A stretch of DNA of 64,000 bases from Dehalogenimonas sp. 4OHTPN (GTDB lineage: Bacteria; Chloroflexota; Dehalococcoidia; Dehalococcoidales; Dehalococcoidaceae), in contig NZ_CP159307.1 in the NCBI RefSeq assembly GCF_040448695.1, positions 1,488,001 to 1,552,000 on the forward strand, given 5' to 3'. Below are positions 1 to 64,000 of the stretch, piece after piece; positions within the stretch are counted from its first letter, which is position 1, and every line of letters starts with the position of its first letter. The notes under the pieces are model-generated. The model made no database searches and was not told the origin of the DNA. It saw nothing but the letters and a program-made list of their open reading frames with translations. Position numbers and translations under genes: made by a program.

Positions 1-1106
1 TCGCCCGCTTTAAGCCGGTCAATGCTCCGGAGTTTCATTATGTCAAGTTAGCCTTCAACCAACGGCTGGGTTTTTTAGCCGGCTGGCTGATTCTATGGTC
101 CATGGTCGTCTCGGCGGCGGTGGTATCTCTGGGATTCGCGGGCTACCTTCAACAATTCATTGACCTCCCAGCCGCCGCCATCGCCGCGGCGCTGGTCGGC
201 GTGTCCACCCTGATCATCCTGATCGGCACCCGGCAATCGATGGCGCTCATGGGTATCCTCACTGCGGTCACTGTGTTCGGACTGGTAGCGGTGATCGTGA
301 TCGGGGTGCCTCACCTCGGCTCGGCGGACCTGCTGGAAGCGCCGCAAGGGCTGTCCGGGGTCTTCAGCGCCGCAGCGCTGGTCTTTTTTGCCTTCCTCGG
401 ATTTGAAACCATGGCTAACCTGTCCGGTGAAATGAAAAATCCCGGCCGGGACCTGCCCAAAGCCATGCTTTTGGTGCTGGCGGTCAGCGCGGTTTTTTAT
501 GTCCTCGTCGCCCTTGCCGCCGTCAACGTCCTGGGTTGGGAGGCCCTGAGTTCGTCCAGCGCGCCTATGACCGATGTTTTCAGGCTAGGGCTTGGTGCCT
601 CTTCCGCCGGCGTTATCACCATCATCTCTATGGCTGCCACCGGCAGCACCGCCTTTTTCCTCCTGCTCTCGGCGTCGAGGGCGGTCTGGGAGATGTCTTG
701 CTACGGCGTGCTGCCGCTGCCGTTTTGCACCATCGGTCAACGCCGGACCCCTTGGGTCGCCATTGCAGGGGTAGGTCTGTTTTCCGTCATATTCATACTC
801 ATACGAAACATTGAGACTGTGGCTTTGTTTACCAATATAGCCGTCCTTCTGGCTTTTACAGGCATCAACGCCGCAGCTATCAGGCTGTCGAAAAGCCTGG
901 GCAAGGCGGCTAATTCGAAACCGCGGGCCTGGGAGCGTATTGCCCCGGCGCTCGGGATCGCCGCCTGCCTGTGGCTGGCATGGAATACCGGGACCGCCGC
1001 CATGTTATTCGGTGGACTATTGGTTGCCGTCGGGTTGGTTTACTACCAGGCCTTTGTCGCCCGGACATCGAACAGCTGGCCGGATCGGGACGAATCACCG
1101 CTGTAA
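1..1106 (+). CDS. APC-family amino acid permease, C-terminal part (5' end outside window)
   Basis: Integral-membrane amino acid/polyamine transporter. The frame is open from base 3, so the gene starts to the left of the window. The first visible residues (…YVKLAFNQRLGFLAGW) match the end of the second membrane segment and loop of APC permeases, so the first in-frame ATG at 102 is internal. About nine hydrophobic segments follow. The conserved 'FFAFLGFETMANLSGEMKNP' region (about residues 125-145 of the visible part) is the APC signature around TM6. The end is at a TAA. The substrate cannot be told. Alternative: a cationic amino-acid or ethanolamine-type APC member. Confidence 0.9.
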   Translation, partial: ARFKPVNAPEFHYVKLAFNQRLGFLAGWLILWSMVVSAAVVSLGFAGYLQQFIDLPAAAIAAALVGVSTLIILIGTRQSMALMGILTAVTVFGLVAVIVIGVPHLGSADLLEAPQGLSGVFSAAALVFFAFLGFETMANLSGEMKNPGRDLPKAMLLVLAVSAVFYVLVALAAVNVLGWEALSSSSAPMTDVFRLGLGASSAGVITIISMAATGSTAFFLLLSASRAVWEMSCYGVLPLPFCTIGQRRTPWVAIAGVGLFSVIFILIRNIETVALFTNIAVLLAFTGINAAAIRLSKSLGKAANSKPRAWERIAPALGIAACLWLAWNTGTAAMLFGGLLVAVGLVYYQAFVARTSNSWPDRDESPL

Positions 1107-1146
1107 CCCCGGTATCAGTCCCCCATTCTCGATTCTGCCTGATTAA

Positions 1147-1176
1147 TTGCCTCGCGTCATTGAAATCGCTTACAAT
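1147..1176 (+). promoter_or_regulatory. Candidate sigma-70 promoter for the 1237 ORF
   Basis: TTGCCT (1147-1152), an 18-base spacer and TACAAT (1171-1176). It lies 60 bases upstream of the small ORF at 1237. Supported by sequence match only. Confidence 0.45.
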
Positions 1177-1236
1177 AGAAGTATCTCAGGAGCATCAGCG
1201 GCAACCTTTCCTGGAACGTTTTGAACGGGGGAACTA

Positions 1237-1449
1237 ATGGGGACAGCAATCGACTATCAAAAGGTGATGAGTGAAATCGTCTGGATCAATCTGCCGGGGC
1301 CGGTGGAACCTAGCCCGTCCATGTCCGGCGGCGAACTGCTTCACGGCTTTCTGGCTGGGTTGAATAACGCCCCTGATCCGGTGACCAGAGAGTTCATCAA
1401 CCATCTGTGCGTGACCTGGAACGTTCATTTCCGCGGGCCGCAGAAGTAA
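1237..1449 (+). CDS. Small hypothetical protein (70 aa)
   Basis: Not recognised. The product is a 70-residue soluble protein (MGTAIDYQKVMSEIVWINLP…) without membrane segments or Cys motifs. The ATG follows a G-rich stretch (GGGGGAAC, 1227-1234) that can serve as a ribosome site, and a TTGCCT/TACAAT promoter sits 60 bases upstream. Codon choice resembles the neighbouring genes. A similar-sized frame on the opposite strand (1234-1428) is less convincing because it has no ribosome site. A GC-rich hairpin at about 1481-1510 separates it from the convergent ABC transporter. Confidence 0.5.
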   Translation: MGTAIDYQKVMSEIVWINLPGPVEPSPSMSGGELLHGFLAGLNNAPDPVTREFINHLCVTWNVHFRGPQK

Positions 1450-1518
1450 TCAGCGGTTAATTTTACCCTGCTGGGTGTTTCGGCGCCGTTCCAACGGCGC
1501 GGGCGCCGGGTAAATCCG

Positions 1519-3468
1519 CTACTCAACCCCTGCCGGGCCGGTGTGCCTGTGCCTGAATTGAGTTTCGTACAGCCGCGCATATAATCCGCATCTGGCCATC
1601 AACTGGCCGTGGGTCCCCTGCTCGATAATGCGGCCGCGGTCAACTACCAGGATCAGATCCGCGGCCAGTATGGTCGACAGCCGGTGAGCGATAACGATGC
1701 TGGTCCTTCCTGCCATTACCCGTTTCAGCGCGTCCTGAATCAGAGCTTCCGATTCCGAATCTAGGGAACTGGTCGCCTCATCCAGCACCAGGATGCGGGG
1801 ATTTTTCAGGATCACCCTGGCCAGAGCTAACCGCTGCTTTTCACCGCCGGACAATCGGTAGCCGCGTTCTCCGACCACCGTATCGTAGCGCGCCGGCAAA
1901 CCCATGATGAAATCATGGATATTGGCCGCCCGCGCCGCCTCTTCTATCTGGATCTGGGTGGCATCAGGCCTGGCGTAAAGCAAGTTCACCTGAATGGTAT
2001 CGTGGAAAAGGTATGTTTCCTGGGTCACCATGCCGATTTGCGCCGAAAGGGAATCCAGCCTCACGTCCCGCAGGTCATGCCCGTCAATAAGGATCTTGCC
2101 GCCGATGGGATCGTAAAGGCGGGGAATCAGATAAGTTAACGTCGTTTTGCCGGCGCCCGACGGGCCTACCAGCGCCACCAGCTGCCCTGGCTCGGCGCGG
2201 AATGACACCCGGTCCAGCACCAGTTCCCTGGCCTGGCTGACTTTTTCCCGCCCGTCCGCCGCCGGTTGGCCGCCGGGCTTGACCGCGCCTGACAGCACCG
2301 CGCCGACATCGTTCATGTCGCCGACCCGCCTGACATCCTTGAGCAGGCTGTTTTCGTTTATGTTGTACTTGAAACTCACATCCCGGAATTCCAGCACGCC
2401 GCGCACATTCTCCAGCGCCGCCGCCTGCGGCCGGTCGGCGATCTCGTGAGGCAGGTCGATGACTTCAAACACCCTCTCGAAGCTGACCATGGAGGTCGCA
2501 AAATCCACGGGGGCGTTGGTCAGGTTCTGCAGCGCGTTGTATAGGCTGGCCAGTAAAGCCGCCAGGGCGACGATGGTGCCGATGGTCAGCGCACCTTCGA
2601 TCACCAGGTAGCCGCCGACGCCGTATACCAGGGCGACGCCTATCGAACTGATCAGGCCGATGCTGGCGAAAAAAATCATGCCGGTTACCGCCCGGCGGAC
2701 ACCGGCGTCCCTCACCGCGCTGGCTTTTTCCTTGAACCGGTCATCCTCGTTTGCCGCCCGCCCGAACAGCTTGACCAGCAAAGCGCCGGAGATATTCAGC
2801 AGTTCGTGCATCACCGCGTTCATCCTGGCGTTCAGGCTCATCTGTTCGCGGGCGACCCGCTGGAGCCGCCGCCCCAGGTTGCGTCCCGCCGCCAGCAGCA
2901 GCGGCAGGATGACGATCGAAAGCAGCGTCAGCCGCCACTCCAGGACGAACATAACCGAGAGCACGGCGACCGTCTGGATGAAGCTGGCGACAATGCTGAC
3001 GAAAGTATTGGAGATGGCGGTCTGGGCACCCACCACATCGTTGTTGAGCCGGCTCATCAGTTCGCCGACGCGGGTATTGGTAAAAAAGTTGAGGGCCATC
3101 CGCTGCAGGTGGCCGAAAAGAGATACCCGCAGGTCATAGACGACGCCTTCGCCGACGGTAGCGTTGAGACGTCGCTGCCACACCGTCAGCCCGCTGCTCA
3201 CCAGCGGCACAAGTACCAGGCCGCCGACCAGCAGCCACAGCCTGTCAGTGTTGCCTTCAGGGAGCGTGGTATCGATCAGGTCTTTTAGAATAAGCGGCGT
3301 CAGGAGCGACAGGCCGGAGATCGCCATGGTGATAAGAAGCATCCCCGCGATAAGCCCCCGGTACGGTTTGGCATAGCCCAGTACCCGCCGTACCAGACCG
3401 CGGGTAATCCGCGGTTTGATATCGGGGCTGTCATGCCCTGCCCACGGGAAGCCGTGCACCATCGACAT
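1519..3468 (-). CDS. ABC exporter, fused permease and ATPase (MsbA/MdlB type)
   Basis: Half-transporter of 649 aa, expected to act as a dimer in the cytoplasmic membrane exporting lipid, drug or peptide. Residues about 30-340 form a six-helix ABC transmembrane domain. The nucleotide-binding domain follows, with Walker A GPSGAGKTT, signature LSGGEKQRLALAR, Walker B ILVLDEATSSLDS and the H-loop in IVIAHRLSTI. Between the first NBD strand (FRDVSFKYN) and the strand leading into Walker A (LVLDRVSFRAEPGQ) lie about 40 extra residues absent from typical family members. The upstream minus-strand region is AT-rich but no clear promoter is seen. Substrate unknown. Confidence 0.92.
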   Translation of the reverse strand: MSMVHGFPWAGHDSPDIKPRITRGLVRRVLGYAKPYRGLIAGMLLITMAISGLSLLTPLILKDLIDTTLPEGNTDRLWLLVGGLVLVPLVSSGLTVWQRRLNATVGEGVVYDLRVSLFGHLQRMALNFFTNTRVGELMSRLNNDVVGAQTAISNTFVSIVASFIQTVAVLSVMFVLEWRLTLLSIVILPLLLAAGRNLGRRLQRVAREQMSLNARMNAVMHELLNISGALLVKLFGRAANEDDRFKEKASAVRDAGVRRAVTGMIFFASIGLISSIGVALVYGVGGYLVIEGALTIGTIVALAALLASLYNALQNLTNAPVDFATSMVSFERVFEVIDLPHEIADRPQAAALENVRGVLEFRDVSFKYNINENSLLKDVRRVGDMNDVGAVLSGAVKPGGQPAADGREKVSQARELVLDRVSFRAEPGQLVALVGPSGAGKTTLTYLIPRLYDPIGGKILIDGHDLRDVRLDSLSAQIGMVTQETYLFHDTIQVNLLYARPDATQIQIEEAARAANIHDFIMGLPARYDTVVGERGYRLSGGEKQRLALARVILKNPRILVLDEATSSLDSESEALIQDALKRVMAGRTSIVIAHRLSTILAADLILVVDRGRIIEQGTHGQLMARCGLYARLYETQFRHRHTGPAGVE

Positions 3469-3689
3469 TGTGCGGTCACCTTTTAGGATTTAAAAAAAAA
3501 TAGCCAAGCGTAATGTTAACATAATTGGCGTCTGGGCCGCTCTGCTGGAGCGCCATTCACTAGTACGCGGCGGTTCTTTCCCATCAATGCCAGTTGCTGA
3601 ACGACGCGATGACCTGCCTGAATGCTGAGAATAAAAATCCTTCCGACTGTGATTTTCGAGCGCCGGAGGCGCGTGGCACTATCTATTAT

Positions 3690-3735
3690 GCCCTCTCCCG
3701 CCGCCCGGCGGGAGAGGGCAGGGTGAGGGCGAAGT
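3690..3735. repeat. REP-like palindromic intergenic element
   Basis: GCCCTCTCCCGCC/GGCGGGAGAGGGC forms a near-perfect hairpin at 3690-3719, followed by AGGGTGAGGGCGAA. Related CCCTCACCC…CTCTCCC sequences occur at 11650-11695 and 23260-23300. It lies between the ABC gene and repeat copy A and may also act as a terminator. Confidence 0.6.
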
Positions 3736-3794
3736 GAGACAATCTGTCTTCATAAATATATTTTCCCGAGGGTACCAAAAACGACAATAGTCGC

Positions 3795-3826
3795 TTGACA
3801 GCCGCAATGAACACCCGTGCTATAAT
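3795..3826 (+). promoter_or_regulatory. Promoter of repeat copy A
   Basis: TTGACA (3795-3800) and TATAAT (3821-3826) with a 20-base spacer. The extended -10 (TGCTATAAT) can compensate for the long spacing. An imperfect dyad GAACACCCGTGC overlaps the spacer. The same arrangement, with 19-base spacers, recurs in copies B and C. Confidence 0.65.
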
Positions 3827-3834
3827 ATCCGCCT

Positions 3835-4104
3835 ATAAACCCCAACTTTTCGACCAAAGTCAACCTTTCCCGGTCGTTTGACGGAATGGGTTTGTTGTTT
3901 AGTGTCCGTACCATGCTGAATTCGAATGCTCGAAGGGTATTCCGCGTCGCAGGAAGGTATTTGTTCCCAAAACTGACGAATATCGAACCCAAACGTGCTT
4001 TGGGATGGATTGAACGCGGTCAGTGGATTCGTTCCGGTAAAAACATGTTTTTTAGGCCGGAATCAAAAACAAATCGCCCCCTTCAACTGAAAACTGATGG
4101 CTGA
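3835..4104 (+). pseudogene. 89-codon frame in repeat copy A, start codon ATA
   Basis: The frame matching the copy B ORF begins nine bases after the -10 hexamer but with ATA instead of ATG. It stays open for 89 codons to the same TGA (…LQLKTDG). An internal ATG at 3886 or 3913 could still be used. Shared residues include SNARRVFR, AGRYLFPKLT and GKNMFFRPESKTNRP. Between copies 18 codon differences change the residue and 5 are silent, which is about the neutral expectation. The frame may therefore be decayed or non-coding. No known family recognised. Confidence 0.35.
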
Positions 4105-4120
4105 AAGCTCACCCCAAACG

Positions 4121-4129
4121 TGCTAGAAT
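4121..4129 (+). promoter_or_regulatory. Extended -10 element upstream of ruvA
   Basis: TGC followed by TAGAAT (4124-4129), with the ruvA ATG 26 bases downstream. The same GTGCTAGAATAC box precedes valS at the end of repeat copy B. No good -35 is visible. Confidence 0.5.
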
Positions 4130-4154
4130 ACGGAAAAATCCAGCAGGGACATCT

Positions 4155-4736
4155 ATGATCGCTTCGCTCAATGGTAAAATCGCTCTCCTCGGCGCCGATT
4201 GGGCAGTGATCGATGTCGCCGGCGTCGGTTACAAGGTGTTTCTCACCTCAGCCGCCCTTTCACAAATACAGAACGCCAAAGAGGTAAAGCTGTTCACCCA
4301 CCTCCAGGTCCGCGAAGACGCCCTGACTCTTTTCGGTTTCACCACCTTTGAGGATCTGAGTATTTTCGAGACTATGCTGGGAGTCACCGGCATCGGCGCC
4401 AAGCTGGCTTTGTCCTTGCTTTCAGCCTTCAACGCAGAAGAACTCGCCGCCATCATCGCCACCGGCAACGAGGCTATGCTCTGCACCGTCTCAGGCATCG
4501 GCAAGAAAACGGCGTCTCGCATTATTCTTGAACTTAAGGATAAGGTTTCGCGCGCCTGGGCGGCCGTGCCGCAATCCCTGGCTGGAACCCAGGACGCCGA
4601 GGTTTTATCAGCCCTCGCCGCTTTGGGCTACACTCAGGCTGAAGCAGCTCGGGCGGTGGTCGGGTTGCCCCGGGACGCCGCCCTGTCCGTGGAAGAAAAG
4701 ATACGGCTCGCCCTGGCTGGTTTAGGCACAGCGTAG
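4155..4736 (+). CDS. ruvA: Holliday junction branch migration protein RuvA
   Basis: RuvA tetramers bind four-way DNA junctions and load the RuvB helicase during recombinational repair. The protein is 193 aa, normal for the family. It has the N-terminal OB fold starting MIASLNGKI, two helix-hairpin-helix motifs (GVTGIGAKLA and VSGIGKKTASRII) and a C-terminal RuvB-contacting domain with the usual ALGYTQAEA helix. ruvB and ruvC are not adjacent. Transcription may start at the TGCTAGAAT box 26 bases upstream, or within repeat copy A. GCAGGGA 8 bases before the ATG is a weak ribosome site. Confidence 0.97.
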   Translation: MIASLNGKIALLGADWAVIDVAGVGYKVFLTSAALSQIQNAKEVKLFTHLQVREDALTLFGFTTFEDLSIFETMLGVTGIGAKLALSLLSAFNAEELAAIIATGNEAMLCTVSGIGKKTASRIILELKDKVSRAWAAVPQSLAGTQDAEVLSALAALGYTQAEAARAVVGLPRDAALSVEEKIRLALAGLGTA

Positions 4737-4753
4737 CCGGATAGGAAGACCAA

Positions 4754-4948
4754 ATGGCGCATCATGAAATATGTGCCCGATGCGAAGGTTCCGGGCAGAT
4801 CGGCTGCCCGGACTGCCGCGGTACGGGAATCATCACCCGCCCTCGTGATTTTGATGAAGAACGCCGAACTTGCCCAGCCTGTAAAGGCACCGGCAAAAAC
4901 CGCTGTCACGCCTGCTCAGGCACCGGCACCGTGAAATTTGACAGTTGA
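4754..4948 (+). CDS. Small DnaJ-type CxxCxGxG zinc protein
   Basis: 64 aa with CARCEGSG, CPDCRGTG, CPACKGTG and CHACSGTG. These four repeats correspond to the two zinc centres of the DnaJ cysteine-rich domain, without the J domain. It probably binds zinc and may act in protein folding or as an adaptor; the actual role is unknown. AGGAAG lies 7 bases before the ATG and the gene begins 17 bases after ruvA, so it is probably cotranscribed. Confidence 0.8.
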   Translation: MAHHEICARCEGSGQIGCPDCRGTGIITRPRDFDEERRTCPACKGTGKNRCHACSGTGTVKFDS

Positions 4949-5028
4949 CCTAAACTCGAAGTTCCCCGGATCCTGTAATGAACGTCGGGCGTATGAGCAC
5001 CCACCTTGGGTGTTTAAAGGATTGCACG

Positions 5029-5640
5029 ATGGAGAAAATAGATTTCAAAAAGACCCTTAAACAATTTTTTAACGCGCCGAAAGAGCCGGTTTTCGTAGAT
5101 GTCCCGGAAATGAATTATCTCATGGTCGACGGCCGCGGGCGGCCGGATAGTTCGGATGCCGCCAATGCCATCGGGGCTCTCTACTCTGTGGCTTACACTA
5201 TTAAGTTCATGGTGAAGAACAACGGATTGCTCGATTTCGGAGTCCTGCCGCTGGAAGGCTTATGGTGGTCCGACGATATGGCTGACTTCACCAACGGCAA
5301 TAAGGATAACTGGCAGTGGACCTATATGATCATGCAGCCAAGTTTAGTGAATCGGGAGATGGTCGAAAAAGCTGTCGCCGAGGTCCGTCGTAAAAAGAAT
5401 CCCGCCGCCATCGGTCAGGTCAGGTTTGAAGCGCTGGAAGAAGGGCGGTCAGCTCAGATGATGCATATCGGCCCCTATGCAGATGAAGGGCCGAACATAG
5501 CCAGGCTGCACCGGTTCATCTCTGAAGCCGGCCGCGCCTTTGACGGCAAAAAGCAGAAACACCACGAGATATATCTTTCGGATCCGGCACGCACCGCACC
5601 GGAGAAAATGAAGACCATTATCCGTCAGCCGGTAACTTAA
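5029..5640 (+). CDS. GyrI-like small-molecule-binding domain protein
   Basis: 203 aa, starting MEKIDFKKTLKQFFNAPKEP. It resembles stand-alone GyrI-like/SOUL-superfamily proteins that bind small hydrophobic or cationic compounds: 'FVDVPEMNYLMVDGRG' near the N-terminus, the aromatic-rich 'LEGLWWSDD' and the late 'QMMHIGPYADEGPNIARLH' are typical. The ATG at 5029 is preceded by AAAGGA at 7 bases. An upstream in-frame ATG at 4978 has no ribosome site. Ligand unknown. Confidence 0.75.
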   Translation: MEKIDFKKTLKQFFNAPKEPVFVDVPEMNYLMVDGRGRPDSSDAANAIGALYSVAYTIKFMVKNNGLLDFGVLPLEGLWWSDDMADFTNGNKDNWQWTYMIMQPSLVNREMVEKAVAEVRRKKNPAAIGQVRFEALEEGRSAQMMHIGPYADEGPNIARLHRFISEAGRAFDGKKQKHHEIYLSDPARTAPEKMKTIIRQPVT

Positions 5641-5695
5641 ATTATCTCACCTGAAACAGGCGCCGGTTTTATATCGTTGGGTCTAGTCAAACTCA

Positions 5696-5724
5696 TTGAT
5701 ATTGGCCTTTAGTTATATTACAAT
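5696..5724 (+). promoter_or_regulatory. Promoter for the two-component operon
   Basis: TTGATA (5696-5701), 17-base spacer, TACAAT (5719-5724). The leader can form a small hairpin (CCGGT…ACCGG) before the ribosome site GAGGATAAT at the response-regulator ATG. Confidence 0.65.
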
Positions 5725-5762
5725 GGCCGGTAAGAACCGTAACCGGCGAGAGCGAGGATAAT

Positions 5763-6461
5763 ATGGCCAAGACGCGTATCTTGATTGCCGATGACCACGC
5801 GGTGCTCCGCGAGGGCATGCGCCGCCTGCTGGAGCAGGAGAAGGACATGGAGGTTGTCGGTGAAGCCTCCGATGGCGAGGAAGCCGTCCGCTTCGTAGAT
5901 GAGATGAAGCCAGACGTCGTCCTGATGGATATCGTGATGCCCAAGCTCACCGGCGTTGAAGCTACCAAACTGATAAAAAAGGCCAATCCGTCTACCTGCA
6001 TCCTCATTTTGACTGCCTACTCTGACATTCGTTATATCCTAGGGCTGCTTGAGGCTGGAGCTAGCGGCTACCTCTTGAAGAGCGCCCGTGCCGATGAGAT
6101 TGTCGGCGCCATCCGGGCTGTCCGAAGCGGCGAATCGGTACTCGATTCCATGGCAACCCGCAAGCTTCTGGAACGGGTTGTTAACTTGTCCAAAGAGACG
6201 CCGGAGGATAAGAGCCGCGGCCAGTTGTCTCCCCGGGAAATCGAGATCCTACGCCTGGCGGCCCGCGGTATGAGCAACCGCGATATTGCTGAAAAGCTGG
6301 AACTGTCGATGCGCACCGTAAAGGCACATCTGTCAAATATCTTCAATAAGATGCGCTGCAGCTGCCGCACCGAAGCCATAGTCAAGGGCTTCCGGGAGGG
6401 TTACGTCACCCTTGACGACGTCCCCCAGGGCATCGAGAACTATGAAAAAGAGAAAATCTAG
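5763..6461 (+). CDS. NarL/FixJ-family response regulator
   Basis: 232 aa. The receiver domain (residues about 4-120) has the acidic pair in IADDH, phospho-acceptor Asp in VVLMDIVMP and the conserved Lys in YLLKSA. The C-terminal LuxR-type helix-turn-helix has LSPREIEILRLAARGMSNRDI and the recognition helix VKAHLSNIFNKM. It presumably is phosphorylated by the overlapping kinase and activates transcription. GAGG precedes the ATG at the expected distance. Target genes unknown. Confidence 0.95.
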   Translation: MAKTRILIADDHAVLREGMRRLLEQEKDMEVVGEASDGEEAVRFVDEMKPDVVLMDIVMPKLTGVEATKLIKKANPSTCILILTAYSDIRYILGLLEAGASGYLLKSARADEIVGAIRAVRSGESVLDSMATRKLLERVVNLSKETPEDKSRGQLSPREIEILRLAARGMSNRDIAEKLELSMRTVKAHLSNIFNKMRCSCRTEAIVKGFREGYVTLDDVPQGIENYEKEKI

Positions 6462-7551
6462 CCTCCCTGACCAGGACTACCGCTACTTATTCGAAAACGC
6501 CTCTGACGCCATCTGGGTTCAAGATCTGGACGGGCGGATCCTCTACGCAAATAGGGCTGCCGAGAGGCTTACCGGCTACGATCAGGATGAACTGCTTGAT
6601 CAGGATGTCGGCAAGTTCCTGCCGGACGCTCATTCCCATGATATCGCCAGGGAAGTCCGCCGCCGCCTGCTGGCAGGGGAAGACTTTCACCAGCCTTATG
6701 AGCAACGCATCGTCCGCAGAGACGGTTCGCTGGCGATCTGGCGCATGGCCAGTTCGCTCGTGATCACCGGAGGCGAGGTCGCCGGCTTCCAGCACATCGC
6801 CCGGGATGTAACCGCTGAACGGCAGCTTCAGGACAATATGCGTTTTTATGTCCAGGAGGTCATCCGCGCCCAGGAGGATGAACGCAAGCGCGTCGCCCGG
6901 GAACTCCACGATGAAGTATCGCCTTCCCTACTGCTTCTCATCCAGCGTATAGATGCCATTTCAAGCAACAGCCGCCTCAAGCTGTCCGAAGTGATGAAGC
7001 AAAAGATGGAAGACCTGAGAGTCCAGACCGTCGAAGCGCTGGAGAGCACTAGGCGCATCGCCCAGGACCTGCGGCCCCGCATCCTGGATGACCTGGGACT
7101 CATCGCCGCTCTGGAATGGATGGCCGATAACCTTATTAAAAAACACGGTATTGAAGCCAAAGTCATCATCGTCGGGCGGGAGCAGGCGCTATCATCGGAG
7201 GTGCAGCTACTGCTCTTCCGCATCGCCCAGGAGGCCCTGAACAACGTCCGCAAGCATTCGGATGCTTCCCAGGTGGAAATTACCGTCACTTTCGGGGAAG
7301 AGAAGACCGTTGTGTCTATCGCCGACAATGGCAAGGGCTTCTCTGTGCCGCTGCGCATCAGCGACCTGGCCGCCGGCGGCAAGTTAGGTCTGGCTGGCAT
7401 GCAGGAACGCGCCCAGCTCATCGGCGGGCACGTTGACCTCAAAAGCGATCCAGGACACGGCGCGGTGATCACCGTCGAGGTGCCTAATCAAGGCAATCGC
7501 TGCGACATGCCGACACCGTCTCAAGAACTGGAGCGCCGTCTGAGAAGCTAG
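6442..7551 (+). CDS. PAS-domain sensor histidine kinase, NarX/DegS type (HisKA_3)
   Basis: About 369 aa. A PAS domain (YRYLFENASDAIWVQDLDGR, residues about 10-125) is followed by a short coiled segment, a HisKA_3 box with the phospho-accepting His in VARELHDEVSPSL, and an HATPase domain with the N-box (EALNNVRKHS) and G-boxes (DNGKGF, GLAGMQER). No membrane segment, so it senses a cytoplasmic signal. The ATG at 6442 lies inside the regulator gene, which it overlaps by 20 bases. The 3' end overlaps valS by 4 bases tail to tail. Confidence 0.93.
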   Translation: MKKRKSSLPDQDYRYLFENASDAIWVQDLDGRILYANRAAERLTGYDQDELLDQDVGKFLPDAHSHDIAREVRRRLLAGEDFHQPYEQRIVRRDGSLAIWRMASSLVITGGEVAGFQHIARDVTAERQLQDNMRFYVQEVIRAQEDERKRVARELHDEVSPSLLLLIQRIDAISSNSRLKLSEVMKQKMEDLRVQTVEALESTRRIAQDLRPRILDDLGLIAALEWMADNLIKKHGIEAKVIIVGREQALSSEVQLLLFRIAQEALNNVRKHSDASQVEITVTFGEEKTVVSIADNGKGFSVPLRISDLAAGGKLGLAGMQERAQLIGGHVDLKSDPGHGAVITVEVPNQGNRCDMPTPSQELERRLRS

Positions 7552-10190
7552 CCCTTCAGCCTCTTAAGCTTGTCTTGAAGGGCTTCAAGCTTGGCTTTCT
7601 CCTTGGCGACGACTAGCGGCGGCGCCTTAGCCAGGAAATCAGCATTACTCAGCATCGCCGAAAGGCGGGCAACCTGACTTTCGGTTTCGGCCAGTTCTGT
7701 GGCCTGGCGTCTCGACTCCGCCTCCTGGTCAATCATGCCGGACAGCGGCAGCACGACCTCGAGGTCTTTCAGCACCAGCACGATACGCGCCATATCGCTC
7801 TCGCCGATGAAGCGGTCAGCAATAATCTCAAAGGGTCGCACCCGGACCAGAGTCTCAATAGTTGCCCGGTAGCGGTCGAGAGACGCCTTCAGTTCCCCGG
7901 CATGGATCTCCGCGGCGATCCACCGCCCGGCTTCGACCTTGTGCTCGGCGCGAACATTGCGGATAGCCCGAACAGCTTCGATCAGCTCCTCGACTAAAGC
8001 CTCAGCGGCGGCATCCACGACCGCCTTATCAGCCTTCGGGTAGTCAGCGACCATGATTGATTCGGGCGGGTTCGTTAAGTACTTCCGCAGGTGCTGCCAC
8101 AGTTCCTCAGTCACGAAAGGCATGAATGGATGCAACAGCCGCAGCGACTCATCGAGGATTTTTAAGAGCACCGACACCGGAGAAGGCAAGGTCCCGGATT
8201 GCAGCCTGATTTTGGCCAGCTCTATATACCAGTCGCAGAACTCGCCCCAGATGAAGTCGTGGACGGTTCTCTCAGCCTCACCGAACTGTAAGTCTTCCAT
8301 GTATGCCGCCACCTGGGAGATGGTGCGCGACAGGCGGGAAAGTATCCAGCGGTCCTCGGCCGGTAGGTCACGCGGGTAAACCGGCGGCACTTTCTCGGCC
8401 TTGGCCAAAGCGGCAATGACGAAGCGCCCGGCGTTATGGAGCTTGTTGGCGAAGTTGCGCCCGGCTTCCAGCCGGTTCTCCGACAATTTGATGTCGTTGC
8501 CGGGCGAATTGCCGGTGGTGATGCCGAATCTCAAGGCATCGGTGCCGAATTTATCGATCAAAGCGAGCGGGTTCAACACATTGCCCTTGACTTTGGACAT
8601 CTTCTCGCCCTTCTCGTCGCGGATGAGGCCGTGGAGATATACCGTGTCAAAGGGAATCTTGCCGGTGTTTTCGAGACCCATGGTGATCATCCGGGATACC
8701 CAGAAGGTCAAAATGTCGTAGCCGGTCTCCATGACGGTGGTGGGGTAGAAGTAGTCCAAGTCCGCTGTCTTATTCGGCCAGCCGAGGGTAGAATGGGGCC
8801 AGAGGCCGGAGGAGAACCAGGTATCCAGCACATCCGGGTCCTGTTCAATATCCGTGGAGCGGCATTTTGTACATTGTGTTGGAAAATCGATTGAAACGAT
8901 TACCTCGCCGCAGGAGCGGCAGTACCACACCGGAATACGGTGGCCCCACCACAGCTGGCGGGAGATGCACCAGTCACGGATGTTCTCCATCCAGTTGAGG
9001 TATTGTTTGATAAACCTCTCGGGCAGGATCTTAATCCGGCCGGAGGTGACCGCCTCGATGGCGGGTTTGGCCAGGGCTTCCATCCTAACGAACCACTGGC
9101 GGGAAGCCAACGGCTCGGTCACGGTGGCGCAGCGCTGGCAATGCCCTACCGAATGGCTGTAGTCCTGAACCAGCGCCAGCAGTCCCATCCGGGCCAGTTC
9201 TTCGGCGATGATTTTCCTCGCCGCGTACCTATCCATGCCGGCGAAACGCCCGGCATTCTTGTTAAGCGTCGCGTCGTCGTTGAAGATATTCAGAAGGGGC
9301 AAATTATGGCGGCTGGCGATATCGAAGTCAGTCGGGTCATGGGCTGGGGTCGTTTTGACGGCGCCGGTGCCGAAGGTCATGTCCACCACAGAGTCGGCGA
9401 CGATGGGGATCTCACGGTCCACGAGCGGCAGCAGCAGAGTCCTGCCGACCAGATCCCGGTAGCGTTCATCGTCCGGGTGGACGGCCACGGCAACATCGCC
9501 AAGCATGGTTTCCGGCCGGGTCGTCGCTACGGTGACGAAGCGCGTCGGATCGTCAGCCAGAGGGTACTTGATGTGCCACAGGTGGCCGGAAAGGTCCTTG
9601 TGATCTACCTCGAGGTCGGAGATGGCGGTGTGGCAGCGGGGGCACCAGTTGATGATGCGCTCACCGCGATAGATGAGGCCTTTGTCATAGAGGTTTTTGA
9701 ACGTCGTCCGGACGGCCAGGCTGGGACCTTCGTCCAGGGTGAAGACCTCGCGGTCCCAGTCGCAGGAAGCGCCCAGCTTCATATGCTGCTTCCTGATGGT
9801 TTCACGGCAGGAGTTGGCCCACTCCCACATCCGCCGGGTGAAGGCCTCGCGACCGAGGTCGTATTTGGTCTTCTTCTCTTTGGCCAGCATGCGCTCCACC
9901 ACCACCTGGGCAGCGATGCCGGCGTGGTCGACGCCCGGCAGCCACAGGGTAGGCTCGCCCTTCATGCGGTGCCAGCGGATCATGATGTCCTCAAGAGTAG
10001 CGGTCAGGGCGTGGCCCAGGTGCAGTTCTCCAGTAACGTTGGGCGGAGGCATGATGATGACGAAAGGTTTTTTGTTCCGGTCGATGACGGGCTTGAAGTA
10101 GCCCTGCTCCATCCAGAACTTGTACCACTTTTCTTCCACCTGAGACGGGTCATAAGCCTTGGAGAGTTCGGGGGCGGGAATATCGGTCAT
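7548..10190 (-). CDS. valS: Valyl-tRNA synthetase
   Basis: Charges tRNA-Val and edits mis-activated threonine. 880 aa, full length for a class Ia enzyme. The nucleotide-binding HIGH-type motif appears as PPPNVTGELHLGHAL, and the KMSKS motif as GEKMSKVKGN. The editing (CP1) domain contains ATTRPETMLGD, and two CxxC zinc pairs are visible (WCPRC; WYCRSCGE…TKCR). The C-terminal coiled coil is rich in Lys/Glu. Transcription probably starts at the GTGCTAGAAT box at 10221-10230, within repeat copy B. Confidence 0.97.
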   Translation of the reverse strand: MTDIPAPELSKAYDPSQVEEKWYKFWMEQGYFKPVIDRNKKPFVIIMPPPNVTGELHLGHALTATLEDIMIRWHRMKGEPTLWLPGVDHAGIAAQVVVERMLAKEKKTKYDLGREAFTRRMWEWANSCRETIRKQHMKLGASCDWDREVFTLDEGPSLAVRTTFKNLYDKGLIYRGERIINWCPRCHTAISDLEVDHKDLSGHLWHIKYPLADDPTRFVTVATTRPETMLGDVAVAVHPDDERYRDLVGRTLLLPLVDREIPIVADSVVDMTFGTGAVKTTPAHDPTDFDIASRHNLPLLNIFNDDATLNKNAGRFAGMDRYAARKIIAEELARMGLLALVQDYSHSVGHCQRCATVTEPLASRQWFVRMEALAKPAIEAVTSGRIKILPERFIKQYLNWMENIRDWCISRQLWWGHRIPVWYCRSCGEVIVSIDFPTQCTKCRSTDIEQDPDVLDTWFSSGLWPHSTLGWPNKTADLDYFYPTTVMETGYDILTFWVSRMITMGLENTGKIPFDTVYLHGLIRDEKGEKMSKVKGNVLNPLALIDKFGTDALRFGITTGNSPGNDIKLSENRLEAGRNFANKLHNAGRFVIAALAKAEKVPPVYPRDLPAEDRWILSRLSRTISQVAAYMEDLQFGEAERTVHDFIWGEFCDWYIELAKIRLQSGTLPSPVSVLLKILDESLRLLHPFMPFVTEELWQHLRKYLTNPPESIMVADYPKADKAVVDAAAEALVEELIEAVRAIRNVRAEHKVEAGRWIAAEIHAGELKASLDRYRATIETLVRVRPFEIIADRFIGESDMARIVLVLKDLEVVLPLSGMIDQEAESRRQATELAETESQVARLSAMLSNADFLAKAPPLVVAKEKAKLEALQDKLKRLKG

Positions 10191-10232
10191 CGGATTGTCC
10201 TTGAAGTTATAGTGGATGGTATTCTAGCACTT

Positions 10233-10502
10233 TCAGCCATCAGTTTTCAGTTGAAGGGGGCGATTTGTTTTTGATTCTGGCCTAAAAAACATGTTTTTAC
10301 CGGGACGATTCCACTGACCGCGTTCAAACCGCCGCAACGCACGATTGGGTTCGATATCCGTCAGTTTTGGGAACAAATACCTTCCTGCGATGCGAAATAC
10401 CCTTCGAGCATTCGAAATCAGCATGGCGTGGGCACTAAACAAAAAGCCCGCTCCGTCATACGGCCGGGAAAGGTTGACTTTGGGTGAAAAGTTGGGGTTC
10501 AT
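10233..10502 (-). CDS. Repeat-encoded 89-aa ORF, unknown, possibly leaderless
   Basis: Starts MNPNFSPKVNLSRPYDGAG and ends LQLKTDG. It is basic (many Arg/Lys), with no membrane segment or known motif. The ATG lies nine bases after the TATAAT of a strong promoter, so the transcript would be essentially leaderless. The equivalent frame in copy A has ATA at the start. The pattern of differences between copies shows no clear protein-level selection. It could be a real small protein, a decayed ORF or a chance frame in a repeated non-coding element. Confidence 0.35.
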   Translation of the reverse strand: MNPNFSPKVNLSRPYDGAGFLFSAHAMLISNARRVFRIAGRYLFPKLTDIEPNRALRRFERGQWNRPGKNMFFRPESKTNRPLQLKTDG

Positions 10503-10510
10503 GGGCGGGT

Positions 10511-10541
10511 ATTATAGCACAGGTGTTCCTCGTTCTGTCAA
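10511..10541 (-). promoter_or_regulatory. Promoter of repeat copy B
   Basis: Minus strand: TTGACA (10541-10536), 19-base spacer, TATAAT (10516-10511) with extended GTGC. The spacer contains GGAACACCTGTGC, an imperfect dyad also present in copies A and C. Confidence 0.7.
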
Positions 10542-10721
10542 GAGAGTTTTGTCGTTTTTGGTGTAGCCTGAAGATAAAAAAATAAAAAATACTTCTTAGA
10601 TTACAAAGATTGTTCCGTACCTTAGAGCAACCACAGAGAATTTGGTGGTGGAACCTAATTGCACAAACAGTAGAGACGAAGTGTCAAAGTTGTCTCGGTT
10701 AATTGGCTTGCTTTCTCGTTG

Positions 10722-10727
10722 TATAAT
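10722..10727 (+). promoter_or_regulatory. -10 element upstream of the PLD-like gene
   Basis: TATAAT at 10722-10727, 29 bases before the GTG start, with no convincing -35. The AAGGAAGG ribosome site lies between. Confidence 0.4.
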
Positions 10728-10756
10728 AGACGGCAAACTTACTAAAGGAAGGTAAC

Positions 10757-11476
10757 GTGGTAAAATTCCTAAACACTACCGGCGTGTCCTACCACCTTGA
10801 ACAACTTCTAAGAAATACGAGGGAAAAGTTGATCCTAATAAGCCCGTACCTCAAAGTCAACGATAGAGTCAGACAAGCTTTACAAGAACTCGATAGATTC
10901 AAATATGATATTAGACTTGTCTTTAGAGACAATCAATTAAATCCTAGCGAACAAAAATGGCTAAGTGCTTTATCAAATATTCGAACAAGTTTCTGCCAAA
11001 ATCTTCATGCAAAATGCTATTTGAATGAAACAGAAGCAATTATCACCTCCATGAATTTATACGAATCATCACAGATTAATAATTATGAAATGGGGGTGCT
11101 TGTTACCAAGGAACAAGACCCAGACCTTTATAAAGCTATCTATGAAGAAGCGATGATCTTAGTTCGTGATAGCACCGATGTTAGAATCACCGTATCCGAA
11201 GTACCCAAGAAACCTATGTTTTCGGAGAATAAAACCTTACCGCCGGTATCTGGTTTCTGTATTCGGTGCCATACAGAACTCAAATTGAATCCTATGATTC
11301 CTTATTGTAAGGACTGTTATACACTCTGGAAGAAGAAGCAGGACGATACGCAAGAAGAGCGATACTGCCATATTTGCGGGAAAGCAAATCCTTCTAGCAT
11401 AAACAAGCCAAGTTGTTATGAATGTTATAAATCCAATAAAAATAAACTCGAATTCCCAATAGTTTCAAACAAATAA
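10757..11476 (+). CDS. Phospholipase-D-like protein with C-terminal zinc ribbons
   Basis: 239 aa. The N-terminal half is a single PLD-fold domain. Its HKD-type motif is visible as LHAKCYLNETEAIITSMN (about residues 93-110), with Glu where Asp is usual and Ser-Met-Asn where GSxN is usual. Such single-HKD proteins act as dimers, as nucleases or phosphodiesterases. The C-terminal third has paired Cys motifs (CIRCH…CKDC and CHICG…CYEC), suggesting two small zinc ribbons. Start is GTG after AAGGAAGG. Base composition is far more AT-rich than all neighbours, which implies recent acquisition. It stands alone, without a recognisable restriction or toxin partner. Confidence 0.75.
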   Translation: MVKFLNTTGVSYHLEQLLRNTREKLILISPYLKVNDRVRQALQELDRFKYDIRLVFRDNQLNPSEQKWLSALSNIRTSFCQNLHAKCYLNETEAIITSMNLYESSQINNYEMGVLVTKEQDPDLYKAIYEEAMILVRDSTDVRITVSEVPKKPMFSENKTLPPVSGFCIRCHTELKLNPMIPYCKDCYTLWKKKQDDTQEERYCHICGKANPSSINKPSCYECYKSNKNKLEFPIVSNK

Positions 11477-11810
11477 GCCATTATTTGCTTCCTACGTTTC
11501 GATTTCGACCTTGGCATTTGTTCCCCCTTGTTAATGTGGCTAGGGGGAGCTGGTGTGGGTAAAAACAAGCACGACCGATAGATTGCTTCGGTGTTGCCCT
11601 GCAAAGACGGAGGCATTGAAATCGGAGGGCTATTCGGGAATGACGTTCATGCTCTCACCTCCCCTCTCCCACCACGCGGGCCGCAAGGGATAATACGGGT
11701 TGCCACGCGCACCCGGCGCTCGCAATGACAGTGTTATCTCATAGCGGAGATATTGAATCAGCAGTCTCGGATGCTCTACAATCACCCGGCATTAAATATG
11801 AGGTAACGAC
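11477..11810. other. Intergenic stretch with degenerate repeat sequences
   Basis: No gene recognised. The first part remains AT-rich like the preceding gene. From about 11655 come CTCACCTCCCCTCTCCCACC and 'TTGCCACGCGCACCCGG…CTCGCAATGACA', both of the intergenic-repeat types common in GC-rich genomes. GAGG at 11801 is the ribosome site of the next gene. Confidence 0.5.
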
Positions 11811-12200
11811 TTGAGCAAGGAAATTATTCATACCGATAAAGCCCCCAAAGCCATAGGCCCTTACTCCCAGGCGGTGAAAGCCGGAAACCTGCTGTTCACC
11901 TCCGGCCAACTGCCGATCAACCCGGCGACAGGCGAAATTAAAGGCGATATGACCGCCCAAACGCGGCAGACGCTGGAAAACCTGAAGGCGGTAATTGAAG
12001 CGGCGGGCGGGACACTCCAGGACGCGGTCAAGGCAACGGTGTTCATCACCGACCTTAAAGGGTTTGCCGCGATGAACGCGGTTTACGCCGAATTTTTCCC
12101 GAACTGGCCTCCGGCCAGGAGCACCGTCGAGGTCTCCGGGCTGGCCAGGGGCGCCCTGGTGGAGATAGAGGCCGTCGCGGTTATCGGGGATGGAAAATAG
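11811..12200 (+). CDS. ridA: RidA-family enamine/imine deaminase
   Basis: Hydrolyses reactive enamine/imine intermediates such as 2-aminoacrylate released by PLP enzymes. 129 aa, the normal length, starting at TTG after GAGG. It has the typical [19 protein letters not shown] opening, the G-DxxxQ region and the active-site Arg in [20 protein letters not shown]. First of three closely spaced plus-strand genes. Confidence 0.95.
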
Positions 12201-12202
12201 CT

Positions 12203-12541
12203 ATGCCGACCTACGAATACGATTGCCCGACCTGCCAATCCAAATACGAAGTAACCCGCAAATTCAGCGAAACCGGCGGCGGCACCTGCCCAAAGTGCGG
12301 CCGCGAGGGGCGCAGGGTATACTGCGCGCCGTATCTGGTGTTCAAGGGCCCGGGCTTCTACGTTACGGACAGCCGCACCGAGAAAGATCCCGAACTGGAA
12401 CACCGCCAGAAGGAAAAAGAAGCCGCCGAAAAAGCGGAAAAAGCGGCCGCGGAGCCGGAAGCCAAGAAGACCGAACCGGATGCCGGCACCGGCAAGCCCG
12501 CCCCGGCCGAGAGTAAAAGCCCGGCGGTGCCGGAAAAATAA
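12203..12541 (+). CDS. FmdB-family zinc-ribbon protein
   Basis: 112 aa. The first 45 residues form the FmdB putative regulatory domain: MPTYEYDCPTC, then CPKCG. The rest is a low-complexity Lys/Glu/Ala/Pro tail with a probable coiled stretch, predicted disordered. Begins 2 bases after ridA and is surely cotranscribed. Function of the family is not established. Confidence 0.85.
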   Translation: MPTYEYDCPTCQSKYEVTRKFSETGGGTCPKCGREGRRVYCAPYLVFKGPGFYVTDSRTEKDPELEHRQKEKEAAEKAEKAAAEPEAKKTEPDAGTGKPAPAESKSPAVPEK

Positions 12542-12568
12542 CAGCGGAAATCCTGGAAGGCTATCACG

Positions 12569-13216
12569 ATGACATCAGGCACCGGTCTGGTCATAAGAAA
12601 AGAACGGAAAAAGGATTTCAGAGTAGTCGAAAACCTAATCCGCGAGGCGTTCTGGAACCGCTATATCCCGGGCTGCAGCGAACACCTGGTGCTCCATAAA
12701 CTCAGAAAACACGCCGATTTCATACCCGAACTCGACCTTGTCGCCGAAAAGGACGGGAGGATCACGGGGCAGATCGTTTTCAGCCGGGCCGTCATCAGAG
12801 ACGACCGGGGCGAAGAAAAAGAAGTCATCAGCTTCGGGCCGGTGAGCGTATTGCCGGAATTCCAGAAACTGGGCATCGGCAGCGCTTTGATAAAGCATGC
12901 CATCGGCCTGGCGCGGGACATGGGGTTTGCCGCCGTTTGCATCTACGGCGACCCGAGATATTACAGCCGTTTCGGCTTCAGGTGCGCCGAAAAGTACGAT
13001 ATCAGGACATCTGATGGCAAATTCGCCGCGGCCTTGCTGGCGCTGGAGCTGCGGCCGGGGGCATTAAAGGACACGCCGGGCCGGTTCATGGAAAGCTCCG
13101 CCTTTGCCATTAATGAATCTGAACTCTTGAAGTTCGACACCCGGTTCCCTCCAAAGGAAAAAGCTGAAACGGAGTCGCAGCGGGAATTCATGACTCTGGT
13201 CAGCCTCAGGTACTGA
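12569..13216 (+). CDS. GNAT-family N-acetyltransferase
   Basis: 215 aa, the YhbS-like group. The acetyl-CoA loop is visible as LPEFQKLGIGSALIKHAIGLA, followed by VCIYGDPRYYSRFGF. GGAAGG lies 8 bases before the ATG. Substrate unknown. Confidence 0.88.
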   Translation: MTSGTGLVIRKERKKDFRVVENLIREAFWNRYIPGCSEHLVLHKLRKHADFIPELDLVAEKDGRITGQIVFSRAVIRDDRGEEKEVISFGPVSVLPEFQKLGIGSALIKHAIGLARDMGFAAVCIYGDPRYYSRFGFRCAEKYDIRTSDGKFAAALLALELRPGALKDTPGRFMESSAFAINESELLKFDTRFPPKEKAETESQREFMTLVSLRY

Positions 13217-13242
13217 CGCGGGCCGGAAATAGAAACAGGCGG

Positions 13243-13461
13243 CTAGAACAGGTCATCCGCCGCGGGATCAGCCGGGGAGTCAGATTTCACCGCGCCGGTC
13301 TCCGGCCTGGGGTGGCGGGCGCGGCGGGGGTTGAGCGCCCGGATAAAGTATTGGCAGCCGATGACGAGGTCATCCTTGGCCAGGCGGCAGCGGCAGGGGA
13401 ACTGGTTGCGGTTGCAGACGTCGCAGAGTATCTCTGAGCCGCCGGTCAGACCATCCACCAT
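13243..13461 (-). CDS. Small Cys-motif protein (72 aa)
   Basis: Unrecognised. An N-terminal CDVC…CRCR…C cluster (ILCDVCNRNQFPCRCRL) suggests a metal site. The C-terminal third is Pro/Ala/Asp-rich and probably disordered. The ATG at 13461 has GAGG seven bases upstream, preferred over the TTG one codon earlier. Confidence 0.6.
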   Translation of the reverse strand: MVDGLTGGSEILCDVCNRNQFPCRCRLAKDDLVIGCQYFIRALNPRRARHPRPETGAVKSDSPADPAADDLF

Positions 13462-13599
13462 CAAAACACCTCACACCACACCCATTAAATTGTGCCAATT
13501 GTATGGCAGAAACCGCCGCCGGGCAAGAATTATTTTTCCGGTTGACATATTATTTGGGCTGCGGCCGGCGGCTGATTTAACCTTGCGCGCCGCTTGTGC

Positions 13600-13605
13600 T
13601 ATCAT
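13600..13605 (+). promoter_or_regulatory. Extended -10 for the 13636 gene
   Basis: TGTGC followed by TATCAT, 30 bases before the ATG. TTTAAC 18 bases upstream is a weak -35. Confidence 0.4.
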
Positions 13606-13635
13606 TACGTAAATTAGCGAGGCGAATGCAAACAT

Positions 13636-13956
13636 ATGAAACTCGGTGCCGGGGAACTCCTCCTGGTCGTGCTCATCATCGTGATTCTGGTGGCGCTGTC
13701 GCGCGCCAAGAAAACAGTCCAGGAAGTCAAGAGGGAAACCGAGGCGGCGCGCCCGGCCCGCAAAGCCGTCCCGGTCAAACCGCCGATCAAATATCCCCAG
13801 CTCCAGCTTTTAGGCATCCTGGTGATGCTGGTAGGCGTGGCCATGGCCGCCATCGGCTACCTGCTCCAGGAGGGGGTCATCTCCACCCTGTCGGTGGCGG
13901 GCATCGCCGTGCTGGTCTTCGGCATCGCCTTCATCATCCTGGCGCGCCGCCGGTAG
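13636..13956 (+). CDS. Small membrane protein (106 aa)
   Basis: An N-terminal hydrophobic helix (residues 6-21), a basic stretch (about 23-52), then two more membrane helices (about 55-75 and 82-102) ending in ARRR. The first helix followed by AKK recalls TatA/TatB proteins, but the amphipathic helix and acidic tail are lacking, so a Tat role is not supported. The next gene starts 39 bases downstream. Confidence 0.65.
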   Translation: MKLGAGELLLVVLIIVILVALSRAKKTVQEVKRETEAARPARKAVPVKPPIKYPQLQLLGILVMLVGVAMAAIGYLLQEGVISTLSVAGIAVLVFGIAFIILARRR

Positions 13957-13995
13957 GACGGCGCCGGCCGGGAAACCGGAGCGCGAGCAAACACT

Positions 13996-14838
13996 ATGAT
14001 TTTCAACCGCATCGGCATTATTTATCATCCGCTCAATAAAGCGGCTTTCGACCTGGGCCAACAGATTTCCGATTACCTCCAGGGTTCCGGCGCCGACTGC
14101 TGGCTGGGCTCCGCCTGGGAGAGCGACCAGTTGATACAGCGGATGGACGGCACCGACCTGGTCATCACCACCGGAGGCGACGGCACCATCCTCCGCGCCG
14201 CCCAGGCGGTGCTGCCGCGGGATATACCTATCGCATCGGTCAACCTGGGCAAGCTGGGTTTCATGACCGAGATACCGGCCGATGAAGCCATGGTCCAGCT
14301 GCAGCGTATTTTCGGGGGCGAGGGCTGGTATGACTGCCGTTCGGTCCTCGAGGTCAGCCTGACCTCCGGCAAAGGGCCGGAGAAGCAATTCCTGGCGGTC
14401 AACGACGTGGTGGCGGCGCGGGGCGGCATCGCCAGAATCATTTCCGTGGAGTGCCGGGTCGGGGACGCCCATTTTGCCACTTTCAAGGGCGACGGCGCGC
14501 TGGTGGCGACGGCCACCGGTTCTACCGGTTACAACTTCGCCGCCGGCGGCCCGGTGCTGCACCCCGATTCTTCCGATATGCTGCTGACGCCGATATTGCC
14601 CCACCTGGGGCGGAGCTACAGCCTGGTGGTTACCGGGGACAAGACAATCGGGATGAAAGTGTCCACCAATCACCAGGCGACGTTGTGCATCGACGGGCAT
14701 ATCAACGTCGAGCTCAAGACCGGAGATGTCATCCAGGTGCGTACCAGCGGCCGCCGCCTGCGGTTTATCAGGCTGCGGCCGGAAAACTCCTTCTACGCCG
14801 AACTGGACCACAAATTGAAAGGCAACAGACTGACATGA
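13996..14838 (+). CDS. nadK: NAD kinase
   Basis: Phosphorylates NAD to NADP. 280 aa. Diagnostic motifs are TTGGDGTILRAAQ, the following NLGKLGFMTE, the NDVV region and ATATGSTGYNFAAGGP. The stop overlaps the ATG of the next gene (ATGA). Confidence 0.96.
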   Translation: MIFNRIGIIYHPLNKAAFDLGQQISDYLQGSGADCWLGSAWESDQLIQRMDGTDLVITTGGDGTILRAAQAVLPRDIPIASVNLGKLGFMTEIPADEAMVQLQRIFGGEGWYDCRSVLEVSLTSGKGPEKQFLAVNDVVAARGGIARIISVECRVGDAHFATFKGDGALVATATGSTGYNFAAGGPVLHPDSSDMLLTPILPHLGRSYSLVVTGDKTIGMKVSTNHQATLCIDGHINVELKTGDVIQVRTSGRRLRFIRLRPENSFYAELDHKLKGNRLT

Positions 14839-15305
14839 AAGTTGAAAAAGCCACCATCAAGGACGTACCCCAGATACATAAGCTGGTCAATTCCTTCGCC
14901 GAGAGGGGCGCCATGCTGGCGCGGCCGCTTTCGGAGATCTATGAAAATATCCGCGATTTCTTCGTGGTGCGTGAAAACGGCAGCGTCGTAGCCTGCGCCG
15001 CGCTGCACATCTCCTGGGCCGACCTGGCCGAGGTCAAGTCGCTGGCGGTCGAATCATCCCACCAGCGGCAGAAATTCGGCAGCGCCCTGGTCAAGGCCTG
15101 CCTCAAGGAAGCCCGGGAACTGGGCATCAGCACCGTGTTCTGCCTGACCTACCAGCCGGTGTTCTTCTCCACCTGCGGCTTCAAAGAGGTTGAAAAGAAG
15201 GAACTGCCGCACAAGGTTTGGGGCGAGTGCTACCGCTGCCCGAAATTCCCCGACTGCGATGAAAGCGCCATGACCTTCAGCATCCCGGCGGCGGTCAATG
15301 CCTGA
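14835..15305 (+). CDS. GNAT acetyltransferase, ArgA-like
   Basis: 156 aa. GNAT fold with acetyl-CoA loop SSHQRQKFGSALVKACL and the C-terminal signature WGECYRCPKFPDCDESAM. That signature is typical of short stand-alone amino-acid N-acetyltransferases proposed to make N-acetylglutamate for arginine synthesis. The Cys cluster (CYRCPKFPDC) may bind metal. Starts inside the stop of nadK and overlaps the NUDIX gene by 8 bases. Arginine genes are not nearby, so the substrate is inferred from the family only. Confidence 0.8.
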   Translation: MKVEKATIKDVPQIHKLVNSFAERGAMLARPLSEIYENIRDFFVVRENGSVVACAALHISWADLAEVKSLAVESSHQRQKFGSALVKACLKEARELGISTVFCLTYQPVFFSTCGFKEVEKKELPHKVWGECYRCPKFPDCDESAMTFSIPAAVNA

Positions 15306-15816
15306 AAAAATAATCTCCAGCCGCACGGCTTTCAGCGGGCATTTCCGGGTGCGCCAGGACACCATCCGAACGGGCGCCAGGATAAGTACGCGCGACATCG
15401 TCGAATACCCCTCAGCGGTGGCGATGATAGCCGTGGATAACAACGACAAGATTATTCTGGAGCGGCAATACCGCCATGCCGCCGGCCGCGACCTGCTGGA
15501 GATACCGGCCGGCGGCATCGACCCCGGCGAGACGCCGGAAGCGGCGGCCTGCCGCGAGATGCAGGAAGAGACAGGCTACCGGCCGCGGCGCGTTGAAAAA
15601 CTCACCAACTTTTATTCGGCGCCGGGTTATTCCACCGAGCTTTTGCACCTGTTCCTGGTTAAAGACCTGGTAGAGGACCGGTTGACCGCCGAGGACAGCG
15701 AGGAGATTACCCTGGTGACGGTGTCACAGGAAGAAGCGCTCAAGCTTATCGCCGGGGGACAAATCATAGACGGCAAGAGCATCGCCGGGCTGCTGTTCTA
15801 TTTCAACCTGAGATAG
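15298..15816 (+). CDS. NUDIX hydrolase, ADP-ribose pyrophosphatase type
   Basis: 172 aa. The Nudix box is visible as GGIDPGETPEAAACREMQEETG (residues about 74-95), preceded by a βαβ region with LEIPA that is typical of ADP-sugar hydrolases. It probably cleaves ADP-ribose to AMP and ribose 5-phosphate. Coupled translationally to the upstream acetyltransferase. The NAD-related neighbour nadK fits a nucleotide-recycling role. Confidence 0.9.
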   Translation: MPEKIISSRTAFSGHFRVRQDTIRTGARISTRDIVEYPSAVAMIAVDNNDKIILERQYRHAAGRDLLEIPAGGIDPGETPEAAACREMQEETGYRPRRVEKLTNFYSAPGYSTELLHLFLVKDLVEDRLTAEDSEEITLVTVSQEEALKLIAGGQIIDGKSIAGLLFYFNLR

Positions 15817-15842
15817 CGCCCCCGAATCATCTTCCGTCATTC

Positions 15843-16169
15843 TTACGATAACCCGGGGAGAAGCCCCAGCGCCCAGTAGGCCGCCATCCCCAGCACCACC
15901 GACCCGAAGAGGTTTCTAACCTTCCAGGCGAACAAAAGCACAGCCGCGGCGGAAAGTAACAGCCGAGGCTCGGCGCCGACCTCTCCGCCGTCGCCGGCGA
16001 AGACCGCCGGGAAGACCAGCGCTGACAGTACCGCCACCGGCACGTACTCCAAAAAGACCTTTGCCCGGTCCGGTATCGTCAGGCGGCTCACCAGGGCCAT
16101 CGGCAGGAACCGCGGCAGAAAAGTCACCGCCGCCATTCCCAGAAATAGCAGCAGCATTTCAGGCCGCAT
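15843..16169 (-). CDS. azlD: AzlD-family branched-chain amino acid export subunit
   Basis: 108 aa with four hydrophobic helices. The opening 'LLLFLGMAAVTFLPRFLPMAL' and the acidic/Val-rich 'EYVPVAVLSALVFPAV' are family-typical. The start overlaps the end of azlC by 11 bases. Acts with AzlC as a two-component exporter. Confidence 0.88.
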   Translation of the reverse strand: MRPEMLLLFLGMAAVTFLPRFLPMALVSRLTIPDRAKVFLEYVPVAVLSALVFPAVFAGDGGEVGAEPRLLLSAAAVLLFAWKVRNLFGSVVLGMAAYWALGLLPGLS

Positions 16170-16869
16170 CGGTTTTTACCTCCGCCTCGATTGGAGCGGG
16201 CTGCCGCCGCGACAGCCACAGACCGGCCAGCGGCGCAGCCGCCGCCGCGGCCAGGATGAACAAATTGTTGGGCATGAAACCCTTGAAGACAAGCGCCAGC
16301 CCCCCGGCGGCCAGAGCCACCGCCAGATGAGCCCGGCTCTTGAGCTGGAGCACCAGCAGGCAGATAAAGAGCGCCGTCATGGCGAAAGGGATGCCGAAGG
16401 AGGCGCTGTCGATGAGTGATCCGAACACGGCGCCGATGACCGAACCGGACAACCAGGCGGTGTAGGCCGTCGCCTGAAGGGCGATGAGGTAGGTCGGGCG
16501 GCCGGCGATCTTTGACGTGTCATGCATGGCCACGGCGAAGGATTCATCGGTGAGGAAGGCGGACAGAGGAACGAGTTTGTTCATCGACTGACCCTTGAAA
16601 TACGGAGCGATGGCCGAGCTCATCAGCAGGTGGCGCAGGTTGACGGCGAAGGTGGTCAGGATAATCGGCAGCACGCCGGCGCCGGAAGCCAGCATGCCGA
16701 CGGCGATGAACTGAGACGCTCCGGCGAAGACGAAAAAGCTCATCGCCCCGGTCTCCAACGCCGACAGCCCGGCGGCGCGGGCTAGCACGCCGTAGGCGAT
16801 GCCTACCGGCAGGTAGCCCAGAACGACAGGCAGGGCAGCCTTGATGCCGTCGCGGATGTCTCTAGTCAA
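16159..16869 (-). CDS. azlC: AzlC-family branched-chain amino acid exporter
   Basis: 236 aa integral membrane protein. Typical motifs are 'GYLPVGIAYGVLARAAGLS', 'FVFAGASQFIAVGML' and 'VNLRHLLMSSAIAPY'. Overlaps the upstream acetyltransferase gene by 8 bases and the downstream azlD by 11, forming a translationally coupled operon. Confidence 0.92.
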   Translation of the reverse strand: MTRDIRDGIKAALPVVLGYLPVGIAYGVLARAAGLSALETGAMSFFVFAGASQFIAVGMLASGAGVLPIILTTFAVNLRHLLMSSAIAPYFKGQSMNKLVPLSAFLTDESFAVAMHDTSKIAGRPTYLIALQATAYTAWLSGSVIGAVFGSLIDSASFGIPFAMTALFICLLVLQLKSRAHLAVALAAGGLALVFKGFMPNNLFILAAAAAAPLAGLWLSRRQPAPIEAEVKTDAA

Positions 16870-17356
16870 TGAAAAGCTCTAAGGTAACGCCGTGGAAGGG
16901 CAGCGACGAGGCAACATCGACGGCCGGCCTGAAACCGCAGCTGTCATAGAGGCGGCGGGCGGCGTCCAGGCCGTCCATGGTCCACAGCCAGGCGGTCTTG
17001 TGTCCCGCCCGGCGGCAAAAGTCCAGGGCGCGGGTCAGCAGTTCCCGCCCGATGCCGCGGCCCTGGCAGGCCGGATCCACATGGAACCAGCGCAGCCGGG
17101 CGCCGGGACGCTCCGCCGGGGCGCCGACGACGGCTATGCAGCCGACGAGCAGGCGATCGGTGTGCGCTGAAAGCAGCAGGTCGCGGCCTTCGGCGTAGGT
17201 GTCGTGGAAGTCGCACATCTGGCGGGCCATCGTCACCTCGAAGGAAACGCCGGGCCGCGCCCAGGCGACATCATAGTATTCGCCCTGCATCTGGATCATG
17301 CGGCCGAGATACCCCGGGCGGAAGCCTTCGATGAATGTCACAGATAAATCAGCCAT
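16862..17356 (-). CDS. GNAT-family N-acetyltransferase
   Basis: 164 aa. Acetyl-CoA loop VDPACQGRGIGRELLTRALDF and the C-terminal 'AARRLYDSCGFRPA' are characteristic of small-molecule acetyltransferases. First gene of the azlC-azlD set. Coupling to an amino acid exporter may point to an amino-acid or amine substrate, but this is not shown. Confidence 0.88.
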   Translation of the reverse strand: MADLSVTFIEGFRPGYLGRMIQMQGEYYDVAWARPGVSFEVTMARQMCDFHDTYAEGRDLLLSAHTDRLLVGCIAVVGAPAERPGARLRWFHVDPACQGRGIGRELLTRALDFCRRAGHKTAWLWTMDGLDAARRLYDSCGFRPAVDVASSLPFHGVTLELFID

Positions 17357-17376
17357 AAGTTACCGGGACACCCGCC

Positions 17377-17718
17377 CTATCCGAGTTCCCCCGAAAGCTG
17401 CCGCCCGCCCAGAAGATGGAAATGAAGGTGCTGGACGACCTGGCCGCCCTCCTTGCCGGAGTTGACCGTCACCCGATACCCCTTCTCTGAGATGCCCTCT
17501 GAGTGGGCGAGATCATTAGCCAGGTCAAATACATAAGCGACCAGCCCGAAATCATCGCCGCGGATATCGCTTAAAGAGGCTATGTGCTTCACCGGCACGA
17601 TCAATACGTGTGTCGGGGCCTGGGGGCGGATATCACGGAAGGCGATAACCTTGTCATCTTTATGTAATATATCCGCCGGAATAGTCCCGGCGGCGATCTG
17701 GCAAAAAATACAGCTCAT
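17377..17718 (-). CDS. HIT-family nucleotide hydrolase (HinT type)
   Basis: 113 aa from MSCIFCQI. The histidine triad is visible as HLHFHLLGG, and the N-terminal CIFC belongs to the bacterial HinT subgroup. Probably hydrolyses AMP- or GMP-linked phosphoramidates. The start at 17718 is chosen because GGAGAACC lies upstream at the right distance; an earlier in-frame ATG (17742) precedes that ribosome site. Confidence 0.92.
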   Translation of the reverse strand: MSCIFCQIAAGTIPADILHKDDKVIAFRDIRPQAPTHVLIVPVKHIASLSDIRGDDFGLVAYVFDLANDLAHSEGISEKGYRVTVNSGKEGGQVVQHLHFHLLGGRQLSGELG

Positions 17719-17784
17719 TTTTGGTTCTCCTTCCATATTCACGGCTTTGAGATTCGACCTTGTGGGCTAGGTCAGAATAGCATG

Positions 17785-18342
17785 CTATTTGATGCGATAA
17801 CGAGCCTGCCCGATTTTGAACTGGTCGCTGCCCTGGGCGTCAATGGCGACAACAGCCGGAAAATGCTCCACTTCAAGCTTGAACACCGCCTCGGCGCCGA
17901 GGTCAGGGTAAGCTATAACCTCTGCCGATTTCACTCTCAGGGAGAGCAGCGCCCCGGCGCCGCCGATGGTTATCAGATACACGGCGCCGTGTTGTTTAAT
18001 GGCTTCGGCGACCTGCGGCGAGCGTTCGCCTTTGCCCACCATTACCCGGAGGCCTTCTTCAACAAGGCGCGGCGTGTATTTGTCCATGCGGGCTGAAGTC
18101 GTCGGGCCGCAAGAACCGATGATCTGTCCCGGACGGGCCGGCGAAGGTCCCATGTAATAAATCACCGCCGTTGAAAGATCAATCGGCAGGCTATCACCGC
18201 TGTCGAGAGCCTCGATGAAGCGTTTGTGCGCCGCGTCGCGGGCGGCGTAAATGGTGCCGGAGAGCAGCACTCTGTCGCCGGCTTTAAGCTCGGCGATAGT
18301 TTCGGCCGGCATGGGCAGTCTTATCCTGCGCCACTCGTTCAC
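17785..18342 (-). CDS. Class I fumarate hydratase, beta subunit (TtdB/FumB-C type)
   Basis: About 185 aa. With the alpha subunit it forms an oxygen-sensitive [4Fe-4S] enzyme interconverting fumarate and malate. Family motifs are LKAGDRVLLSGTIYAARDAAHKR, the MGPSPARPG loop and GSCGPTTSARMDKYTP. The GTG at 18342 overlaps the alpha stop (GTGA), so it is preferred to the longer frame at 18375. A tartrate dehydratase cannot be excluded by sequence, but adjacency to malate dehydrogenase favours fumarase. Confidence 0.92.
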   Translation of the reverse strand: MNEWRRIRLPMPAETIAELKAGDRVLLSGTIYAARDAAHKRFIEALDSGDSLPIDLSTAVIYYMGPSPARPGQIIGSCGPTTSARMDKYTPRLVEEGLRVMVGKGERSPQVAEAIKQHGAVYLITIGGAGALLSLRVKSAEVIAYPDLGAEAVFKLEVEHFPAVVAIDAQGSDQFKIGQARYRIK

Positions 18343-19184
18343 AGCACCGCCTCCTTGTGGCGGGCGCTGTGACACTGGAGGTTGACCGCCACCGGCAGGC
18401 TGGCGATGTGGCAGGGCATGCTCTCGATATGAACGGCCAGGGCGGTGACGCTGCCGCCGAGACCCAGCGGCCCGATGCCCAACCTGTTCACCTTCCCCAG
18501 GATTTCCCGCTCCAGAGCGGCGGCGTCGGCGTCAGGGCTGGGCTTTCCGACCTTGCGGAGAAGCGAGCGCTTGGCTAAAAGCATAGCGGCTTCGGCGGTG
18601 CCGCCGATGCCGATGCCGATAATGAGGGGCGGGCAGGGTTTGCCGCCGGCTTCCTCAACGGCGCGGACGGCGGCCTCGATGACACCGCCGCGGCCTTCGG
18701 CCGGCTTTAGCATATAGAGGCGGCTCATGTTCTCCGCGCCTGAACCCTTGGCCATCAGGCTGATGTTAACTTTATCGCCCGGAACGACGCGGTAATGAAT
18801 GACCGGCGGGGTGTTGTCGCCGGTGTTGACGCGATCGGTGACCGGTCCTGCGACCATCGACTTTCTAAGGTATCCTTCGATGTAGCCTTTGCCGACGCCA
18901 TCGGCGACGGCAGTTTCGAGATCGCCGCCGGTGATGTGAACCTCCTGCCCGACATCGATGAAGACCACGGCCACGCCGCAGTCCTGGCAGAGCGGTTTGC
19001 GGTGCGACATCGCCTGGTGGACGTTCTCAATGATCATTTCCAGCATTTCACGGCCGAGCGAGGATTTTTCAACATCATGCGCCCGGGTTAGAGCCACTAA
19101 AACGTCGGGGGATATTTCATAATTGGCTTCCTCGGCAAGGCGGGCCACGGCGGCGGTGATGGTGGAGGCTTGGATTTCACGCAT
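18339..19184 (-). CDS. Class I fumarate hydratase, alpha subunit
   Basis: 281 aa from MREIQAST. Contains the cluster-ligand Cys in LCQDCGVAVVF, 'GSGAENMSRLYML' and 'IGIGIGGTAEAAMLLAKRS'. The ATG at 19184 begins about 8 bases downstream of a TATAAT hexamer (19197-19192), so the transcript is likely leaderless and the annotated start is after the promoter. The longer frame from 19193 would start inside the -10. Confidence 0.93.
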   Translation of the reverse strand: MREIQASTITAAVARLAEEANYEISPDVLVALTRAHDVEKSSLGREMLEMIIENVHQAMSHRKPLCQDCGVAVVFIDVGQEVHITGGDLETAVADGVGKGYIEGYLRKSMVAGPVTDRVNTGDNTPPVIHYRVVPGDKVNISLMAKGSGAENMSRLYMLKPAEGRGGVIEAAVRAVEEAGGKPCPPLIIGIGIGGTAEAAMLLAKRSLLRKVGKPSPDADAAALEREILGKVNRLGIGPLGLGGSVTALAVHIESMPCHIASLPVAVNLQCHSARHKEAVL

Positions 19185-19191
19185 AAGGCAC

Positions 19192-19221
19192 ATTATAAGT
19201 CAGGCTAAGGTCGGATGTCAT
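19192..19221 (-). promoter_or_regulatory. Promoter of the fumarase genes, probably leaderless
   Basis: Minus strand: ATGACA (19221-19216), 18-base spacer, TATAAT (19197-19192). The expected transcription start coincides with the ATG at 19184. Confidence 0.6.
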
Positions 19222-19243
19222 TGGCATCAGTACCAGTCCCGTA

Positions 19244-19276
19244 TTCACCCTCCGGCAAGCTCAGAGAGAACGGAAG
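19244..19276. repeat. Short dispersed repeat, TTCACCCTCCGGCAAGCTCA type
   Basis: An imperfect dyad of the widespread 'CCTTCGACAGGCTCAgggTGAACGG' intergenic class, between mdh and fumarase. A second member is embedded in the coding region at 23623-23646. Confidence 0.5.
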
Positions 19277-19314
19277 GCGGTGTGCAAGTCGTTTCGGTTG
19301 GAATAAAAAAGAAC

Positions 19315-20235
19315 TTACAGGTTGAGCGCGGCGATCATCTTCCTGACCGCCTCGGCGGAGGCATTGAGGGCTGCCGATTCTTCGGCGTTAAGCGGCAGCT
19401 CGATGATATCTTGTATGCCGCGGCGGCCCAGCCTCACCGGAACGCCAAGAACCACGTCCGACAGGCCGTACTCGCCGTCCAGGCAGGCGGCACAGTTCAT
19501 CCGGGTGCCGGAATCGGCGACGACGGCATTAACCATGTGAGCAATAGAAGCCGAAGGAGCATAAAAAGCTGAGCCGGTCTTCAGGAAGCCGACGATCTCG
19601 GCGCCGCCGTCGACGGTGCGCTCAGCCAGGGCTTTTTGTTTGGCCTCGTCAACGAGTTCGGAAAGGGGCTTGCCTTTGACCGTCGTGAACCTGGGATAGA
19701 CCACCATGCTGCCGCCGTGTTCGCCCATCACGCAGGGTGAAACATCGCGGGCATCTACACCCAAGTCTTCGGTAATGAAGGCGGCGAGGCGGCCGCCGTC
19801 GAGGACGCCGGACAGGCCGAAGACGCGCTGCCGCGGCAGGCCGGAGACCTTTAAAGCCAGATACGTCATGGCGTCAACCGGGTTGGTGACGATGATAAAA
19901 ACGGCGTTAGGGGACACTGCCAGCGATTTCTCCACCACCTCGCGGACGATTTTGGCGTTGATGCCGATAAGCTCGTCGCGGGTCATCCCCGGCTTGCGGG
20001 CGATGCCGGCGGTGATGACAATGATGTCGGAGCCGGCGGTCACATCGTAGGAGTTCGAGCCGACCAGCTTATGGGTGAAGCCCAAAACGTTGGCCGACTG
20101 CCGCAGGTCGAGGGCCTTGCCCTGGGGAATACCCTCAACGACGTCCACCAGGGCGACGTCGCCAAAATCTTTCTCGATGAGGCGCTGGGCCAGGGTGGCG
20201 CCGACATTGCCGGCGCCGACGACGGTGATTTTCAT
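19315..20235 (-). CDS. mdh: Malate dehydrogenase (LDH-like MDH)
   Basis: 306 aa from MKITVVGAGNVG, an NAD-binding Rossmann motif. The substrate-binding region has ARKPGMTRDELI, with the Arg that defines MDH over LDH. TNPVDAMTYLALK and the catalytic His in MGEHGGSMV are present. Reduces oxaloacetate to malate or the reverse. An upstream in-frame ATG (20253) sits directly on the GGAG, so the start at 20235 is preferred. Lies between idh and fumarase on the same strand. Confidence 0.95.
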   Translation of the reverse strand: MKITVVGAGNVGATLAQRLIEKDFGDVALVDVVEGIPQGKALDLRQSANVLGFTHKLVGSNSYDVTAGSDIIVITAGIARKPGMTRDELIGINAKIVREVVEKSLAVSPNAVFIIVTNPVDAMTYLALKVSGLPRQRVFGLSGVLDGGRLAAFITEDLGVDARDVSPCVMGEHGGSMVVYPRFTTVKGKPLSELVDEAKQKALAERTVDGGAEIVGFLKTGSAFYAPSASIAHMVNAVVADSGTRMNCAACLDGEYGLSDVVLGVPVRLGRRGIQDIIELPLNAEESAALNASAEAVRKMIAALNL

Positions 20236-20251
20236 CTTAGATTCATACTCC

Positions 20252-20292
20252 AACCGGGATTAAATCCCCTTAGTCTCCCTTTTTCAAAGGGG
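20252..20292. repeat. Short intergenic repeat, CTCCCTTTTTCAAAGGGGGAG type
   Basis: The CTCCCTTTTTCAAAGGGGGAG hairpin preceded by AATCCCCTTAG lies between idh and mdh. It resembles a common intergenic palindromic repeat and might also weaken read-through. Confidence 0.5.
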
Positions 20293-20298
20293 GAGATA

Positions 20299-21372
20299 CT
20301 AGCGCAGTTTTTCGATGACAGCGTCGGCCACCTGAGACGTCCCGACCGGGGTTGCGCCCGGGGCAGCCAGGTCGTAAGTGACGGATTTGCCTTCGGCGAT
20401 GACGGCGGCGATGGCTGTTTCCAGCCGGTCAGCCGCGAAGGTCTCGTTGAGGTGCCGGAGCATCAGCACGCCGGAGAGCATCATAGCCATGGGATTGACC
20501 TTGTTCAAGCCCTTGTACTTGGGGGCCGAACCGTGGGTTGGTTCGAAGACGGCGAAGTCATCGCCGATGTTGCCGCCGGGAGCGACGCCCAGCCCGCCAA
20601 TCAGCCCGGCGCATAAATCAGACAGGATGTCGCCATAGAGGTTAGGACAGGCAATGACATCGAACTGCTGCGGATTCCGGACAAGCTGCATGGTCATGTT
20701 GTCCACGATGCGGTCCTCGAATTCGATGTCGGGATAAGCGGTCGCCACGTCGCGGGCCACCGCCAGGAACAGGCCGTCGGAAAATTTCAGGATATTGGCC
20801 TTGTGCACCGCGGTGACCTTCTTGCGGCCGTAGCGGCGGGCATACTCGAAGGCGTACTTGACGATGCGGCGGGTGCCGGTCTCGGAGATCATCTTGATAG
20901 AGAAACCGGCGTCGTCGCGGATCTGCTTCTCGCCCTTGTCGCGGAGCATCTGCTTCAATTTCTCGGCCCAGTCGGTGCCGCGCTCGAACTCTATGCCGGC
21001 GTAGAGGTCTTCCATGTTCTCGCGGACGATGACCAGGTCCACGTCCTCGTAGCGCGACGGCACGCCCCTGAAGCTCTTGCAGGGCCGCAGGCAGGTGTAG
21101 AGGTCGAGGGCTTTACGAATGGCGACGTTGACACTGCGAAAGCCGGAGCCGACGGGGGTGGTAATGGGACCTTTGATGGCTACTTTATTCTTCCTGATGG
21201 AGTCCAAAACGTTGTCCGGCAGCGGCGTGCCGTATTGGGCGATGACATCAACGCCTGCATGCACCACTTCCCAGTTGAAATTGACCCCGGTGGCTTCAAG
21301 GACGCGGCGGGTGGCGTCCGATATTTCCGGGCCGATGCCGTCGCCGGGGATGAGGGTTACGTTGTGAATCAT
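20299..21372 (-). CDS. Isocitrate dehydrogenase (short, isopropylmalate-dehydrogenase family)
   Basis: 357 aa β-decarboxylating dehydrogenase. Nucleotide-site opening LIPGDGIGPEI, phosphate-binding VRENMEDLYAGIE and metal-site DILSDLCAGLIGGLGVAPG. The gene order (aconitase-like LeuC/D upstream, MDH downstream) and the NMEDLY/VNVAIRK motifs fit isocitrate dehydrogenase making 2-oxoglutarate rather than LeuB. Homoisocitrate dehydrogenase is the main alternative. Confidence 0.88.
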   Translation of the reverse strand: MIHNVTLIPGDGIGPEISDATRRVLEATGVNFNWEVVHAGVDVIAQYGTPLPDNVLDSIRKNKVAIKGPITTPVGSGFRSVNVAIRKALDLYTCLRPCKSFRGVPSRYEDVDLVIVRENMEDLYAGIEFERGTDWAEKLKQMLRDKGEKQIRDDAGFSIKMISETGTRRIVKYAFEYARRYGRKKVTAVHKANILKFSDGLFLAVARDVATAYPDIEFEDRIVDNMTMQLVRNPQQFDVIACPNLYGDILSDLCAGLIGGLGVAPGGNIGDDFAVFEPTHGSAPKYKGLNKVNPMAMMLSGVLMLRHLNETFAADRLETAIAAVIAEGKSVTYDLAAPGATPVGTSQVADAVIEKLR

Positions 21373-21434
21373 GGCGCTCCTTTAATGACAATCGTGGATC
21401 GAGATTCTTAGCTGAGCTCAAGATAATGTGATGG

Positions 21435-21929
21435 CTATAGCTTGAAATCGCCGTGCTTCTTGATGTAGGGCATCAAGCCGCCCTCGTTCAGGATGGCCAG
21501 CATAGCGTCCGGTATCTTGCCGAAGGTAAGGGTCCGGCCGTTGGTCTTATCAAAGATGACGCCCGCCGCCAGATCTACCTCAAGCTCGTCGCCCTCGTCA
21601 ATCCTGTCGGTGTCGCACACCAGCACCGGCAGGCCGACGTTGATGGCGTTGCGGAAAAAGATGCGGGCGACGGACTTGGCTAACACCGCCGAAACTCCAG
21701 CCATCTTGATGATGACCGGGGCGTGCTCACGGCTTGAGCCCAGGCCGAAATTGCTGCCGCCGACGACGAAATCGCCCCGCTTGACCCTCGAAGAGAAGGT
21801 CGGGTCGGCATCTTCGAGGACATGCTTGGCCAGCTCCGACAGGTTGCTGCGGAGATGAACGAGGCGGCCGGGGGCGATCAGGTCGGTGGAAATGTTATCG
21901 CCGAATTTGAAGGCTTTACCCTTGAGCAT
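21435..21929 (-). CDS. Aconitase/isopropylmalate dehydratase small (LeuD-like) subunit
   Basis: 164 aa swivelling domain with GGSNFGLGSSREHAPVIIK carrying the catalytic Ser-Arg, and AKSVARIFFRNAINVGLP. It pairs with the immediately preceding large subunit, whose stop abuts this ATG. In this context the enzyme probably isomerises citrate to isocitrate. Confidence 0.9.
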   Translation of the reverse strand: MLKGKAFKFGDNISTDLIAPGRLVHLRSNLSELAKHVLEDADPTFSSRVKRGDFVVGGSNFGLGSSREHAPVIIKMAGVSAVLAKSVARIFFRNAINVGLPVLVCDTDRIDEGDELEVDLAAGVIFDKTNGRTLTFGKIPDAMLAILNEGGLMPYIKKHGDFKL

Positions 21930-23183
21930 TTATGCAACCTCCCGCGGGTCGGTGATGACGCCGGTGACGGCCGAGGCGGCGGCTGTCGGCGTGCTGGAAA
22001 GATATATCAGTCCTTCAGGATTGCCCATGCGGCCCAGGAAATTGCGGTTGGCGGTAGACAGGCAGGTCTCGCCGTCGCCCAGTACGCCCTGATGAACGCC
22101 CAGGCAACCGGCGCAACCTGGAGGCAGAATCGTCGCCCCAGCCTGAACCAGATCCTGGATGTAGCCCATCCTCATCCCGGCAAGCATTACCTGAGGGGAG
22201 GCGGGAGCCACCAAAAGGCGGGTGGCCGGGTTGCGGCGCTTGCCGCGCAGGATATCGGCGGCCAGTTTCAGATCTTCGAGGCGGCCGTTGGTGCAGGTGC
22301 CGATAAAGACCTGATCAACTTTCATACCCTTCAGCTCCCCGACAGCGGCGGTGTTATCAACGGTATGCGGCTTGGCAACGGTCGGCTCGAGAGCCGCAAG
22401 ATCGATGTCGATAACACGCTCGTAGACCGCGTCCTCATCCGCAAAGAGGCGGATGTGGTCTTTAGACCGGCCCTGCTGGGTGAGATATTCCAGGGTCGCG
22501 TCGTCTGACGGGAACAGGCCGACCTTGGCGCCGGCCTCAACGGCCATGTTGGCGATGGTGAGCCGGTCGGTCACCGGCATGGCAGCGACCCCCGGGCCGC
22601 CGAACTCCAGCGATTTGTAGGTCGCCCCGTCAGCGCCGATCATGCCGATTAGATGCAGGATAACATCCTTGGCGGTGACCCTGGGCTGCAATTTCCCGGT
22701 TAGACGGATGAAGTAGGTCTCCGGCACCCGGAACCAGGTTTTGCCCAGGCCGAAAGCCGCGGCCACATCCGACGAACCCATGCCGGTGGCGAAGGCGCCG
22801 AGGCCGCCGGCGGTGACAGTGTGCGAATCGGCGCCGACGATGACATCGCCGGGACAGGCGTACCTTTCGGCCATGATCTGATGGCAAACGCCTTCGCCGA
22901 CATCGGACAGCACCGCACCGTAATCTTTGGCGAACTTGCGCAGAAAAGTGTGGTCGCAGGAGAGTTGCTTCTGCGGCGACGGCGCAGCGTGATCAATAAA
23001 GAGGATGGTGTGCGTCGGGTTGGCCAGTTTCGGCAGGCCGAGGCTTAAGAACTCGCGGACCGTCAACGGCCCGGTGGTGTCCTGAACTAAAGCCCAATCA
23101 ACCGGCGACACGACGATGTCTCCGGGCTTAACATCAAGACCGGTTTTCATCGAGAGAATTTTTTCAGCTAAAGTTTTACCCAT
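21930..23183 (-). CDS. Aconitase/isopropylmalate dehydratase large (LeuC-like) subunit
   Basis: 417 aa. Iron-sulfur ligands are visible as IGTCTNGRLEDL and PPGCAGCLGVHQG. GADSHTVTAGGLGAFATGMG is the aconitase-superfamily signature. Shorter than monomeric aconitase (about 900 aa), as expected for the archaeal/LeuCD two-subunit form. Without leuA or leuB nearby and with IDH, MDH and fumarase following, an aconitase role is more likely than leucine synthesis. Confidence 0.9.
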   Translation of the reverse strand: MGKTLAEKILSMKTGLDVKPGDIVVSPVDWALVQDTTGPLTVREFLSLGLPKLANPTHTILFIDHAAPSPQKQLSCDHTFLRKFAKDYGAVLSDVGEGVCHQIMAERYACPGDVIVGADSHTVTAGGLGAFATGMGSSDVAAAFGLGKTWFRVPETYFIRLTGKLQPRVTAKDVILHLIGMIGADGATYKSLEFGGPGVAAMPVTDRLTIANMAVEAGAKVGLFPSDDATLEYLTQQGRSKDHIRLFADEDAVYERVIDIDLAALEPTVAKPHTVDNTAAVGELKGMKVDQVFIGTCTNGRLEDLKLAADILRGKRRNPATRLLVAPASPQVMLAGMRMGYIQDLVQAGATILPPGCAGCLGVHQGVLGDGETCLSTANRNFLGRMGNPEGLIYLSSTPTAAASAVTGVITDPREVA

Positions 23184-23259
23184 ACAACCTCAAAATCCGA
23201 ATATCGAAGAACGAAATCCGAAACAAACTCTAAATTATAATCCAGAAATAGAAACATCG

Positions 23260-23303
23260 CCCTCACCCTTATCTTCTCCCGCGAGTCCGCGCGGGCGAGG
23301 AGG
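23260..23303. repeat. REP-like element between pycB and leuC-like genes
   Basis: CGCCCTCACCCTTATCTTCT followed by CCCGCGAGTCCGCGCGGGCG, related to the elements near 3690 and 11650. It ends at the carboxyltransferase stop codon. Confidence 0.5.
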
Positions 23304-23304
23304 G

Positions 23305-25308
23305 TCAAGGGACGATGATAGCCAGGACGTCGTCACGGGAAACGCGGTCGCCGACGCCGAATTTGACCGCCGCCACCGTGCCGTCAGCCGGCGACGGCAG
23401 GTCAATGGCCATTTTCATCGCCTCCAGGACGACCACGGTATCGCCGGACTTGACCTTGTCGCCGACCTTGACCTCATAGCGCAGGACGACCCCGGGCATG
23501 GGGGCCAGCACGTCTTCGCCGCAGGGTTCCGGGGCGGAGGCAGGCTTAGCTTCGGTTGCAGCCACCGAGGACTCGACCGGTTTCGGAATCTCGACTGCCT
23601 TGGGCGGTTCAACCGCTTTCCGTCCTTCGACAGGCTCATGACGAACAGTCGCCGCTGCGGGCGGCGGCGCGGCCGAAGGCTGGGCCGGAGGAGGCGCGTA
23701 GACTGCCGGCGCGGCGGTTGAGGCTGACTCCACGCCGACGCAGTAAACCTTGCCGTCCAGATGGACGTTGAAGTGCCGTAGACCGCCGGCGGGGACAGAC
23801 ACCGGAGAGGGCGCCTGGGCGGCGGGCTTCTCGGCGGTCTTTTCGGCCAGTTTTCCGGCCTTGGCTTTGGCGATAAGCTCGTCCTCGCGCTTGACGTCGT
23901 CGATGGTTTTAGCCCTGACGTCCGCCGGCGGGGTTTCAAGGCCATACTTCCATTTCAGGAAGCGCAGGCCGACCTGCGGGTACAGGGCATAGGTTAAAAC
24001 GTCGCCGATGTCCCTGGCGATGCCTTTTGTAGCTTCTTTGGCCGCCTCAAGCTCCGGTTTCAGGACATCAGCGGGGCGGACGGTGATGGGTGACTCGCCG
24101 CGCTCGTAACCTTTGAGGGCTAGCTTCTGGATTTCCGGGTCGACCGGCATCGGCGGGCGGCCGTAGAGGCCGTAGAAGTAGTCTTTGACCTGGGCGGAGA
24201 TGACCTTGTAACGGCCGAAGAGGACGTTCTGCACCGCCTGAATGCCGACGATCTGGCTTGTCGGCGTCACCAGCGGCGGGAAACCCATTTCTTTGCGGAC
24301 GCGGGGAATCTCCTCGTAGACCTCGTCGATGCGGTTCAGGGCGCCGGCCTCACGCAGCTGCGAGACAAGATTGGAGATCATGCCGCCCGGCACCTGGTGC
24401 TCCAGCACCGCGGTGTCGATGACCGACATCCTGGTGGTGTCCTGGAAGTCGCGGTATTTGGGCGAGATCTCTTCGAAGTAGTCGCCGAACTTGAGGAGCT
24501 GGTGTAGGTTGAGGCCGGTGTCCCGCGGCTGGCCGGAAAGCGCGGCGACGAACGGTTCGACCGCCGGATGCGAAGTCCGCAGAGACCAGGGCGCCAGGCA
24601 GGTGTCGACGATGTCGGCGCCTGCCTCAACGGCCTTGTACATGCTCATCGAGGCCATGCCGGAGGTGTAATGGGTATGGAACTGAACCGGTATCTTCAAC
24701 GCTTTTTTGAGCGCCTTGACCAGGGTATAAGCGTCGTTTGGGGCGATGATGCCGGCCATATCCTTGATGCAGAAGGAATCGGCGCCCAAAGCCTCGAACT
24801 TTTTGGCTTTTTCAATATAATAATCCAGGTTGTAAACCGGACCGCCCATCGTCCGTTCGGTCAGCGAGTAGGAAATGGCCAGCTGGGCGTGCTTGCCCTT
24901 GGATTTTATAGCCGCCAGGGCTGTTTCGAAATTGCGTTCGTCGTTGACGGCGTCGAAAACGCGGAAGATGTCCACGCCGCAGTCCGCGGCATGCTCCACG
25001 AAAGCGGTGACCACGTCGTCGGCGTAGTTGCGGTAACCCACCAGGTTCTGACCGCGGAGCAGCATCTGCAGCGGCGTCCTGGTGGCGCGTTTTTTCATCT
25101 CGCGCAGCCGGTCCCAGGGATCTTCGTTGAGAAAGCGAATGGGTACATCAAACGTAGCGCCGCCCCAGACCTCCATGGAATGGAAGCCGGCCTGGTCCAT
25201 ATCGCCGATGATGCCCAGGATGTCGTCGGTGCGCATCCGGGTGGCGAAGAGCGACTGGTGGCCGTCGCGGAGCGTCAGGTCGGTAATCTTGAGTGGCTGA
25301 GCCGGCAT
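23305..25308 (-). CDS. Pyruvate/oxaloacetate carboxyltransferase with biotinyl domain (PycB/OadA type)
   Basis: 667 aa. The N-terminal TIM-barrel carboxyltransferase has LRDGHQSLFATRMRT, the carbamylated-Lys segment FCIKDMAG and metal-binding FHTHYTSGMA. A helical PYC/OADA conserved domain follows, then a long Ala/Pro-rich linker (about 510-590), then a biotin/lipoyl domain with EAMKM. Transfers CO2 from carboxybiotin to pyruvate, or decarboxylates oxaloacetate. No biotin carboxylase gene is in the window. The linker contains VRHEPVEGR, the translation of a dispersed repeat (23623-23646). Confidence 0.93.
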   Translation of the reverse strand: MPAQPLKITDLTLRDGHQSLFATRMRTDDILGIIGDMDQAGFHSMEVWGGATFDVPIRFLNEDPWDRLREMKKRATRTPLQMLLRGQNLVGYRNYADDVVTAFVEHAADCGVDIFRVFDAVNDERNFETALAAIKSKGKHAQLAISYSLTERTMGGPVYNLDYYIEKAKKFEALGADSFCIKDMAGIIAPNDAYTLVKALKKALKIPVQFHTHYTSGMASMSMYKAVEAGADIVDTCLAPWSLRTSHPAVEPFVAALSGQPRDTGLNLHQLLKFGDYFEEISPKYRDFQDTTRMSVIDTAVLEHQVPGGMISNLVSQLREAGALNRIDEVYEEIPRVRKEMGFPPLVTPTSQIVGIQAVQNVLFGRYKVISAQVKDYFYGLYGRPPMPVDPEIQKLALKGYERGESPITVRPADVLKPELEAAKEATKGIARDIGDVLTYALYPQVGLRFLKWKYGLETPPADVRAKTIDDVKREDELIAKAKAGKLAEKTAEKPAAQAPSPVSVPAGGLRHFNVHLDGKVYCVGVESASTAAPAVYAPPPAQPSAAPPPAAATVRHEPVEGRKAVEPPKAVEIPKPVESSVAATEAKPASAPEPCGEDVLAPMPGVVLRYEVKVGDKVKSGDTVVVLEAMKMAIDLPSPADGTVAAVKFGVGDRVSRDDVLAIIVP
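23623..23646 (-). repeat. Dispersed repeat inserted in frame in the carboxyltransferase linker
   Basis: CCTTCGACAGGCTCATGACG on the plus strand matches the well-known class of short bacterial repeats usually found between genes. Read in the gene's frame it gives the VRHEPVEG peptide within the disordered linker. Confidence 0.6.
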
Positions 25309-25320
25309 GTTCTCCCCCTT

Positions 25321-25482
25321 CTATACCGAGGCGGTCGATTCAGTTTGCAGATAGGCGGCCACGGCAGCGGCGATGAGCGCTTTGAGCCGCGTCATGTCAG
25401 GCGGCGGCGCGTTAATCCCTTCCGACTCAAGATAAGCCAGAACGGCAGCGCATATTATAGCGATTTCGGGGTAATTCATCAT
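25321..25482 (-). CDS. Small helical protein (53 aa) between two carboxylase genes
   Basis: Reads MMNYPEIAIICAAVLAYLES … LKALIAAAVAAYLQTESTASV. Two Ala-rich helices (PEIAIICAAVLAYLE and LKALIAAAVAAYL) are separated by a Pro-rich turn (NAPPPD). It ends 12 bases before the biotin-bearing carboxyltransferase and follows the acyl-CoA carboxyltransferase gene. The gene order matches mmdA-mmdE/D-mmdC of biotin-dependent decarboxylases, where small subunits of about 55 aa hold the complex together. A similar structural role is inferred. No good ribosome site; TAGAAT at 25517-25512 could be its -10. Confidence 0.55.
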   Translation of the reverse strand: MMNYPEIAIICAAVLAYLESEGINAPPPDMTRLKALIAAAVAAYLQTESTASV

Positions 25483-25620
25483 CTTGGCGATGCCAAACAA
25501 AAACCCATGTTATTCTAGCGGAAAAGGGCGGCGGTGGGAAAGGCGTTCATGGATTGACGAGCTCACCAGGAACACCCATTCAACATGGCCCGAAGGATGA
25601 CGCTTGTAATGCCTCGGCGG

Positions 25621-27183
25621 TTATAGCGGGATATTCCCGTGCTTCTTGGGCGGGTTTCTACCCTGCTTGCCGGCCAGGACCTTGAGCGCTTGGATTAGGC
25701 GATGGCGGGTTTCGACGGGGACGATGACGTCATCGATGTAGCCCAGAGCCGCGGCCTGGTACGGATTGTCAAATTTATCCCGGTATTCCGAGACGCAGCG
25801 CTGCCGCTCGGCCTCAGGTTCGGCGGCTTCAGCGATCTTTTTACGGTGGATGACGGCTACGGCGCCCTCCGCCCCCATGACGGCGATCTCGGCGCAGGGC
25901 CAGGCCAGATTGATGTCGCCGCGGAGGTGGCGCGAACTCATGACGATATAAGCGCCACCGTAGGCTTTCCTGGTGATTACGGTAATCTTGGGCACGGTCG
26001 CCTCGGCATAAGCGAAGATCAGCTTGGCCCCGTGGCGGATGATGCCGCCGTGCTCCTGGTCGACGCCGGGCATGAAGCCGGGGACGTCCACAAAGCTGAC
26101 CAGCGGGATGTTGAAGGCATCGCAGAAACGGACGAAGCGCGCCGCCTTGACCGAGGCGTTGATGTCTATAACGCCGGCCAGATAATTGGGCTGCTGGGCG
26201 ACAATACCGACGCTCTGGCCGTCCAGCCGGCCGAAGCCGACGATCATGTTGGGGGCAAATCCGGCGTGGACCTCCATGAAATCACTGCCGTCGACGACGG
26301 CGGTGATGATCTTCTTCATGTCGTAAGCCCGCTTGGGGTCGTCAGGGACGATGGAGTTAAGGGACTCGTCGATCTGCGGGGCGTGGGTCTTTTTTACCGC
26401 CAGTTTCGGCGGGCTTTCCTTAAAGCTCGACGGGATGAAGGACAGCAGCCGCCGCACCGCGGCGAAGCAGTCCACCTCGGAGTTGAAGGTGAAGTGGGAC
26501 ACGCCGCTCTTTTTGGCATGAACGTCGGCGCCGCCTAAGGCCTCGTGGGTCACTTCCTCGCCGGTGACCGCCTTGACCACGTCCGGGCCGGTGATGTACA
26601 TCTGGCCCAGGCCTTTGACCATAAAAACGAAATCGGTCAGCGCCGGGCCGTAAACCGCGCCGCCGGCCGATGGGCCGACGACGATCGAGATCTGCGGTAT
26701 CGAACCCGAAGCCAGGGCATTCAGGAGCAGAATATCACCGACGCCGCAGAGGGAAGCCACGCCCTCCTGGATGCGGGCGCCGCCGGAGTCATTGATCGCC
26801 AGCAGCGGCGCGCCCTGGTCAATGGCCATATCCACGATCTGGCGCACCTTCTGGCCGACAACCTCAGAGATGGAGCCGCCGAGAACCGTGAAATCCTGGG
26901 AGTAGATAAAAACCTTCCGCCCGTCAATAGTCCCGGAACCGGTTACCACGGCGTCGCCGGGGTGGATGGCATCGGCCAGCCCGAAATCGGCGGACCGGTG
27001 CGAGCAAAAGGCGGACAACTCGGTGAAAGAGCCGGGATCGAGCAATTTTTCGATGCGTTCCCGGGCGGTCAGCTTGCCGCGGGCGTGCTGCGCCTTGATC
27101 CGCGCTTCGCCGCCGCCGCAGGCGATCTGCTGCTTTTTGGCTTCAAGTTCGGTCAGTTTGTCTTTCATTGAACAATCATTCAC
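25621..27183 (-). CDS. Acyl-CoA carboxylase carboxyltransferase subunit (MmdA/PccB family)
   Basis: 520 aa with tandem crotonase-fold halves. Features: 'ERIEKLLDPGSF' opening, INDSGGARIQEGVASL and GPSAGGAVYGPAL in the N-half, 'DVPGFMPGVDQEHGGIIRHGAK' and 'AYGGAYIVMSSRHLRGD' in the C-half. It exchanges CO2 between carboxybiotin and an acyl-CoA, probably propionyl-/methylmalonyl-CoA or acetyl-CoA. Together with the downstream biotin carrier this could form a transcarboxylase. Its promoter is probably TTGCCT/TAAGAT at about 27200-27230. Confidence 0.92.
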   Translation of the reverse strand: MNDCSMKDKLTELEAKKQQIACGGGEARIKAQHARGKLTARERIEKLLDPGSFTELSAFCSHRSADFGLADAIHPGDAVVTGSGTIDGRKVFIYSQDFTVLGGSISEVVGQKVRQIVDMAIDQGAPLLAINDSGGARIQEGVASLCGVGDILLLNALASGSIPQISIVVGPSAGGAVYGPALTDFVFMVKGLGQMYITGPDVVKAVTGEEVTHEALGGADVHAKKSGVSHFTFNSEVDCFAAVRRLLSFIPSSFKESPPKLAVKKTHAPQIDESLNSIVPDDPKRAYDMKKIITAVVDGSDFMEVHAGFAPNMIVGFGRLDGQSVGIVAQQPNYLAGVIDINASVKAARFVRFCDAFNIPLVSFVDVPGFMPGVDQEHGGIIRHGAKLIFAYAEATVPKITVITRKAYGGAYIVMSSRHLRGDINLAWPCAEIAVMGAEGAVAVIHRKKIAEAAEPEAERQRCVSEYRDKFDNPYQAAALGYIDDVIVPVETRHRLIQALKVLAGKQGRNPPKKHGNIPL

Positions 27184-27318
27184 CTAAACAGGATGCCGCT
27201 ATCTTAGCACAGGGGTATCAGACAGGCAATAAAAAAGCCCGCGACAACGGGCTAGAACAAGCGTAGCCCTCCTTGCGAAGGGCTACGGCGATATTCGATT
27301 ATGCGCGCCGGACCGGTT

Positions 27319-27501
27319 CTAGACGGCGACCGAGATGCGGGCTTCGGTCTCATCGGCGGCGCGGCTGCTCTTCTTGATCTCCTTGACGGACTGGATGTAA
27401 GGGCAGTAGCCGTCGTCAAAGAAGGTGCAGCGGTTGGAAAAGCCCGAGTAGTGACATAGACCGCAGTGCTGAGTGGCGACCTGGAAACTTGATTTCGTCA
27501 T
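27319..27501 (-). CDS. Small Cys-rich protein (60 aa)
   Basis: MTKSSFQVATQHCGLCHYSG … with CGLC, a further Cys, and CPY (HCGLCHYSGFSNRCTFFDDG). Four Cys and nearby His suggest a zinc or iron site. Unrecognised function. Transcribed from a strong TTGACA/TATAAT promoter with several TAGTACC sites around the start point, so probably regulated. Confidence 0.65.
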   Translation of the reverse strand: MTKSSFQVATQHCGLCHYSGFSNRCTFFDDGYCPYIQSVKEIKKSSRAADETEARISVAV

Positions 27502-27544
27502 CTGCCTGTTCCTCCCGATCTATTTGGACATGCCCCAGACCGAT

Positions 27545-27626
27545 GGTACGATACCAGTGTACTTAAGGACTAGTACCGGTGTGGGGAAGTGACCGCATTA
27601 TATAGTACCGGCGGGAACAATGTCAA
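27545..27626 (-). promoter_or_regulatory. Promoter with repeated GTACC operator-like sites
   Basis: Minus strand: TTGACA (27626-27621), 18-base spacer, TATAAT (27602-27597). On the plus strand TAGTACCGG occurs at 27571-27579 and 27603-27611, 32 bases apart. ACTAGTACC is at 27569-27577 and GGTACGATACC at 27545-27555. The site about 13-21 bases after the start point resembles the GGTACTAGTACC palindrome at 50491-50502. Confidence 0.55.
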
Positions 27627-27820
27627 TAGGTATTTGTACTTAGTGGCGGGCGATTTTGCTACGCGGTTTCATGTTGTGGCTGATGAAGAATGAGGCGGTG
27701 GCACGAGATATCGTGCCCCTGCGCGAAGGCTGTCCCTGGATCCGCCCCAAAGCCAGAGGATAACTCAAAGGCGATTGCCACGCTACTGCCTTGAAAGGCA
27801 GTAGCTCGCACCGACAAAGA
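27627..27820. repeat. Intergenic region with two hairpins
   Basis: GGCACGA/TCGTGCC with a GATA loop (27700-27717), and CTACTGCC/GGCAGTAG (27783-27804) inside a 'GATTGCCACGC…CTCGCA' element related to the one at 11700. No gene seen. The second hairpin may terminate rarA transcripts. Confidence 0.45.
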
Positions 27821-29167
27821 CTATTCCGGTTTGTTCTCTTCCCGCTCCGGGAACCGGTTCTTCAGCCTCGTGTTAATGATCTTCTCCTGCCCCAGATCTG
27901 TTGGGAAATAAAACCGTTTGTTCTTGAGAGAATCCGGCAAGTTCTGCTGCTTCACGAAGCCGCCGGGGAAGTCATGGGCGTACTTGTAGCCCTTGCCGTA
28001 GCCCAAGTCTTTCATCAGACCGGTTGGGGCGTTGCGGAGGTGGAGGGGTACCGGTTCGATGGGATTTTTGGTGATAGTCTCCTGAACCCTCTTATAAGCC
28101 GTGTAGAGCGAATTGCTCTTGGGCGCCGTGGCCAGATAAACCACCAGCTGCGCCAGCGCCACGTTGCATTCCGGCATGCCGACGAAATGGACCGCTTGCT
28201 GCGCTGACATAGCGATGACCAGCGCCTGCGGGTCCGCCATGCCGATATCCTCCGAGGCGAAGCGGATGAGGCGGCGGACGACGTACAGCGGATCCTCCCC
28301 GGCCTCCAGCATCCGCCCCAGCCAGTAGAGCGAGGCATCCGGATCGGAACCGCGGAGTGATTTATGTAAAGCCGAGGTGATGTCGTAGTGCTGCTCACCC
28401 GCCCTATCGTAGAGAAGCGTCTTGGCCTGGGCGGCGTCCTCGATGGTCTCGATGGTGAGCTGCCGCCTGCCTGAGGCATCGGGCGGGGTGGTGCGGGCGG
28501 CCAACTCCAGGATATTCAACGCGATTCTCGCATCGCCCGAAGCCAGGTTGATTATTTGGGCCGCGGCCTCATCGGACAGGACGACATTTGAGGCACCGAT
28601 GCCGCGCTCGGCGTCGGCTATCGCCCGGTCAAGGATGAGCCGCATCTGTTCGGCGGTCAAACCTTTCAAGACATAGGTACGCGCCCTCGATAACAACGGG
28701 GAGATGACCTCGAACGACGGGTTCTCGGTCGTCGCACCGATGAGAGTCACCGTGCCGTCCTCGACGTACGGCAGGATAGTGTCCTGCTGCCCTTTGTTGA
28801 AGCGGTGGATTTCGTCGATGAAGAGTATAGTCTTCTGGTTCTGCGCCAGCCGCCGCTGCTTTGCCTCGTCGATGATCTTTCTAAGGTCGGCGACGCCGGC
28901 GGAAACAGCGCTAACCTGGGCGAAATAGGCGTTGGTAGCTTTAGCCATAAGATTGGCCAGCGTCGTCTTGCCGGAGCCCGGCGGCCCCCACAGGATAATG
29001 GAGGGTAATTCTCCGGCATCTATCGCCCGCCGCAGGGCGCGGCCCTCGGTTACCAGGTGCTCCTGGCCGACATACTCGTCGAGAGTCCTCGGCCGCATCC
29101 GGGCGGCCAGCGGCGCTGACTGGTCCCGCAGCTTTTCAAAATGGGCTTCGAACATGTCCCGGGGCAT
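27821..29167 (-). CDS. rarA: Replication-associated recombination protein A (RarA/MgsA)
   Basis: AAA+ ATPase acting at stalled replication forks. 448 aa. Walker A GPPGSGKTTLANL, Walker B LFIDEIHRFNK, sensor 'LIGATTENPSFEV' and C-terminal tetramerisation region with 'HFVGMPECNVALAQLVVYLA'. The ATG overlaps the preceding membrane-protein gene by 32 bases, and its GAGAGG ribosome site lies in that gene. Last gene of a four-gene set. Confidence 0.95.
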   Translation of the reverse strand: MPRDMFEAHFEKLRDQSAPLAARMRPRTLDEYVGQEHLVTEGRALRRAIDAGELPSIILWGPPGSGKTTLANLMAKATNAYFAQVSAVSAGVADLRKIIDEAKQRRLAQNQKTILFIDEIHRFNKGQQDTILPYVEDGTVTLIGATTENPSFEVISPLLSRARTYVLKGLTAEQMRLILDRAIADAERGIGASNVVLSDEAAAQIINLASGDARIALNILELAARTTPPDASGRRQLTIETIEDAAQAKTLLYDRAGEQHYDITSALHKSLRGSDPDASLYWLGRMLEAGEDPLYVVRRLIRFASEDIGMADPQALVIAMSAQQAVHFVGMPECNVALAQLVVYLATAPKSNSLYTAYKRVQETITKNPIEPVPLHLRNAPTGLMKDLGYGKGYKYAHDFPGGFVKQQNLPDSLKNKRFYFPTDLGQEKIINTRLKNRFPEREENKPE

Positions 29168-29693
29168 TCTTCAGCCTCTCGCGGAGAATCTCCATGACTT
29201 CATCGGCGTTATCGGTGGAAAAGACTATATGCCGGTAACGGCCGGTTTTCAACTTAAGGTCAATCCTGGGCTTGCCGACCAGGGTATAGGCTTTGACCCA
29301 GCCATCCTTGGTATATGAGACGCGGTAGCCCCAGCCGCCGTAAGCCAACCCGGACCGCTTGTCCTGTTCGGAAGATTCTATATCCTCGTAGAGGACGGTG
29401 GTCTTGAAGCGGCCGAAAGCGAGGTTCAGGGCGGCGGGCTCGATGGTCAAGCGGTAAGTCACGAAGCTGGTAACGAGCCAACCGGTGCCCAGGAACACCG
29501 CTGCCATGAACAGCCAGAAAAACGTCGGCGGGGCGTTGGAAACGATCGGGCCGGAGAACGCCTGGACGAGCGCCATTCCCAGGAAAAAGATGCCGAGAAA
29601 TAACTCGAAGGCCGCCAGAAATTTCATAGGCGTTATCGAGATTTCCTCCCGGTAAAGCTCTTCACCCCGCGGCGGAACGACGGGCATCAACAA
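29136..29693 (-). CDS. Membrane protein with PH-like domain (185 aa)
   Basis: Two adjacent membrane helices (about residues 24-46 and 54-80) followed by a β-rich cytosolic part (YRLTIEPAALNLAFGRFKT … GGWGYRVSYTKDGWVKAY) and a C-terminal helix. This layout resembles bacterial PH-domain membrane proteins. It shares architecture with the preceding gene, 12 bases upstream. Function unknown. Confidence 0.75.
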   Translation of the reverse strand: MLMPVVPPRGEELYREEISITPMKFLAAFELFLGIFFLGMALVQAFSGPIVSNAPPTFFWLFMAAVFLGTGWLVTSFVTYRLTIEPAALNLAFGRFKTTVLYEDIESSEQDKRSGLAYGGWGYRVSYTKDGWVKAYTLVGKPRIDLKLKTGRYRHIVFSTDNADEVMEILRERLKNAPGHVRSPF

Positions 29694-29705
29694 CCTCGCT
29701 GGCGG

Positions 29706-30332
29706 CTACATGGGCATATAGAAAGGCGGTGGGCCGCCGACCCCGTCCGGGCGGCCGCGGTCGAGAGCATCTACATCAACAAGCTGATCGGACGACTCCT
29801 TATCACCGAAGCCGAAGCGGCGGGCTTCGCGGGCTTTGTCCCGGATGAGTTTCAGCAACGGCTCGGGGTTGCGGGTGGGGACGAGGAGGTAGCGCAGGGC
29901 GTCGTTTTTTAATGCCAACTCCAACCGTGGCAAGCAGCCGATGGCATAGATCATGGCCGTCTCACCGGCGATCTTGGTCGGCACCGCGGTCATTGGGTTG
30001 CAGGGCTGCGGGCGGCTGAGGTCATCGGAGACCGACTCGATCTGGCGCCAGGTTACCGAATGGGCGTTCATGCCGGCACTGACGGTCAACCTATCAGCCG
30101 TAGCGATTATCTTGAATCTGCCGAATGATATGGCAAACAATGCCAGAATGAAGAATGCGGCGGCTGGGACGAAAAAGATGACCGCCCCGTTGCCATGCGA
30201 TCCATTCTGTCCGAAGGGATCGATGAAAGCCAGGGCAACAAAAGCCAGGCTCAAAGCCACTATCCCACCCGCAATTAACCTGGCGGAGGTCAGGCCGATG
30301 TCCTCGTGATAGAGCACCTCTGGGCGCGTCAT
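29706..30332 (-). CDS. Membrane protein with PH-like domain (208 aa)
   Basis: Starts MTRPEVLYHEDIGLTSARL; two membrane helices (about 20-38 and 52-72), then a β-rich domain with 'FGRFKIIATADRLTVSAG'. It is a diverged paralogue of the downstream gene: both have an acidic YxED/YREE motif before the first helix and FGRFK after the second. The C-terminus is Pro/Gly-rich (GGPPPFYMPM). The ATG at 30332 overlaps the stop of the 92-aa gene (ATGA), so it is chosen over 30344. Confidence 0.75.
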   Translation of the reverse strand: MTRPEVLYHEDIGLTSARLIAGGIVALSLAFVALAFIDPFGQNGSHGNGAVIFFVPAAAFFILALFAISFGRFKIIATADRLTVSAGMNAHSVTWRQIESVSDDLSRPQPCNPMTAVPTKIAGETAMIYAIGCLPRLELALKNDALRYLLVPTRNPEPLLKLIRDKAREARRFGFGDKESSDQLVDVDALDRGRPDGVGGPPPFYMPM

Positions 30333-30607
30333 GACGGCACCCAAATCTGCTGGGCGTTGACCACTTCGGCATCGCCGGGGAGGTCCAGTTGCTGCGGTGT
30401 CTCAGTGTGGAAGGCCAAACCCTTGTAGCTGGTGAGATAAGCGAACTTCTGCCCGCGCCAGCCGGATTTGGCGGTCACGATTAGGGGATCCCTGGTCTTG
30501 GAGGCGATGAATATGAAATCCTGGGCATCGACCCTGATCAGAACGCCGGAAGCCTTGACCGCGTTGACCATGGCGGCGTGAGCCGCCGCCGCACCGCCGT
30601 AAGCCAT
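30329..30607 (-). CDS. Conserved small hypothetical protein (92 aa)
   Basis: Begins MAYGGAAAAHAAMVNAVKAS, an Ala-rich helix, followed by a β-rich part (GVLIRVDAQDFIFIAS…) ending AQQIWVP. Similar small proteins occur widely without a defined role, as far as I recall. First gene of the operon with the two PH-like membrane proteins and rarA. Promoter -10 TATAAT at 30646-30641. Confidence 0.7.
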   Translation of the reverse strand: MAYGGAAAAHAAMVNAVKASGVLIRVDAQDFIFIASKTRDPLIVTAKSGWRGQKFAYLTSYKGLAFHTETPQQLDLPGDAEVVNAQQIWVPS

Positions 30608-30640
30608 GAGAGCCTCCTTCGGTGGCGATTTCCGAGGTTA

Positions 30641-30646
30641 TTATAG
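30641..30646 (-). promoter_or_regulatory. -10 element of the rarA-linked operon
   Basis: Minus strand GGGCTATAAT, 33 bases before the ATG at 30607. The GGAGG-type ribosome site (CCTCC at 30614-30618 on the plus strand) lies between. Confidence 0.5.
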
Positions 30647-30650
30647 CCCT

Positions 30651-31973
30651 TTAGCGGTACCGCTTCACCTGAAATTTCGACAGCTTCAGCTGCTCGCCGG
30701 GGGAAATACCGGCCTTCTGGCAGCAGATATCAATCTGCTCCTGGGGGGTATTCACCCCCTCCAGGTCAGGCAGCAGCAGGCCGCGTCGCCAGCCGCATTC
30801 GACGATGACGCCGTATTTCTTGGGATCGAGTTCCGCGAACACCGCAGGCTCAGGCGAAGTCAGCACGTCAACGCTGTAAGACAGGCGCTCAAGTTCCTGC
30901 GGCGTGATGGGCAGGAAGCGGGGGTCGCGGGTGGCGGCGGAAATGGCGTTGACGATTATTTCCTCGGCCACATTCGGCCGCGACGGCTCGAAGGTGCCGA
31001 TGCAGCCGCGGAGTTGGCCATCCTTTTTAATGGAAACGAAAACGCCGGCCCTCTCCTTCATTTCCGGGGTCAGTTCTTCCGGCGGCTTGTTGATCCTGCG
31101 CTCTTTGACATATGCCTCGACGGTGTCTTTGGCCAGCTTCACCAGCGGCGACATTTCCGTACGGCGGACGATGACCCCGGCGTAGCCGACCACGGAGGAA
31201 TAGTCGCCTGAGGCATCGCCGGAGGTCTGGTAGCGGACCAGTTCGGCGCTCCTGGCCCCCAGCGCCCTGGCGGCGGCCAGCATGGTCACCACCGGGGCGT
31301 AGCCGCACATCGAGATGCGCTCCCTGATTACCCGGTCCAGCAAAGCCGCCTCGTCCATCTTGAGGATTTCCTCGATGGCGCGGCGGTCCTTGGCCGAAGC
31401 CGCCTCCTGAGGCTCGTAATGCGACATATCGGACGAGGCGACGATGACGACCTTTTTACCCGGGGCCTCCTTTATGGCCTGGGCGATGCTGGCGCCGATT
31501 TCGCGGTAGATATCGAGAGTTGCCACGGCCAGGATGATAGGCACAATCTTAAGATCCGGCCTGAAGTACTGCAGCAGCGGCAGCTGCACCTCGATGGAGT
31601 GCTCCCCCTGGTGAGCGGTGCGGTCCTCCTGAAGGTACTTAGAGGTGGCCAGGATGTTCTGTGCCAGGGCTGAATCAATTGACACCTCACCGAGGGGCGT
31701 CTGCCAGGAGCCCACGGTCATGATCGAGAACGGCTTACCCATGCCGGTGTGGTTGGGACCGAGAATGATATAGGTGTCGGCCGGCTCGATGCGGGCGATA
31801 ACCGATGCGGCGACCGCCCCGGAATAGATGTAGCCGGCGTGAGGCGAGACAATGCCGATGGCGTCGATTTTATCCTCGACCTCCTCAACAAATGTCTCGA
31901 TCAGTGACCGGAGGCTGCCGGCGGCGTCGGGATAAAAACGGCCGGAGGCGATGGGCTGCCTGATCATTGCCAT
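30651..31973 (-). CDS. AmmeMemoRadiSam fusion: Memo-like protein B plus AMMECR1 protein A
   Basis: 440 aa. Residues 1-270 are the MEMO1/dioxygenase-like fold ([32 protein letters not shown], and SSDMSHYE with putative metal ligands). Residues about 280-440 are AMMECR1 ([21 protein letters not shown]). These two usually occur as separate genes next to a radical SAM enzyme, and are sometimes fused as here. The biochemical function of the system is not settled. RBS GGAGGGG before the ATG. Confidence 0.93.
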
Positions 31974-32031
31974 AGTCCCCTCCTTACTCGCAGGTTGGTG
32001 TTCGGTTATTCTACCTTTTATCCTGGCTTAT

Positions 32032-33048
32032 CTAAACCCGGAAGTTCAGGGCTGTGCCGCAATATTTGCACCTGTCCCCGTCGAGGCCAATGAGCCTGGC
32101 GTAAAAACCGGAGTGTTCGACAACGGTCTTGCCGCAAACGGGGCAGGTGGTATTGGCATGACCGTTGCCGGGCACGTTACCCAGGTAGACGAAGTTCAGG
32201 CCAGCGGCCTTGCCGTGCGCGTAGGCGCGTTCCAGCGTCTCCAGCGGCGTGGCCGGGCAGTCCAGCATTTGCCGGCGGGGGTGAAAACGGGTGATGTGCC
32301 ACGGCGTGTCTTTGCCCAGCCTGGCGGCGATCCAGCCGGCGATGCCGGAGATTTGAGCGTCATCGTCATTGATGCCGGGGATGACGTTGGTCACTACCTC
32401 TACATGCATGCCCCACTTGTGCCTCGCCCGTTCAGCGACCGAGAGAATGCCCTCAAAATGAGGGATGCGCCCGATCTTTTGATAAGTGTCGTCGCTGAAG
32501 CCTTTGACGTCCACCCGCCAGGCGTCCAGATAGGGGCCGACGACGTCCAGGTGCTCCTCCGAGGCATAGCCATTGGTGACATATACAGTGTACAGGCCTT
32601 TGGCTTTAGCCAGTCTGGCGGATTCAAAGGTGTATTCCAGCCACACCGACGGCTCGTTATATGTCCAGGCAATGCCTCCGCAGCCGGAGTTCTGCGCCGC
32701 GGCGACGGCTTCGGCCGGCGGCATTTCGCGGGAACGCTCCAGGCAGGCGCCGTCCTCCGGGCAGGCGATCTCCCAGTTCTGGCAGCCGCGGCAGTGGAAG
32801 TTGCAGCCCCATGAACCTAGCGAGAAGACTTTAGTCCCGGGATGGAAGTGGTAAAGCGGCTTTTTCTCAATAGGATCGATAGCCGCGGATGAAATCTTGG
32901 CGTAGTTCAGGTTGAACAATTCGCCGCTTTGATTTAAATACATGCGGCAGACGCCCGCTTTGCCGGCGTTGATCTTACAGTACCACTGGCAGGTGCGGCA
33001 TTTCACCCGGTTTCCCGCCAGCTTTTCCCACAAAAGCGCTGGACGCAT
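32032..33048 (-). CDS. AmmeMemoRadiSam system radical SAM enzyme
   Basis: 338 aa from MRPALLWEKL, preceded by AGGAGA. It has an N-terminal Cys motif (CRTCQWYCKI…CRMY), the radical SAM cluster motif CNFHCRGCQNWEI and a C-terminal rubredoxin-like CPVCGK … CKYCG pair. The family resembles pyruvate-formate-lyase activases. The frame stays open far upstream but the extra 160 residues are Ser/Pro-rich shadow sequence and lie before the promoter. Confidence 0.94.
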   Translation of the reverse strand: MRPALLWEKLAGNRVKCRTCQWYCKINAGKAGVCRMYLNQSGELFNLNYAKISSAAIDPIEKKPLYHFHPGTKVFSLGSWGCNFHCRGCQNWEIACPEDGACLERSREMPPAEAVAAAQNSGCGGIAWTYNEPSVWLEYTFESARLAKAKGLYTVYVTNGYASEEHLDVVGPYLDAWRVDVKGFSDDTYQKIGRIPHFEGILSVAERARHKWGMHVEVVTNVIPGINDDDAQISGIAGWIAARLGKDTPWHITRFHPRRQMLDCPATPLETLERAYAHGKAAGLNFVYLGNVPGNGHANTTCPVCGKTVVEHSGFYARLIGLDGDRCKYCGTALNFRV

Positions 33049-33066
33049 CAAGATTCTCCTGGGTAA

Positions 33067-33076
33067 ATTATAGCAC
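33067..33076 (-). promoter_or_regulatory. Extended -10 promoter of the radical SAM gene
   Basis: Minus strand GTGC+TATAAT (TATAAT 33072-33067). The start point would fall at about 33060, the first base of the AGGAGA ribosome site, giving a leader of only about 12 bases. Confidence 0.55.
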
Positions 33077-33193
33077 CTGACTCCTGAAATGGTTGCCGGC
33101 GCTTGCGCCAAAATATTCCGGCAAAACACCTTACGGCCGGTCACCGGGCACGCTATACTTTGGATGCCGAATTCTACTGAAAGAGGTTGAGAG

Positions 33194-34084
33194 ATGATTC
33201 TTGTTACAGGCGCCAGCGGTTTCGTGGCCAGCCATCTGATACCAAGGCTGCAGAGAGAGGGGCACCGGCTGCGCTGCCTGGTAACCAACGCCGCCGACGG
33301 CGGGCGGATCAAAGCCCCCGGGGCTGAGCTGGCCATCGGCAACGTCACCGACCCGGCTTCCCTGCCCGATGCCATGGAAGGTGTTGAGACCGTCATCCAC
33401 CTGGTGGCGGTCATCAGGGAAAAAGGGCTGTTCAGCTTCCAGAAAGTAAATGTTGAGGGGACGCAAAACGTCGTCGAAGCGGCTAAAAAAGCCGGCGTGA
33501 GACGCTTCATCCATATGGGCGCCCTGGGCGCCACCCCTGATCCGGCCTACAAGTACTTGAACTCCAAATGGCTGGGCATGGAAGCGGTTAAAGCCAGCGG
33601 GCTGGACTGGTCGATCCTGATGCCTTCGGTTATGTTCGGCGAAGGCGCCGGATTTATCGCCTCGCTGCTCCGGTCAATACACATGGCGCCGTTCATCGTG
33701 CCCGTGGCCGGCGACGGCAAGACCATGCTGCAGCCGATTTGGGTGGGAGATGTGGCAAACTGCGTGATGAAGCTGCTGGAAGGCCAAAAAATAGGCCAGA
33801 GCGTAGCTATCGGCGGGCCGGAGATAATGACCTACGATGAACTGATTGGCTATATCCTTGCCGCGCTGGGAGAAAAACGTTTCCGCCTTCACGTACCGAG
33901 ATGGCTGATGAAACCGGGGGTGGCGGTCATGGAGGCGCTGCTCAGCAACCCGCCGATAACCATGGTTGAATTTAAATCGATGGAAATCCCCAACATCACC
34001 GATCCGGAAGCGGTGGAGAAGGAATTCGGCTTCAAGCCGATGCCCATCCGGGACGGCCTGGGCTACCTTAAAATCAAGACTTAA
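33194..34084 (+). CDS. NAD(P)-binding SDR protein, complex I NDUFA9-like
   Basis: 296 aa atypical short-chain dehydrogenase. Glycine motif TGASGFVASHLIP at the N-terminus, 'VIHLVAVIREKG' and 'RFIHMGALGA', and no canonical YxxxK. Homologues of this type are often called NADH-ubiquinone oxidoreductase 39-kDa-like or NAD-dependent epimerases. GAGG precedes the ATG. -10 TATACT at about 33150. Overlaps coaE by 11 bases tail to tail. Confidence 0.88.
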   Translation: MILVTGASGFVASHLIPRLQREGHRLRCLVTNAADGGRIKAPGAELAIGNVTDPASLPDAMEGVETVIHLVAVIREKGLFSFQKVNVEGTQNVVEAAKKAGVRRFIHMGALGATPDPAYKYLNSKWLGMEAVKASGLDWSILMPSVMFGEGAGFIASLLRSIHMAPFIVPVAGDGKTMLQPIWVGDVANCVMKLLEGQKIGQSVAIGGPEIMTYDELIGYILAALGEKRFRLHVPRWLMKPGVAVMEALLSNPPITMVEFKSMEIPNITDPEAVEKEFGFKPMPIRDGLGYLKIKT

Positions 34085-34667
34085 GCGCCCGCCAGAGCTC
34101 CCCGACCCGGTGCCTCAGATCGGCCAGCGGGAGATCGGTGTCGATGACCGCAGAGGCGTAGCGCCGGCGCACCTCATTCGAGGTCTGGCAGGCGATGCGG
34201 GCTCGGGCTTCGGCTTCAGTGTAACCCATTTTATTGACCAGCCGGTCTAAGACTACCTCCGGCGGCGCCGCCGTCAGCCAGATTACGTCAGTCTGCCGCA
34301 TCCAGCCGGCTTCGATGAGCAGGGCAGCCTCAACAACGGCGACTTTAAAGCCTTGCGACCGGAACTCCGCTACTTCTTCGGAAACAGCCTGGCTTATGGC
34401 CGGGTGGGTGATGGCGTTTAGGGTCTCAAGCGCCGCGGTGTCACAGAAAACGATCCGGGCCAGTTTCCGACGGTCAATAGCGTCATCGGCATCCAGGATC
34501 CCTTCGCCGAAGGCAGCGACGATGGCCCATTTGAGGTCGTGGTCTTCCCGCAGCAGCCGGTGGCCGACCTTGTCCGCGTCGATGAAGGCAGCCCCGAATT
34601 CCTTGAGCATGGCGCCGACAGTGGTCTTGCCGCTGCCGATGCCTCCGGTCAGGCCGATGACTATCAT
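34074..34667 (-). CDS. coaE: Dephospho-CoA kinase
   Basis: Last step of coenzyme A synthesis. About 197 aa. P-loop GLTGGIGSGKTTV at the N-terminus, 'FIDADKVGHRLL' and 'VVEAALLIEAGW'. The ATG at 34667 is chosen because the P-loop begins directly after it; a TTG four codons upstream (34679) is possible. Both lack a strong ribosome site. Confidence 0.95.
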   Translation of the reverse strand: MIVIGLTGGIGSGKTTVGAMLKEFGAAFIDADKVGHRLLREDHDLKWAIVAAFGEGILDADDAIDRRKLARIVFCDTAALETLNAITHPAISQAVSEEVAEFRSQGFKVAVVEAALLIEAGWMRQTDVIWLTAAPPEVVLDRLVNKMGYTEAEARARIACQTSNEVRRRYASAVIDTDLPLADLRHRVGELWRALKS

Positions 34668-34749
34668 AGCAAGGCTCAAGTCTAGGGGCGGCGCGTTTCA
34701 AAGTCAAGACGCGATTGACACCAAAGTATCTTAAGGTTATTCTGAGGCG

Positions 34750-35547
34750 ATGGCTGAAATGGTAACCGGACCCAACGCCTCCTACAGCCTCGGCGCCGCG
34801 GCTGACGGGCCGGCGCCGGCCACGAAAAGAGTTATCCCCGCCTGGGGCTTCTGGCCGACACTGGGGTTCAGCGTCCTGATCGGCGCCGTCAACGGCATGG
34901 CCTCGATGTTAGCGGTGTTCATCGCCCTCGACGTGGCGCTGCTCTCAGACCCCGACCTAAATTGGACGGATTATATTTTTTCCGAGTTCGGCAGCGAGTT
35001 CAACGCCGTTATTGTTTTCTCCATCATATTTTCCGGCGCTGTCTCGCTGCTGCTTATCGGCGCGCTTATCAAAGCCAGGCACGGCGCATCCATCAAAGAG
35101 TACCTGGCACTCAAGCCCCTGCCTTTTAGAACTATCGGCCAACTCATTCTGCTGACGGTTGCGCTGGCGCTGCTTTCAGGTTTAATCGATGCGGCGTTCC
35201 GGGAATCACCGGGCGGCGCGACAGGGTCAGTTTTTCAGGGAGTATGGCCGGTATTCGCCTGGCTGGCCGCAGTGGGCATGGCCCCGTTTTTCGAAGAGGC
35301 TTTGTTCCGCGGTTTCATGTTCCGGGGCTTCAGCGGCACCCGCTACGGCACCGCACTGGCAGTGGGTTTGCCCGCCGCATGGTGGGGGCTGCTGCACGTC
35401 CAGTACGGCGGATTCGACCAGGCGGTTATTATCTCCCTGGGGATCGTGCTTGGCATCGTGAGATGGAAAACCGGGTCACTCTGGGGGCCGATAACAGTGC
35501 ACGCGGTGTGGAACGCCATTGCAATGATCCAGGTAAGCTTCGGTTAG
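34750..35547 (+). CDS. CPBP-family intramembrane metalloprotease
   Basis: 265 aa, about seven membrane helices. The CPBP (Abi/CAAX) motifs are visible: FFEEALFRGFMFRG (the EExxxR motif), then the 'WWGLLHVQYG' His and 'GSLWGPITVHAVWNA' His. Probably cleaves within the membrane or processes prenylated/peptide substrates. The role is unknown here; some relatives confer bacteriocin immunity. Confidence 0.9.
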   Translation: MAEMVTGPNASYSLGAAADGPAPATKRVIPAWGFWPTLGFSVLIGAVNGMASMLAVFIALDVALLSDPDLNWTDYIFSEFGSEFNAVIVFSIIFSGAVSLLLIGALIKARHGASIKEYLALKPLPFRTIGQLILLTVALALLSGLIDAAFRESPGGATGSVFQGVWPVFAWLAAVGMAPFFEEALFRGFMFRGFSGTRYGTALAVGLPAAWWGLLHVQYGGFDQAVIISLGIVLGIVRWKTGSLWGPITVHAVWNAIAMIQVSFG

Positions 35548-35603
35548 CGCTTCGATCTTTTCTGGAATGGCCCAGAAAATAACCTTCATATGAGGACAAG
35601 AAA

Positions 35604-36014
35604 GTGAATCAGAAAGCGACCACCGGCGGCATTCTGACCATTGTTTCGGGGGCTATTGGAATAGTCGGCTCGCTGCTGGCTTTTGCCCTGCTGCCGATGA
35701 TCAGAACCATCCTCACCGATCCGCAGTTCCAGGACCCGTCGTTGACACCTTCGGAATTAGAACTGCTTATCGACTTCACCACCGCTTTCGTCGGCTTCTG
35801 GGGCGTATTCGGGGTGATACTTTCGGTCTTCGCCATCGTTGCCGGGGTGTACACCACCCGCCGCCGCGCCTGGGGTCTGGGATTGGCCGGAGCCATCGTC
35901 AGCCTGTTCCTGTTTTTCCCCACCGGCGTGCCGGCTTTGATCTTGACGGTGCTGGCGCGGCCGGAGTTTGCCGCGACCGGCCAACAACCGAACGCAGTCG
36001 GCCCGGCCGGCTGA
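35604..36014 (+). CDS. Small membrane protein (DUF4064-like, 136 aa)
   Basis: Four hydrophobic segments: GGILTIVSGAIGIVGSLLAF, then about 70-88, about 92-112 and a last short one. The layout and the central 'VYTTRRRAWGLGLAGAI' resemble small DUF4064 proteins. Ends in a Pro/Gly/Gln-rich tail. It lies 56 bases after the CPBP gene and may be cotranscribed. Confidence 0.65.
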   Translation: MNQKATTGGILTIVSGAIGIVGSLLAFALLPMIRTILTDPQFQDPSLTPSELELLIDFTTAFVGFWGVFGVILSVFAIVAGVYTTRRRAWGLGLAGAIVSLFLFFPTGVPALILTVLARPEFAATGQQPNAVGPAG

Positions 36015-36080
36015 CGGCGAGAGGCTCCGGTCGGGATGATCCGGGCGGCCGCCGGCAGCTTCTGAACGTTGCTCCGTATT

Positions 36081-36111
36081 TTGGCGTTGTGCTATACTGC
36101 TGTGTTATACT
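36081..36111 (+). promoter_or_regulatory. Promoter of rpsB operon, two -10 boxes
   Basis: TTGGCG (36081-36086) followed by TATACT at 36093-36098 (extended TGTGC) and again at 36106-36111. The second lies 19 bases from TTGGCG. Which is used cannot be decided. Confidence 0.5.
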
Positions 36112-36154
36112 AGCAACTTGGCAAAAACGCGCGCATTTTTTAGGAGGAGTTCAC

Positions 36155-36928
36155 TTGCCGACCACGACCACCACCATTAAGGAATTACTGGAATCAGGGG
36201 CACACTTCGGCCATCAGACCAGCCGTTGGCACCCCAAGATGAAGAAGTACATTTTCACCAAGCGCAACGATATCCATATCATTGACCTGGAAAAAACAGT
36301 GGTGATGCTGGAAAAGGCGCTTGAATACCTGCAGAGGGTCGTGGCCGAGGGCGGCAAGATCCTGATTGTCGGCACCAAGAAACAAGCCCAGGAAATCGTG
36401 GCCGAGGAAGCCAAACGCGCCGGCCTGTACTACATCAACCAGCGATGGATCGGCGGCATTCTGACCAATTTCGCCGCGATTCAGAACCGCATCGATTACC
36501 TGGTTCGGCTGGAAGACCAGCAAGCCCGCGGCGAACTGGCCAGGCTGCCCAAAAAAGAGCAGCAGCAGCTAACCGATGAAATGGCCAGATTGAACAAAAT
36601 GATGGGCGGCTTCAAGGAGATGACCGCTTTGCCGGATGTCGTCTTTATCGTCGATCCAACCAAGGAAAAAATCGCCCTGGCCGAAGCCCAGCGCATGGGC
36701 ATACCGATTGTGGCTATGGTGGACACCAACTGCAGTCCGGTGGGCATCGACTATCCCATACCGTCCAATGACGATGCCATGCGTGCCATCAAGCTCATTC
36801 TTTCCCGGGTCGCCGATATGGCTATCGCCGCCCGCGAAAACCTGTCCAAGATAGAGGTTGACCAGGTGGTGACCCCCGACGCCGAGCTCGACGAGAAACT
36901 GGCCGCCGACGCGGACGCCGCCGCCTAA
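36155..36928 (+). CDS. rpsB: 30S ribosomal protein S2
   Basis: 257 aa from TTG (LPTTTTTIKELLESGAHFGH), preceded by AGGAGG. S2 motifs: RWHPKMKKYIFT, 'ILIVGTKKQAQ', 'NQRWIGGILTNF' and 'VDTNCSPVGIDYPIPSNDDA'. The C-terminal extension is Asp/Ala-rich. The frame is open 22 codons upstream, but that part precedes the ribosome site. First gene of rpsB-tsf-pyrH-frr. Confidence 0.97.
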   Translation: MPTTTTTIKELLESGAHFGHQTSRWHPKMKKYIFTKRNDIHIIDLEKTVVMLEKALEYLQRVVAEGGKILIVGTKKQAQEIVAEEAKRAGLYYINQRWIGGILTNFAAIQNRIDYLVRLEDQQARGELARLPKKEQQQLTDEMARLNKMMGGFKEMTALPDVVFIVDPTKEKIALAEAQRMGIPIVAMVDTNCSPVGIDYPIPSNDDAMRAIKLILSRVADMAIAARENLSKIEVDQVVTPDAELDEKLAADADAAA

Positions 36929-36953
36929 CGAGAATTACAAAGGAAAAACGACA

Positions 36954-38253
<1,300 letters not shown>

Positions 38254-38257
38254 AATT

Positions 38258-38818
38258 ATGACTGTCAACGAGATCTTGCAGGGCGCCGAAAAGAAGATGA
38301 CGGTATCCATCGAGGTGCTGCACCGGGAACTGGCCGCCATCCGCACCGGGCGCGCCTCTTCCCACATCATCGAACATGTCCGGGTGGACTACGCCGGCAC
38401 GCCGACCCCGATTCACCACCTGGCGAACATTTCGGTCCCGGACGCCCGCCAGATCCTGATCCAGCCGTGGGACCGCACTATGGTCGGCCAGGTTGAAAAA
38501 GCCCTTATGAAATCCGACCTGGGGCTGACGCCGTCGAGCGACGGGCAGGTCATCCGCCTGATTATCCCGCCGCTGTCCCAGGAACGGCGTGTTGAGCTGA
38601 CGAAAATGGTTCACAAGCGGGTAGAAGAGGACAAAGTGGCCATCCGCAACCTGCGGCGTGATGCCCTGGAGCATATCAAGAAACTGGAGAAGGACAAGGA
38701 ACTGTCCCAGGACGACTGCAAGCGGTCCCAGGACCAGCTCCAGAAGCTGACCGACGCATATATCGCCAAGGCGGACAAGCTGGGCAAAGACAAGGAACAG
38801 GAACTCCTCACCGTTTAG
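38258..38818 (+). CDS. frr: Ribosome recycling factor
   Basis: 186 aa, the normal RRF length. Contains 'ELAAIRTGRASSHIIEHVRVDYAG', 'ISVPDARQILIQPWD' and the coiled-coil-rich C-terminal half (RNLRRDALEHIKKLEKDKEL). Last gene of the operon, followed by a terminator. Confidence 0.97.
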   Translation: MTVNEILQGAEKKMTVSIEVLHRELAAIRTGRASSHIIEHVRVDYAGTPTPIHHLANISVPDARQILIQPWDRTMVGQVEKALMKSDLGLTPSSDGQVIRLIIPPLSQERRVELTKMVHKRVEEDKVAIRNLRRDALEHIKKLEKDKELSQDDCKRSQDQLQKLTDAYIAKADKLGKDKEQELLTV

Positions 38819-38839
38819 AGAAGCCTGAATCAAGTAAAA

Positions 38840-38867
38840 GAGACGCCCGGACCGGGCGTCTCTTTTA
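38840..38867. terminator. Bidirectional intrinsic terminator
   Basis: GAGACGCCCGG/CCGGGCGTCTC with a one-base loop, followed by TTTTATT on the plus strand and preceded by AAAAG, so it can also serve the convergent CDSGH-type gene. The stop codon of that gene lies just inside the T-run. Confidence 0.85.
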
Positions 38868-39575
38868 TTATTCCGACGACCTGAACTTTACTTTAACATG
38901 ACGGCCGTCGCAGAAGGGCTTGTTATTGGAATGGCCGCAGCGGCAAAGCGTTACCCGGTTTCTGATTTCATAGACAGTGCCGTCGGCGGCTTCTATGGCG
39001 ACGCCGCCGCGGACCCAAATAGGACCGGATCTGCCCTTGACCGGATCTTCGACGAGGCCGATTGAAGGCGGAAGGAGCGGCTCGAGTAGTTTGCCGCTTT
39101 TATCTCTGAGCACAATCCGCCCCGATGGGCATTCGGCGGCTTCTTCAATGGCGATTTCTTTCGATACGGCATCATCAGACTTCCGCACCAGATGCCAGGT
39201 ATCGCCGGCTCGCTGGCAGAACCTGGCTTGGGAGCAAAGCATCGGCACCTCCGACAGGGTTAGTTCCGGACCGGCAAGCTCCAGCGCCCGGGCGGCGAAC
39301 GGTTCCCGGCTGGCGGTTTCCGTACCGTCGAAGCCGTTACTCAAATGAGAGCCGTCGCAGAAAGGCTTGGACTTCGAACCGCCGCAGCGGCACAGTGCGT
39401 AAGCTGAAGGGGCCTCGAATTTTCGGCCTTCCCGCCAGCCGTGGCTGTGCCCGTCCGGGTCATGGCAGATGACCCACTCCAAAAGCGGCACGCCTCCTGT
39501 GACAATATACGGTCCGTTGGCTGTCACTTTGATCTTGTAAACGGGAGCCGCCGGTATCGGGGTTTCTTCATTCAT
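38868..39575 (-). CDS. CDGSH iron-sulfur domain protein
   Basis: 235 aa from MNEETPIPAAP, with AGGAGG before the ATG. Two CDGSH motifs (CRCGGSKSKPFCDGSH at about 68-83 and CRCGHSNNKPFCDGRH near the C-terminus) each predict a Cys3His [2Fe-2S] centre. The middle has the companion divergent-ferredoxin-like signature (MLCSQARFCQRAG … EAAECPSGRI). Probably redox or iron-sulfur transfer. The frame upstream of 39575 is excluded because it lacks a ribosome site and conservation. Confidence 0.9.
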   Translation of the reverse strand: MNEETPIPAAPVYKIKVTANGPYIVTGGVPLLEWVICHDPDGHSHGWREGRKFEAPSAYALCRCGGSKSKPFCDGSHLSNGFDGTETASREPFAARALELAGPELTLSEVPMLCSQARFCQRAGDTWHLVRKSDDAVSKEIAIEEAAECPSGRIVLRDKSGKLLEPLLPPSIGLVEDPVKGRSGPIWVRGGVAIEAADGTVYEIRNRVTLCRCGHSNNKPFCDGRHVKVKFRSSE

Positions 39576-39718
39576 CAAGACTGCCTCCTGTACGAACTGA
39601 TAATATGGTAACCCTCTGACGCAGTTGGCGCAATCCGGCGGACGCATAAAACCCCGGTTGCCGACACCAGCCCCGGGAATGTAGAATAATAGTTCACCGA
39701 TTGAAAGAAGGATCATTT

Positions 39719-40612
39719 ATGGAACAGGAAATAACCACCGGAACCTTCAGGGTTAAAAGCGGCCTGGCCCAGATGCTGAAGGGCGGCGTGATCATGGATG
39801 TGACTACCCCGGACCAGGCGCGCATCGCCGAGGAGGCAGGCGCCTGCGCCGTAATGGCTCTGGAGCGGGTACCCTCCGATATCCGGGCTGAAGGCGGCGT
39901 CGCCAGAATGGCTGATCCCACGGTGATCAAAGCCATTATGAAAACGGTGACCATCCCGGTCATGGCCAAGTGCCGCATCGGTCATTTTGTCGAAGCCCGG
40001 GTGCTCGAGGCCATGGGCGTCGATTTTATCGACGAGTCAGAGGTACTGACTCCAGCCGACGAGGCTCACCACGTCTGGAAACATGATTTCAAAGTCCCCT
40101 TCGTCTGCGGCTGCCGGGATCTGGGCGAAGCGCTGCGCCGCATCGGCGAAGGCGCCGCCATGATCCGTACCAAAGGCGAGGCCGGCACCGGCAACGTCGT
40201 GGAGGCGGTGCGGCATATGCGCGCGGTGCAGGAAGGCATCCGGCGCGTCACCGCGGCACCGCCAGAGACTCTCATGGCCATCGCCAAGGAGCTGGGCGCT
40301 CCTTTAGAACTGGTGCTTGAGGTTCATAAGACCGGCAAACTGCCGGTAGTCAACTTCGCCGCCGGCGGTATCGCCACCCCGGCTGATGCCGCTTTGATGA
40401 TGCAGCTCGGCGCCGAAGGCGTCTTTGTCGGCTCCGGCATTTTCAAGAGTTCCGATCCAGCGCGCCGGGCCCATGCCATCGTCAAAGCGACCACTCACTA
40501 TCAGGACCCGGTGATTGTCGCTGAAGTCTCGGAAAGCCTGGGTGATGCCATGCCGGGTCTCGAGATCGGACAGATCGCTCCGGATAAATTGCTGGCCAAA
40601 CGGGGCTGGTAG
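39719..40612 (+). CDS. pdxS: Pyridoxal 5'-phosphate synthase, PdxS subunit
   Basis: Makes PLP from ribose 5-phosphate, glyceraldehyde 3-phosphate and ammonia. 297 aa from [10 protein letters not shown], with GAAGGA upstream. Conserved stretches: [10 protein letters not shown], '[23 protein letters not shown]', the catalytic Lys in [14 protein letters not shown], and [16 protein letters not shown]. The glutaminase partner pdxT is not adjacent, unlike the common pdxST order. Confidence 0.97.
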
Positions 40613-40750
40613 CCACAATTCGTTTTTCGCGAAGTAGAATCCGTCAATCTTCTTTAAAGCGAATTCTGCGGCGGCCTGTTTCCCTGGAATGACGGGTTCC
40701 GGTTGTACGGACGGCCTGTAATTTGCCTAGCCCCCTCGAGCGTTTTTGGC

Positions 40751-40756
40751 TATAAT
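40751..40756 (+). promoter_or_regulatory. TATAAT upstream of purSL
   Basis: The hexamer lies only 10 bases before the TTG start. If used, transcription would begin about 3 bases before the start codon and GAGG (40757-40760) would be outside the mRNA. Alternatively transcription starts upstream and GAGG is the ribosome site. Confidence 0.4.
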
Positions 40757-40765
40757 GAGGCTGCC

Positions 40766-43612
40766 TTGATTTACCGCATTGACGTTATGCCAGCACCGGG
40801 GCTGCCGGACCGCCGCGGCGCCGCTCTCCTCAAGGACATCGCCGATCTGAACCTGTCCGGAGTGAGTTCCGCCCGGGTTGTTGAAGTCTACTGGCTGAAG
40901 GGCGGCATCGACCGGGCGTCGGCGGAGACAATTGCCCGCGAAGCGCTGACCGATCCGGTGACCGAAACATTCCGAATCGACGAGCCGGCGGAAAAAACCA
41001 CCACCGACCGCGCCGTATTGGTCGCTCACAATCCCGGGGTCACCGACCCGGTCGAAGAAACCATTCTGAAAGCCGGCGCCGATCTGGGTATCGCGCTTGA
41101 AGCCGCCCGTACCGGGCGGCTGTATCTCCTGGGCGGCAGCTTCAGCCAGCCGACGCTCGACCTGATTACCAACCGCCTGCTCCTGAACCCCATCGTCCAG
41201 CACGCGGTAAACGAACAATCGGTCATCTTCGGCGAAAATCCCGTTTATCATTTCCACCTCCGCCAAATAGACCTGCCGGACGGAGATGCCGCGCTGTGCG
41301 ACGTGGGTAAGCTCTTCTGCCTGTCGCCGGACGAGGTAAGGGCCGCCGCTGAATATTATGCTAAGGCAGGAAGTAAACCGACCGACGTGGAACTGGAGAC
41401 ACTGGCTCAGTCCTGGAGCGAGCACTGCGTCCACAAGACTTTCAAGGCCAAATACGATTTCAATGGGCAGGTCATTGATAACCTGCTGAAATCCACCATC
41501 GCCCGGGCGACGAAACAGCTCGATAAACCATGGTGCTTGTCAGTATTCGTGGACAACTCCGGCGTCATCGACTTCGACGGTGAGAACGCCGTCTGTTTCA
41601 AGGTCGAAACCCACAACCACCCCTCGGCCGTCGAGCCGTACGGCGGCGCCGCCACCGGACTTGGCGGCGTCATCAGGGACGTGCTCGGCACCGGCCTTGC
41701 GGCGCGGCCGATTTTCAACACCGATGTTTTCTGCTTCGGCGAACCGGATATGGCTTACGAGGAACTGCCGGCCGGGACGCTGCACCCGCGCCGCGTTTTC
41801 AAAGGCGTCCGGGCTGGGGTGGCGGATTACGGCAACCGCATGGGCATACCCACCGTGAACGGCGCCGTCTTGTTCGATGACCGCTACACCGGCAACCCGC
41901 TGGTCTTTTGCGGCACGGCAGGCATTATGCCGGCCTGGGCGGCCAAGCCGGGTAAACAGTCTCCCGGAGATCTGGTCGTCTTAATGGGCGGCAGAACCGG
42001 CCGTGACGGCATTCACGGCGTGACCTTCTCGTCTGAGGAATTGTCCGATAAATCAAACGAGCAGTCTTTTTCTTCGGTGCAAATTGGCAACCCCATCGTT
42101 GAGAAGCGGATGACCGAGGCTATCCTGAAAGCCCGGGATGAAAGGCTCTTCACCCGAATCACCGACGTCGGCGGCGGCGGCCTGTCTTCAGCTGTTGGCG
42201 AGATGGGCGAAAGCACCGGAGCCACGGTTTATCTCGACCGAGTGCCGCTGAAATATTCCGGATTATCCTACGCCGAGATCTGGATCTCCGAGTCTCAGGA
42301 GCGCATGGTTCTGGCCGTACCGCCTCAAAACTTCAACAGACTGCTGGAAATCTGCCGCGGCGAAGGCGTGGAAGCCACCGCTATCGGCGAATTTACCTCT
42401 GATAAAAAACTCAGGCTCTATTTTAACGATAACCTCGTCTGCGACCTTGAGATGGAATTCCTGCACAGCGGGCGGCCCCAGCTCGAACTCAAGGCAACCT
42501 ATAAGCCGGCGGCTTTCCCGGAACCGACCTTCCCCTGCCCGGCGCGGCTTGATGACGACCTGCTAACACTGCTATCACGCTGGAACACCTGCTCTAAGGA
42601 ATGGATCATCCGCCAGTACGATCACGAAGTGCAGGGCGGCAGCCTGCTGAAGCCCCTGGTGGGTCAAAATTCCGACGGTCCGGGAGATGCCGCCGTCATC
42701 CGCCCGGTGCTGGATTCAGGGCGAGGCGTTATTGTGGCCTGCGGCATTAACCCGGCCTACTCCGAGATTGACACCTACCGCATGGCGGCCTCAGCCATCG
42801 ATGAAGCCGTCAGGAACACTGTCGCTGCCGGCGGTTCGCTCGACAGACTGGCCTTACTGGATAATTTCTGCTGGGGCTCGGTCAAGGACGAGCAAAGCCT
42901 GGGCGCGCTGATCCGAGCCGCCCAGGCATGCGCTGACCTTTCCCTGGCTTACGGCACCCCGTTCATCTCCGGCAAGGACTCTCTCAATAACCAGTTTCGG
43001 GTCGGCGACAGAGTGGTTTCCATCCCGCACACCCTCCTGGTTTCAGCCATCGGAATCATGCCCGACGCCGAACGGGCGGTGACCATGGACTTTAAAGGCG
43101 ATGGGAACCTGGTCTACCTGGTGGGCGAAACTAAAGCCGAACTCGGCGGTTCCGCTTATTACGCCGCCCGCGGCTTCATAGGGAATTCGGCCCCGGCAGT
43201 GGCGCCGGCATCGGCGAAGGCGGCTTACCAAAGGCTGTCCGCCGCTACCGCCCGCGGCCTGGCGCGCGCCTGTCACGACCTGTCGGAAGGCGGTCTGGGG
43301 GTCGCCCTGGCAGAGATGGCCTTTGCCGGCGGGCTTGGGGCCAGGATAAATTTAAGCCGGGTACCCCAGCCCGGCGACATCATGCGGGATGACTGCCTCC
43401 TCTTCTCCGAGTCCAATTCCCGGCTTCTGGTGGAGGTGGCGCCCGCCGACCGGGCTGATTTTGAGTTTATTATGGAAAGTTCAGCCTTCGGGCTCATCGG
43501 CGAAGTGACCAGCAGCCCCCGCCTGAAGGTCCAGGGGCTTAACGGCAGCCTGGCCATCGACCAGCCGTTAAGCGAACTGAAAAACGCCTGGCAGAGGCCG
43601 CTGAAATGGTAA
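40766..43612 (+). CDS. purL: Phosphoribosylformylglycinamidine synthase, PurS-PurL fusion
   Basis: Purine synthesis: FGAR to FGAM. About 948 aa. Residues 1-80 are PurS-like (LIYRIDVMPAPGLPDRRG), and a second PurS-like segment (RAVLVAHNPGVTDPVEETIL) follows to about 170. The PurL body has SWSEHCVHKTFK, 'KVETHNHPSAVEPYGGAATG' and 'ITDVGGGGLSSAVGEMGE', the two AIRS-type halves. Start TTG chosen because PurS proteins begin at this point. purQ overlaps the end by 7 bases, giving the complete PurSLQ set. Confidence 0.95.
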   Translation: MIYRIDVMPAPGLPDRRGAALLKDIADLNLSGVSSARVVEVYWLKGGIDRASAETIAREALTDPVTETFRIDEPAEKTTTDRAVLVAHNPGVTDPVEETILKAGADLGIALEAARTGRLYLLGGSFSQPTLDLITNRLLLNPIVQHAVNEQSVIFGENPVYHFHLRQIDLPDGDAALCDVGKLFCLSPDEVRAAAEYYAKAGSKPTDVELETLAQSWSEHCVHKTFKAKYDFNGQVIDNLLKSTIARATKQLDKPWCLSVFVDNSGVIDFDGENAVCFKVETHNHPSAVEPYGGAATGLGGVIRDVLGTGLAARPIFNTDVFCFGEPDMAYEELPAGTLHPRRVFKGVRAGVADYGNRMGIPTVNGAVLFDDRYTGNPLVFCGTAGIMPAWAAKPGKQSPGDLVVLMGGRTGRDGIHGVTFSSEELSDKSNEQSFSSVQIGNPIVEKRMTEAILKARDERLFTRITDVGGGGLSSAVGEMGESTGATVYLDRVPLKYSGLSYAEIWISESQERMVLAVPPQNFNRLLEICRGEGVEATAIGEFTSDKKLRLYFNDNLVCDLEMEFLHSGRPQLELKATYKPAAFPEPTFPCPARLDDDLLTLLSRWNTCSKEWIIRQYDHEVQGGSLLKPLVGQNSDGPGDAAVIRPVLDSGRGVIVACGINPAYSEIDTYRMAASAIDEAVRNTVAAGGSLDRLALLDNFCWGSVKDEQSLGALIRAAQACADLSLAYGTPFISGKDSLNNQFRVGDRVVSIPHTLLVSAIGIMPDAERAVTMDFKGDGNLVYLVGETKAELGGSAYYAARGFIGNSAPAVAPASAKAAYQRLSAATARGLARACHDLSEGGLGVALAEMAFAGGLGARINLSRVPQPGDIMRDDCLLFSESNSRLLVEVAPADRADFEFIMESSAFGLIGEVTSSPRLKVQGLNGSLAIDQPLSELKNAWQRPLKW

Positions 43613-44379
43613 AAGAAGTGCGCGTCATGGTGCTGCGGGCGCCGGGTACCAACTGTGACCGGGAACTTGCTCATGCCTTCGAGATGGCCGGAGGTAAACC
43701 AAGGATAACCCACATGAACGAACTGATTGGCGGTTCACAAAAACTGACCGATTACCATATCCTGGGACTGCCCGGCGGTTTCTCCTATGGTGACGACCTC
43801 GGCGCCGGCAAGGTACAGGCCAACGAGATGCGGCTGCGCCTTTTTGAGCAGCTTGCCGCGTTTATCGACCGCGGCGGTCTGATTATAGGTATCTGCAATG
43901 GCTTTCAGGTGCTCATCAAAACCGGCATCCTGCCCGGGCCGGCCAGGCAGGAACTGCCTCACGTCACTCTGACCAATAACGATTCCGGGCGTTTTGAATG
44001 CCGGTGGGTGAAACTGTCCAGCACCCCGGGTAACCGCTGCGTCTGGACTGAGGGCATCGAGCAGCTGGAAGCGCCGGTGGCCCATGGGGAAGGCAAACTG
44101 GTTGCCGCGCCGTCCACCCTGAGCCGGCTGCGGGCTGTATTTTATTACGCCGACGCTAACTGGCGGCCGACCGCTGAATACCCGGCCAACCCTAACGGCT
44201 CCGTGGGCAACATTGCCGCGCTGACGGACGATACCGGCCGGGTCTTTGCTTTGATGCCTCACCCGGAACGGTTTGTCCGAGCCTCCCAGCACCCCGCTTG
44301 GACGCGCCGGAACATCGAGGAACCCGGCGCCGGGCTGAGGATTTTCCAGAACGGCGTCGACGCCGCCAGGCGCGGTTGA
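43606..44379 (+). CDS. purQ: FGAM synthase glutaminase subunit PurQ
   Basis: 257 aa class I glutamine amidotransferase supplying ammonia to PurL. Nucleophile Cys in IIGICNGFQVLIK, with His/Glu of the triad in LMPHPER; 'LPGGFSYGDDLGAG' is the oxyanion region. Overlaps purSL by 7 bases (ATGGTAA). Confidence 0.96.
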   Translation: MVKEVRVMVLRAPGTNCDRELAHAFEMAGGKPRITHMNELIGGSQKLTDYHILGLPGGFSYGDDLGAGKVQANEMRLRLFEQLAAFIDRGGLIIGICNGFQVLIKTGILPGPARQELPHVTLTNNDSGRFECRWVKLSSTPGNRCVWTEGIEQLEAPVAHGEGKLVAAPSTLSRLRAVFYYADANWRPTAEYPANPNGSVGNIAALTDDTGRVFALMPHPERFVRASQHPAWTRRNIEEPGAGLRIFQNGVDAARRG

Positions 44380-44447
44380 TGCCCCCCGGCCATTTATTTT
44401 TCAGCATCAGGGATGTACAATGTTGCCGCATCTTGGAGTAACGCTCG

Positions 44448-44903
44448 ATGAATAAGAATTATTTTCGGCTTGTTTGGCGCCTGACCGCAATTCTTTTAAC
44501 CTGCGCCCTCGCCTTTTCAGGCTGCGGCGGCGGAGATCCGGCCGCGACCACCAGCCATCCCCCGGCCGTGACGACAAACCCGCCGACAACTGCTCCGACG
44601 ACCGCAGCCACCACCACGCCGACCACCACGCCGACTACCACGCCTGCCCCGACCACGACTCCGCCGCCATCCATCAACGCCGCAGCTCTATATGCCAGCA
44701 GCTGCGCGGCCTGCCACGGCGCCAACCGGCAAGGGGTGATGTCCGGAACCACCGTGCTGGGGCCGGCGATTCCGCCTACCATGAATTTCATCGTCAACCG
44801 GACCGAAGCCCAGCTGGCGATGTTCCTTTCCGGCCACGCCACGAGCATCAACATGACCAACCCTGAACGGGCTGCCCTGGCAGCTTTCCTGAAAAACCCC
44901 TGA
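44448..44903 (+). CDS. Lipoprotein with c-type heme motif
   Basis: 151 aa. Signal peptide with lipobox AFSGC (Cys about 26), followed by a Thr/Pro tether with repeated TTTP/TTPT units (about 30-75). A small cytochrome-c-like domain follows with CAACH (heme attachment) and a distal Met candidate in 'TNPERAALAAFLKNP' or 'PTMNF'. Predicted to be anchored to the outer face of the membrane. GGAG precedes the ATG. Paralogous to the next gene. Confidence 0.85.
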   Translation: MNKNYFRLVWRLTAILLTCALAFSGCGGGDPAATTSHPPAVTTNPPTTAPTTAATTTPTTTPTTTPAPTTTPPPSINAAALYASSCAACHGANRQGVMSGTTVLGPAIPPTMNFIVNRTEAQLAMFLSGHATSINMTNPERAALAAFLKNP

Positions 44904-44921
44904 AGTCGTAAACCTGATACC

Positions 44922-44950
44922 AAAAAAGGGGCTTTTCAAGCCTCTTTTTT
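44922..44950 (+). terminator. Intrinsic terminator
   Basis: AAAAAAGGGGCTT / AAGCCTCTTTTTT hairpin (TTC loop), followed by GTTTTG, between the two heme lipoprotein genes. Confidence 0.8.
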
Positions 44951-45011
44951 GTTTTGAAATGGAATATTTTATTGCTACATTAAGTGGGAGAGCTTTTTTC
45001 GGAGGAAATCA

Positions 45012-45362
45012 ATGAATAACCTGAAAAACAAGGGACTGCGTTCAATAGCCGCCGCCGGTTTGATATTAACCGGTATCGGCCTGTCAGCCTGCGGCGGCGG
45101 CACGCCCACTACCCAACCGACAACTTCAAACCCGCCGACCGGCACCCTCAGCGGGGGCGCCCTGATTTATTCCAATACCTGCGCCTCCTGCCACGGCGTC
45201 AACCGGACCGGCACGACTTTGGCTCCGGATATCAGCGTTAATTCTCCGCGCATCAGCGGGAAAACTGAAAACGCCCTGGTGGTCTGGATTTCAACCCATT
45301 CCCCGGTACCGCTGTCTTCCGCCGAACGCAACCTCCTGGCCACCTTTCTGAAGACGCCGTAA
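45012..45362 (+). CDS. Lipoprotein with c-type heme motif
   Basis: 116 aa. Signal peptide with lipobox LSAC (Cys about 28), short Thr/Pro tether, then CASCH with 'GVNRTGTTLAPDIS' and a C-terminal helix 'AERNLLATFLKTP' like that of the upstream paralogue. GGAGGAAATCA before the ATG. It has its own terminator. A monoheme electron carrier on the membrane surface is the likely role; heme maturation genes are not in the window. Confidence 0.85.
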   Translation: MNNLKNKGLRSIAAAGLILTGIGLSACGGGTPTTQPTTSNPPTGTLSGGALIYSNTCASCHGVNRTGTTLAPDISVNSPRISGKTENALVVWISTHSPVPLSSAERNLLATFLKTP

Positions 45363-45367
45363 ACAGG

Positions 45368-45396
45368 AAGAGGGGCTTTCGCCCCTCTTCAGTTTT
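45368..45396 (+). terminator. Intrinsic terminator
   Basis: GAAGAGGGGC/GCCCCTCTTC with a TTTC loop, followed by AGTTTTA. It separates the heme lipoprotein gene from the convergent GuaB3-like gene. Confidence 0.85.
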
Positions 45397-45411
45397 ATCC
45401 CGAGTGTCGAG

Positions 45412-46554
45412 TTAAACGCATTTAGACAACTGGTAGCTCTTGCCCTCGGTGGTGATGGCCGGAGCGATGACCATTTCCGCCCGCTGCATGTCGCGGATGG
45501 TAGCGGCGCCGCAGACGCCCATAACCGTCCGGAGAGCGCCGACGAAGTTCTGGGAGCCGTCGACGACTGAGGTGGGACCAAAAAGTATCTGCTCCAGCGG
45601 CGCGGTGGTGCCCACCTTGATGCGGGTGCCGCGGGGCAGCGATGGGTGCGGATGGCTCATACCCCAGTGGTAGCCGTGACCCGGCGCCTCTTTGGCCTGG
45701 GCGATGATGGAGCCGAACATGGCAGCGTCGGCGCCGGCGGCAATGGCTTTGCAGAAGTCGCCGCCTTTCTTGAAACCGCCATCGGTTATAATCGAAACAT
45801 AGCGTCCGGTCTCAGCCAGATAAGCCTCCCGCGCGGCGGCGCAGTCCATGGTGGCGGTGATCTGCGGCACGCCCAGGCCAAGAACTTCACGGGAGGTGCA
45901 GGCGGCACCGGGCCCGACGCCTACCAGGATCGCAGCCACGCCCTGGCGCATCAGTTCAAGAGTGGCGGAGTAGCTGACGCAGTTGCCGACCATGACCGGA
46001 ATCTTGAGGCTGGCGCAAAGCTCGGAGAAGATGAGGCCGCGGTAGCTTTTGGAGATATGGCGGGCGGTGGTGACGGTGGAGGCGACGACCAGGATATCGG
46101 CGCCGGCTTCGGCGATGACCGGGGCCAGCCGCTTGGCGTTGGCCGGCATGACGGCTACGGCGGCGGTGCCGCCGGCGGCTTTGACAGCCTTGACCCGTTC
46201 GGCGACCAGATCATCTTTGATAGGTTCGGTGTAGATCTTTTGAAGCAGGGCGGTGACTTCGGACTGGGGCGTTTCGGCGATCTCAGCCAGAACCGCTTCG
46301 GCGTCGTGGTAGCGTGCCTGGATGCCCTCGCCGTGCAGCACTGCCAGGCCGCCGAGCTGGCTCATCCTGACCGCCATCTTGACGTCGGTGACAGCGTCCA
46401 TCGCCGAGGCGACAACAGGTATTTTGAAGGCCACCTCGCCGATCTTGAAGCCGATATCGGTCTGTTCGGGATTAATGGTCACATCGCCGGGGACGATGGC
46501 AACCTCATCGAATCCATATGAACGGCGTAATTCTTTGAACTGGGGGTGGGTCAC
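45412..46554 (-). CDS. IMP dehydrogenase-related protein, GuaB3 type
   Basis: 380 aa from GTG, which follows AAGGAGG. TIM barrel of the IMPDH/GMP reductase family without CBS domains. The catalytic loop Cys is in GVGPGAACTSREV, and the phosphate-binding region is 'IITDGGFKKGGDF'. The GuaB3 subgroup is widespread in Actinobacteria and Chloroflexota; its exact reaction is not well established. An upstream in-frame extension of about 118 codons is rejected because it precedes the promoter and ribosome site. Confidence 0.9.
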   Translation of the reverse strand: MTHPQFKELRRSYGFDEVAIVPGDVTINPEQTDIGFKIGEVAFKIPVVASAMDAVTDVKMAVRMSQLGGLAVLHGEGIQARYHDAEAVLAEIAETPQSEVTALLQKIYTEPIKDDLVAERVKAVKAAGGTAAVAVMPANAKRLAPVIAEAGADILVVASTVTTARHISKSYRGLIFSELCASLKIPVMVGNCVSYSATLELMRQGVAAILVGVGPGAACTSREVLGLGVPQITATMDCAAAREAYLAETGRYVSIITDGGFKKGGDFCKAIAAGADAAMFGSIIAQAKEAPGHGYHWGMSHPHPSLPRGTRIKVGTTAPLEQILFGPTSVVDGSQNFVGALRTVMGVCGAATIRDMQRAEMVIAPAITTEGKSYQLSKCV

Positions 46555-46579
46555 TTCTGGCCTCCTTGTTTGAAGGGTA

Positions 46580-46608
46580 ACTATAACAAATGATGTCCGG
46601 AGGGTCAA
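46580..46608 (-). promoter_or_regulatory. Promoter of the GuaB3-like gene
   Basis: Minus strand: TTGACC (46608-46603), 17-base spacer, TATAGT (46585-46580), 26 bases before the GTG start. Confidence 0.65.
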
Positions 46609-46666
46609 GATAAACAGGTAAAAAGCCGCCTCGGGCCGGGTGCCACGCCGTCGCGCCGGCAGATTA

Positions 46667-49600
46667 CTAGACGATGATGCCGGCCTGTTCCGGGGAAGAT
46701 TCCGGCGGCCGGAGCGGCAAATCAATAAAGAAAGTGGCGCCCGCGCCCTGCTGGCTCTCAGCCCATATCTTGCCGCCGTGGCTCTGTACCACGCCGTGGC
46801 TGATGGACAGGCCCAGGCCGGTGCCCTGGCCCACCTCCTTGGTGGTAAAGAAGGGATCGAAAAGCCGGGGCAGCACATCCGCGGGTATCCCCGGACCGTC
46901 ATCCGCAAAGCTAATGCGGATCACCCCTTCATCAGGGAGGAAGCGGGTGGTTACCACCAGCCGGCCGCGATGGTGTGTCTGGATCATGAAAAATTCGGCG
47001 TTAATGATGTTCAAAAACACTTGCTGAAGCTGGAAATAATCCGCGGTGATCTCCGGCAATTCCTGGTCCAGGTCGGTGATCACTTCTATATTGTGGATTT
47101 TTTGCTCGTAAGCCCTCAGCACCAGCGTCCGAGTGATGACGTCGTTGATTGAAAGGGGCGCCCTGGCCTGCTGGTGCCGCCGGGCGAAAATAAGCAAGTT
47201 TTTAACCACGTCAGCCGCCCGTCGCGCTTCTGAGTGAATAATTTCAATGTCAGCGCGGACGCTGTCAGGCAGGTCAGCCGACAGCGCCAGTTCAGAGAAA
47301 CCGAGGACGCCGGTGAGGGGATTGTTGATCTCATGGGCGATGCCAGCCGCCAGTTCGCCGACCGAAGCCAGCCGGTTGGTCACCATCAGCTTTTCCTGCA
47401 TCTTCTTGCGTTCGGTAATATCCTGCGCGATGTGGACAGTGGCAACCACCTCTCCGGCGGGACCGAACATGGGATAGGTTGAAACGATGGTATAAGTTCC
47501 CTTTGCCGCGTTGTGGATTTCGACCTCAGCCGGCTGGCCGTTGTCCAGAGTTCGCAGGTGAGGGCAATCGTGCACCGGCTCATCGGTGCCGTGGGAAACT
47601 TCGAAACAGGTTTTTCCGATGAGTTCTTCCGGCGTTGAGTTAAGCTTTTCAGCGAAGGCTTTATTCACTCGAAGGATCTTGAAATCACGGTCCTGAATGG
47701 AAACAGGGGTGGAAATGGCGTCGAAAGTCGCCCGCCACTCCTCGGAGGCTCTTAGCAGCTGGTCCTCCATTGTTTGATGCTGGGTGACATCTCGGAAACT
47801 CCAAACCCGGCCGACAATTTGCTCTCCGATTTTCTGCGGCCGGGAATAGCGCTCGAAGACACGGCCGTCTTTGAAGAGCAGGGTGTCAAAACTGGACCTT
47901 GACGGGTGAGCGTAGAGCTCGTGAACCTTATCCAGGAATTGTTGGGGCTCCGCCAGCTGGCTAAGCACGTTGTCAAGGAGGGCATTGTCATCCCCCTTGG
48001 CCATCAGGGACTTGGGGATGCCCCACATCTTGGCGAAACGGCTGGAATAACGCTGAACTTTGCCGTCAAGGCCGACCACCAGGATGCCGTCGGCAGTAGC
48101 TTCAAGAGTGGCAGCCAAAAGGGACATCGAGCGCCGGAGCTCCGCCTCGGCTTTTTTTCTCTCGGTAATATCTCGGGCCACCGACAGCACCATTTGCCGC
48201 CCGCCGAGCTGTATCTGCCGGGCATTGATTTCAACCGGAATGCGCCGGCCGTCTTTAGCTATATGCACCTGCTCGAATACGGCGGAACCGCAGGCGGCCA
48301 TCTGTTCAACCACCCTGGATTCGAGTTTAACCGCAGAGTCATCAATGTCCGCCACAGTCATTCCCAGTAATTCATCGCGCCGGTAGCCGAGCACCTGGCA
48401 AGCCCGGTCGTTGACTTCAATAAAGCGGCCTTGTTCATCGTGGAAGAACACGGCGTCGTTGGAGCTGTTGAACAGCAGACGGTGCTTTTCCTCCGACAGC
48501 CTGATCGCTTCTTCGGTTTTTTTCTGTTCAGAGATATCCATTGAAGTAAAAACGATGCCCCTGGAAAGGTCAGCCATATCCAGAGGCGAGGCCGAGAGCA
48601 GCATCGGGAAATGACTTCCGTCGCGGCGCCGGGCCGTTATTTCTCCGGTCATTTGACCGCTCGCCTGCAGCCGTGAATACAACTCAGTGCCGACCTTTTC
48701 ATATTCAGCGTCGCTGTCATATAAAATCCGGGTGCTCCGGCCGATCAACTCTTCCCGGCTGTAGCCCGCCATCTGGTACATAGTTTCGTTGGCTTCTACA
48801 ATCACCCGCCCGACAGCGACGGCGATGCCCACTGGCGCGGCACGGAATATGGCCGCCAGTTTGGCTTCCCTCTCCTTGAGAGAGGTTTCAAATAGCTTTC
48901 TCTCGGTGATGTCCTGAATGGCGAAGACAACGCCCCGTGACAGGTCGTTTTTTTCCAGAACAGCGCCCGATACAATCGCCTGGAAAACCGATCCGTCTTT
49001 GCGCCTTACCGGCATCTCCAGGGTAACGCGTCCGGCGCTTTCAAGCCCGGCGTGAAGTTGATCGCCCAGCCTTCGGTAGTCGGTGTCGCTGGAATAAAGG
49101 ACCCTGGACGAATGGCCAACCAGTTCTTCCCGCTGGTAACCGCACATGTTGCAAGCGGCATCGTTGACCTCCCAGATCACCCGGTCTACTGAAACCACGA
49201 TGCCTACCGGTTCCGCCTTGAAAATAGCCGCCAGCTCCGCCTCACGCTCTTTGAGTTCGGCCTGTATGCGGCGCCGTTCGGTGATGTCCCTGGTAACGCC
49301 CAGGATATGGGAAGGCCGGCCTTCATCTTTGACGACGCTGACGGACACCTCGGTCCAAACAGTGCCGCCGTCTTTTCGCGGCTGCTCTATCTCCAGGTAC
49401 GCCGGCCCGAGGCTACGGCCGGCATCAGCCGCGGAAATTGCCTGGGCCAACCCCTGGCGCACTACCGCCGCCGAATCAGGGCAAACCGCCTCTTCAATGG
49501 ATTGCCGCATCACTTCTTCCGGCGTGAAGCCCCGGAGCTGGTAAACAGATGGACTGACGTAGGTAAACCGCCCGTTAAAAGACATGGTCCAAATTACATC

Positions 49601-50416
49601 TGTGGTTTTTTCCGCCAGCAGCCGGTACCGGTGTTCCGATTCCCGCAGCGCCTCTTCGGCGTTTTTGGCCTGGGTGATGTCCTTGATGACGCCGAAAACG
49701 CGGCGCTCGGCGGCGTCATATTCAGCCACCGACTGCACCCAGGCGGTTTGCCCGTCATTGGGGCGCCTGATGCGGAACTCCACATTGTAAGGCTTACCGC
49801 CGCCGATCAATTCGGACAGGGCGCGGTCCAGGCCGGTCCGGTACTCCGGCAGCGGCACCGCCTGCACCTGTGACAGCGTCCATTCGGTCCCCTCCAACCC
49901 GTATATGATACGGGCGCTTTCCGAGGCGACAACTTTCATCTCATCAAGCAGGATTTCCCAGCGCCCGAAGCCCAGCACTTCACCCATGGCTTCCAGCCGC
50001 CGCTGGGCTTGCCTCAGCGACTGTTCCTTCCGATGGCGTTCGACGGCCACGTCAAGCGCCTGCACCAGAGACGCGCCGCCGTCCTTTAGCGCCGCTACTT
50101 CGCCGGCGCCGGCTTTGAGGTATTCGGCCGCGGCGGTACCGCCGGATTCGCCGCTTAAGACTACCAGAGGCACCTGAGGCGCCCGTCGGACGGCTGCCCG
50201 GACGATATCCAGCGCGGCTCCATCGGCGCCGTTGGTATCCAAGAGGAGCAGGTCGGTGTGCCGGCCGCCCTCGACCGCCTCCAGAGCGGCCTCAATTTGG
50301 GACACCGATTCGACAATAAAACGTTCGCCGCCAAATCGCGCCAAAAGGTCGTTGACCTCCCGGGCGCCGGCGGCGAGCGGAGTGATGAGTAGGATTTTTT
50401 GTCTGCTGATCGTCAT
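46667..50416 (-). CDS. Multi-PAS sensor histidine kinase with N-terminal receiver-like domain
   Basis: About 1249 aa, cytosolic. The N-terminus (about 1-130) resembles a receiver (LLLLDTNGADG) but without the normal acidic pocket. Seven PAS domains follow (each ending in a VTRDITERRR-type strand), the third and fourth being close duplicates. Then come HisKA with phospho-His in AGIAHEINNPLTGVLGFSE and HATPase with GQGTGLGLSISHGV. No partner regulator is next to it. Start uncertain: ATG 50416 or an in-frame TTG at 50455. Neither has a ribosome site. Strong promoter and a perfect palindrome upstream. Confidence 0.9.
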   Translation of the reverse strand: MTISRQKILLITPLAAGAREVNDLLARFGGERFIVESVSQIEAALEAVEGGRHTDLLLLDTNGADGAALDIVRAAVRRAPQVPLVVLSGESGGTAAAEYLKAGAGEVAALKDGGASLVQALDVAVERHRKEQSLRQAQRRLEAMGEVLGFGRWEILLDEMKVVASESARIIYGLEGTEWTLSQVQAVPLPEYRTGLDRALSELIGGGKPYNVEFRIRRPNDGQTAWVQSVAEYDAAERRVFGVIKDITQAKNAEEALRESEHRYRLLAEKTTDVIWTMSFNGRFTYVSPSVYQLRGFTPEEVMRQSIEEAVCPDSAAVVRQGLAQAISAADAGRSLGPAYLEIEQPRKDGGTVWTEVSVSVVKDEGRPSHILGVTRDITERRRIQAELKEREAELAAIFKAEPVGIVVSVDRVIWEVNDAACNMCGYQREELVGHSSRVLYSSDTDYRRLGDQLHAGLESAGRVTLEMPVRRKDGSVFQAIVSGAVLEKNDLSRGVVFAIQDITERKLFETSLKEREAKLAAIFRAAPVGIAVAVGRVIVEANETMYQMAGYSREELIGRSTRILYDSDAEYEKVGTELYSRLQASGQMTGEITARRRDGSHFPMLLSASPLDMADLSRGIVFTSMDISEQKKTEEAIRLSEEKHRLLFNSSNDAVFFHDEQGRFIEVNDRACQVLGYRRDELLGMTVADIDDSAVKLESRVVEQMAACGSAVFEQVHIAKDGRRIPVEINARQIQLGGRQMVLSVARDITERKKAEAELRRSMSLLAATLEATADGILVVGLDGKVQRYSSRFAKMWGIPKSLMAKGDDNALLDNVLSQLAEPQQFLDKVHELYAHPSRSSFDTLLFKDGRVFERYSRPQKIGEQIVGRVWSFRDVTQHQTMEDQLLRASEEWRATFDAISTPVSIQDRDFKILRVNKAFAEKLNSTPEELIGKTCFEVSHGTDEPVHDCPHLRTLDNGQPAEVEIHNAAKGTYTIVSTYPMFGPAGEVVATVHIAQDITERKKMQEKLMVTNRLASVGELAAGIAHEINNPLTGVLGFSELALSADLPDSVRADIEIIHSEARRAADVVKNLLIFARRHQQARAPLSINDVITRTLVLRAYEQKIHNIEVITDLDQELPEITADYFQLQQVFLNIINAEFFMIQTHHRGRLVVTTRFLPDEGVIRISFADDGPGIPADVLPRLFDPFFTTKEVGQGTGLGLSISHGVVQSHGGKIWAESQQGAGATFFIDLPLRPPESSPEQAGIIV

Positions 50417-50490
50417 CTTATGCTGTTGGTGCGACCGCTTGGACGAACCGGACAAGCTTTAACCAGCGCCACGGATCCTGGTGCCGATCA

Positions 50491-50545
50491 GGTACTAGTA
50501 CCAGAATAAACGCCCCAGTATAAGCTTTATTTACACCTCAGTCAA
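50491..50545 (-). promoter_or_regulatory. Promoter and palindromic operator of the multi-PAS kinase gene
   Basis: Minus strand: TTGACT (50545-50540), 17-base spacer, TATACT (50522-50517). A perfect 12-base palindrome GGTACTAGTACC (50491-50502) starts about 8 bases after the expected start point, where a repressor would block elongation. Confidence 0.65.
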
Positions 50546-50564
50546 AAAATGTAATGACCCTGGT

Positions 50565-51335
50565 TCACGGAAGAAATACGTCCAGGTACCAGTCGATGAT
50601 AGGCCCGCCCCACAGGAAAGTGATGAAGGTGGTCAGCGCCAGGAACGGCCCGAAGGCGATGGCCTGCCGCCGTTCTTTGCGTTTAAAAGCCAGCAAGCCA
50701 ACAGCCACCAGGCCGCCAAGAATCCACGACATGATAACCGCGGCGATGACGTTCGGCCAGCCGGTGACCAGCCCGGCGAAGGCGCCCAGTTTGACATCGC
50801 CCTCGCCCATGCCGCCTCGGGACAGGATATACACCAGCAGGAAGATGCCGAATCCCGCGGCGCCGCCGATGACGGCATTCAGCAGTGACGGCGCCAGGTC
50901 AATCCGGCTGTCTAAAAGGCTGACTCCCAAAGCCATCACTATGGCCGGCAGCAGTATGCCGTTAAGGATGAGCTGGTGTTCCATGTCAATGACGAAGATA
51001 ACGATGGTGAGTGAGGCATAAATGAGGGCGGCCGCCAGCGTCAGGTTTAAGCCCAGATGCAGGTACAGACCGCCGAAAACCGCGGCGGTCACGAGTTCAA
51101 CCCAAAACACCCTTGCCGGTATTTGCCTGCCGCAGGTGCGGCAGCAGCCGCGGAGGACCAGCCACGAGAAAATGGGGATCATGTCCAGCGGCGACAGGCG
51201 GCGGCCGCAGCCGGGGCATTTTGAAGGCGGGGAAACGACCGACTCCTCCTGCGGCAGCCGGTCGCACAGGACATTCAGAAAACTGCCGATGACGGCGCCG
51301 AAGAGGAAGAAGACGACAGCATAGGCAAATTCCAT
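50565..51335 (-). CDS. Prepilin peptidase / type IV leader peptidase (A24)
   Basis: 256 aa. N-terminal methyltransferase-type region with the zinc motif CPGCGRRL … CRTCGRQ, then about seven membrane helices with the aspartic protease motif GEGDVKLGAFAGL and the first catalytic Asp in 'VFVIDMEHQ'. Cleaves and N-methylates type IV pilins or pseudopilins. Pilin genes are not in the window. Start ATG 51335 precedes the first helix; a TTG eight codons upstream is possible. Confidence 0.93.
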   Translation of the reverse strand: MEFAYAVVFFLFGAVIGSFLNVLCDRLPQEESVVSPPSKCPGCGRRLSPLDMIPIFSWLVLRGCCRTCGRQIPARVFWVELVTAAVFGGLYLHLGLNLTLAAALIYASLTIVIFVIDMEHQLILNGILLPAIVMALGVSLLDSRIDLAPSLLNAVIGGAAGFGIFLLVYILSRGGMGEGDVKLGAFAGLVTGWPNVIAAVIMSWILGGLVAVGLLAFKRKERRQAIAFGPFLALTTFITFLWGGPIIDWYLDVFLP

Positions 51336-51438
51336 TGGCGCACATTGTGGCGGGTTCAAGGTGTTAAGTCAACCCTTGAGATGAGCAGAGCGGAGGTCAA
51401 GAATCTCGGCGCAGGTCAATATTTCGTTCAGGAACAAT

Positions 51439-51456
51439 GGCGCAAAATATTGCGCC
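51439..51456. promoter_or_regulatory. Dyad upstream of promoter copy C
   Basis: GGCGCAA AATA TTGCGCC, seven-base arms, ending 18 bases before the -35. Could be an operator or a terminator-like hairpin. Confidence 0.35.
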
Positions 51457-51459
51457 GAA

Positions 51460-51534
51460 AACGACAAAACTCGATTGACAGTACAGGGAACACTAGTGCT
51501 ATAATACCCGTATGAATATCAGCACAGGTGTACC
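51460..51534 (+). promoter_or_regulatory. Promoter copy C, upstream of the M29 aminopeptidase
   Basis: AAAACGACAAAACTC, TTGACA (51475-51480), 19-base spacer with GGAACACTAGTGC, TATAAT (51500-51505). About 87% identical to copy B over 53 bases. A reversed copy of the box (GCACAGGTGTACC) follows at 51522-51534, so the site may bind a regulator on both sides of the start point. Confidence 0.65.
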
Positions 51535-51607
51535 ACAACTGCGGCGCCGCTCCTCCTCGTCCATCTTCGCCGCAGCGAATCGTTTCAATCGTTTTTTATA
51601 TCAATAA
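51512..51607 (+). CDS. 31-codon leaderless leader ORF
   Basis: MNISTGVPQLRRRSSSSIFA and on to LYQ, stop TAA. The A of the ATG is 7 bases after the -10, at the expected start point. Its CTGCGGCG and CGCCGCAG segments can form a stem. Together these features suggest an attenuator or leader peptide, but no regulatory amino-acid run other than Arg3/Ser4 is visible. May be chance. Confidence 0.35.
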   Translation: MNISTGVPQLRRRSSSSIFAAANRFNRFLYQ

Positions 51608-51713
51608 CGCGTCACACAAACGCACAGCCCGCGACGCACTTGACCGGAATACCTTGCTTCAACCCCCCGGGGGGACTAGAATATCTTCCATATAGAATTA
51701 TAAGGAGAATATC

Positions 51714-52820
51714 ATGGCCGACCCCCGCATCCAGAAACTGGCCGAGCTTCTAGTCAAGTATTCCACCAAAATCAAGGACGGCGACAAGGTGGTGATCAAC
51801 GCCCCGGCGGCCGCCCTGCCGCTGACCCGGGCTATCTACCTGGAGGTTTTGAAGGCCGGCGGCCTGCCGTTTATCCTGCAGCGCGGTGACTTCGAGGACC
51901 TGCTTTACCGCCACGGCTCGGACGAGCAGCTCCAGTATGTCCACCAGCCGCAGCGCTATGTCGCCGAGGAGTACGACGCCCGATTCGCCATCCTGGCTGA
52001 CGACAATACGAAGAAGTTGTCCACGATCGCCCCGGAAAAGATAGTCCTCTTCGACCGGGCGCGCTCCGGTCTGATGAAGACGATGATGAAACGTTCCGCC
52101 GCCGGCGAGTTGAACTGGGTGGTAGCCCCCTTCCCCACCGCCGCCATGGCCCAGGACGCTGAAATGAGCCTGGAAGAATACGAAGACTTCGTCTACGGCG
52201 CCTGCATGCCAGACCTCTCCGATCCTATCGGTTACTGGAAGAAGCAGAGCGACCGGCTGCAGAAGGTAGTCGACTGGCTGAAAGGCCGCAGGAGCGTCCA
52301 CATCACCGGCCCGGAGACTGACCTGAAACTGTCCATCAAAGGCCGCAAGTTTATCAAGTGCGACGGCGAGAACAACATGCCCGACGGCGAGGTCTTCACC
52401 GGCCCGGTGGAGGACTCTGCCAACGGCCACGTCTACTTCTCCTACCCCGCCATCGAGAGCGGGCGGGAGGTCACCGGCGTCAGGCTGTGGTTCGAGAACG
52501 GCAAGGTAGTAAAAGCTACCGCGGAGAAAAACGAGGGATTCCTGTTAAAGACCCTCGATACCGACGAGGGGTCCCGGCGGTTGGGAGAGTTCGCTATCGG
52601 CACCAACGAAGGCATCACCAAATTCACCGGCGAGATCCTCTTCGATGAAAAGATCGGCGGCAGCTTCCACCTGGCGCTCGGCGCCGGCTACCCGGAAACG
52701 GGATCGGTCAATGAATCAGCCATTCACTGGGATATGGTCTGCGACCTGCGGCAGGGCGGGCAGATCACCGTTGACGGCGACCTGCTGTACAAGGACGGCA
52801 GGTTCGTTATCGATTTTTAA
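51714..52820 (+). CDS. M29-family aminopeptidase
   Basis: 368 aa thermophilic-type metalloaminopeptidase. Metal ligand region: EDSANGHVYFSYPA, 'AIGTNEGITKFTGEILFDEK' with acidic ligands, then 'GSFHLALGAGYPETG' and 'SAIHWDMVCDL'. Strong AAGGAGAA ribosome site. Transcription probably starts at promoter copy C, about 200 bases upstream. Confidence 0.94.
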   Translation: MADPRIQKLAELLVKYSTKIKDGDKVVINAPAAALPLTRAIYLEVLKAGGLPFILQRGDFEDLLYRHGSDEQLQYVHQPQRYVAEEYDARFAILADDNTKKLSTIAPEKIVLFDRARSGLMKTMMKRSAAGELNWVVAPFPTAAMAQDAEMSLEEYEDFVYGACMPDLSDPIGYWKKQSDRLQKVVDWLKGRRSVHITGPETDLKLSIKGRKFIKCDGENNMPDGEVFTGPVEDSANGHVYFSYPAIESGREVTGVRLWFENGKVVKATAEKNEGFLLKTLDTDEGSRRLGEFAIGTNEGITKFTGEILFDEKIGGSFHLALGAGYPETGSVNESAIHWDMVCDLRQGGQITVDGDLLYKDGRFVIDF

Positions 52821-52844
52821 ATGGCGGCTGATCCACCAAAAACA

Positions 52845-52873
52845 AATGCCCCCTCTTGCGAGGGGGCATTTTA
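52845..52873. terminator. Intrinsic terminator
   Basis: AATGCCCCCTC/GAGGGGGCATT with a TTGC loop, followed by TTA. Serves the aminopeptidase gene; the reverse strand also ends in A/T-rich bases and could stop the convergent small gene. Confidence 0.8.
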
Positions 52874-52887
52874 CTTGCGGTCACCGA

Positions 52888-53085
52888 TTACCATACGCGG
52901 CGGCGTTCACCCCGTGAACTGGAGACAGGCAGGCGTTTCTCGACTTCGGCCTGCGCCTGAGTCACATGCCGATTGGGGTAGTTAACCCAACCGCACTGAA
53001 AGCACTGTTCGTACGCTCCATATTCATCGGCGTCCTCGTAGACATCACCGTAATGGCAACGCGGGCAGCTTTTTATTCTATACAA
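52888..53085 (-). CDS. Small zinc-ribbon protein (65 aa)
   Basis: MYRIKSCPRCHYGDVYEDAD … with CPRC and CFQC forming one zinc ribbon, and a basic C-terminus. TTG start with GGAGG upstream at 8 bases. Promoter CTTACA-17-TACAAT overlaps the ATGTAAGTGACTTACAT palindrome. Function unknown. Confidence 0.7.
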   Translation of the reverse strand: MYRIKSCPRCHYGDVYEDADEYGAYEQCFQCGWVNYPNRHVTQAQAEVEKRLPVSSSRGERRRVW

Positions 53086-53148
53086 TTCAGTTACCTCCGT
53101 GTCTCATTCAGTTCCGAGACGGCCATATTGTACAGTTAAAGTTTCTTT

Positions 53149-53165
53149 ATGTAAGTGACTTACAT
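53149..53165. promoter_or_regulatory. 17-bp palindrome ATGTAAGTGACTTACAT
   Basis: Perfect 8-base arms around a central G. It overlaps the -35 (CTTACA) of the minus-strand zinc-ribbon gene and lies about 150 bases upstream of the plus-strand periplasmic protein. Typical operator geometry for an HTH repressor. Confidence 0.5.
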
Positions 53166-53266
53166 CACTCGTATTAGAGGCTGACGCGCCGGCCCGCCGT
53201 GAACCGCTGCTGATGTCTCTAATCCTTATTATCATCAGATTAAATTCATACTCTCTCCACAAAGCC

Positions 53267-53295
53267 TTGATAACATGGAATTACCACCAAATAAT
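53267..53295 (+). promoter_or_regulatory. Candidate promoter of the periplasmic protein gene
   Basis: TTGATA (53267-53272), 17-base spacer, AATAAT (53290-53295). It lies so close to the ATG (53313) that part of the GGAAGGAG site would precede the mRNA, so an upstream promoter is also possible. Confidence 0.35.
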
Positions 53296-53312
53296 GGAAG
53301 GAGATGAGAAAG

Positions 53313-53807
53313 ATGAAACAAACCTGGAAAACAGCAGCCATTGTGGCCGTGAGCATCGCCCTGATTGCCGGAGCGGGCACCTTCGCCTTTGCTCAGACCA
53401 CCGACCCGGCGCCGGGCGCTGGGACTTGCGGCGGTTTCGGCATGCGCGGCTTCGGCGGGAACTCCGACGTCCTTACCGACCTGCTGGGCATAACCGCTGA
53501 AGAACTGCACCAGCTCCGTACCGACGGCAAGACGCTGGCCGAGATCGCCGCTTCCAAGGGTATCAGCGAAGACGCCTTGATCAGCGTCCTGCTCGAACCC
53601 CGTAAAGAAGCCCTGACCGCGGCGGTCGCCGCCGGCAGGCTAACTCAGGAACAGGCTAACCTGATGCTGCAAAACATGGAGGCTAACATGCGCCTGCAGA
53701 TCAAGTCGAGCCTCGGCCCCCGCGGTTTCGGTTGCGGCATTGCGGCCGATGACGGCGCCGCTCCAGCCTCAGGCGGCATGCGCGGCTTTGGCGGAATGCG
53801 GCGTTAA
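53313..53807 (+). CDS. Secreted Gly-rich protein (164 aa, DUF2680-like)
   Basis: Signal peptide ending AFAQ (about residue 26). Mature protein starts with a Gly/Phe-rich segment (CGGFGMRGFGG), a central helical region (LLGITAEELHQLRTDGKTLA) and an ending GGMRGFGGMRR that repeats the N-terminal motif. The central TAEELHQLRxxGKTLAEIA repeat is known in clostridial and Chloroflexota secreted proteins. It precedes an OmpR/kinase pair, suggesting envelope stress. ATG 53313 is preferred because GGAAGGAG precedes it. Confidence 0.7.
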   Translation: MKQTWKTAAIVAVSIALIAGAGTFAFAQTTDPAPGAGTCGGFGMRGFGGNSDVLTDLLGITAEELHQLRTDGKTLAEIAASKGISEDALISVLLEPRKEALTAAVAAGRLTQEQANLMLQNMEANMRLQIKSSLGPRGFGCGIAADDGAAPASGGMRGFGGMRR

Positions 53808-53834
53808 TCTTCATCCCGACTGTTTTTACGTTGG

Positions 53835-53865
53835 GGATGCCGGGCGGATCAGCCGCCCGGCATCC
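53835..53865 (+). terminator. 13-bp stem hairpin between secreted-protein and regulator genes
   Basis: GGATGCCGGGCGG/CCGCCCGGCATCC, loop ATCAG, followed by GGTCTATTTTATTTG. It may terminate part of the transcripts and set the regulator level. Confidence 0.65.
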
Positions 53866-53907
53866 GGTCTATTTTATTTGCCCTTATTTTTAACCGGGGC
53901 TAATATT

Positions 53908-54597
53908 ATGAACGTGATTAGAAAAGTTCTGGTCGTCGACGATGAAAAGAAGATTGTGGACATCGTCCGGGCTTACCTCGAAAGAGAAGGCTACCGGGTG
54001 ATCACCGCGTTCGACGGCGAAACGGCTTTGAAGACTTTTCGCCAGGAAAAACCTGACCTCATAATCCTGGACCTGATGCTGCCGCGCCTCTCGGGCAATG
54101 AGGTCTGTCGGGCGATCCGCAAGGAGTCCGACATCCCCATTATCATGCTGACCGCCAGGGATGAACTGACCGATAAAATCGTGGGGTTGGAATTGGGCGC
54201 CGACGACTATCTGACCAAACCGTTCGAAGGACGGGAACTGGTGGCCCGAGCCAAAGCCATATTGCGCCGGTCAGAGCCCAAATCCGAAAATCGCCTCATT
54301 CAGGCAGGGAGCCTGACTATTGACCTGGAACGGCGGCAGGTCACCGCCGGCGGCAGGCAGGTGGAACTGACAACTACCGAATTTGAACTGCTGCGCCTCC
54401 TGGCCGCCCACCCGGGGAGGGTCTTCTCCCGGAGCGAACTATTAGACCGGCTCCAGGGCGATTCATACGAGGCTTACGAACGGACAATAGACTCCCATAT
54501 TAAGAATCTCCGGCGTAAACTGACGCCCGACGCCTCCAAACCCTCGTACATCCACACCATTTACGGGGCTGGCTATAAATTAGAGGAACCGAAGTGA
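53908..54597 (+). CDS. OmpR-family response regulator
   Basis: 229 aa from MNVIRKVLVVDDEKK. Receiver with DD pair, phospho-Asp in LIILDLMLP and Lys in DDYLTKPF, then winged-helix DNA-binding domain (ELTTTEFELLRLLAAHPGRV … DSHIKNLRRKL). The frame open to 53740 is rejected: its extra residues overlap the upstream gene and a hairpin. Overlaps the kinase gene by 4 bases. Confidence 0.95.
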   Translation: MNVIRKVLVVDDEKKIVDIVRAYLEREGYRVITAFDGETALKTFRQEKPDLIILDLMLPRLSGNEVCRAIRKESDIPIIMLTARDELTDKIVGLELGADDYLTKPFEGRELVARAKAILRRSEPKSENRLIQAGSLTIDLERRQVTAGGRQVELTTTEFELLRLLAAHPGRVFSRSELLDRLQGDSYEAYERTIDSHIKNLRRKLTPDASKPSYIHTIYGAGYKLEEPK

Positions 54598-55988
54598 GAA
54601 GCCTAGCCTGGAAGCTGGGCGCGGCGCTTGTAATGGTAGCCGTAATCGCCATTGGCATTATGGCGATCATCACCAACCTGAATACCAGCCGGCAGTTTCA
54701 ATCTTATATCGAAACCAGCCCGGCTTTTATTGAAACAGTCAGCCGGACGCTGGCTGTTTTTTACGCCCAGAACCGGTCATGGAACGGCGTTGAAAACCTG
54801 CTGCCGCAGCTGGTGGCCAACACCGGCGACCGGTTGGTTGTTGCTGACAGTTCCGGGCAGATTGTCGGCGATACCGCCGGCGAATTAACCGGGGCTAATC
54901 TCAGCCAGACTGATTTGAACGGCGGCTATACCATCCGCACCATGATGGGATTCCAAGGCGGCATGGGCGGCGGCGGGGGACAGATCGTGGGTCAGGCTTT
55001 CTACGTCGGGCAAACCGGGGTCGCCGCCGAACAGGCTTTCCTGAATCAAACCAACCGCTGGTTGTGGCTTTCCGGCGGTATCGCCGTCGTCCTCGCCGTC
55101 GTCCTCGCCGTCATCCTGGCCCGAAATTTCATCCGGCCTCTCCGTGCGCTTGACACCGGCGCCAGGGAAATTGCCTCCGGCAACCTCGGCTATAGAGTGA
55201 GGATCGACAGCGGCGACGAAACCGGTCGGCTGGCGGAATCTTTCAATGCCATGGCGGGTTCGCTGCAGCATAGCGAGGAAGCCCGCAAACGGCTGCTTGC
55301 CGATGTCGCTCACGAACTCAGGACACCCTTAACGATCATCAGCGGTACGGTTGACGCGATCAGCGACGGCGTCCTGCCCGCCGATGAAAAGCAATTAAAA
55401 ATCATTAAGAGCGAAGCTCAAGTCCTGACCAGACTGATCGCCGATCTCCGCGACCTGTCCCTGGCCGAAGCCGGCGAGCTGAAATTGGAACTGTCAGCGG
55501 TTGACCTGGCAGACCTGGTCCGCCGAAAAGCGGAACAGTTCAAGCCACTGGCCGAGGCCAAAGGCATCTCCCTGATTTCAGAAGCGGCTGAAGCCCTGCC
55601 CTCAGTAACGGGGGACTGGGTGCGGTTGGAACAGGTTTTCGCCAACCTGTTTTCCAACGCCATCCGCCACACCCAGGCCGGCGGCCGGATCGCTGTCTCT
55701 TTTAATCCCGACACGCTCGAAGGAACTCCAGCGGTAACCGCCGCGGTGACGGATACCGGCGAGGGCATGACCGTCGAGCAACTGAAACATATTTTCGACC
55801 GGTTCTACCGCGTCGAAGATTCTCGCGCCCGAGCCGAGGGCAATGGCGCCGGACTGGGACTGGCAATTGTCAAACAGATGGTGGCCGCCCATCACGGCCG
55901 GGTCGGCGTCGAAAGCCGCCCCGGCTATGGTTCGACATTCCATATCACCCTGCCTGCGGCGGGCTTAACAGCCAAAACACAAGACTGA
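54594..55988 (+). CDS. Membrane sensor histidine kinase (BaeS/CpxA type)
   Basis: 464 aa. TM1 (about 6-26), extracytoplasmic sensor (about 27-155) with a Gly-rich loop (GFQGGMGGGGGQIVG), TM2 (about 157-180), HAMP, HisKA with phospho-His in DVAHELRTPLTII, HATPase with NGAGLGLAIVKQM. GTG start in the regulator's stop (GTGA). The Gly-rich loop recalls the Gly-rich secreted protein two genes upstream. Confidence 0.95.
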   Translation: MRSLAWKLGAALVMVAVIAIGIMAIITNLNTSRQFQSYIETSPAFIETVSRTLAVFYAQNRSWNGVENLLPQLVANTGDRLVVADSSGQIVGDTAGELTGANLSQTDLNGGYTIRTMMGFQGGMGGGGGQIVGQAFYVGQTGVAAEQAFLNQTNRWLWLSGGIAVVLAVVLAVILARNFIRPLRALDTGAREIASGNLGYRVRIDSGDETGRLAESFNAMAGSLQHSEEARKRLLADVAHELRTPLTIISGTVDAISDGVLPADEKQLKIIKSEAQVLTRLIADLRDLSLAEAGELKLELSAVDLADLVRRKAEQFKPLAEAKGISLISEAAEALPSVTGDWVRLEQVFANLFSNAIRHTQAGGRIAVSFNPDTLEGTPAVTAAVTDTGEGMTVEQLKHIFDRFYRVEDSRARAEGNGAGLGLAIVKQMVAAHHGRVGVESRPGYGSTFHITLPAAGLTAKTQD

Positions 55989-56318
55989 CTACGAACGGAT
56001 CATCACCAGCAGCATCTTGAACGCCGTTACCGCTTTCAGGGCATGAGGGATGTTTGCGGGCATGATGATCGCCTGACCTTCGATGACCCGGTGCTTCTCG
56101 CCGCCGATGCTAATTTCAGATTCGCCGTCAACGATATATGCAAAAGCGTCGAAGGGCGCCGAATGCTCAGACAGTCCGTGGCCGGCGTCAAAGGCAAACA
56201 GCGTAATCGTGCCGGCGGGACGGTCAGTCAGTGTACGGCTGACCACGGCGCCGGGCTGGTATGCCACCAGTTTGGCCATAGCCGCGGCGTGGCCGATGAT
56301 CGATTGAGTTTCCGCCAT
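55989..56318 (-). CDS. Cupin-domain protein (109 aa)
   Basis: Single small cupin: GHGLSEHSAPFDAFAYIVDGE (first motif with His) and 'IMPANIPHALKA' (second motif). Probably binds a metal and a small substrate. It ends immediately after the convergent kinase gene, without space for a terminator. Confidence 0.88.
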   Translation of the reverse strand: MAETQSIIGHAAAMAKLVAYQPGAVVSRTLTDRPAGTITLFAFDAGHGLSEHSAPFDAFAYIVDGESEISIGGEKHRVIEGQAIIMPANIPHALKAVTAFKMLLVMIRS

Positions 56319-56453
56319 TTTTATCTCCTCAACAGTTGTAGTGACCTAAAGTCTACCACATCACCAGATTTACAATAATCTCAGGCTGGGATATACTCAG
56401 CCTTCGGCACGCCCTGATTACCCCACTTCGGGTTTGAGAGCATAAGGAAGGCA

Positions 56454-57446
56454 ATGGACGTAACTATCTGGCACTGGGTCGGATTCAACATTTTCCTGGT
56501 CACAATGCTCATGCTTGACCTGTTTGTCTTCCACCGAAAGGCGCACGTGATTCAAATGAAGGAATCACTGCGGTGGACGGCTTTCTGGGTCGGCCTGGCG
56601 ATCATCTTCGGCCTGGGCATCTGGTACTTTGAAGGCTCAGGCTCCGCCCTGGATTTCTTCAGCGGCTATCTCGTCGAAGAATCGCTCTCAGTAGACAATC
56701 TCTTCGTCTTCCTGATGCTTTTCACCTATTTCTGTGTGCCGAAGGAGCACCAGTACCGCGTCTTGTTCTGGGGCATCCTGATCGCTATTGTGCTGCGGGC
56801 GGCGTTCATCGTCGGCGGCATTGCCCTGTTCCATGCCCTGGAATGGATGGTTTATGTATTCGGGGCTTTCCTGATTTTCACTGGCGTCCGCATGGGTATG
56901 CAAAAAGAAGACAATCCTCATCCAGAAGCCAACCCGGTGGTGAAATTATTGTGTAAAATCCTGCCGATGACGCCCAAATACCACGGAGGTAAATTCTTCA
57001 CCCTGGAAAACGGGCGGCGCCTGGCGACGCCCTTGTTCATGGTATTTGCCGCCATTAACCTGACCGACATCATCTTTGCCGTTGACTCCATCCCGGCTAT
57101 CCTGGCTATCACCGACGACCCGTTTATCGTCTATACCTCAAATATGTTCGCCATCATGGGCCTGCGCTCAGTCTATTTCGCTTTATCTGGTTTCGCCGAA
57201 CGCCTCCACTACCTGCACTACGGGCTGTCCGCGGTGCTGATCTTCCTCGGCGTCAAGATGGTTCTTTCCGATATCCTGCACATCCCCACATTCCTGTCGC
57301 TGGCGATAATCGCCTCGATTCTGGCCGCAGCGGTCATCGCTTCCCTGCGGCGGCCGCCAGAGCCCAGACCAGAGCCTGACCTGTCCTGCTCGCCGAAGGA
57401 AGATGGCGCGACATGCGTCATTGATGAAATCAGGAAGGAGGAATAG
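56454..57446 (+). CDS. TerC-family membrane protein
   Basis: 330 aa, about eight membrane helices. TerC signature 'YLVEESLSVDNLFVFLML', 'LIFTGVRMGMQKEDNP' and 'FAAINLTDIIFAVDSIPAILAI' with the conserved acidic residues. Relatives export manganese or confer tellurite resistance. AAGGAAGG ribosome site. Confidence 0.93.
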   Translation: MDVTIWHWVGFNIFLVTMLMLDLFVFHRKAHVIQMKESLRWTAFWVGLAIIFGLGIWYFEGSGSALDFFSGYLVEESLSVDNLFVFLMLFTYFCVPKEHQYRVLFWGILIAIVLRAAFIVGGIALFHALEWMVYVFGAFLIFTGVRMGMQKEDNPHPEANPVVKLLCKILPMTPKYHGGKFFTLENGRRLATPLFMVFAAINLTDIIFAVDSIPAILAITDDPFIVYTSNMFAIMGLRSVYFALSGFAERLHYLHYGLSAVLIFLGVKMVLSDILHIPTFLSLAIIASILAAAVIASLRRPPEPRPEPDLSCSPKEDGATCVIDEIRKEE

Positions 57447-57449
57447 CTA

Positions 57450-57767
57450 ATGCCCGCCTCAAATGTATTCCTCGAGCTGGTCCTGGAAAAGTTGGCGCCC
57501 CTGGGGGCCGTCACCGGCAGGAGCATGTTCGGCGGCTTCGGTGTCTTCCATGAAGGCGAAATGTTCGGACTAATCTCCAACGACGTCATGTATTTGAAAG
57601 CCGACGACTCCAACCGCGAAGATTATGTCAAGACCGGCAGCCGGCAATACAAGCCGATGCCTTACTGGAACGTCCCCGCCGATGTTTTCGAGGACACTGC
57701 CGAACAGGTTGAATGGGCTAGAAAATCGGTAACCATCGCCCATACCGCTCCGATGAAGAAAAAATAG
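57450..57767 (+). CDS. TfoX N-terminal domain protein
   Basis: 105 aa; contains 'RSMFGGFGVFHEGEMFGLIS' and 'YWNVPADVFED', the TfoX N-domain, which in Haemophilus is part of the competence regulator. The C-terminal TfoX domain is missing, as in many stand-alone members. Its AAGGAGGAAT ribosome site lies in the end of terC. Confidence 0.88.
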   Translation: MPASNVFLELVLEKLAPLGAVTGRSMFGGFGVFHEGEMFGLISNDVMYLKADDSNREDYVKTGSRQYKPMPYWNVPADVFEDTAEQVEWARKSVTIAHTAPMKKK

Positions 57768-57783
57768 TAGTCTGCCGCCCGCT

Positions 57784-58578
57784 TCACGGAATCGGAGGAT
57801 AGGCCGGGTAGACCACAGCATTCACCTGGACACTGTCGATACCCAGGCTCCAGCTGATGGGCACCCTGATTTCCCTGCTCTGTTTAGCCGGCACGCTGAT
57901 AGCCGCCTTCCCGATAACAGGCCCGTTGAAAAGCATCCAGGATGCCTGCCCGCCAAGAGAGGTGTATCCCCCGACATCGAAAAGCAACTGCCACTCTTCG
58001 TCGGTTGTATTATTCAAGGTCAGGCTAGCAAAAAGGCATATTTCGCCGGTTTTTACCACCCGGTTCAATGCTAGCGATATCACGTCATGCTCTAAGACTC
58101 CGACGTCGAGCCGCCCCTGGGACAAGGTAAAACCGCCGCTGCCCCAAGCCGTTCCGCTTCCTTCCTTGAAACTTACGGTAAACGGCTGGCCAATCTTAAA
58201 AACTGTGACAAGCACCGGGAATTGCTGGACCACGCCCTGGCCTTCAAAGGCGCGCAGGGTCAAGTTCGCGTTATAAATACCGGGCTCAAGATTATCAGTG
58301 TCGGCGAAAATTGTGAGCGACTTGGTGGCCTTCCCGGATGACGGATAAACCCACAGCCACGGCTGGTCCGAGGAGACATTCCATTCAACCTCACCGCCCC
58401 CAACTGTCACCAGGAAGTCTGCCGGCAATAGATCAAAACCCTCGACGGCGTAGAGGGCAAAGGTTGACGGCGTAACGACGATGTTTTTAGTGCCTGCGCT
58501 GTCACAGCCGGGTACGGCGATCAGCAACAGAATGCCGAAAAATATGAAGCTTGTCCTAAGATACCCGGTTCTTTTCAT
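57784..58578 (-). CDS. Lipoprotein with BACON-like domain
   Basis: 264 aa. Signal peptide with lipobox AVPGC (Cys about 25). Residues about 35-125 resemble a BACON-type β-sandwich ('SSDQPWLWVYPSSGKAT…LTIFADTDNLEPGIYNANLTL'). The rest is β-rich (Trp/Gly, no catalytic motif). Surface-exposed structural or binding protein is likely; no specific function. Confidence 0.75.
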   Translation of the reverse strand: MKRTGYLRTSFIFFGILLLIAVPGCDSAGTKNIVVTPSTFALYAVEGFDLLPADFLVTVGGGEVEWNVSSDQPWLWVYPSSGKATKSLTIFADTDNLEPGIYNANLTLRAFEGQGVVQQFPVLVTVFKIGQPFTVSFKEGSGTAWGSGGFTLSQGRLDVGVLEHDVISLALNRVVKTGEICLFASLTLNNTTDEEWQLLFDVGGYTSLGGQASWMLFNGPVIGKAAISVPAKQSREIRVPISWSLGIDSVQVNAVVYPAYPPIP

Positions 58579-58653
58579 TTCACCCCTCGACCCATTATAC
58601 CCCCTTCGCCAAGTGTCAATAAGCCTGCTGGAAAACGGGCTGTAAGTGTCGCG

Positions 58654-58684
58654 TTGTCATGGCTGAGGTGGATTGCTGTATAAT
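58654..58684 (+). promoter_or_regulatory. Promoter of the 58704 gene
   Basis: TTGTCA (58654-58659), 19-base spacer, TATAAT (58679-58684). The start point falls about 13 bases before the ATG at 58704, after the longer frame's start at 58659. Confidence 0.55.
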
Positions 58685-58703
58685 TCACCCCGACGAGGAC
58701 GCC

Positions 58704-58922
58704 ATGCCTAACCTTGAAGACTACAAATGGGAGTTCCGCAAGGAAGAGGAAGAACTGCTGGCGGAACGCCGCAAGCTCCTGGGTCAAAAGCAGCTTATCT
58801 CCCGCGTGTTTACCACCGAGGCTTCCCGCCGCCGCGCCGAGTTAGAAAAAGCTGTCGCCGAGCTGGAACGCCGCATAACCGAAATCCGCAATATCCTGGG
58901 CGACAACTACCGGAATAATTAA
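58704..58922 (+). CDS. Small coiled-coil protein (72 aa)
   Basis: MPNLEDYKWEFRKEEEELLA … ; almost entirely charged α-helix (Glu/Arg/Lys, with heptad Leu), likely a coiled coil. Start chosen at 58704 (GAGG upstream) because the promoter overlaps the longer frame. Operon with the next three genes (6-base gap to the next). Function unknown. Confidence 0.7.
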   Translation: MPNLEDYKWEFRKEEEELLAERRKLLGQKQLISRVFTTEASRRRAELEKAVAELERRITEIRNILGDNYRNN

Positions 58923-58928
58923 CTCCCG

Positions 58929-59309
58929 ATGGACAAGAACCGCTTTGCAGACCTCGTGGAACAGGCGTTAGATAAACTCCCCGATGAATTCCTGGAAATC
59001 ATGGATAACGTTGAGGTCCTGGTCGAAGACTACCCTACCAAATCCCAGTGCGCCGGCGCTAAGAAAACCGAACTCCTGGGCTTGTATGAAGGCGTTCCTC
59101 TGACCGAGAGGGATTCACGGTACAGCCTGGTGCTACCCGATAAAATCACCATTTTCCAAAAACCGATCGAAGCTATCTGCCGCACCGACGCCGAAATCAT
59201 TGATCAGGTTGAGAAAACGGTCAAACATGAAGTAGCCCATTTCTTCGGCATGTCGGACGACGAACTCAACGACATCGAGGCTGGCTGGCTGGAAGGGGAA
59301 GAAGAGTAG
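58929..59309 (+). CDS. Zincin-like metallopeptidase family protein
   Basis: 126 aa. Zinc motif HEVAHFFGMSDDEL (HExxHxxG), with the typical 'VKHEVAHFFG' helix near the C-terminus and 'NVEVLVEDYPT' and 'LLGLYEGVPLTERD' before it. The family is widespread, small and poorly understood. The ATG follows the upstream stop by 6 bases. Confidence 0.88.
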   Translation: MDKNRFADLVEQALDKLPDEFLEIMDNVEVLVEDYPTKSQCAGAKKTELLGLYEGVPLTERDSRYSLVLPDKITIFQKPIEAICRTDAEIIDQVEKTVKHEVAHFFGMSDDELNDIEAGWLEGEEE

Positions 59310-59313
59310 TCCG

Positions 59314-60132
59314 TTGTCTGGAACCGACCGGGTCAAATACAATCCGCTGCCGTTGACCATAAGCTCACTGACCGACGACTTCCGGCGTGTCGGAGTGCGG
59401 CCGGGGATGACACTCATTGTCCACTCATCTCTCTCCTCCATGGGTTGGGTATGCGGCAACGCCCAGTCGGTCATCATGGCGCTAGAGGCGGCTATCGGCG
59501 AAACAGGTACCCTGGTCATGCCGACCCATACCAGCGATAACTCCGACCCCGCTTTCTGGAGCCGCCCACCGGTACCGAGCCAGTGGTGGGATATCATCCG
59601 CGCCGAAACGCCGGCCTTTGATCCGGAATTGACGCCGACCCGCAAAATGGGCGCGATACCTGAGACTTTCCGAAAGCAGCCAGGGACCATCCGAAGCAGC
59701 CATCCTCAGGTTTCGTTCGCCGCCCGCGGTCCGCTGGCGGCGAGGATCGTATCCAATCACAGCCTGAATTATGCGCTGGGGGACGCCTCCCCGCTTGGCC
59801 GTTTGTACGAAATCGGCGGCTTCATACTGTTGCTCGGCGTAGGTTATGAGAACAATACCACCCTGCATTTGGCCGAATTCCGAGCTATTTTCCCGGGGAA
59901 GAAGGTCGAGCGCGGCGGGGCGGCAGTCAACGAAAATGGCCGGCGTATCTGGAAGATCCTGGAGGATTTTTCGGAGGAGTCCGACAAGTTTCCGGAAATC
60001 GGAGCTGCCTTTGAGACGGCCCTCCCACACAAGGTTACAACCGGCCGAATCGGCCTAGCTGAAGCCAAGTTAATGCCGGTGCGCGACCTCGTGGATTTCG
60101 CGACGGCCTGGTTGGAGGCTAACCGGAAATGA
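59314..60132 (+). CDS. Aminoglycoside N(3)-acetyltransferase family
   Basis: 272 aa. AAC(3)-family signatures: 'GMTLIVHSSLSSMGWVCG', 'LVMPTHTSDNSDPAF', 'KMGAIPETFRKQPGTIRSSH' with a catalytic His, and 'LLLGVGYENNTTLHLAE'. TTG start, 4 bases after the metallopeptidase. Environmental members may act on non-antibiotic substrates, so resistance is not proven. Confidence 0.92.
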   Translation: MSGTDRVKYNPLPLTISSLTDDFRRVGVRPGMTLIVHSSLSSMGWVCGNAQSVIMALEAAIGETGTLVMPTHTSDNSDPAFWSRPPVPSQWWDIIRAETPAFDPELTPTRKMGAIPETFRKQPGTIRSSHPQVSFAARGPLAARIVSNHSLNYALGDASPLGRLYEIGGFILLLGVGYENNTTLHLAEFRAIFPGKKVERGGAAVNENGRRIWKILEDFSEESDKFPEIGAAFETALPHKVTTGRIGLAEAKLMPVRDLVDFATAWLEANRK

Positions 60133-60713
60133 TCCACGACAACATCGAGCGCTGTCCCTGGCCTTTGTCCGGCGGCGAGATAATGATCAGGTACCATGAC
60201 GAGGAATGGGGAGTGCCGACTCACAGCGATGCTCAGCACTTTGAGTTCCTGGTACTGGAAGCCTTTCAGGCTGGGTTATCGTGGCTGACCGTCCTGCGTA
60301 AAAGGGCCGCCTTCCGAGAGGCTTTCGCGGGCTTCGACGCCGCCGCCGTGGCGGCTTTCGATGACATGAGAATCAACGAACTTCTGTCAAACCCGGGCAT
60401 CATCCGCAACGGTTTGAAAATCCGGGCGGCAGTAAACAACGCGGGGCGGTTTCTTGAAGTCCAAGTCGAATTCGGTAGCTTTGACGCTTATCTCTGGCAT
60501 TTCACTGGAGGCAAACCTGTTATCGGCGGTTGGACTTCGCTGGCAGAACTGCCGGCAAAAACCGGGTTGTCAGACAAAATTTCGGCTGACCTGAAGCGCC
60601 GCGGTTTCAAGTTCGTCGGTTCCACCATTATCTACGCCCACCTTCAGGCGGTGGGTATCGTTAACGACCACCTGGTAAACTGCTTCCGGTTCAAGCAAAT
60701 GACCGGAGCGTGA
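60129..60713 (+). CDS. tag: DNA-3-methyladenine glycosylase I
   Basis: 194 aa. Removes 3-methyladenine from DNA. Motifs: RCPWPLSG-type opening (CPWPLSGG), 'YHDEEWGVPTHSD', 'FEFLVLEAFQAGLSWLTVLRKR' and 'KRRGFKFVGSTIIYAHLQAVG'. The ATG overlaps the preceding stop by 4 bases. A Tag zinc ligand pair (Cys near N-terminus, His/Cys near C-terminus in 'VNDHLVNCFR') is present. Confidence 0.96.
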   Translation: MIHDNIERCPWPLSGGEIMIRYHDEEWGVPTHSDAQHFEFLVLEAFQAGLSWLTVLRKRAAFREAFAGFDAAAVAAFDDMRINELLSNPGIIRNGLKIRAAVNNAGRFLEVQVEFGSFDAYLWHFTGGKPVIGGWTSLAELPAKTGLSDKISADLKRRGFKFVGSTIIYAHLQAVGIVNDHLVNCFRFKQMTGA

Positions 60714-60748
60714 TACCGGCGGGAAACGATCCTGACCGCTATAAAATA

Positions 60749-60774
60749 TATGAGGCTCTGTAACGAGCCTCATA
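60749..60774. terminator. Hairpin between tag and the convergent small gene
   Basis: TATGAGGCTC/GAGCCTCATA, loop TGTAAC. On the minus strand it is followed by TATTTTATAG, a weak T-run. Confidence 0.55.
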
Positions 60775-60798
60775 CAATACGGGCAGACCAATCCCAGC

Positions 60799-61017
60799 TC
60801 AATACTGCTTTTTCCGCAGTGCCTTTCTTTTCCGGTAGCAGGAATAGCAGATCACCTTAAGTCTATTGGGCGCGTCCGGGGCAAATACATACTGGCATTC
60901 GGCGTCCAATGGGTTGCCGCACGGTTCTCCGTGCTCGTGTTCGGTTTCAGTGCACTCGCACTTGCCGCCCGATCTTTCCAATACAGTCTGCTTGACTTGG
61001 CTGTCAAGGAAAGCCAC
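60799..61017 (-). CDS. Small Cys-rich protein, HNH-like opening (72 aa)
   Basis: Has 'LERSGGKCECTETEHEHGEP', CGNPLDAEC and CYSCYRKRK. The 'VLERSGGKCEC' start resembles HNH-endonuclease zinc motifs, but the catalytic HNH residues are not clear. The GTG at 61017 has GGAGG at good spacing; the TTG at 61026 directly abuts GGAGG. Unknown function. Confidence 0.6.
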   Translation of the reverse strand: MAFLDSQVKQTVLERSGGKCECTETEHEHGEPCGNPLDAECQYVFAPDAPNRLKVICYSCYRKRKALRKKQY

Positions 61018-61116
61018 GATACTCAACCTCCATTTACTTTTTTCGGCAAAGTTATATACCAGAGAAATTCCGGATCTGTCAATCCGTTGCCTGTGCTCAG
61101 CGTAAAAAAATAAGGA

Positions 61117-64000
61117 TCATTTACCCAGCCGCCACACTGTTTCCTCCAGCAAGTCACGCCAGCGGCCGCCGAGGCGGAGGTAGTCCAGCCACAGCTTGCT
61201 GGCCGAAGCGCGGAGGCCGTCCTTCAGAGGCGAGATTTTCTTAAGATCAGGCGCGATCCCCGCCAGGAACGAAATAGCGATCAGGCCGCTCTCCATACCT
61301 ACTGCTTTGACCCCTACCTTCAGACCCAGCATTCTGATGCGAATGATGTAAGACAAGTTCTGCGCCTCAGGCGGCGGCGGTCCGAAACGGTCGGTAAGCT
61401 CCCGTTCGAAATCGGACAATTCTTTCTCGTTTCGTATAGCCGCCAGACGTTTATAGAATCCCAACCGAAGAGCCTCTTCGGGAATATAACTGTCAGGGAT
61501 ATAGGCCGATAGTGGCAGTTCGATTGTCGGAGGCGGTATCTGGCTGGACTTAAGGAGTTCGGTTTCCTTGCCGGTTTTTATTGCTTTCTGTTCAGCCACC
61601 GCCTCGGAGAGCATCTGGGTGTAGAGGTGAAACCCCACCGCCGAAATGTGCCCGCTTTGCCGTGTGCCGAGCAGCGACCCGGCGCCGCGGATCTCCAGGT
61701 CTTTCATAGCGATACCGTAGCCCGCTCCCAATTCTGCCGCCTCGAAGATGGTGCGAAGGCGCTTTTCGGCGTCGCCGGTGAGACGCTTACCCTTCTCATA
61801 CAGGAAGTAGGCATAAGCCAATACAGCACCGCGGCCGACACGGCCTCTAAGCTGATAAAGCTGGGTTAGACCGAAACGGTCAGCTTGATTGACGATTAGG
61901 GTATTGGCGTTGGGCACGTCCAGCCCGCTCTCGATGATGGTGGTGCAGACCAGCACGTCGACCGAGCCCTCGGCAAAGCGGGCCATGGCCACCTCAAGTT
62001 CACCTTCCGGCATCTGACCGTGACCGACTATGAAAGAAACCTCAGGCACTAGTTTCTTGAGCCGCTCAGCGATGAAGTAGATGCTTTGAACGCGGTTGTG
62101 GACAAAGAAAACCTGGCCGCCTCGCTCCTTCTCCCGCAGGATAGCTTCGCGTACCAGGTGGTCGTCGTAGCCGGAAACGAAAGTCTTGACCGGCAGCCGC
62201 TCGTTCGGCGGCGTTTCGATGACGCTCAGGTCGCGTACCCCTACCAGCGACAGATGCAGGGTGCGGGGGATGGGGGTAGCCGACAGAGTAAGCACGTCAA
62301 CTTCCTGCCTCATCCGCTTCAAAAACTCCTTATGCATCACCCCGAAACGCTGTTCTTCGTCAATGATGAGGAGACCCAACTTCTTGAAATGGACATCAGG
62401 CTGCAGCAGGCGGTGGGTGCCGATCAGGATATCTATGCCGCCGTGCTCCAGAGATTCCAGGATTGCTTTCTGCTCTTTATCGCTACGGAAGCGGGAAATC
62501 ACCCCCACTTTCACCGGGAAGGCAGCAAGGCGGCTCTTAAAGGTTGAGTAATGCTGCTGGGCTAGCACGGTGGTCGGTACCAGCACAGCCACCTGCTTGC
62601 CGTCCATGACCGCTTTAAAGGCGGCACGCAGCGCCACCTCGGTCTTACCATAGCCGACATCGCCCAGGATTAGGCGATCCATCGGTATGGGCTTCTCCAT
62701 GTCTTCCTTGACTTCAGCCAAAGCCCGGGACTGGTCCGGCGTCTCCACGTAAGGAAAGGAACCTTCCAGTTCCCGCTGCCACATCGTGTCGCGTGAGTAG
62801 GCGTAGCCGGGGACGACCTGGCGGGCGGCGTAAAGCTCGATGAGCTCGGCGGCCACCTCTTCGGCGGCGGCTTTAGCCCGTTCTTTGGAACGCGCCCACT
62901 CCTGGGTACTCAAACGGTTCAGAACCGGGGGTTCGCCGTCACCGCCGACGTAGCGGCTAACCCGGTCAACCTGATCCGTCGGCACATACAACCGGTCCCC
63001 GGAGGCATATTCCAACTGCAAATATTCGCGTCGAGCGCCGGAAACTTCCATAATGACGATGCCGCCGAATCTGGCGACGCCATGATCGATATGAACGACA
63101 TAGTCTCCCGGAGTTAATTCAGGCAGGAAAAGCCTTTGTGCCTGAGCGCTTCGGCGAGGGCGAGAGCGTTCCTTGACGAAACCAAACAACTCAGCATCAG
63201 TAAAAAAGAAGGTTGTTCCAGCCAGGACCCATCCCCGATCCAGCAAAGCGTGGGCCAGGGTAATGGTGCCAGCGGCCGGCGGCGCGGCAAGACTGCTGGT
63301 GAAGTGGTAAGGAACACCCGCCTCAGAGAACAGCTCCTTCAGCCGGTCAGATTGATAACTGGCTACCACCAGACGCGAACCTTGATCTCTAAGCTCATTA
63401 ACCCTAGTGAAAAATGAATTCAGCCGCCCGGCATAACTGGGCGCCGGCATAAGCGGCAGTTCAATAACGCCACCCTCCCCGGATCCCCACGAAGACAATT
63501 CAGCGGTCTGAAACGAAGCTGTGCTTGCACTTATTGACTTCCAAGGTAGATAAGGCATAGGGAAATCGGCCGGCAGTTCGGCCGCGGCGGTCTTCTCGGC
63601 GCGCAGAGTCTCTGCTTCCCGGCTAAGAATTCCCCAGGCTTGTTCGACCGCGACCGGCTCATCAATAATTACCAGGGAATCCGGTGAAAGGAATTCTAGG
63701 AGCGAAGACCGGTTTTGGTATGGTGCCCAGAAAGCCGCTGTTTCCGGCCGGTTGCCGCGCTTCAACCCGTCAAGTTCTTCAGCCAGCTCGCCGCGCATTT
63801 CCTCGGCAATCCCGTCCAGGTCAATCCACGGCAGCAGTTCCGGTTCGAGCAGCAGAGTGGCTGGGCTGAAACTCACGTGATCCAGCGATTTCAGCGAACG
63901 CTGAGTAGCGGCGTCAAATATGTGGATCCTATCGATAACATCTCCGAAAAACTCCATGCGTACCGGGTTGTCGCCGGCGGGCGAAAAAACATCCATAATG
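61117..64000 (-). CDS. mfd: Transcription-repair coupling factor Mfd (5' end outside window)
   Basis: Removes RNA polymerase stalled at lesions and recruits UvrA. At least 960 C-terminal residues are visible. The frame continues past 64000, and the ATG at 63996 is internal to the UvrB-homology region (FSPAGDNPVRMEFFGD). Features: RNA-polymerase-interaction domain 'LTPGDYVVHIDHGVARFGG', helicase motif I GDVGYGKTEVALRAAF, motif II DEEQRFGV, motif III LSATPIPRTL, and the C-terminal TRCF domain (PDSYIPEEALRLGFYKRLA). Confidence 0.96.
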   Translation of the reverse strand, partial: IMDVFSPAGDNPVRMEFFGDVIDRIHIFDAATQRSLKSLDHVSFSPATLLLEPELLPWIDLDGIAEEMRGELAEELDGLKRGNRPETAAFWAPYQNRSSLLEFLSPDSLVIIDEPVAVEQAWGILSREAETLRAEKTAAAELPADFPMPYLPWKSISASTASFQTAELSSWGSGEGGVIELPLMPAPSYAGRLNSFFTRVNELRDQGSRLVVASYQSDRLKELFSEAGVPYHFTSSLAAPPAAGTITLAHALLDRGWVLAGTTFFFTDAELFGFVKERSRPRRSAQAQRLFLPELTPGDYVVHIDHGVARFGGIVIMEVSGARREYLQLEYASGDRLYVPTDQVDRVSRYVGGDGEPPVLNRLSTQEWARSKERAKAAAEEVAAELIELYAARQVVPGYAYSRDTMWQRELEGSFPYVETPDQSRALAEVKEDMEKPIPMDRLILGDVGYGKTEVALRAAFKAVMDGKQVAVLVPTTVLAQQHYSTFKSRLAAFPVKVGVISRFRSDKEQKAILESLEHGGIDILIGTHRLLQPDVHFKKLGLLIIDEEQRFGVMHKEFLKRMRQEVDVLTLSATPIPRTLHLSLVGVRDLSVIETPPNERLPVKTFVSGYDDHLVREAILREKERGGQVFFVHNRVQSIYFIAERLKKLVPEVSFIVGHGQMPEGELEVAMARFAEGSVDVLVCTTIIESGLDVPNANTLIVNQADRFGLTQLYQLRGRVGRGAVLAYAYFLYEKGKRLTGDAEKRLRTIFEAAELGAGYGIAMKDLEIRGAGSLLGTRQSGHISAVGFHLYTQMLSEAVAEQKAIKTGKETELLKSSQIPPPTIELPLSAYIPDSYIPEEALRLGFYKRLAAIRNEKELSDFERELTDRFGPPPPEAQNLSYIIRIRMLGLKVGVKAVGMESGLIAISFLAGIAPDLKKISPLKDGLRASASKLWLDYLRLGGRWRDLLEETVWRLGK

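Follow-up and report, generated by a model that had tools for sequence, protein, structure and literature searches.

A MITE-like repeat family in Dehalogenimonas that carries promoters under probable SOS control

The sequence at positions 51439-51607 of the window (the 64,000-nucleotide stretch of Dehalogenimonas DNA analysed here) belongs to a repeat family with 29 copies in the 1.75 Mb genome of the same organism (G000). The original prediction of a recurring promoter joined to a leaderless mini-ORF was correct as an observation and caught a small part of this wider family. We would class the family as new, a MITE-like repeat that brings its own promoter, with SOS control as deduced from its operators. 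In the explanation that we consider probable, it is a dispersed, non-autonomous, MITE-like intergenic element carrying a strong promoter with LexA-type dyads, which would be switched on by DNA damage.

Layout of the element and its reading frames

In its intact form the element would run from a left box through a strong sigma-70 promoter to a body and a right end that are both composed of repeated TTCGTTTC/GAAACGAA motifs; a few copies have a putative leaderless terminase-small-like gene inside. The consensus order is an AAAATAT margin, AAAAACGACAAAACTCGC, TTGACA, a spacer of 19-20 nt ending in GAACACnnGTGC, and TATAAT; a body of ~107 nt with inverted TTCGTTTC/GAAACGAA motifs follows in most copies at a variable distance downstream of the promoter. 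The reverse complement of the right end, AAAAACGAYTGAAACGAYTCGC, is like the left box AAAAACGACAAAACTCGC by eye, a likeness unscored against chance.

The copy under study begins with a GGCGCAAAATATTGCGCC palindrome with an A+T-rich AAAATAT margin (51439-51456, no strand assigned), a possible UP element. In most copies AAAATAT precedes the left box, and conservation in the G007 ortholog of this copy climbs from that point onwards. The left box itself (GAAAACGACAAAACTCG, 51457-51473, plus strand), delimited by an alignment of 20 copies and by one of all copies in G000, G007 and G003, is a species-specific end motif. As had been predicted, TTGACA (51475-51480), a 19-nt spacer and TATAAT (51500-51505) make up a putative sigma-70-type promoter (51475-51505, plus strand), with an extended -10 TGC and with GGAACACTAGTGC at 51487-51499 inside the spacer. 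A LexA-box-like dyad (O1, GGAACACTAGTGCTA, 51487-51501, plus strand, core GAAC-N4-GTGC at 51488-51499) lies over the extended -10 and is near-invariant among copies. The reversed box of the original prediction is a second, inverted LexA-box-like dyad (O2, AGCACAGGTGTACC, 51521-51534, minus strand), which matches the reverse complement of the spacer of another copy at 13 of 14 positions. Such a second inverted dyad (AGCACAnnTGTACC, at +14 to +23) is enriched over shuffles: 8 of the 29 G000 copies have it and 23 of 39 in G003, where ~0.5 would be expected. The ~107-nt body match is absent from this copy and the right-end motif is present (GAATCGTTTCAATCGTTTTTTATA, 51577-51600, plus strand), its reverse complement again resembling the left box. 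Downstream lies a gene for an M29-family aminopeptidase (51714-52820, plus strand; Pfam PF02073, E 1.3e-31). Between the element and this gene, at 51663-51692, we observed a CCCCCCGGGGGG palindrome with a TAGAAT box after it, for the most part retained in the G007 ortholog; a promoter belonging to the M29 gene itself may lie at about 51680-51692.

Two other functions were considered for these sequences. Control of the MerR type, suggested by the long spacer, was rejected by eye because the dyad sits against the -10 box and not mid-spacer. A structured RNA leader was also rejected, since conserved base pairing was not found in the body alignments: alifold gave no conserved structure on 48 bodies (a subset of 17 sequences gave 5 pairs, -0.85 kcal/mol), and an Rfam search of the window returned zero matches. 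The inverted repeats are able to form hairpins in single copies.

The ATG at 51512, on the predicted start point, does open a frame of 31 codons (51512-51607, plus strand), as claimed. That this frame is a real peptide served by the promoter, as a leaderless small gene, is extremely unlikely, even though the position of its ATG, and the enrichment of start codons at +7 to +10 after the -10 box (17 of 29 copies, an offset count made in G000 and G007 only), speak for it. The frame extends to 43 codons in the sister species, where 4 of the codon changes are non-synonymous and 3 synonymous; the frame of 89 codons in the other copy is shortened to 22 there. Across orthologous copies the lengths run 31/43, 89/22, 52/27 and 18/32 codons, stops are unconserved and codon changes are not mainly synonymous, so that the frame is not kept in orthologs of the target copy and probably represents no functional gene; a Pfam search of the ORFs gave no match. 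The mini-ORF starts with MNISTxVP, like the start of a terminase-small-like protein at another locus (L082), but this match may only mirror the operator, because the same stretch encodes O2. We regard the mini-ORF as probably the remnant of a terminase-small-like gene that was leaderless. Downstream of three copies are leaderless proteins that have a PGNxNA-HG motif; two of them match PHROG profiles of the terminase small subunit (E 7e-5 and 3.5e-6) and the third does so weakly, and terminase-small-like frames are retained in 2 of 3 ortholog pairs. A terminase-large-like gene comes after the terminase-small-like unit in G000, G007, G003 and G005, and genes for a portal and a major head protein lie ~10 kb away in G000. 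These phage-like genes of G000 (portal, major head protein, terminase large, terminase-small-like) occupy 613-625 kb of contig C1 (L217, L218), outside the window, as two units ~10 kb apart with the promoter element at the head of each, and may be a domesticated phage or a gene transfer agent.

Copy number, insertion and inheritance

A DNA search found ~20 copies at E < 1e-3 in the window's genome, and a search with a model built on the 61-nt module found 29, with E from 1.6e-18 to 2.1e-9. This is the genome-wide motif search by which the original prediction proposed to be judged, and its outcome disposes of the case that the module has no other matches. GGAACACTAGTGC alone is not significant (2 matches with up to 2 mismatches against 0.9 expected). 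Two further copies lie in the window: one at 3773-3830 (plus strand, ~324 nt upstream of ruvA) and one at 10507-10563 (minus strand, ~316 nt upstream of valS), the latter holding the 89-codon frame. The target module is 85.7% identical to the second over 56 nt (10506-10561, minus strand, E 2e-13), close to the ~87% predicted, and 78.9% identical to the first (3775-3831, E 2e-7). The suggestion that the promoter module is the shared element holds in that it is a repeated, common unit and in that the part directly downstream varies between copies; that the promoter alone is the whole element is unsupported, because most copies share the ~107-nt body or the right-end motif further downstream.

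By the same 61-nt model there are 30 copies in G007, 43 in G003 and 41 in G004, and 0-5 in the other four congeners. G005 carries ~40 copies of a version of its own, which has the palindrome AAACAACCGGTTGTTT. In G033, a more distantly related genome, there are 37 weaker matches, which form a separate family with a different body and the same layout, partly at contig ends. A pattern scan of a genome collection, possibly omitting records close to the window's own genome, returned six contigs from one Chloroflexi MAG (the G033 family) and three Clostridia contigs with apparently unrelated promoters. A genuine-looking element of this genus's type was also seen on a 3.1-kb contig filed under Desulfobacteraceae (CAIVVZ010000582.1, L228), which may be mis-binned. 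A phage-borne promoter was rejected as an origin, there being no exact match to the promoter pattern in viral contigs.

The element separates leuD and leuB in four genomes (G000, G007, G003 and G004), and the two genes adjoin without it in seven relatives (G001, G002, G005, G006 and, in the sister genus, G008-G010). Because leuD and leuB abut in relatives that lack the element, its presence there is an insertion. One G007 copy is also absent at the matching G000 site, although in this presence/absence pair, the one inspected closely, the junctions are messy and no target-site duplication is definable. By similarity of their flanks, nearly all G000 copies have orthologs in G007, and in G003 an orthologous flank exists for about a dozen; the target module and its G007 ortholog are identical at 55 of 58 positions, as counted from the alignment. 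The family shows three of the features looked for in a MITE: many dispersed copies (29 in the genome), no transposase of its own (copies are of a few hundred bp, and the sole conserved ORF in some is terminase-small-like), and both filled and empty sites at leuD-leuB. Its mobility would presumably be driven by a transposase.

The left-box sequence differs by species even at shared sites. ACGACA is followed by AA in 20 of 29 G000 and 23 of 30 G007 copies and by CG in 28 of 39 G003 copies. Eight G000/G003 pairs were compared, and in each of them CG is present in the G003 copy and absent from the G000 copy. The reverse types occur in one G007/G003 pair, and the leuB copy of G004 is of mixed type. 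One reading is that the left boxes have co-evolved with a DNA-binding protein; an alternative is repeated insertion or exchange between copies. Drift would give such differences too, and they are, with the retention of copies at orthologous sites, what might be expected if these were similar ordinary promoters of a plain regulon, under one host transcription factor and with no mobile element. We consider this very unlikely, given that copies have in common a ~107-nt body reaching far beyond the promoter, that the leuD-leuB site is empty in relatives, that one G007 copy is absent from its matching G000 site, and that G033 has repeats that share this layout.

LexA-like operators and downstream genes

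LexA is a DNA-damage switch. The window's genome encodes one LexA above the cut-off (PF01726, 57.8 bits), with GAACACTTGTTC upstream of its gene, a sequence that O1 repeats except for GTGC in place of GTTC and variable middle bases. Looking upstream of the best LexA match in 11 genomes (G000 and ten others), a LexA box resembling GAACANNTGTTC (GAACA-N2-NGTNC, with up to 2 departures) was found in nine, among them G033, whose GAACAAACGTTC is, strictly, borderline; G013 has a weaker GCACAATTGTTT. Exact GAACANNTGTTC occurs at two places only in the G000 genome, neither of them at an element copy. The recA genes of G005 and G006 carry GAACACTTGTGT, which is close to O1, and in G003 the element itself lies upstream of recA. 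Because of the resemblance of the lexA-upstream boxes to O1, together with these recA sites, LexA control of the element promoters is likely. With one dyad over the extended -10 and another just past the start point, LexA or a close relative would block RNA polymerase at both, so that DNA damage, as we propose, would switch the promoter on.

It is possible, if rather unlikely, that O1 and O2 of this same dispersed promoter element serve some regulator other than LexA, such as a dedicated repressor. Both dyads share a departure from the lexA operator, one half-site being GTGC/GCAC and not GTTC/GAAC, and most downstream genes are housekeeping genes, as this alternative would have it. In their GAAC-N4-GT core and in their spacing the dyads nevertheless fit the lexA operator of the same genome, GAACACTTGTGT is found at recA in two congeners, and uvrA, ruvA, ligA and sbcC are among the targets, all of which argues for LexA.

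Other LexA-type sites were observed as well. A perfect GAACAGGTGTTC box lies just past the window (G000:C1 1557538-1557549, L220) between divergent genes, one of which encodes a membrane protein that looks by eye like an NhaA-type antiporter. Some congeners have a second LexA-like protein (G002, L242; G006, L243), and in G002 a TAACATTTGTTA-like site lies upstream of its gene.

With the ORFs read and counted by eye, ~22 of the 29 copies face a nearby gene, and a gene upstream of which the element lands would gain its promoter, by predicted read-through. The targets include uvrA, ruvA, ligA, sbcC, valS, leuB, argF and the phage-like terminase pair. Family searches, made on N-terminal fragments that are unable to reach full-length family cut-offs, support valS, ruvA, sbcC, ligA, uvrA, leuB, aroC, accC, argF and pheS, and also serine hydroxymethyltransferase, class IV aminotransferase, ketoacyl synthase, a phosphorylase-family protein, formate-tetrahydrofolate ligase, the M29 peptidase and a HisS/HisZ-like protein. 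Many of these downstream genes are not SOS genes elsewhere.

Relation to known systems and significance

Correia/NEMIS elements of Neisseria are MITEs with a sigma-70-like promoter that are often found just upstream of genes, and one of them can drive uvrB (PMC10969869, PMC2229807). The present elements, likened to them by description and not by sequence, are also small, dispersed, non-autonomous, promoter-bearing repeats near genes, but differ in the LexA-like dyad that overlaps the promoter and in a body with many short inverted motifs. REPIN/RAYT repeat populations are long-lived, mostly vertically inherited and built on inverted motifs (PMC8049555), and all of this is shared by the population described here; a REPIN, however, consists of REP sequences in a pair and owes its movement to a RAYT enzyme, whereas here the promoter belongs to the unit. 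As in LexA/SOS promoters, a dyad lies over the -10 box and a second near the start point, and both are similar to the operator at lexA in these genomes, but the GTGC half-site, the location of the sites within a repeat element and the many non-repair targets set them apart. We found no description of the repeat family in the open-access literature searched, subscription journals lying outside its scope.

A wider picture, speculative and unlikely as it stands, would have the repeat family spread SOS-controlled promoters through the genus, joining genes for repair and for core metabolism with a domesticated unit for phage packaging in a single regulon. A DNA-binding protein acting in trans, which could conceivably be the terminase-small-like protein encoded in some copies, would meanwhile co-evolve with dozens of sites and thereby leave each species with a motif version of its own, at shared sites as well. 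Promoter-bearing repeats are already known; LexA-like operators on elements upstream of dozens of genes would, if true, directly exemplify how a mobile element can build a regulon, and the species-specific versions at shared sites make such regulon-building testable by genome comparison.
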